A DNA stretch of 21,064 nt from a virus, in the IMG/VR virus record IMGVR_UViG_3300031660_000070, positions 1 to 21,064 of that record; one strand, written 5' to 3'. The translations under genes and the position numbers were made by a program. Each line of letters begins with the position of its first letter. The stretch's first letter is position 1. Positions 1-21,064 of the stretch are shown piece by piece. The notes beneath the pieces were generated by a model. The model was not told the DNA's origin and searched no databases. It was given only the letters and a program-made list of their open reading frames with translations.

Positions 1-1
1 A

Positions 2-181
2 AGTGTCGGTAAGGATGTTGCGGGTGTTAGTAAGGGCATTGCCGATGTTACTTCTGACGTTGCCTCTGGTGCTTCTACATCTGAACAGAACTTTGGTGAT
101 ATTGCCAAGTCTATCTCGGGTGTTAGTTCCGACATATCTGGCGTTAGTAAGGATATCTCAGGTGTTGGTTCGGATGTAGCC
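2..181 (+). repeat. 21-nt coding tandem repeats (six units)
   Basis: Two runs of three imperfect 21-nt units occur in frame at 2-64 and 119-181. They encode the heptad pattern G-V-S-x-D-[VI]-[AS]. They are separated by about 18 codons of related but less regular sequence. Confidence 0.75.
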
Positions 182-1804
182 GAGAGTGCGGCTGCTAACG
201 AGACTAACTTTGCCTCTGCTGCTACCGACATTGCTACGGGCTTCGATGATTCTAGTGAAGAAGGTGCGGCTCGTAAGAAGAGTTTCATTAGTACCCTAGA
301 TTCAGTACGGAAGATCCTACAAGCAGACACAGGTAATCTAGACGCTAGTGTTAAAGCAAACTACGAGAGCCTGTCTGGTTCGTTTGATGATCAAGGTAAC
401 CTTATTGCCCAGACTGCTGGTGATAATGGTAGTTCTATTACTCGCGCCCTATCAGAACAAGGTGAGTTGTTTATCGCCAAGTTCGATGCTCAGGGTGCTC
501 GTACCGACCAACAAACACTAGACCTTAACTCCCTAATGAATAACGTCTCTTCGTTTGAGACTAATACAAGTGATCAGTTCAATACTATCTTTGGTGATGC
601 AGAAGTGGCCGCAGAAAGCCGCACATCTATCCTTGATGCCTTCGCTACTACTAACGGCCTTATCGGTGATGTTGGTACAGGTGTTAACGCAGAACTATCC
701 GCCAGCTTTGACAGCCTACAGTCTTCCTTCGACGATCAGGGTAACTTGATCCGTAGTGAGATAACTGAGAGTGGTAGTGAGCTACGTCGTGACTTAGACG
801 CACAGGGTAACTTAATAACCACGGAGCTTGATGCTGCTGGCCAAGTTATCAACCAATCGTCTCTTAACGTAGCTGACATATCTTCCCAGTTGAATGGAAT
901 GCAGGCAGGTTTAGGTGACACTATCTCTACCGCCTTCAATGGTATCCAACAGTCGTCCGATGAACTACGCTCTAACCTAGTGGGTAACCTCTCTGGTTTG
1001 CGTGACATCATGACAACTCAAGGTGACACCATGGGGGCCGACCTTAAAGATAAGTTTGGTAGCCTATTGTCAGCCTTCGACGACAACGGAGACCTTATCC
1101 GTAGTACTGTTAGTGACACAGGTGACTTTATCTTCCGTGAGATTAACGCTAGTGGTGAACTAGTAGTTAGTACGGTAGATGATGCTACAGGTGAGTTAAT
1201 AGAGTCTAATAAGTTTAATGCAGACTTGCTTACTACGGACTTTGATTCACGCTTTAGTTCTACTGATGAATTCCTTCAGGCAATCGACGCCTCAATCTCT
1301 CAGGTTGGCGGTGACATAGACCAAGGCCTACTAGGTATGGCTTCAGGCCTCCAAGAAGGCTTCACGTCTCGCTTTGATGAAATGAGTGATCAGGAACGCG
1401 CAGGCAGGCAGGAATTCACTAACCGTTTGAACATGGTTAAAGGAATGCTAGAAGAAGACGTAGCCAACCTAGACCAAGGTCTACGAGGACGTATGTCTGC
1501 TTTAAGTGAATCCTTCGATGATGAAGGCCTACTTATTGCTAATGCCATTGATAATAACGGTAATATGCTTAAACGTACTATCGACGATAGTGGCAGCCTA
1601 GTTCTAAGCACATACAGCAGCATGAATGGTAGCCTACTGGATCAACAGTCACTAGACATTAACCGTCTGATGAAAGAGATTTCAGCTAACCGACTAACGC
1701 AGGGATCTAACGCTAATATGGGCGGACGTAGCCCTACAGCAGGAGCACCCGCACCAGCATCCGTATATAGTGGCTTTGCGTCACCATACGCTCAAACATA
1801 CTAG
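2..1804 (+). CDS. Repeat-rich virion protein, 5' end off window
   Basis: The reading frame is open from base 2 to the TAG at 1802-1804, giving 600 visible residues; the true start lies upstream of the window. I do not recognise a family. Visible residues 1-21 and 40-60 hold six seven-residue units with the pattern G-V-S-x-D-[VI]-[AS], suggestive of a coiled coil. From about residue 128 come four blocks of 44 residues, each built of four 11-residue units with the pattern [FIL]-D-D-x-G-x-L-I-x-x-x, starting at bases 383, 728, 1076 and 1514. Each block is followed by a similar segment rich in Q, S, L and N. The C-terminus is a Gly/Ala/Pro-rich tail ending in aromatic residues. A gene directly before the lysis pair and other late genes is most likely a tail, fibre or stalk protein, but that is inference. 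Confidence 0.8.
   Translation, partial: SVGKDVAGVSKGIADVTSDVASGASTSEQNFGDIAKSISGVSSDISGVSKDISGVGSDVAESAAANETNFASAATDIATGFDDSSEEGAARKKSFISTLDSVRKILQADTGNLDASVKANYESLSGSFDDQGNLIAQTAGDNGSSITRALSEQGELFIAKFDAQGARTDQQTLDLNSLMNNVSSFETNTSDQFNTIFGDAEVAAESRTSILDAFATTNGLIGDVGTGVNAELSASFDSLQSSFDDQGNLIRSEITESGSELRRDLDAQGNLITTELDAAGQVINQSSLNVADISSQLNGMQAGLGDTISTAFNGIQQSSDELRSNLVGNLSGLRDIMTTQGDTMGADLKDKFGSLLSAFDDNGDLIRSTVSDTGDFIFREINASGELVVSTVDDATGELIESNKFNADLLTTDFDSRFSSTDEFLQAIDASISQVGGDIDQGLLGMASGLQEGFTSRFDEMSDQERAGRQEFTNRLNMVKGMLEEDVANLDQGLRGRMSALSESFDDEGLLIANAIDNNGNMLKRTIDDSGSLVLSTYSSMNGSLLDQQSLDINRLMKEISANRLTQGSNANMGGRSPTAGAPAPASVYSGFASPYAQTY
383..1645 (+). repeat. Four blocks of 4 x 11-residue coding repeats
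   Basis: Blocks start at 383, 728, 1076 and 1514, each about 132 nt long, and each opens with F-D-D-[QNE]-G. Spacing between block starts is 115, 116 and 146 codons. Within a block, Gly and the following hydrophobic residues recur about every 11 residues. The nucleotide sequence has diverged, so the repeat is conserved mainly at protein level. Confidence 0.75.
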
Positions 1805-1816
1805 GGTTAAATCCAA

Positions 1817-2086
1817 ATGGAAGAGAGTCTGCGTCTAAGCCGTATAGAAGATAAACTAGATAAACTGTCTGATGCCATTGTTGCATTAGCTCGCATGGAA
1901 GAGAGGATGGAAACTGTGTTCAAATGGATGAATACGCACGAAGATAGGCAGGGGGTGTTGGAGGATAAGGTAGATAAAATAACCTTAAAGGTGTCCAATA
2001 ATGGGCAGACCCTCCGTTTTGCGGAAAGGGTATTCTGGATAGCAGCTTCGGCTGGTGTCTCTACACTATTCTGGTATATACGATGA
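1817..2086 (+). CDS. XhlA-like coiled-coil membrane protein, probable holin or lysis accessory
   Basis: This 89-residue protein has a charged, heptad-rich N-terminal two-thirds (about residues 5-65, with regularly spaced Leu, Ile, Val and Met) and a single hydrophobic segment at about 70-87 that begins near RVFWIAAS and ends at the C-terminus in WYIR. A coiled coil followed by one C-terminal membrane helix is the architecture of XhlA-type phage haemolysin/holin proteins. It starts 12 nt after the preceding stop, with a weak AGGG-containing ribosome site. Its TGA overlaps the lysozyme ATG (ATGA at 2083-2086), so the two are translationally coupled, which supports a lysis role. It has one membrane segment only, so it could be a holin partner rather than the pore itself. 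Confidence 0.7.
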   Translation: MEESLRLSRIEDKLDKLSDAIVALARMEERMETVFKWMNTHEDRQGVLEDKVDKITLKVSNNGQTLRFAERVFWIAASAGVSTLFWYIR

Positions 2087-2811
2087 TCCCCACAACTATT
2101 TCCGATTCAGGAATTAACCTAGTAAAGAAGTTTGAAGGCCTACATAAAGTAACTGAAGAAGGCGATGTACGCGCATATCGCTGCCCTGCTGGGCGCTGGA
2201 CTATCGGCTATGGCCACACGAAGGGCGTAAAGTCTGGAATGCGGGAATCTGTAGCTCAATGTGAGCGTATCCTAGCAGATGACCTTAATGAGGCTGGTTC
2301 TATCATTAAGCGTTATGTAAATGTACCGCTATCTCAGCAACAGTTTGATAGCCTATCTTCCTTTGTGTTTAACCTAGGCGGAGGAAACTTCCAAAGTAGT
2401 ACCCTGCTAACAAAGTTAAACGCAGGTTTGTACGATGAAATACCTGAACAGATCATGCGATGGAATAAAGCCCGAGTAGAGGGTAAGTTGATGGCCCTGA
2501 GAGGCCTCACACGTCGCCGTACAGCAGAAGCAGCATTATTCGCTATGAATGTACCCCTTGCCGACGAAGGCGGGGATATGATGCCTCAGAAGCCCGAACA
2601 ATCGGCTACGAAACCCCTATGGAAATCTAAGACATTAGCAGGTGCTGGTATAGCAGTTGTCGCTGGTGTGTTGGGTGAGCTTGCGGCACAGCTTCAACCT
2701 CTAATAGGCCACTCTCCCGCTGTTGAATATGCATTCCTAGTAGTATCGGCGGCTGGTGTAGCCCTAGTTGCATACGCCCGTCTGAAAGATAACATAGAGG
2801 GCATTAGATAA
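2083..2811 (+). CDS. Endolysin, GH24 (T4/P22-type) lysozyme with C-terminal membrane hairpin
   Basis: The 242-residue product would hydrolyse the peptidoglycan glycan strands. The lysozyme domain spans about residues 8-165. The catalytic Glu is E18 in the FEG motif; the AYRCPAGRWTIGYGHT segment (31-46) supplies C34 in the place usually held by Asp or Cys, and T40. About seven extra residues lie between E18 and this segment compared with T4 lysozyme. There is no N-terminal signal or SAR helix. Unusually, residues about 185-208 and 214-232 are two hydrophobic, Ala/Gly/Val-rich segments separated by a short loop, giving a membrane hairpin behind a Pro/Lys linker. The tail may tether the enzyme or act as a built-in holin-like part. 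ATGA overlap with the upstream gene supports the start. Confidence 0.92.
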   Translation: MIPTTISDSGINLVKKFEGLHKVTEEGDVRAYRCPAGRWTIGYGHTKGVKSGMRESVAQCERILADDLNEAGSIIKRYVNVPLSQQQFDSLSSFVFNLGGGNFQSSTLLTKLNAGLYDEIPEQIMRWNKARVEGKLMALRGLTRRRTAEAALFAMNVPLADEGGDMMPQKPEQSATKPLWKSKTLAGAGIAVVAGVLGELAAQLQPLIGHSPAVEYAFLVVSAAGVALVAYARLKDNIEGIR

Positions 2812-2855
2812 TGTTCTTACTAGGCAAAGCCAAAGTTATAAACGTGACATATTAA
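2811..2855 (+). CDS. Possible 14-residue microORF
   Basis: An ATG overlaps the lysozyme stop as TAATG (2809-2813) and reads 14 residues (MFLLGKAKVINVTY) to TAA at 2853-2855. The same TAATG coupling is used by real genes on the other strand, which is the only argument for it. It sits in a 59-nt gap and may simply be spacer. Confidence 0.15.
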   Translation: MFLLGKAKVINVTY

Positions 2856-2870
2856 AGAGCAAACAAAACC

Positions 2871-4769
2871 ATGACTGATCCCTTAACTCCGCAAGGCCTA
2901 GTAGGCGACCAAAGTGCTGTTCCACCCGGTGGTGCTGTCCCCATTAGTGCACCTATAAATGCACCGATGCCCGCAGTGGAGCCTCCTACAGGTGGGGTAG
3001 CCCTACCCAAGGTCGTAAAGGGTTACGAAACTTACAACTCCTCCGTTGCAGATAATGCGGATTATGTGGGTGAGGTTAACGTAACTGATACCACTACTGA
3101 CATACTTAGAAACCCTAGTGGCTTCATAGATGACAAGGGTGGCAACCTTTCGGATAGGGTTCCCGACATAGATCCAGACACTGAGGGTACTAACCTATCA
3201 GGATCTGACTATGCTCTGGATGCAGATGGTCTAAACGTAGCTACAGCAACGGGTTCGATAGATACTGCCGCCTCCGTAGTACGTCCAAATGAGGCTAGTA
3301 CCTACGATGCCGCTACAGCCACGGGCCAAGTAAATGATGCTCTGGCCACTGCTGCTACAACGGATACAAACGAAAAGGCCATTGTAGATGCAGAAGGTAT
3401 CGTTGTTGATACCCAAGGCATGGCAACGGGCATTAACGAAGACGGCTCTATCAACACCACAGGTGCAGCACTTAATAAGTTTGCTCACCAGAACATAAGT
3501 AACATAATCGATACTAGCACGGTAGCGGGTAAGATGCTGGCCCAGAACTTGGGTGAAGGCAACTACACAGACTCCAAGGCTACGGTTAAAGGCCAGTTAG
3601 AGATTCTAACAGCCGAGTTCACAGACTCAGTTACAGGTGAGCCTAAGATCCCAACATGGGCCGCAGGTATCGCCCGTAACGTATCAAGGTCTATCGCCTT
3701 TAAAGGTATCACGGGTACAGCCGCTACAGGTGCATTAGCACAAGCGATGATCGAAGCTACCCTGCCTATTGCTAAGGCCGACAGTGAGTTCTATCAAACC
3801 CTTACTGTTAAGAACCTAGACAACAAACAACAGATGATCATCAACAAGGCCAACGTCTTGTCCAAGATGGAAATGGCTAACCTAGATGTTCGTACATCCT
3901 TAGCGGTCAATAACGCCAAGACCTTCATGACGTATGACATGGCTAACCTAGAGAATGAGCAGCAAACTGAGATTATAAACACTCAGTCTAAAGTGCAGGC
4001 TATCCTAGAAGACTCAAACCAGACTAACATTGCCCGACGCTTTGGTGCAGAACAAACCAATGACATGGATAAGTTCTATGACAACCTCGGTGCCTCTATA
4101 GACATGTATAACACTGGTCAAAAGAACCAGATGTCCATGTTTAATACGGGTGAAAAGAATGAGATGGGCAAGTTCAATGCTAACCTAGAAAATAGTAGGG
4201 AGCAGTTCTACCTAGACATGCAGTATCAAGTCGATGCAGCTAACGCATCATGGAGACAGACCGTAACTCTTACAGAGAACGAGATGGCCTTCAATGCCGC
4301 TGCTACTGACGTAAAGAATATCCTAGATCTATCCTCTGAAGTCATGAACCAATTGTGGGATCGTACAGATTCCTTGTTGGACTTTGCATGGAAGGAAGGA
4401 GAGAACTCCAAAGACCGTGAAATGCAGTTAGAAATGGCTAAGATGCAAATAGAAGCAGCAAGAATATCAGCAGACGGGGCAGCAGAAGGTGGCATGTGGG
4501 CAGGCATTGGTAGTGCAATAGGCACTATCGGTGGTGCTATAATCATGTCGGATGAACGCCTTAAACAGAATGTTAAAGAGCTTGGCCTACTTCCGAATGG
4601 CATCATGCAGTATAGCTGGGATTGGACAGACGAGGCCATAGAGAAAGGCTTGGCCCAAGGCCCATCCATCGGTGTTGTAGCGCAACAGGTACAGAGCGTT
4701 AGACCTGAGAATGTACGCAGAACTAGCGAAGGTTACCTACAAGTTGATTACCGAGGTATTGAGCAATGA
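2871..4769 (+). CDS. Virion protein with helical stalk, glycine zipper and C-terminal S74 self-cleaving chaperone
   Basis: The 632-residue protein starts with a Pro/Ala-rich tail and an Asp/Thr-rich, low-complexity region (about 1-200), followed by a long helical region (about 300-535) rich in N, Q, M, E and K. Residues 403-446 are four 11-residue units ending in Y or F. Residues 540-559 form a hydrophobic glycine zipper (G541, G545; G547, G551, G555). Then comes SDERLKQN (S560-N567), the signature of the peptidase S74/intramolecular chaperone domain; S560 and K565 have the five-residue spacing of the known Ser-Lys dyad. Cleavage before S560 would remove the last 73 residues. S74 domains normally fold trimeric tail fibres or spikes; here the body looks helical, so its role may differ. 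The stop overlaps the next ATG (ATGA). Confidence 0.82.
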   Translation: MTDPLTPQGLVGDQSAVPPGGAVPISAPINAPMPAVEPPTGGVALPKVVKGYETYNSSVADNADYVGEVNVTDTTTDILRNPSGFIDDKGGNLSDRVPDIDPDTEGTNLSGSDYALDADGLNVATATGSIDTAASVVRPNEASTYDAATATGQVNDALATAATTDTNEKAIVDAEGIVVDTQGMATGINEDGSINTTGAALNKFAHQNISNIIDTSTVAGKMLAQNLGEGNYTDSKATVKGQLEILTAEFTDSVTGEPKIPTWAAGIARNVSRSIAFKGITGTAATGALAQAMIEATLPIAKADSEFYQTLTVKNLDNKQQMIINKANVLSKMEMANLDVRTSLAVNNAKTFMTYDMANLENEQQTEIINTQSKVQAILEDSNQTNIARRFGAEQTNDMDKFYDNLGASIDMYNTGQKNQMSMFNTGEKNEMGKFNANLENSREQFYLDMQYQVDAANASWRQTVTLTENEMAFNAAATDVKNILDLSSEVMNQLWDRTDSLLDFAWKEGENSKDREMQLEMAKMQIEAARISADGAAEGGMWAGIGSAIGTIGGAIIMSDERLKQNVKELGLLPNGIMQYSWDWTDEAIEKGLAQGPSIGVVAQQVQSVRPENVRRTSEGYLQVDYRGIEQ

Positions 4770-4969
4770 CATTTGAAGAAGCAATTAAAAAGTCTATAAA
4801 GGCCTACTTCGCCGGGAAGATGCCCACGGAACTGGGTGCAGTCTCCGAAGACCTAAAGTACACCCGAGAGTACCTTGACGATCTAGAAGAAAAGTTAGTT
4901 GGGAAGAAGAAAAAGAAGTCGTCCAAGAAAGCTAAAGAAAAGGACGTGGAGACAGTTGACGATGAATAA
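4766..4969 (+). CDS. Small protein with Lys-rich tail
   Basis: This 67-residue protein has a predicted helical, mildly acidic N-terminal half (about 1-45, including the segment LKYTREYLDDLEEKLVG) and a strongly basic stretch of Lys/Ser at 46-58 before an acidic end. I cannot assign a function. It is coupled on both sides: its ATG overlaps the preceding stop (ATGA), with GAGG about 10 nt upstream, and the next gene starts inside its last codons. The context is late virion genes. The basic tail could contact DNA or an acidic partner, which is inference. Confidence 0.7.
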   Translation: MTFEEAIKKSIKAYFAGKMPTELGAVSEDLKYTREYLDDLEEKLVGKKKKKSSKKAKEKDVETVDDE

Positions 4970-5495
4970 AGCTCAGATACCAAAGGGTGCCATTGCAGGC
5001 GCTAACTATACCAGCGACACACGGAACTATCCTTGGCATAGACCACCAGACTTCACCGCATTAGATGATAGCCTAGACTATGTTGTTCGAGACCTTGCAG
5101 AAGGCCCCGACGGGTTTAGGTATATGTCTTTGCTGGAGACGGGAGTAAACATTGTTACTATTACGGACATCATTGTTACCAAGGGTATTGCTCGAGGTAA
5201 ATGGTCTGCGGACATAGCACTCCTACTAGCAGGCCCAGTGGCTAGGCTACTATCTATCATGGCTACAGGGTATGACATTAAGTTTGACTTAGGTCTTGAT
5301 GAAAAGGTACGAGTTACCTCCCCTGCAACCTTCAAAGAATTAGCAGGTGTGGCCCCCGAGGCCGTAGAAGCCCCTGTAAAAGAAACAGAAGAGTCCCCAG
5401 AAGAACAAGGCTTCATGGCCATGGCGTCTGATGATGAACAAAATTCAATGCTTGGCTACGATGCCGAAGACGAGGAGCAAGAAATAGATGGCTAA
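4962..5495 (+). CDS. Conserved phage virion protein, unknown role
   Basis: I place the start at ATG 4962, giving 177 residues. GGAG sits at 4948-4951 at good spacing, whereas the longer frame would begin inside the Lys-rich coding region of the previous gene. The N-terminus (KGAIAGANYTSDTRNYPWHR) looks conserved among marine phage structural proteins as I recall them, unverified. A hydrophobic stretch at about 85-110 contains ALLLAGPVARLLSIMATGY. The C-terminal 50 residues are acidic and low-complexity. It overlaps the upstream gene by 8 nt and the downstream one by 8 nt. It is the first and shortest of three genes of rising size, the same order as T7 gp14-gp15-gp16, so an ejection-type role is possible but not shown. 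Confidence 0.75.
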   Translation: MNKAQIPKGAIAGANYTSDTRNYPWHRPPDFTALDDSLDYVVRDLAEGPDGFRYMSLLETGVNIVTITDIIVTKGIARGKWSADIALLLAGPVARLLSIMATGYDIKFDLGLDEKVRVTSPATFKELAGVAPEAVEAPVKETEESPEEQGFMAMASDDEQNSMLGYDAEDEEQEIDG

Positions 5496-7542
5496 CAACG
5501 GACTTAGTTTTGCGTCAGGTTTCGCTACAGGTTTCGCCAATTCAGTATCTGCGAAACTAGCACAAGAGCAAAAGGCAGATGATGATACATTGACGCTGAA
5601 CATGCAGAAGATCATGGCTGCCAAGCCCTTATACAACAAGGCTAAAGCCGAAGACGATGGTTGGAGAGACACAGCTAAGTCTGTAGCCTCTGGCCACAAG
5701 TTGGCCCCCGAAGCATGGACTAACATCTACAATGACCTCAAAGGCGGAATGACCCTCAACCAAGTGTACACACAGGTAGACGGCGGCTCCTATGCCTACG
5801 AGGCACCTACAGTAGACCCAACAAACCCTTCACCAGCAATTACCATTAAGGAAGCGCCTAGTAGTGTCTCCCCTGAAGTACCTGTTATTGGTGATACAGA
5901 CAATCAGTCTACTAGCTTGTTTGGCAAGGTGGTGGATAACGTCACTACCCTATTTGATTATGACAAACGCAAAGATAAGCGTATGGGCCAGATCAATGAG
6001 AAGACCCTAGACAACCTAGGTATAACTCAGGATGTATACGACCAAATCTTAACAGGGTATACCCCAGCTACGGTAACGTCTTTGGCTAGTTATACGGCTA
6101 CAGCAGACAAGGCGGATATTCTAACAGAATCCCAGCATGTAATATTAGCTGCACAGGCTGATCCCGCGTGGGACGCAGAAGATCCTACCGCTAACATTAA
6201 GATCATTAAGAAGTACAACGAACAATTGAAGGGTGAAGACGCCCCTACGTTCAACAACCCTAAAGAGTTGGCTATATTTAACCTAATACATACAGAAAAC
6301 TACAAGGCCTTGAAGGACGACCCTGAAGCACAGAACGAAATGGTAATTGCCCTTAATAGGCAGTTTGATTCCTCGGGTGGAACTACGACGCTAACGGAAG
6401 GATCATACCGACTAGATCTTTCTAAGTATACCCAGATGTTATCCTCACCTGACCCTGAGAAGCAGGCCGAAGCCACTAAGTGGTTTACCACAGAGAAGCC
6501 TGCCATAGAGGCCTCCTTCCGTGCTGTATCTGCCTTAACCAAGTCAGAAGATGACGCAGCAGTATTCGCCATTATGTATGCAGGTGACGATGGCAATAAC
6601 CTGATGGGCAGTGCCACCAAGAATGGGGACGGACACTTCGTACTCAGTAGTGGAAAGGTAATCCCCCCGGATAATGTGACTAACGTAACTACCATCGACA
6701 TGGCTGATGCACGAACAAAAGCTGTTCAAGCGGCAAGTACTGTGTATGGTGGTGTAAGTAAGGCACAGATTTCTACATCGGTAGCTGTAAGTAACTTGAT
6801 GAACCTAGACCGTATGGCCTATGATAACGAGGCCGTATTAACCACCGTAGCTGGAGGTGGATCATCCCTGTTCAATAGTGCTAACCGAGAGCTTAACTCC
6901 CTGATGTCCTTGATAGGAACCATGCAGGAAGAAGACCCAACCCAGAGCCAAACTACGCTATTAGCGGGTATTAACGATGAAGTTTCACTCATGCTTAGTG
7001 GCGGGTCTATTACGGCAGATACAGCTAGGGCATACAAAGAGTTTAACGCTGCTGTTGTACGGACAATCTTCGCTACAGGTAAGGCATTAGGTCAGTCAGG
7101 TAACGGATTCAGTAACCAAGACTATAAGGTTATCTCTACATCCCTTGTTAATGCTAACAGCTATGAAGCATTCTCTAATAACCTACGTCGCTTAGGTACT
7201 GAGCTATACGCCGGATGGGATTCGGTTGCTGTAGATGCAGGCCGACAGGCTCTAGTTAAGAACGTCATGATGTTCCCCGGAGGTAAGGAAATCGTAGGGG
7301 ATTCTCTATTGAGACCTGAAGATTACTACGCAGCCGACTTAGGTAAAGCACAGGCTAAGGTATACGCTTGGTCTAAAGGAACTGCTACCCCACACAACCA
7401 GACCTACACAATAGACGAGGTTACCAAGTCGTGGGTAGATACTGGTGTCCCTAAAGAGTTCATGGGGCAGAAGGTAATCAGCTTCATTGAAGTAGACGCC
7501 AACGGCAATGCTACTGGCACAGTTAGTTACGAGAGGTATTAA
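5488..7542 (+). CDS. Large virion protein, candidate internal/ejection protein
   Basis: This 684-residue protein is not recognised by any motif I can name. It opens with a short amphipathic Gly/Phe/Ala segment (FASGFATGFANSVSAK), has a Pro/Thr/Ser-rich linker at about 105-140, and is otherwise mixed helical, soluble and weakly acidic. No transmembrane segment, signal peptide or catalytic motif is evident. GAGGAG at 5471-5476 serves the ATG at 5488, which overlaps the previous gene by 8 nt; the next gene begins 2 nt after its stop. Its length is close to the T7 internal core protein gp15 (about 750 residues). The size and position comparison is the only basis for the ejection suggestion. Confidence 0.72.
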   Translation: MANNGLSFASGFATGFANSVSAKLAQEQKADDDTLTLNMQKIMAAKPLYNKAKAEDDGWRDTAKSVASGHKLAPEAWTNIYNDLKGGMTLNQVYTQVDGGSYAYEAPTVDPTNPSPAITIKEAPSSVSPEVPVIGDTDNQSTSLFGKVVDNVTTLFDYDKRKDKRMGQINEKTLDNLGITQDVYDQILTGYTPATVTSLASYTATADKADILTESQHVILAAQADPAWDAEDPTANIKIIKKYNEQLKGEDAPTFNNPKELAIFNLIHTENYKALKDDPEAQNEMVIALNRQFDSSGGTTTLTEGSYRLDLSKYTQMLSSPDPEKQAEATKWFTTEKPAIEASFRAVSALTKSEDDAAVFAIMYAGDDGNNLMGSATKNGDGHFVLSSGKVIPPDNVTNVTTIDMADARTKAVQAASTVYGGVSKAQISTSVAVSNLMNLDRMAYDNEAVLTTVAGGGSSLFNSANRELNSLMSLIGTMQEEDPTQSQTTLLAGINDEVSLMLSGGSITADTARAYKEFNAAVVRTIFATGKALGQSGNGFSNQDYKVISTSLVNANSYEAFSNNLRRLGTELYAGWDSVAVDAGRQALVKNVMMFPGGKEIVGDSLLRPEDYYAADLGKAQAKVYAWSKGTATPHNQTYTIDEVTKSWVDTGVPKEFMGQKVISFIEVDANGNATGTVSYERY

Positions 7543-7544
7543 GA

Positions 7545-10500
7545 ATGGGTACGACAGTAACTAATACAGATCCGAAACACCTAGCCAAGCTAAACGCTCT
7601 ACTGGCCCAACAGAAGGCCTCTAGGGTTGAAGCAAAGCAGAAGGTAACCCCTTTCACAGGCGAAGAGTCCTTTGACGAGGGCGGGTATCACCCCAACCCT
7701 GCTCTTATGGACTTCACGGGTAACCTATTCGGCCCCAACCGTATGGAAACACCTATCACGGAAGAGGAGAAGTCCAACCCTATCGTTATCCAAGTGGTGG
7801 AGTCTGACGCCTATCAGAGTGCCACAACAAGTGGTGCAAGACAGCATATGTTAGATCAGGCATTGACTTACACTAACCAAGCTATCTATGAATCTAAAGG
7901 TGAGCCTGCTTTCTTTGATACCATGCGGACACAGAAGTTTGTGGATCAAGAGGGCACACCTAAAAACTTCATTATACCTGAACCCAACTTGGATTCTTCA
8001 TCTGCTGCGCGTGTGGTGGGTGGGGGTTTACTAAATCTAGCCAAGGGTGTGGCTGGTGGTGTGGAGAAAGGATTCAATATCCCCTTCACAGACACTAAGA
8101 TGTTCCCGGGCACTGACTCTTTAGGTATAACAGATAAGGATACAGACTTTGTAGCGGAGAACTTCCCTACCTTTCCCGCAGATGGAGAGTTAGAAAAAGC
8201 AGGGCAGGATGTTACTAGTATTATAGTAGGTGCTGTCACAGGTAGTGGCGGAGTTAAAGCCTTGGATGATGTCGTAGGCATATCCTCCAAGATGTCAAAG
8301 TGGATCTCCAAGCGATGGGACGAGACTAAGAAGATCGACCCGGTTAACGCTAAGAAACGACTAGAGCTACTGATAAAGGGTTTGTTTATAGAGCGTGGTG
8401 CCAACCTTGGTGCTACCTTGGCCACCCCAGAGGACATGGAACCGTTGGTAGGTGATTGGGCCGCAGAGAAGCTAGGGTTTGATCCAGAGACTAACCAACA
8501 GTTAGGTCACTACATCGATAACGAAGCCTTCACAGCATTAGGCACAGTTGCTATTAAACTAATGGGCATGGGTTGGAGATTCGGTAAGGGCTTATTCCCT
8601 AAGTTCTCCAAGAAGCCTGCTAGTCGTGCAGCCGAAGTCGGTATGCTATTACTGAAGCAGATTGATCCGGGCATTACAGATGACTTGCCGGGTGAACTAC
8701 TTGCGGAAAGAGCTAGGATACTAGGTCAGGTCGTATTAGATAACAAAGAATTCCAACTAGGCATACTAGGCCAGAAGATCGTTAAAGATGCCAATGGTGT
8801 AGAGACTATAGTAGATTTATTACCCGGCGGAGCTATCCAACTGGATTCAGGTACAGCCTTAGCCCTAGGTGCCCGACAGTATGTAGATCAGGCGTATGGC
8901 TGGATGAAGGCTACTATGTCCCCTGAAGCATACGAGCGTACAGTCAACGAATACTCCCAGACTATTGTAGATAATATTGTAGGGCTTAAACAGGGACGTA
9001 AAGGTAACCAAGTAGTACAGGCAGGTGAAGCCTCTATTAATGCAGATGCCAACCGTGTCCTAACCAGTGCCGCAGACGATGCAGTAGAGGGTGGTATAGA
9101 CAATGCTAATCAGGCTGGTGTACTACTGGGTGATGATGTTGCTAGCCCCGTAGTTACTGCCTTGGGTAATGTATCCAAGACTCGTACAGGCGTAGAACTG
9201 GCAGAGAACGTAGCTAATACGGCCCAAGACAAAGATGTCATTATTGGTCTACTGGACACTGCCCGCAAGAATAACTCCCTTGGTGGTACGGCTGACGAGA
9301 TGCAGGTTCTCCAACGTCTTACAGGTGATGACCTATTCACAGGCTGGGAAGCAAGCTACAAGAATTATAACGACGCATTCAAGAATCTACCTGAAGATAT
9401 CCCTGTGGATATGCAGAGCTTGAAGGAACTGATAGAGGACGTGTCTGCTAAGACTAACGACTTCGACTTCGTAACCTCTACCGTTACAAAGCAAGACCCC
9501 TTCCGTGAGATGTTAACAGGGCTTAAAAAGAGGGTTGCTAGTACGTCAGACGACGGCAAGGCAATCTATGAGACTGATGCAGAGGTAATTGAGCGTCTGG
9601 GTGATATAGACCTCAAGTGGTTGTATACGAACCTACGCCCTGAGATCTCCCGTCGCCTTAACCTGCTTGAAGCAAGTGGCGCTCCTAAGTCTGATGCACT
9701 GATCCAGTTAAAGTCTTGGATTGATGATGCAGCAGAGACTTCAGGTGAGCCAGAGTTCCGTGCAGCCATGGACTTGTATGAAGAACATGCAGGTGTATAC
9801 CTACGCACAGACGAACTAGCACAGTGGGAGGCTAAAGCACGGTCAGTACGCACCAAAGAGGTTGTACCGGGCGTCCGTATGGGACAGGAGAATGCCTACG
9901 AGTTAGGTATGCAAGCCTTGACCATAGCAGAACAGTCTATGACTACAGGCAAGCTAGAGGCCTTCTTAGTTGCATTGAATAAGTCTTCAGGTAAGGCCGT
10001 ATCTCAAGAGATGGCAAGTGCCTATGTGGGTTTAGCTATCCGTGCATTGTCAAGGTCTACTCAAGCAGGGACTAAGGTTAGTGCGGCACAAGTACGGGAA
10101 TCCGTACAGCCTTACTTATCACAGCTAGAGGGAACCAACCCTGCCGCTGTCAAGATGTTTCAAGATACTGTTGATACATTAGAGATGGTTGAATTAGGAC
10201 TTACTACAGCCAAGCAAGCAAACGCACAAGCAGAGCAAGCCTACCAGACTATCGTAGTCGCAGCACAAGAGAAGGCAGCATCTAAGTTTGTCAATAACTT
10301 GACAGGTACCAACCCTAATACCATGTCAGACCCTAGTGCTGTATTCAAGAGTATCTTTGGTGCTAAGAATGCCCCAGACCTCATGGAGCAGTTACTAAGA
10401 CAAGCTGACGATGTAGGTAACCCGCTTATACGAGACGGCTTAAAGTCTAAGTACATCAGCTACATTAAGGAACGTATCTTCACTAACAAGCGTATTGCGA

Positions 10501-11054
10501 GTGAGGTAACCCCAGAAGGTGTGAGTGCAACTAAAGAGTTAAGCCCAACCCAGATAGGTGGTATCTTAACGGGTGAGTTTGATAACACGCTTAGTACGTT
10601 GAAGGTTGTGTTTAAAGATGAACCTAAGAAAGCAGAGGCCCTTGTCCACCTTCTTGAGGTACTGGACGTTGCTGTTAACAACCGGGCGATACGAGGTAAC
10701 AACTTCGGGTCGTCTACCGTCCTTGATGAACATCTGAAAGAGAAGATGAACCGTCTTATCGTGCTTACCTTGGGTGTATTAAACCCAGTAGCCACCAAGG
10801 CACGGAACATTAGTTCAGCGTTGATCGATAAGAGAACGAAGGAAGTTAAAGAAGCTATCGAACTACAGATAGACATGATGATTACATCGCCTGCTTACTT
10901 CGATGAAGTGATGAAAGCGATTGCAACGAAGGCAGGAGGTACGCCTATCATGGAGCTAATAGAACGTAATATGGTACGAGGTACTATGGTACTGGCTAAG
11001 AACAGGCCTATCGAAACTCTAGAAGCTGTACCACCAGAGTTCGAGGAGCAATAA
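7545..11054 (+). CDS. Very large virion protein, candidate DNA-ejection protein
   Basis: The 1169-residue product is the largest in the window and the last gene of the late block. I see no lysozyme or transglycosylase motif. Two Gly/Ala/Val-rich stretches, about residues 155-172 (ARVVGGGLLNLAKGVAGG) and 223-247, could be membrane-active; the rest looks helical, with coiled-coil-like parts around 860-935. GAGAGG lies 8 nt before the ATG at 7545. The TAA at 11052-11054 falls within the A-rich side of the convergent terminator. Position after the 177- and 684-residue genes parallels T7 gp16 (about 1300 residues), a channel-forming ejection protein, but no sequence match is claimed. A tail or scaffold function remains possible. 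Confidence 0.72.
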   Translation: MGTTVTNTDPKHLAKLNALLAQQKASRVEAKQKVTPFTGEESFDEGGYHPNPALMDFTGNLFGPNRMETPITEEEKSNPIVIQVVESDAYQSATTSGARQHMLDQALTYTNQAIYESKGEPAFFDTMRTQKFVDQEGTPKNFIIPEPNLDSSSAARVVGGGLLNLAKGVAGGVEKGFNIPFTDTKMFPGTDSLGITDKDTDFVAENFPTFPADGELEKAGQDVTSIIVGAVTGSGGVKALDDVVGISSKMSKWISKRWDETKKIDPVNAKKRLELLIKGLFIERGANLGATLATPEDMEPLVGDWAAEKLGFDPETNQQLGHYIDNEAFTALGTVAIKLMGMGWRFGKGLFPKFSKKPASRAAEVGMLLLKQIDPGITDDLPGELLAERARILGQVVLDNKEFQLGILGQKIVKDANGVETIVDLLPGGAIQLDSGTALALGARQYVDQAYGWMKATMSPEAYERTVNEYSQTIVDNIVGLKQGRKGNQVVQAGEASINADANRVLTSAADDAVEGGIDNANQAGVLLGDDVASPVVTALGNVSKTRTGVELAENVANTAQDKDVIIGLLDTARKNNSLGGTADEMQVLQRLTGDDLFTGWEASYKNYNDAFKNLPEDIPVDMQSLKELIEDVSAKTNDFDFVTSTVTKQDPFREMLTGLKKRVASTSDDGKAIYETDAEVIERLGDIDLKWLYTNLRPEISRRLNLLEASGAPKSDALIQLKSWIDDAAETSGEPEFRAAMDLYEEHAGVYLRTDELAQWEAKARSVRTKEVVPGVRMGQENAYELGMQALTIAEQSMTTGKLEAFLVALNKSSGKAVSQEMASAYVGLAIRALSRSTQAGTKVSAAQVRESVQPYLSQLEGTNPAAVKMFQDTVDTLEMVELGLTTAKQANAQAEQAYQTIVVAAQEKAASKFVNNLTGTNPNTMSDPSAVFKSIFGAKNAPDLMEQLLRQADDVGNPLIRDGLKSKYISYIKERIFTNKRIASEVTPEGVSATKELSPTQIGGILTGEFDNTLSTLKVVFKDEPKKAEALVHLLEVLDVAVNNRAIRGNNFGSSTVLDEHLKEKMNRLIVLTLGVLNPVATKARNISSALIDKRTKEVKEAIELQIDMMITSPAYFDEVMKAIATKAGGTPIMELIERNMVRGTMVLAKNRPIETLEAVPPEFEEQ

Positions 11055-11096
11055 AAAACCCCCAACTGTAGCCCGTTGGTTAGACGGAGTTGGGGG
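11053..11096 (-). terminator. Intrinsic terminator for the - strand gene block
   Basis: CCCCCAACT (11059-11067) pairs perfectly with AGTTGGGGG (11088-11096). An inner CCGT/ACGG stem (11073-11076 with 11084-11087) and a 7-nt loop extend it, with a 5-nt bulge. On the - strand the stem is followed by six U (complement of 11053-11058), the classic intrinsic terminator form. On the + strand the stem is followed by CGGGTGTCC, with no U-tract. Confidence 0.85.
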
Positions 11097-11132
11097 CGGG
11101 TGTCCACTAGCATAGAGGACTAAAACTACATG

Positions 11133-11393
11133 TTACTTATCTGAAGCCTCGGCGTCAACCTCTGACTCCGGGGTTTCTTCGTGTGATACCCCAGATTGTT
11201 TCTCAAAGAGATTCAACTCGAACAAGGCCCGGTTAAGCACCCAGTGCATATACGGTATGTTACTTACGGAACTGGCCATGATTAAATCATCATCAGGATT
11301 GAACCCGATAACAAGGCAGTTAGCATACTTACCTTTTGATGATTCCAAAAGCTCGTCTGCGGTTTGTATTACTGGTTCAGATTGCTCTGACAT
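11133..11393 (-). CDS. Small conserved-looking phage protein, unknown function
   Basis: This is an 86-residue acidic protein. The central part (about 25-60) is hydrophobic/aromatic and reads FNPDDDLIMASSVSNIPYMH followed by a WVLNRALFEL helix; the ends are Ser/Glu-rich and probably disordered. AGGAG lies 8 nt before the ATG at 11393. It is the last gene of the - strand block, just before the terminator. No function can be assigned. Confidence 0.75.
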   Translation of the reverse strand: MSEQSEPVIQTADELLESSKGKYANCLVIGFNPDDDLIMASSVSNIPYMHWVLNRALFELNLFEKQSGVSHEETPESEVDAEASDK

Positions 11394-11427
11394 AAACTAC
11401 TCCTACTTAGATTAAATTGATTGTACC

Positions 11428-11619
11428 TCATGAGGTTTCCTTTAGCAACCTCTCTTGATTGTAGAAAAACCCTGAGTTGAATCCTCTAGTCCATTCTTTA
11501 TGAAGGAAGGAGGTTACCTTATAAGGGCTATTAAATATGCCCCTATAGAAAGCCTTCTGTCCCATATCAAATGCCACCTCGAGGGGCCTTTTTTTTGTCT
11601 GCTTCTTAATGCTCGGCAC
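11428..11619 (-). CDS. 63-aa basic protein resembling ribosome modulation factor (RMF)
   Basis: The pattern is G20..A23...G27....P32-Y33.........W43..G46-F47, in the order and approximate spacing of bacterial RMF (G-x-x-A-x-x-x-G, then PY, then W-x-x-G), in a protein of similar size and basic charge. RMF inactivates ribosomes by dimerisation during stationary phase; whether this phage protein binds ribosomes is inference, and RMF-like folds also appear in other small phage proteins. The start is GTG at 11619 with GGAG about 7-8 nt upstream; an internal ATG (residue 19) would delete the first conserved part. An A8 tract lies in codons 8-11. The upstream neighbour is RNR, 15 nt away. Confidence 0.65.
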   Translation of the reverse strand: MPSIKKQTKKRPLEVAFDMGQKAFYRGIFNSPYKVTSFLHKEWTRGFNSGFFYNQERLLKETS

Positions 11620-11634
11620 AGGTGTTCTCCTATA

Positions 11635-13515
11635 CTACGCTATCTCGCAGGCTCCACCCGTACAGGCTAATTCCTGCGAACCGATGGTGTTGTCCTCTGT
11701 TTCAAAGTCACCTAGGTCTTCCCAGTTAACCCCTTTAGGCATAGCAGCTAATAGCTCCTCATACTTGTCGGGGGTGATGTCTTCGTAAGGCGCTTGCTGA
11801 TAAATATGCTCTGATACAGGCAATAGGCTAATGCCACTGCATATATCGAAGTTATCCCATATCCATTGTGCAACCTGTAAGAACTCGTCCTCAGTATAGT
11901 ATACAGTAATACTAGGCTTATGTTCACACCAAAAGTTCTGATATGCTTTCCATAACCGTAGCTGCTGCATAGCACCCACTTCAGGTACAGTCATACAATC
12001 TTCAGGAGCTTTAACCGGGAAGCTGAACACTAGGTTAGCCTCAGAAGCAACGTCCTGCTCTACAGGGAAGCCCTTCTCTTGCATGAAGAGTGCCAACGGA
12101 TCTTTCTTATCCGAACGTACACGTCTAATGTAATGGTTAGAGAAGCGAGGATGGATACCCGAGGCAGAGTCTACAAGTTGTGACACAGTACCACTAGGCT
12201 TAACACAAGTAATAGCGGTAGACTGATTAACGCCTATCCTATGTGCCCAATCCTTGTTAGTAGCGATAGCCACTTCTTTAATCTCATTCAACCATGGCTC
12301 TAGTAGAGGAGACTGATCGTCACCCAAGATCTTATGATCCATGATGCCTGTCATACTCAAGCCTAGTAAGGCCTCTTCTTCGGTATTACGCTGCCAGATC
12401 TTTCGTACATAACGGAAGTCTGTCAAGGTAGATTGTAATGTTCCAATGATAGCAGCAAGCCTACACTTCTCTTTCAAAGTATCTAATGTATCATTTTCGC
12501 GTATCACTATTTCACTTAAATTGCACGTCTGGTTAGATCGTAAGATTATCTCGCTGCACGGATTTGTCCCGAACTCTTGGTCTGGATCACGTCGTCCGTT
12601 CCTAGCTGCAATCTTCTGAGCAGCAATGCGGCTAAAGATACCACGCTCACCTGCCTTGGATTCATACATGGTCTGCATTTCATTCAAGAACGATTGGAAG
12701 TCAGGCTTCTCTGTATATGCCACACTGTTGTTAGCTAGAGCACGTTGTCCTTCAGTACGCCACCATTCGCCTGACTTGGCCTTAGCCATACGTTGATCAG
12801 ATAGATTAGATAGGCTGATAAGGGCAGAGCGTCTAACACCACCAACAACTACGATATCTGCAATCTTACATACGATATCATGGCACTCGATGCTGGTTAG
12901 CTTACGTCCCTTTGCCCGGATGAATAACTCAATACAGAAGTTAAACAGATCAATCAAAGGCTCTGGGCCACTGGCTCGACCACCAAAGGTTTTAAGACGT
13001 TCACCTGCACCCCGGATACGGCTGGTATCCCACTTAGGGATGTTGCCTGCATAGAGCATAGCGATCAACTCACGGAAGGCGGAGGCCCATCCAATCTTGC
13101 TATCGCGTACTACAATCACACTGTCTGTGTGGGTAAGGCTCTCTGAAATCTCGGGTAGCTTGCTGATGAAGTTACGCTCTACACTGAAGCCTACACCAGT
13201 GCCACACATAAGAACGTACATTAGCTCGTCAAAGCTACGGGGTGAATCAATGTGTAAGTAACTACAATTGAATCCAGCCATGTTATCTTTGTCTAGGGCA
13301 GCACCTGCTGTCATCATGCAACGCATAGAAGGCATTACTTCTAGGTCATGGATAGCGGTATATAACTCGCCTGCTGTAGTTTCATCTAACTGGCCCCGAT
13401 TAACCCAGAAGGAGACGTATCGCTGTACGGTCTCTTCCCACGTCTCACGGCGTTTCTCTTCGGGCATCCACCTAGCGTAGCGGGACTTGTGTATAAACTG
13501 CTGATACTGATCCAT
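11635..13515 (-). CDS. nrdJ: Adenosylcobalamin-dependent (class II) ribonucleotide reductase, monomeric type
   Basis: The 626-residue enzyme reduces ribonucleotides to deoxyribonucleotides with a B12-derived radical. Catalytic residues are visible: C84 (FNCSY) and C331 (NQTCNL) as the redox pair; N318, C320 and E322 in NPCSE as the thiyl-radical site; and C618/C623 in the C-terminal CTGGAC shuttle. The spacings C320-C331 (11) and C618-C623 (5) equal those of the Lactobacillus leichmannii monomeric enzyme (C408-C419, C731-C736). Also visible are MCGTGVGFSVER (103-114) and GGVRRSA (225-231). It is about 110 residues shorter than that enzyme and no ATP-cone is evident. AGGAG lies 10 nt before the ATG. 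It sits 13 nt downstream of dNMP kinase, forming a dNTP-supply pair. B12 must come from the host. Confidence 0.96.
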   Translation of the reverse strand: MDQYQQFIHKSRYARWMPEEKRRETWEETVQRYVSFWVNRGQLDETTAGELYTAIHDLEVMPSMRCMMTAGAALDKDNMAGFNCSYLHIDSPRSFDELMYVLMCGTGVGFSVERNFISKLPEISESLTHTDSVIVVRDSKIGWASAFRELIAMLYAGNIPKWDTSRIRGAGERLKTFGGRASGPEPLIDLFNFCIELFIRAKGRKLTSIECHDIVCKIADIVVVGGVRRSALISLSNLSDQRMAKAKSGEWWRTEGQRALANNSVAYTEKPDFQSFLNEMQTMYESKAGERGIFSRIAAQKIAARNGRRDPDQEFGTNPCSEIILRSNQTCNLSEIVIRENDTLDTLKEKCRLAAIIGTLQSTLTDFRYVRKIWQRNTEEEALLGLSMTGIMDHKILGDDQSPLLEPWLNEIKEVAIATNKDWAHRIGVNQSTAITCVKPSGTVSQLVDSASGIHPRFSNHYIRRVRSDKKDPLALFMQEKGFPVEQDVASEANLVFSFPVKAPEDCMTVPEVGAMQQLRLWKAYQNFWCEHKPSITVYYTEDEFLQVAQWIWDNFDICSGISLLPVSEHIYQQAPYEDITPDKYEELLAAMPKGVNWEDLGDFETEDNTIGSQELACTGGACEIA

Positions 13516-13528
13516 TAGTGGATTACTC

Positions 13529-14098
13529 CTATGCTTGTTGTTGGAGTGGTGGGTAGGCTCTCTGACGCGCTTGTAATCGTGCCCAGCCTTCTAAGTTAAT
13601 GCAGACATCAGCGATAGCCCCTGTATTGTCCATTATGACATCACAGTGATCCGCTTGAATAGAAGTCTCTGAGGGGTGTATGTCACCTTCCTCATAAATA
13701 GACTCTCTATCTACCCACACAACAATACCACCGTTATTGTGAATTGCTTCTATTTCATTGGGGAACCGAACATCATCAACCACGACCATGCCCTGAACTT
13801 GTTTGGACTTAGCTACAAGGATGTCTACCCAGACAGTATCATGAAGCATCTGACGGCCCCACTCTGTCCCTAGTGTTTGCATGGCGTATCGGGGAGTCTT
13901 ACCTTTAAGGACTTCGCTAGGCGTTTCCTTTTGATCCCCTGTTAGCTGGGCTTCAGTAAAACCCATCACACGCATCATGTCTTTAAGAGTATCCGCAAAG
14001 CGAAGAATAGTCGCCTCATGGTGGTCTCTCATGTTTTCAGCTATGAAGGTCTTACCTGAACCTTTAGCACCACACAACCCTATTAAGACACCTTTCAT
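13529..14098 (-). CDS. Deoxynucleoside monophosphate kinase
   Basis: This 189-residue P-loop kinase would phosphorylate dNMPs to dNDPs, recycling nucleotides from degraded host DNA and complementing the neighbouring RNR. The Walker A motif is GAKGSGKT (10-17). TPRYAMQTLGTEWGR (68-82) and VVVDDVRFPNE (105-115) match the phage dNMP kinase family typified by T4 gene 1. The Pro/Gln-rich tail is probably disordered. The ATG at 14098 overlaps the preceding stop as TAATG, with GAGGA about 7 nt upstream. I am confident of the family; which dNMPs it accepts cannot be seen. Confidence 0.92.
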   Translation of the reverse strand: MKGVLIGLCGAKGSGKTFIAENMRDHHEATILRFADTLKDMMRVMGFTEAQLTGDQKETPSEVLKGKTPRYAMQTLGTEWGRQMLHDTVWVDILVAKSKQVQGMVVVDDVRFPNEIEAIHNNGGIVVWVDRESIYEEGDIHPSETSIQADHCDVIMDNTGAIADVCINLEGWARLQARQRAYPPLQQQA

Positions 14099-14445
14099 TA
14101 GTGTTTCCTCGTAGGGTTAAACTTACTTAGGTCTATGGCTCCTACCTTACCTAGGGTAGCCAGTAGATCCTCGTCTGGTGTGAACTTCACGTCTGAGTCT
14201 GCGCCGGGTTCCATGTAATCATCGAAGCCCGGTGCCGCCCTTACAAGTTTACCTATGTGGGCAACTCCCGCGTCTTCACAAGACAGTAGTCCGAAGATGC
14301 CAGCAGCAAGGTTCTTAAAGGTTTCTATTAGTTCAGGGTCGAGGTCGTTAGGCAAGTCCCACCCACAATAGATGTCCAAGCCTCCGACCTTCTTACTAAG
14401 AGATAGTTCAATGTACGCACCAATAAAGTTGTCGTCTTCTACCAT
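14098..14445 (-). CDS. Unknown 115-aa protein in the replication operon
   Basis: I do not recognise a family. The protein is acidic, begins with a possible beta segment (FIGAYIELSLSKK), contains Cys at 27 and 56, and has a Gly/Pro/Asp-rich middle; it ends in a basic SKFNPTRKH. Its start overlaps the stop of endonuclease I as TAATG (14447-14443), with GGGGA about 6 nt before it, and its own stop overlaps the dNMP kinase ATG in the same way. Tight coupling on both sides suggests the product is needed with those enzymes. Confidence 0.75.
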   Translation of the reverse strand: MVEDDNFIGAYIELSLSKKVGGLDIYCGWDLPNDLDPELIETFKNLAAGIFGLLSCEDAGVAHIGKLVRAAPGFDDYMEPGADSDVKFTPDEDLLATLGKVGAIDLSKFNPTRKH

Positions 14446-14894
14446 TACGTTCCCCGTAGTTTACAAAGTAAATTAACAGAAACCTTTCTAGGCTTTTCTT
14501 TAATCCACTCGTCAGGTATTTCCTTGGTGGCAAATAGAAAACCATTCTTGGTACACCAATCCCCGTAGGTAGTCTTGCTCCCCTTGAGTAATTTGCTACG
14601 AGGATTGCTGAACACAAACCTAAGATCTAATGCAGTCCCGTATTGGGACTTTAGGTAAAGGTGCTTCTTTCGATCATCTGAAGTGAGACGCCCTTTGGAC
14701 TCAATCACTATTCCGTTCGGTAAAACGTAGTCGGGCGTATAATGCCTGTGGGTTTCAGGAACTGTGAAGGGGATGCGGAAAGGCTCATACTCAGCCTCTA
14801 CCCCAGCCAAAGTAAGCTGGAGTGCAATGTCTTCTTCTAGTCCTGATCTGTATCCGTTAGCTATAGCCCTACGTCGTATGTTGCCATAGGCCAT
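14445..14894 (-). CDS. T7-type endonuclease I (Holliday-junction resolvase)
   Basis: Starting at ATG 14894, the protein is 149 residues, exactly the length of T7 gp3. The catalytic residues of T7 endonuclease I fall at the same numbers here: E20, E35, D55 (HYTPDY), E65 and K67 (ESKG). Other shared segments are SDDRKKHL, FSNPRSKLLKG and PDEWIKE. The enzyme cuts branched DNA and, in T7, helps break down host DNA. A start eight codons earlier is possible but would overlap the exonuclease gene; ATG 14894 forms TAATG with the exonuclease stop, as at the next two junctions. The neighbouring Fe-S exonuclease probably acts in the same DNA-degradation or recombination pathway. Confidence 0.96.
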   Translation of the reverse strand: MAYGNIRRRAIANGYRSGLEEDIALQLTLAGVEAEYEPFRIPFTVPETHRHYTPDYVLPNGIVIESKGRLTSDDRKKHLYLKSQYGTALDLRFVFSNPRSKLLKGSKTTYGDWCTKNGFLFATKEIPDEWIKEKPRKVSVNLLCKLRGT

Positions 14895-15754
14895 TAGTCT
14901 TCGTACTCCGCATACCAATAATACCTAGGGCTTACTGCCTTACTACCCGTCTGAGGGCGGTACTTGGCATCAGGCCAGCAGCTATTCGTGAAGTTGCAGA
15001 AGGTGCAATTCATAGCAAGTCGCTTGTTAGGTGTCATTACTTTACGGAAGTATTCGTCCTGTGGCTTAAAGCACCTCTTGAACGGAGCATCAGTCGCTAT
15101 CATGTCCACGTTGTGGCTGATGGTAGCACGGATGTTGTCTTTGTCCACGGGAGAGAACTCGGCTTCAACAACCTGAAGTTCACCACTGGATTTATTAACA
15201 ACGATCCACCCGCCGGGTTCTAGTCCCGACGCATCACTGTAGCCTAGTAATTGAGGTATGTATCCAAAGGCATCATCCTTCGCTATGCCACTCCAGCCCT
15301 GACTCCACTTATTATCGTAGGCCCATGGACTAGAGGACTTAGTGTCATACACTAGATCATCGATTTCAACGTCGTTCTCGCCTTTAATAGTAGTACCATT
15401 TACTACCATTTCAACCTTTGACTTGCCGCCAGTTACATTTACTTTAGCTAGTTTAAGATACAACTCTACTAATACTTCAGTTGCATCCCCCAGCATAAAG
15501 CGGACAATGTTATTGTACGGGTTCTTAGACTTAGGTGACCCTGCTTTCTCCTGTTGGAGTTGGCAAAGTGGCTTACCCACGTTGGACATACGGATACGGA
15601 AGTTGTTGTCCCTAGGAGATAGCTGACGACGGATGGTGTCCTTGAACATTTCACCCGCTTCGTCAATCCACTTCTCCTCGAATTCAACATGCTCCCCATT
15701 AGAGAGCTTATCCAGCACCATGTGCAGTTGAGTTTCCAGTATATTAAGAGACAT
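14894..15754 (-). CDS. Cas4/RecB-family exonuclease with Fe-S cluster
   Basis: The 286-residue protein shows the PD-(D/E)XK nuclease series: G89..E93 (GDATEVLVEL), D128 (GENDVEID), D137-x-K139 (YDTKS) and Q168...Y172 (QLLGY). C64, upstream of the fold, plus C250, C253 and C259 (C-x2-C-x5-C) near the C-terminus match the 4Fe-4S staple of Cas4/AddB nucleases. It is probably the phage DNA exonuclease, filling the place that the unrelated 5'-3' exonuclease gp6 has in T7. GAGGT lies about 6 nt before the ATG. It is followed by, and coupled with, endonuclease I. Strand polarity and substrate cannot be read from sequence. A Cas4 role is unlikely because no CRISPR genes are present. Confidence 0.9.
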   Translation of the reverse strand: MSLNILETQLHMVLDKLSNGEHVEFEEKWIDEAGEMFKDTIRRQLSPRDNNFRIRMSNVGKPLCQLQQEKAGSPKSKNPYNNIVRFMLGDATEVLVELYLKLAKVNVTGGKSKVEMVVNGTTIKGENDVEIDDLVYDTKSSSPWAYDNKWSQGWSGIAKDDAFGYIPQLLGYSDASGLEPGGWIVVNKSSGELQVVEAEFSPVDKDNIRATISHNVDMIATDAPFKRCFKPQDEYFRKVMTPNKRLAMNCTFCNFTNSCWPDAKYRPQTGSKAVSPRYYWYAEYED

Positions 15755-15790
15755 ATGTCTACCTCGTTGGTGTGTTAAAAGGGAGTTTGC

Positions 15791-16645
15791 TTAACCTACG
15801 TCAGCTAAATCATCTTCTAAGTCACCCGGGATAGTACTCATGGCAAGCATGGCGCTATCAGATAGCTGGTTGCTATACATCGCTTTATCGTAGGCTTCTT
15901 GGATCTTCTTGTTCTCAGCAGATACCATACCGTGCATGACCTTAACAGTTTCAAAAACCTGATCGTCCATACCTACAGCATTGTTTAAATCTGGTGAGAA
16001 GTTCATGATCCACCATACGTTACCACCAGAACCTTTGGTCTTGGTAGAGGACATGTTCAACCAGTACTCATGCATCTTACGACCACGCGGGATCTTCTTG
16101 ATGAACTCGTCTTCAAACGGATTGAAGTTACTACCCTTGAGCATGATTACCACGGGTAGGTTATCAATCGTTACTTCTTCACCTTCAGCATTCTTACCAG
16201 TGTAGCTTACTAAGCCACGAACCTGACGGAAACACTTGATGTTGGCATACTTAGCCTGAGTATCCTTATCCATTTCTTTAAGGGCATTCGAGGTAGGCTT
16301 ACCACAACGGATAGTACCCATCATGTCACGGGCTTCTTGGCGAAGCTGCGGGATCATTAAGGTCTTGTTGCGTACCTTGTTCTCTTCAGGGTCGTAGTGC
16401 AGCCATTGAAACAGTTGGCTTAGTGGACGGAAGTTAACCTTCTTGGCGAACACAGAATCCCCGTCGGTACCCTTAACAAAGAACTGACCACGCGGAAGTT
16501 CCTGACCTTGGTCATTCTCTTCTTGGTAGTTGATCTTTAACTCAGGTAATCGATCAGAAGAATCGCCAGCAGAGCCACCCCCCATACCCATAGCGGCGGC
16601 AATCTCCATCTGTTCTGATTTACTAATAGTGGCAAGTTCATTCAT
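15791..16645 (-). CDS. Probable ssDNA-binding protein
   Basis: This 284-residue protein has no motif I can name with certainty. Three things suggest an SSB-like role: it lies between DNA polymerase and exonuclease; it has a Gly-rich N-terminal linker (MGMGGGSAG, 19-27) followed by a beta-rich middle with many aromatic and basic residues (for example RGQFFVKG, NFRPLSQLFQWLHY); and it ends in an acidic tail (GDLEDDLADVG), a feature of phage and bacterial SSBs such as T7 gp2.5. The ATG at 16645 has CGGAG about 6 nt upstream. A possible sigma70-like promoter and a perfect palindrome lie just upstream, suggesting separate high expression. The function is inference; existence of the gene is well supported. 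Confidence 0.7.
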   Translation of the reverse strand: MNELATISKSEQMEIAAAMGMGGGSAGDSSDRLPELKINYQEENDQGQELPRGQFFVKGTDGDSVFAKKVNFRPLSQLFQWLHYDPEENKVRNKTLMIPQLRQEARDMMGTIRCGKPTSNALKEMDKDTQAKYANIKCFRQVRGLVSYTGKNAEGEEVTIDNLPVVIMLKGSNFNPFEDEFIKKIPRGRKMHEYWLNMSSTKTKGSGGNVWWIMNFSPDLNNAVGMDDQVFETVKVMHGMVSAENKKIQEAYDKAMYSNQLSDSAMLAMSTIPGDLEDDLADVG

Positions 16646-16662
16646 ATTATACTCCGGTAGTT

Positions 16663-16679
16663 ATTACAATCATTGTAAT
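16663..16679. promoter_or_regulatory. Perfect palindrome upstream of the SSB candidate
   Basis: ATTACAAT-C-ATTGTAAT is a perfect 8-bp inverted repeat around one base, between the polymerase gene and the start of the 284-aa gene. It lies 17 nt before the ATG and just upstream of the ribosome site. It could be an operator or a 5' mRNA element; the A/T-rich arms and single-base centre fit a DNA-binding site better than a stable RNA hairpin. Confidence 0.45.
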
Positions 16680-16694
16680 TTAGTTAGGTCTAGT

Positions 16695-16724
16695 ACTGTA
16701 CATCAAATAGGGGTCATTTGTCAA
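16695..16724 (-). promoter_or_regulatory. Possible sigma70-like promoter for the SSB candidate
   Basis: On the - strand a perfect TTGACA (16724-16719) begins right after the polymerase stop codon. An 18-nt spacer leads to TACAGT (16700-16695), which matches the TATAAT consensus at four of six positions. Transcription would start just before the palindrome at 16663-16679. The weak -10 limits confidence. Confidence 0.4.
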
Positions 16725-18842
16725 TCACAATTCAATCTGATCCATCCAGTTAGCTCCCTGCGTTATTTCTATGTCGAGGGGTAACACTAGGTCATAGTCA
16801 AACCGTTCTTTAACTTCGCTAGGCAACTCAGCCATAGCCCAGTATAGGGCCGCCTTAACCTGTTCATCTTCATCAGGATGTACGTCAACTACAATCGAGT
16901 CGTGTACCGTGATGATCAGCCTAGACTTCAGGTTGTCTGACTTGAATCGTTTGTATGCACGGATGCAGGATAGTACTACTAGGTCTGCTGTAGCAAAGGA
17001 CTGACACGGGTAGTTAACGATAGCTGTGGCATTAGTCACTCGGCCATTACCTAAGCGCCTAGTACCGGGAAAGTAGAACTCCCGTCCACTTGGAATCCTA
17101 ACCAAGCCATCTTTAAGTACGCCGTCCATTAAAGTACGGTGCCACTTAGCTAGGCCTGTGTAGATCTTGAAGTACTCGTTGAAGTACGCTTGGATGTGTG
17201 GTGGTTCATTGGCACCCATGCCGCCATAGAGAGGGGCGAAGGTGTAGGCCTTAGCATTCTGACGCATGGTCTTGTCCACGTCGGCTACGTCGCACTGGTT
17301 GATGATAGCTGCTGTCTGCTTGTGTACATCGAAGCCGCCCAGTACCTGTTCAATAACGGTAGGGCATCTAGATAGCTCACCAGCAACACGGAACTCTAGG
17401 CCACTGAAGTCAGCCTCCATGATACTACCACCCTCAAACCGGGACACTACAGCTCTACGCACAGGGAACTTGTGGCCCTTGGGTATGTTCTGGAAGTTAG
17501 GCTTGCTGGAGGATAGTCTACCTGTACGAGTAATGCACTGGTTGAACTGGGCGTGTAGTAGACCACTCTCTCGGGTAGAGGCATCTATGTTCTTAATAAA
17601 GGAGTCTAGGTAAGTACTGATCGCATTCAGCCTACTTGTATTTGTAAGGAACTCTATCGCCTTTAGGTTACCCTTAGCCTCTGCCTGTGCAATCAGCTTC
17701 TGTATGGTCATTTTGTCGGTCTTAAAGCCATTGATGCTGGCATCCGATGCTTGGGTAGGGACTAGCTTTAGTCCTGCCACTTGGCCTGTCTCAGTGAGTG
17801 TATAGCCTCTGCCTTCACAAGTAACACACTTGGACAGGTTCTTGTACATGTTCCCATCTACCTTGCGCTTGTGGATGGTTCCTCTGCCTGCACAGATGTC
17901 ACAATGTTGGGCTATGGTACGCATGACCCGCCGGGTAGACTTCCGTACTGTGTTAGTGAACTGACTAGCATTCATACGAGGGGTAGGGAGGGGCTTACCT
18001 CTAGCGTTCATCCCTATGTTGAATGCACCCTTGTGGTAGTTACGATCCTTTACTGTACGCGAGTAAACAACCGCTGTCATATCCACACCAGAGTTAAGGT
18101 TAATAGGTGTATCACCCATTACGTCCGAGACGATAGCATCTAGGTCTTTCTCTAGCTGTGCCTTCTCTAGAAGGAACTCGTCCCTTACAGCGTGTAGGGT
18201 AGTCTTATCAATAGCTATGCCGTTACGCTCTATCTCTACTAAGAACAGCAGCATTTCATTCATTAAAGTGAAGACAGGGAGTAAGCCTCTGTTCGACTCT
18301 TTTAGAAGATCTTTCTGTTGGGCTAGGTAGATCTCTGCCGTTGATAGAACATCGGCGTCAGCATATTCAATCACGGTCTCCAAGGGCATAGCCTCGAACC
18401 CTGTACCTGACTTGAATAGGTCGTCCACTAGCTCTGACTTCTTACGGGTTACATCCCGACGGATAGCAGTGGCCTTCAGGGATAGCTCTGCTCTCTGACC
18501 CCTTGCGAAGATGTACTCACCAATCATAGTACAGTACACGTCTTTTGGTATACTGAAATTAGATTCTAATAAGTAGGACACGTCGAATTTAGCATTGTGA
18601 CACACTATTACTTCAGCCCGACTAAGGTCATGCTTCATTTGATCACTGCAATCAGCATCAATGCCATTCTTTTCGTTGTGTGCGTAGATTGCACGTTGGG
18701 CAGGGCCAAGTACCCCGTCCTCAATCATGCGCCAGTGAGACGAGACCATCTTGTTCTTAGGATTGTAAGGGCTATTGTCTTTGCTCTTATCTTCCCCGAA
18801 CTGAACGGTGGTCTCTAAGTCTAATACTATTACTGTGGTCAT
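16725..18842 (-). CDS. DNA polymerase, family A, with 3'-5' exonuclease and zinc-binding insertion
   Basis: The 705-residue replicative polymerase has exonuclease motifs D8/E10 (DLETT), D87 (HNAKFD) and Y160...D164 (YADAD). Polymerase motifs are TGRLSSSKPNFQNIP (440-454), motif A MEADFSGLE with D478, motif B R527...K531...F535...Y539-G540, and motif C VHDS with H647/D648. F535 aligns with E. coli Pol I Phe762, the residue that varies (F/Y/L) among viral polymerases. Between the exonuclease and palm, C314-x2-C317 and C339-x2-C342, each followed by x-G-R-G, make a DnaJ-type zinc site. No 5'-3' exonuclease domain is present, as in T7 gp5. GAGGG lies 6 nt before the ATG. Helicase-primase genes must lie outside the window. 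Confidence 0.97.
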   Translation of the reverse strand: MTTVIVLDLETTVQFGEDKSKDNSPYNPKNKMVSSHWRMIEDGVLGPAQRAIYAHNEKNGIDADCSDQMKHDLSRAEVIVCHNAKFDVSYLLESNFSIPKDVYCTMIGEYIFARGQRAELSLKATAIRRDVTRKKSELVDDLFKSGTGFEAMPLETVIEYADADVLSTAEIYLAQQKDLLKESNRGLLPVFTLMNEMLLFLVEIERNGIAIDKTTLHAVRDEFLLEKAQLEKDLDAIVSDVMGDTPINLNSGVDMTAVVYSRTVKDRNYHKGAFNIGMNARGKPLPTPRMNASQFTNTVRKSTRRVMRTIAQHCDICAGRGTIHKRKVDGNMYKNLSKCVTCEGRGYTLTETGQVAGLKLVPTQASDASINGFKTDKMTIQKLIAQAEAKGNLKAIEFLTNTSRLNAISTYLDSFIKNIDASTRESGLLHAQFNQCITRTGRLSSSKPNFQNIPKGHKFPVRRAVVSRFEGGSIMEADFSGLEFRVAGELSRCPTVIEQVLGGFDVHKQTAAIINQCDVADVDKTMRQNAKAYTFAPLYGGMGANEPPHIQAYFNEYFKIYTGLAKWHRTLMDGVLKDGLVRIPSGREFYFPGTRRLGNGRVTNATAIVNYPCQSFATADLVVLSCIRAYKRFKSDNLKSRLIITVHDSIVVDVHPDEDEQVKAALYWAMAELPSEVKERFDYDLVLPLDIEITQGANWMDQIEL

Positions 18843-18884
18843 GTTATTCCCTCACCTTTAAAGTTAGTCTTCCCCACGGAGACG

Positions 18885-19055
18885 TTAGCTTGCTTTCTTC
18901 TCTGGAAGGACAGGCCAGAAGTGTCGGCATCCTTTCCCCTCGACGTAGATGAAGAAGCTATACGATTGCCTCTCACTAGTCGGCCTAGCTATGAAACGAT
19001 AACACACTTCCCTCTGAGGACAAGTCTTATTGGTACACATCGTTATGTCTGGCAT
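18885..19055 (-). CDS. Small Cys-rich, probably zinc-binding protein
   Basis: I start this at ATG 19055 (56 residues; GGGAG 8 nt upstream, 5 nt after the previous stop). An ATG 14 codons earlier would overlap the upstream gene by 37 nt. Four Cys are arranged as C7-x4-C12-x5-C18-x24-C43, and the core reads MCTNKTCPQREVCYRF and later GCRHFWPV. Small proteins with this Cys pattern recur in tailed phages as I recall, without known function. It directly precedes DNA polymerase (42-nt gap). It could bind DNA, RNA or a host protein. Confidence 0.72.
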   Translation of the reverse strand: MPDITMCTNKTCPQREVCYRFIARPTSERQSYSFFIYVEGKGCRHFWPVLPEKKAS

Positions 19056-19060
19056 GATCC

Positions 19061-19408
19061 TTACTCCCGTACCGTAGCGTAACGGCCTCGTTGGCACACC
19101 ATTCCGCCGTTAGAATCCCGATGGATGCCGTTGATTATAGGTGTACCCCGTACACAACCATCACACTGATTAGCAATGCAGCCTGTGGGCCAATCCTCGA
19201 TAGAAGTGCTAGGGCTTAGGCCTTGCTTAACTCGATCTTTAGGGCGGGTGTCCTCACCTAGAGGCACTTCATCACCCCACGCATCTAATTTAATTGGAGT
19301 CTTAGCACCAAAGATACGATCAAAGTTATCTCTGAACTTAGTATTGGCGACCTTACTCCGAAGTTCATCACCTGTGATGTCGTTCTTGTTCTTATTTAAT
19401 CCTCCCAT
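19061..19408 (-). CDS. Cys-rich 115-aa protein, probable zinc site
   Basis: The N-terminal half is charged and helical, including KFRDNFDRIFG (24-34). The C-terminal half carries C77-x4-C82-x2-C85-x19-C105, a likely metal site, ending in CQRGRYATVRE. AAGGGG lies 6 nt before the ATG at 19408. The gene starts within the last codons of the 33-aa microORF upstream and is followed by another Cys-rich gene, so these form a run of small metal-binding-type products leading into the polymerase gene. No function is known to me. Confidence 0.72.
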   Translation of the reverse strand: MGGLNKNKNDITGDELRSKVANTKFRDNFDRIFGAKTPIKLDAWGDEVPLGEDTRPKDRVKQGLSPSTSIEDWPTGCIANQCDGCVRGTPIINGIHRDSNGGMVCQRGRYATVRE

Positions 19409-19497
19409 ACGGTACCCCTTTTATATAACTGGATTGCAGTGTTAAGGTCGCAATCGAACCCTTCCATGATTTCTTCAAATAGTGCCATAAATACCAT
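19396..19497 (-). CDS. 33-aa microORF
   Basis: ATG 19497 overlaps the stop of the 47-aa gene as TAATG and reads 33 residues, acidic and aromatic (MALFEEIMEGFDCDLNTAIQ follows the first three codons), to TAA at 19396. It overlaps the start of the 115-aa gene by 13 nt. Coupling on both sides and a plausible composition support a real gene. The alternative start at ATG 19488 would give 30 residues. Confidence 0.5.
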   Translation of the reverse strand: MVFMALFEEIMEGFDCDLNTAIQLYKRGTVWED

Positions 19498-19640
19498 TAC
19501 TTCTTCTCCTCTTCAACTGGTTCTTTCTTCTTGTGCTTATGTGTTCTGTTTCCTTCACACACCGGGCACCCCTTGTTGTTTCCGCAACTACTATCCACGG
19601 ACTTTCCCCCGGTCTTGGCCTTCCTCTTTGTTCTACTCAT
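19497..19640 (-). CDS. 47-aa basic CCCH-type putative zinc protein
   Basis: The frame runs from ATG 19640 (GGAG about 6 nt upstream) to TAA 19497. The N-terminal 15 residues are very basic (MSRTKRKAKTGGK). The core has C19-x5-C25-x2-C28 followed by H34-x-H36, then Lys-rich and Glu-rich ends. This looks like a small zinc knuckle able to contact nucleic acid. It is coupled to the 33-aa microORF by TAATG. Function is unknown. Confidence 0.7.
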   Translation of the reverse strand: MSRTKRKAKTGGKSVDSSCGNNKGCPVCEGNRTHKHKKKEPVEEEKK

Positions 19641-19955
19641 AGGAACTCCATTTAATTAGGTGTATGCCTTACCGCCTGACTTACATACATGAGAGGTACG
19701 CGACCCTGCTCCCCTACTACCGCCAACTCTGTACAGCCGCGTAGTCCCTCGTTGGTATAATTTACAGTACCCCGAGCTATATACTTAAATTAGGTGTCAG
19801 CACTCGACCGAGTAGTCTCAATCCTTATCTGACTTATCTGCCTAAACGTAACTCCTAGTGCATCATTGAGTTACGAGGGACTTACAAAGTGTTGATGGGT
19901 TCTAGTACAAGCTAGGTGGTACTTCAACGTGACCATCACACGTTCTCATAACGGC

Positions 19956-20027
19956 TTACCACATGCCTACACGTCTTTCCGTAGTGTCATACTGTAAGTG
20001 TACACTTATAACCCTTTTATAGGTCAT
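19956..20027 (-). CDS. Possible 23-aa microORF
   Basis: ATG 20027 follows the DUF551-like gene's TAA with no gap and reads 23 residues (MTYKRVISVHLQYDTTERRV then GMW) to TAA. Its composition is protein-like, but it is very short, covers the palindrome at 19995-20008 and has no clear ribosome site of its own. Confidence 0.22.
   Translation of the reverse strand: MTYKRVISVHLQYDTTERRVGMW
19995..20008. promoter_or_regulatory. 14-bp perfect palindrome
   Basis: TAAGTGTACACTTA reads the same on both strands and lies just downstream (on the - strand) of the DUF551-like gene. It is typical in size and symmetry of an operator for a dimeric regulator, but no phage regulator gene is seen in this window. 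Confidence 0.4.
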
Positions 20028-20423
20028 TTATGTAGACTTAGCAGGGTTCTTCAGTTCCCAGACCAGCAGGTCTAGCATTGAATTTCTCTGCGTAAGGATG
20101 TTGATACGAACCTTCAGCTTAGAGATAGCTACCTTGTCTCGTATCATTGCCTCTTCATCCAGATCTACTAGGTGCCGCCACTCCTCTATAGTTTGAGGCA
20201 TAGGCTCACCTCTTGGGGTCAGGCCAAACCCTCTAGCTACACCCGGCTTAGACAGAGGCATCCAGTGAGATACCAATGACCAGTACACATCGTACTCTTC
20301 ACCAGACATACAGGCTACGTCATAGCTCGACATTTCTTCTATGCAGTAACCGTTAGCACCATACACCATGACTGCCGTACCTTCTTCGGGGAGTCTATCT
20401 CCGACACTAATCCACTTGTTCAT
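20028..20423 (-). CDS. DUF551-like protein with coiled-coil tail
   Basis: Starting at ATG 20423 (AGGAG 7 nt upstream) the protein is 131 residues. The N-terminus MNKWISVGDRLPEEGTAVMV and the later SHWMPLSKPG are the signature ends of the DUF551 domain (about residues 2-60), common in phages and of unknown function. The remaining half (about 75-125) is charged and heptad-like, probably a helix or coiled coil. A much longer frame running upstream lacks a good ribosome site and would overlap the neighbouring gene. It lies 16 nt downstream of the 141-aa gene. Confidence 0.78.
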   Translation of the reverse strand: MNKWISVGDRLPEEGTAVMVYGANGYCIEEMSSYDVACMSGEEYDVYWSLVSHWMPLSKPGVARGFGLTPRGEPMPQTIEEWRHLVDLDEEAMIRDKVAISKLKVRINILTQRNSMLDLLVWELKNPAKST

Positions 20424-20439
20424 GCGTATTCTCCTAATA

Positions 20440-20865
20440 CTATGTGAGTTCTGAGGGGTAATCCCCACGATAATACAGATTACCCACAGCCCCTCTATAG
20501 TCCAACTCAGCCTGCATAAGATCCCTAATCTGTGGGTAGATGTTCTTCTGGGTTTCCAGCACAGCCTCAAGGTGACCAATCTCCATATCAGTAATGGCTA
20601 CATAAGACAGGGGTTGATTACCTTCCTTGCCATAGGTGCCCCATGTGACGAACTCCCGTGCAATACTGTGCAGTACGTCTTCGGCAAGGCTTAGGTCAGT
20701 TGCAGGGGCATTCTTATTTACACTGCGTCTTTGGTAGTCTAAACCCCCATCGACCATATAAACTAAACCATTAGCATCCTCATACTGCTTGTAGTCATGT
20801 CGTGTTCTTGACTCTAATATGGTGCCATCTGGTGTCTGTATGGCATTTCGTAGTAATCTATTCAT
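20440..20865 (-). CDS. Conserved phage protein, unknown function
   Basis: I start at ATG 20865 (141 residues), where AAGGAG is 7 nt upstream; a GTG two codons earlier is closer to the site and less likely. The N-terminal half contains TPDGTILESRTRHDY and YMVDGGLDYQRR, segments I recall from many phage hypothetical proteins (unverified). The C-terminal half (about 90-141) is helical and ends in short aromatic turns. Its first codons overlap the stop of the upstream gene by 8 nt, so it is translationally coupled. No catalytic motif is visible. Confidence 0.78.
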   Translation of the reverse strand: MNRLLRNAIQTPDGTILESRTRHDYKQYEDANGLVYMVDGGLDYQRRSVNKNAPATDLSLAEDVLHSIAREFVTWGTYGKEGNQPLSYVAITDMEIGHLEAVLETQKNIYPQIRDLMQAELDYRGAVGNLYYRGDYPSELT

Positions 20866-21064
20866 CTTCACTCTCCTTACTTACTTCAAGGGAGTCAGCA
20901 AAAAGATACAACTCACCTGCCAGTAAACCTGCTTGTCTACGAGTCAATTGAATGTAATCAAAGCTTCTACTTTCTGAGGCGTAACGAGGTGCATTTGGTG
21001 TTACCTGTGATATTTGTATACAGACACCACGATCATCACCACCATAGAATCGGGTTTGTTTAAT
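20858..21064 (-). CDS. Partial phage protein, 5' end off window
   Basis: The frame is open from the right edge of the window to TAG at 20858-20860, giving 68 visible C-terminal residues with no Met, so the start lies beyond the edge. The visible part begins IKQTRFYGGDDRGVCIQISQ and ends with a helical segment containing LTRRQAGLLAGELYLFADSL. It looks like a small soluble phage protein of unknown function. It overlaps the next gene by 8 nt. Confidence 0.7.
   Translation of the reverse strand: MKQTRFYGGDDRGVCIQISQVTPNAPRYASESRSFDYIQLTRRQAGLLAGELYLFADSLEVSKESEDE

Follow-up and report, generated by a model that had tools for sequence, protein, structure and literature searches.

A DnaJ-type zinc module predicted at the thumb tip of an HMO-2011-type phage DNA polymerase, and its possible role as a basic clamp

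What is a cysteine-rich module resembling part of DnaJ doing inside a family A DNA polymerase, where in the enzyme does it sit, and is it the counterpart of the thioredoxin-binding loop of T7 gp5? These questions are raised by a reading frame in the window analysed here, the whole 21,064-nucleotide stretch of the viral record IMGVR_UViG_3300031660_000070. Two C-x2-C-x-G-R-G motifs had been predicted at C314/C317 and C339/C342; both are present in the translated frame, the interval originally given for the module (17780-17910) encloses them (17903-17880 and 17828-17805), and the segment INLNSG, expected at about residues 247-252, is found at 247-252. The features discussed below are collected in Table 1.

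Table 1. Features of the polymerase gene and its neighbour (window coordinates; residue numbers are those of the polymerase).
Feature	Position	Strand	Basis
polA, family A DNA polymerase, 705 aa, HMO-2011 type	16725..18842	-	Pfam; AF2 model
3'-5' exonuclease domain, Pfam stretch, residues 78-177	18312..18611	-	PF01612, E 2.9e-6
Thumb helix H, residues 213-242	18117..18206	-	DSSP on AF2 model
Thumb helix H1, residues 252-260, after INLNSG	18063..18089	-	AF2 model; profile alignment
115-aa thumb insertion bearing the finger, between H1 and H2, residues 262-376	17715..18059	-	AF2 model; alignments
Conserved basic hairpin, residues 308-338	17829..17921	-	74-sequence alignment
First CxxCxGxG motif, CDICAGRG (C314/C317), residues 314-321	17880..17903	-	translation; alignment
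Second CxxCxGxG motif, CVTCEGRG (C339/C342), residues 339-346	17805..17828	-	translation; alignment
Thumb helix H2, residues 377-390	17673..17714	-	AF2 model
Palm, fingers and distal thumb, PF00476 positions 55-381	16740..17735	-	Pfam
Next gene, 284 aa, unnamed family, acidic C-terminal tail DLEDDLADVG	15791..16645	-	91 homologues

Judged on its polymerase, the product of this reading frame is a member of the HMO-2011-type phage PolA proteins. Pfam and the predicted fold agree on a family A polymerase with a 3'-5' exonuclease domain: the DNA_pol_A match reaches E 3e-54, PF00476 and PF01612 both exceed their cut-offs, and the AF2 model (mean pLDDT 92.7, pTM 0.86, 74 sequences) finds the Bacillus and Taq Pol I enzymes as its top PDB matches (Z about 35), superposing on Bacillus Pol I with Z 35.6 and an rmsd of 2.9 over 549 residues. 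Ahead of the polymerase core lies a partial DnaJ domain with two CXXCXGXG motifs, the feature by which the HMO-2011 type has been defined (PMC6918029, PMC9038755). The nearest relative is that of Roseobacter phage CRP-3, at 59.5% identity, then come CRP-235, CRP-212 and CRP-738, and further away Pelagibacter phage HTVC033P and, at 38% identity, Puniceispirillum phage HMO-2011. Compared with the known members as a whole (HMO-2011, CRP-1, -2, -3, -207, -212, -235, -345, -603 and -738, and HTVC033P), the protein belongs to the same family at 36-60% identity, carries the same cysteine-rich module, and shows no essential difference; it lies nearest the CRP-3 branch. The order of genes around polA is similar where it was compared, and the viral record here is 21 kb long as against 53-55 kb for these relatives.

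The architecture of a polymerase with a cysteine module is thus already known as a published hallmark of the HMO-2011 group. Three papers treat the module as a feature and group criterion, one of them counting 2433 such polymerases (PMC9038755, PMC6918029, PMC8528129), and PF00684 (DnaJ_CXXCXGXG) is annotated on the polymerase in the GenBank record of HMO-2011. Phages of this type, of which the finger is the marker, rank among the dominant groups of marine viruses; in one virome data set their polymerases account for as much as 19.7% of the family A polymerases (PMC9038755). The thumb placement reached here is more precise than the published one, which puts the module between the exonuclease and polymerase domains, and no published test of the function of the finger was found in the literature.

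The pair of motifs does not look like an accident of composition, because even a single CxxCxGxG arose in just 13 of 20,000 shuffles of the polymerase and the real protein has two. PF00684 matches residues 311-350 of the whole protein with E 1.3e-4 and 22.6 bits, and the insert alone with 27.3 bits, both below the gathering score of 32.7; the same model finds the insert in all 74 aligned relatives at E <= 0.1, and the best match of the insert's sequence profile falls on the two central motifs of E. coli DnaJ (E 0.0054). Folded alone, the insert reaches a pLDDT of 90.8, and its best PDB match is DnaJA2 (Foldseek probability 1.00, rmsd 2.5, 41 columns), followed by anti-TRAP and BSD2, with the zinc module of UvrA further down. 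Owing to the small size of the module the Foldseek E-values are poor, and VIA-align gives a Z of 4.4 at best. The comparison mostly covered insert residues 39-102, and no fold match was seen to the N-terminal part of the insert. Taken together, sequence matches and predicted fold bear out the original prediction of a DnaJ-type two-motif zinc module in a family A polymerase, and the four cysteines probably hold one zinc.

While the insert is, in prediction, a DnaJ-type zinc module, the polymerase itself is not a DnaJ, since it lacks the J-domain and has half the number of motifs. The central domain of DnaJ (PF00684) shares the CxxCxGxG pair and the predicted fold, but it has four motifs and two zinc sites, against two motifs and one presumed zinc here. 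Half-DnaJ-type or similar zinc modules also occur in unrelated proteins (UvrA, anti-TRAP, BSD2 and lambda Q), although the proteins that carry them, and their functions, are different and the likeness in structure is weak (VIA Z 2 to 3.6). It could be argued from the likeness to two central motifs of DnaJ that the module brings the DnaK/DnaJ machinery of the host to replication, a role hinted at in PMC9038755 from the parallel of phage lambda. With no J-domain among the Pfam matches up to E 1, and with two of the four motifs, such a co-chaperone role appears very improbable.

Where, then, does the module sit? For the thumb helices we take the letters H, H1, H2 and I from an alignment with E. 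coli Pol I and from their customary names. In the AF2 model the finger, with a pLDDT of 85-95, is sited between H1 and H2, and a fourth helix at residues 393-422 corresponds to I, lettered by the alignment. When the 115-residue insert was removed before profile alignment with the T7 and E. coli enzymes, residues up to 261 paired with T7 gp5 up to 348 and with E. coli Pol I up to 592. The paired T7 segment is FNPSSRDHIQKKLQE, beginning at T7 residue 334 (FNPSS), and comes directly after the thioredoxin-binding loop, whose boundaries we take to be 258-333. Since the insert-free alignment pairs residue 261 with T7 348, the T7 loop lies upstream and the finger downstream of the H1-equivalent helix. 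The Pfam polymerase model independently points the same way: its match takes up again at profile position 29 for T7 and 55 for the present protein, while that to E. coli Pol I begins at position 3. A first MAFFT overlay had put the finger at the site of the thioredoxin loop; it was rejected, as the FNPSS helix of T7 and the FNLSS helix of E. coli clearly correspond and the insert-free alignment places H1 between the two loops. The claim that the module lies downstream of the T7 site and is a different insertion therefore agrees with the AF2 model, the insert-free profile alignment and the Pfam break points, and the insert-free alignment does not bring the module to the T7 site. On this modelling and alignment, the module sits inside the polymerase thumb, adjoining the T7 loop and distinct from it, one connection later; this exact placement, at the thumb tip, adds to the published account. 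The two insertions are alike in being thumb insertions of phage family A polymerases with a basic surface and a possible role as clamp and tail dock. They differ in site and in cysteines: the T7 loop, which lacks a CxxC, joins H to H1 ahead of FNPSS, whereas the insert described here lies between H1 and H2 and has four cysteines.

The H1-H2 connection varies in length among other polymerases. In the alignment it is short in E. coli, VpV262 and StenR, and runs to about 70 cysteine-free residues in ICP2, MEP402, ctOsX528 and an Alcaligenes phage. The part of the insert that precedes the finger (FNIG...GKPL..PRM) resembles the extension of these four, and for this reason the finger may be a later graft on a pre-existing H1-H2 extension.

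Once present, the cysteines appear to have been kept without exception. The relatives gathered from IMG/VR comprised 106 polymerase reading frames, in 101 of which an automatic count found exactly two CxxC stretches, spaced 25 residues apart in 87 and 37 apart in 14; two more (L061 and L074) have the pair plus an additional CxxC elsewhere, and three are fragments that lack part of the module. All four cysteines are retained in 103 of the 103 relatives in which both motifs are readable, and likewise in seven more loci from metagenome or single-cell bins, several of them copies of one contig. No close homologue lacking the cysteines, which would have spoken against the original prediction, was found. 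The motif glycines vary slightly among relatives while the cysteines are constant; the invariant positions of the 74-sequence alignment include C314, C317, C339 and C342 as well as G330, G346 and G357.

Outside the group the finger was not encountered. A search over 50,697 phage records gave 12 good matches, all HMO-2011-type, the remainder having E >= 1 and being non-polymerases where annotated. No CxxC occurs in the N-terminal halves of 80 split polymerases of the neighbouring lineage, or in the distant genome matches L213-L215, and a scan using the polymerase half of the Alcaligenes phage returned no matches. When a tree was built from the core of exonuclease and thumb, omitting the finger, all 21 finger-bearing sequences grouped together, with a support of 0.98 on the separating branch of the unrooted tree and of 0.79 attached after re-rooting. 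This core tree is compatible with one acquisition of the finger.

The split family A polymerases deserve a brief description of their own. They are encoded in two reading frames (L040, 498-2609; L041, 501-2625; L037, 789-2704; L034, 253-2346; and loci L123-L202), the first holding the exonuclease and thumb and ending soon after TGRLSS..PN.QN, the second the palm; in L040 and L041 a small reading frame lies between the halves. The N-terminal frames measure 362-404 residues in all 80 IMG/VR loci, a uniformity from which the break seems to recur at one place.

Across the alignment of 74, the positions of R308, K325, K327, K334 and K338 are lysine or arginine at frequencies of 91-100%, and five of the 22 columns with at least 90% K/R fall in this one 35-residue stretch (Fisher p 0.003, a modest test, as the stretch was chosen after inspection). 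The net charge of the finger is +2 to +14 in all 74 sequences, and the insert has no conserved acidic column among them. In 10 of the 74 (L051, L054, L055, L059, L060, L062, L065, L066, L069 and L070) the tip of the hairpin is extended by 12 residues rich in lysine and arginine, so that the first cysteines of the two motifs are 37 rather than 25 residues apart; CRP-738 is built likewise. It is conceivable that the zinc staple simply stabilises an enlarged thumb loop and has no special partner, as would suit both the place of the cysteines among the most constant positions and the cysteine-free extension of about 70 residues in the same H1-H2 loop of neighbouring phages, which indicates that growth of this loop is tolerated. 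Such a purely structural role leaves the conserved lysine and arginine pattern and the basic hairpin extensions unexplained, and we consider it rather unlikely.

Instead, we tentatively favour, at somewhat short of an even chance, a zinc-stapled basic hairpin of the thumb that grips duplex DNA and slows dissociation, and that may in addition dock the neighbouring gene product by its acidic tail. The original suggestion of a processivity or partner-binding clamp would, on this view, be a reasonable guess. The insertion between H1 and H2 carries a half-DnaJ zinc module, in which one zinc on four cysteines would staple the basic beta-hairpin of the thumb tip. Behind the active site, this hairpin would touch the backbone of newly synthesised duplex and thereby act as an intrinsic thumb clamp, doing from a neighbouring site the job of the T7 thioredoxin-binding loop, without thioredoxin, and its basic patch might also take the acidic tail of the neighbouring product, as happens in T7. 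Precedents come from the T7 loop: its exposed basic residues bound the DNA backbone in simulation (PMC5984650), and a basic patch on it is the binding site for the helicase's acidic tail (PMC5997990). It is to be noted that the AF2 model holds neither DNA nor zinc, so that the DNA contact is a prediction by analogy; zinc occupancy, contact with DNA, processivity and partner docking are all properties that we infer for the finger. Moreover, a half-DnaJ module need not touch DNA at all, given that the C-terminal zinc finger of UvrA is described, in a 2006 title among the references of PMC5053424, as regulating damage-specific binding and not binding DNA directly.

The gene next to polA gives this proposal its second element. 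Its family, of about 280 residues, adjoins polA in HMO-2011-type phages, and the last 15 residues carry a net acidic charge of at least 4 in 87% of 91 homologues, as against 5% of background reading frames. The product has no Pfam family, no clear PHROG and no PDB match, and no relation to any known SSB is detectable. Acidic tails have been described as typical of the SSBs of prokaryotes and phages (PMC5686142), and the product is a candidate for an unrecognised ssDNA-binding or partner protein. The helicase encoded here has a neutral tail and lacks the acidic one known from T7.

DnaJ-type fingers are mostly protein-binding, and one may ask whether the finger serves as a dock only, binding a replisome protein (most simply the next-gene product, a possible SSB, or else the helicase or primase) with no grip on DNA. 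The conserved basic patch would suit such a role, as would the presence of anti-TRAP and BSD2 among the fold matches and the conservation of the linked acidic-tailed gene in finger-bearing phages. That gene was not detected at the 80 split-polymerase loci, but this absence may reflect different genomes with limited flanks; acidic tails are, besides, common to SSBs generally, and an interaction with the finger is a candidate one. We regard docking alone as unlikely, if a serious contender. The basic thumb clamp, possibly combined with tail docking, is favoured because of the conserved lysines and arginines, the T7 analogies, the acidic-tailed neighbour and the helicase devoid of an acidic tail. 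In its fuller form the proposal describes a thumb-tip clamp that evolved independently, in which a zinc-stapled basic hairpin, in the loop beside that of T7, would make the enzyme processive with no protein borrowed from the host and would bind the acidic tail of an unrecognised SSB of the phage, the product of the adjacent gene; for this fuller version our expectation is lower, and we put it forward as a doubtful possibility.

The combination of a thumb-tip site, a basic face and an acidic-tailed neighbour leads to a testable hypothesis, that of a possible second solution to processivity beside that of T7 and thioredoxin, and the finger could interest polymerase engineers. Elsewhere in the window, a ribonucleotide reductase with a match to the B12-dependent (class II) insertion domain is encoded on the minus strand (11635-13515), and HMO-2011 likewise encodes an adenosylcobalamin-dependent ribonucleotide reductase. 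Finally, an open-ended reading frame on the plus strand (2-1804) contains many SFDDQGNLI-like repeats.
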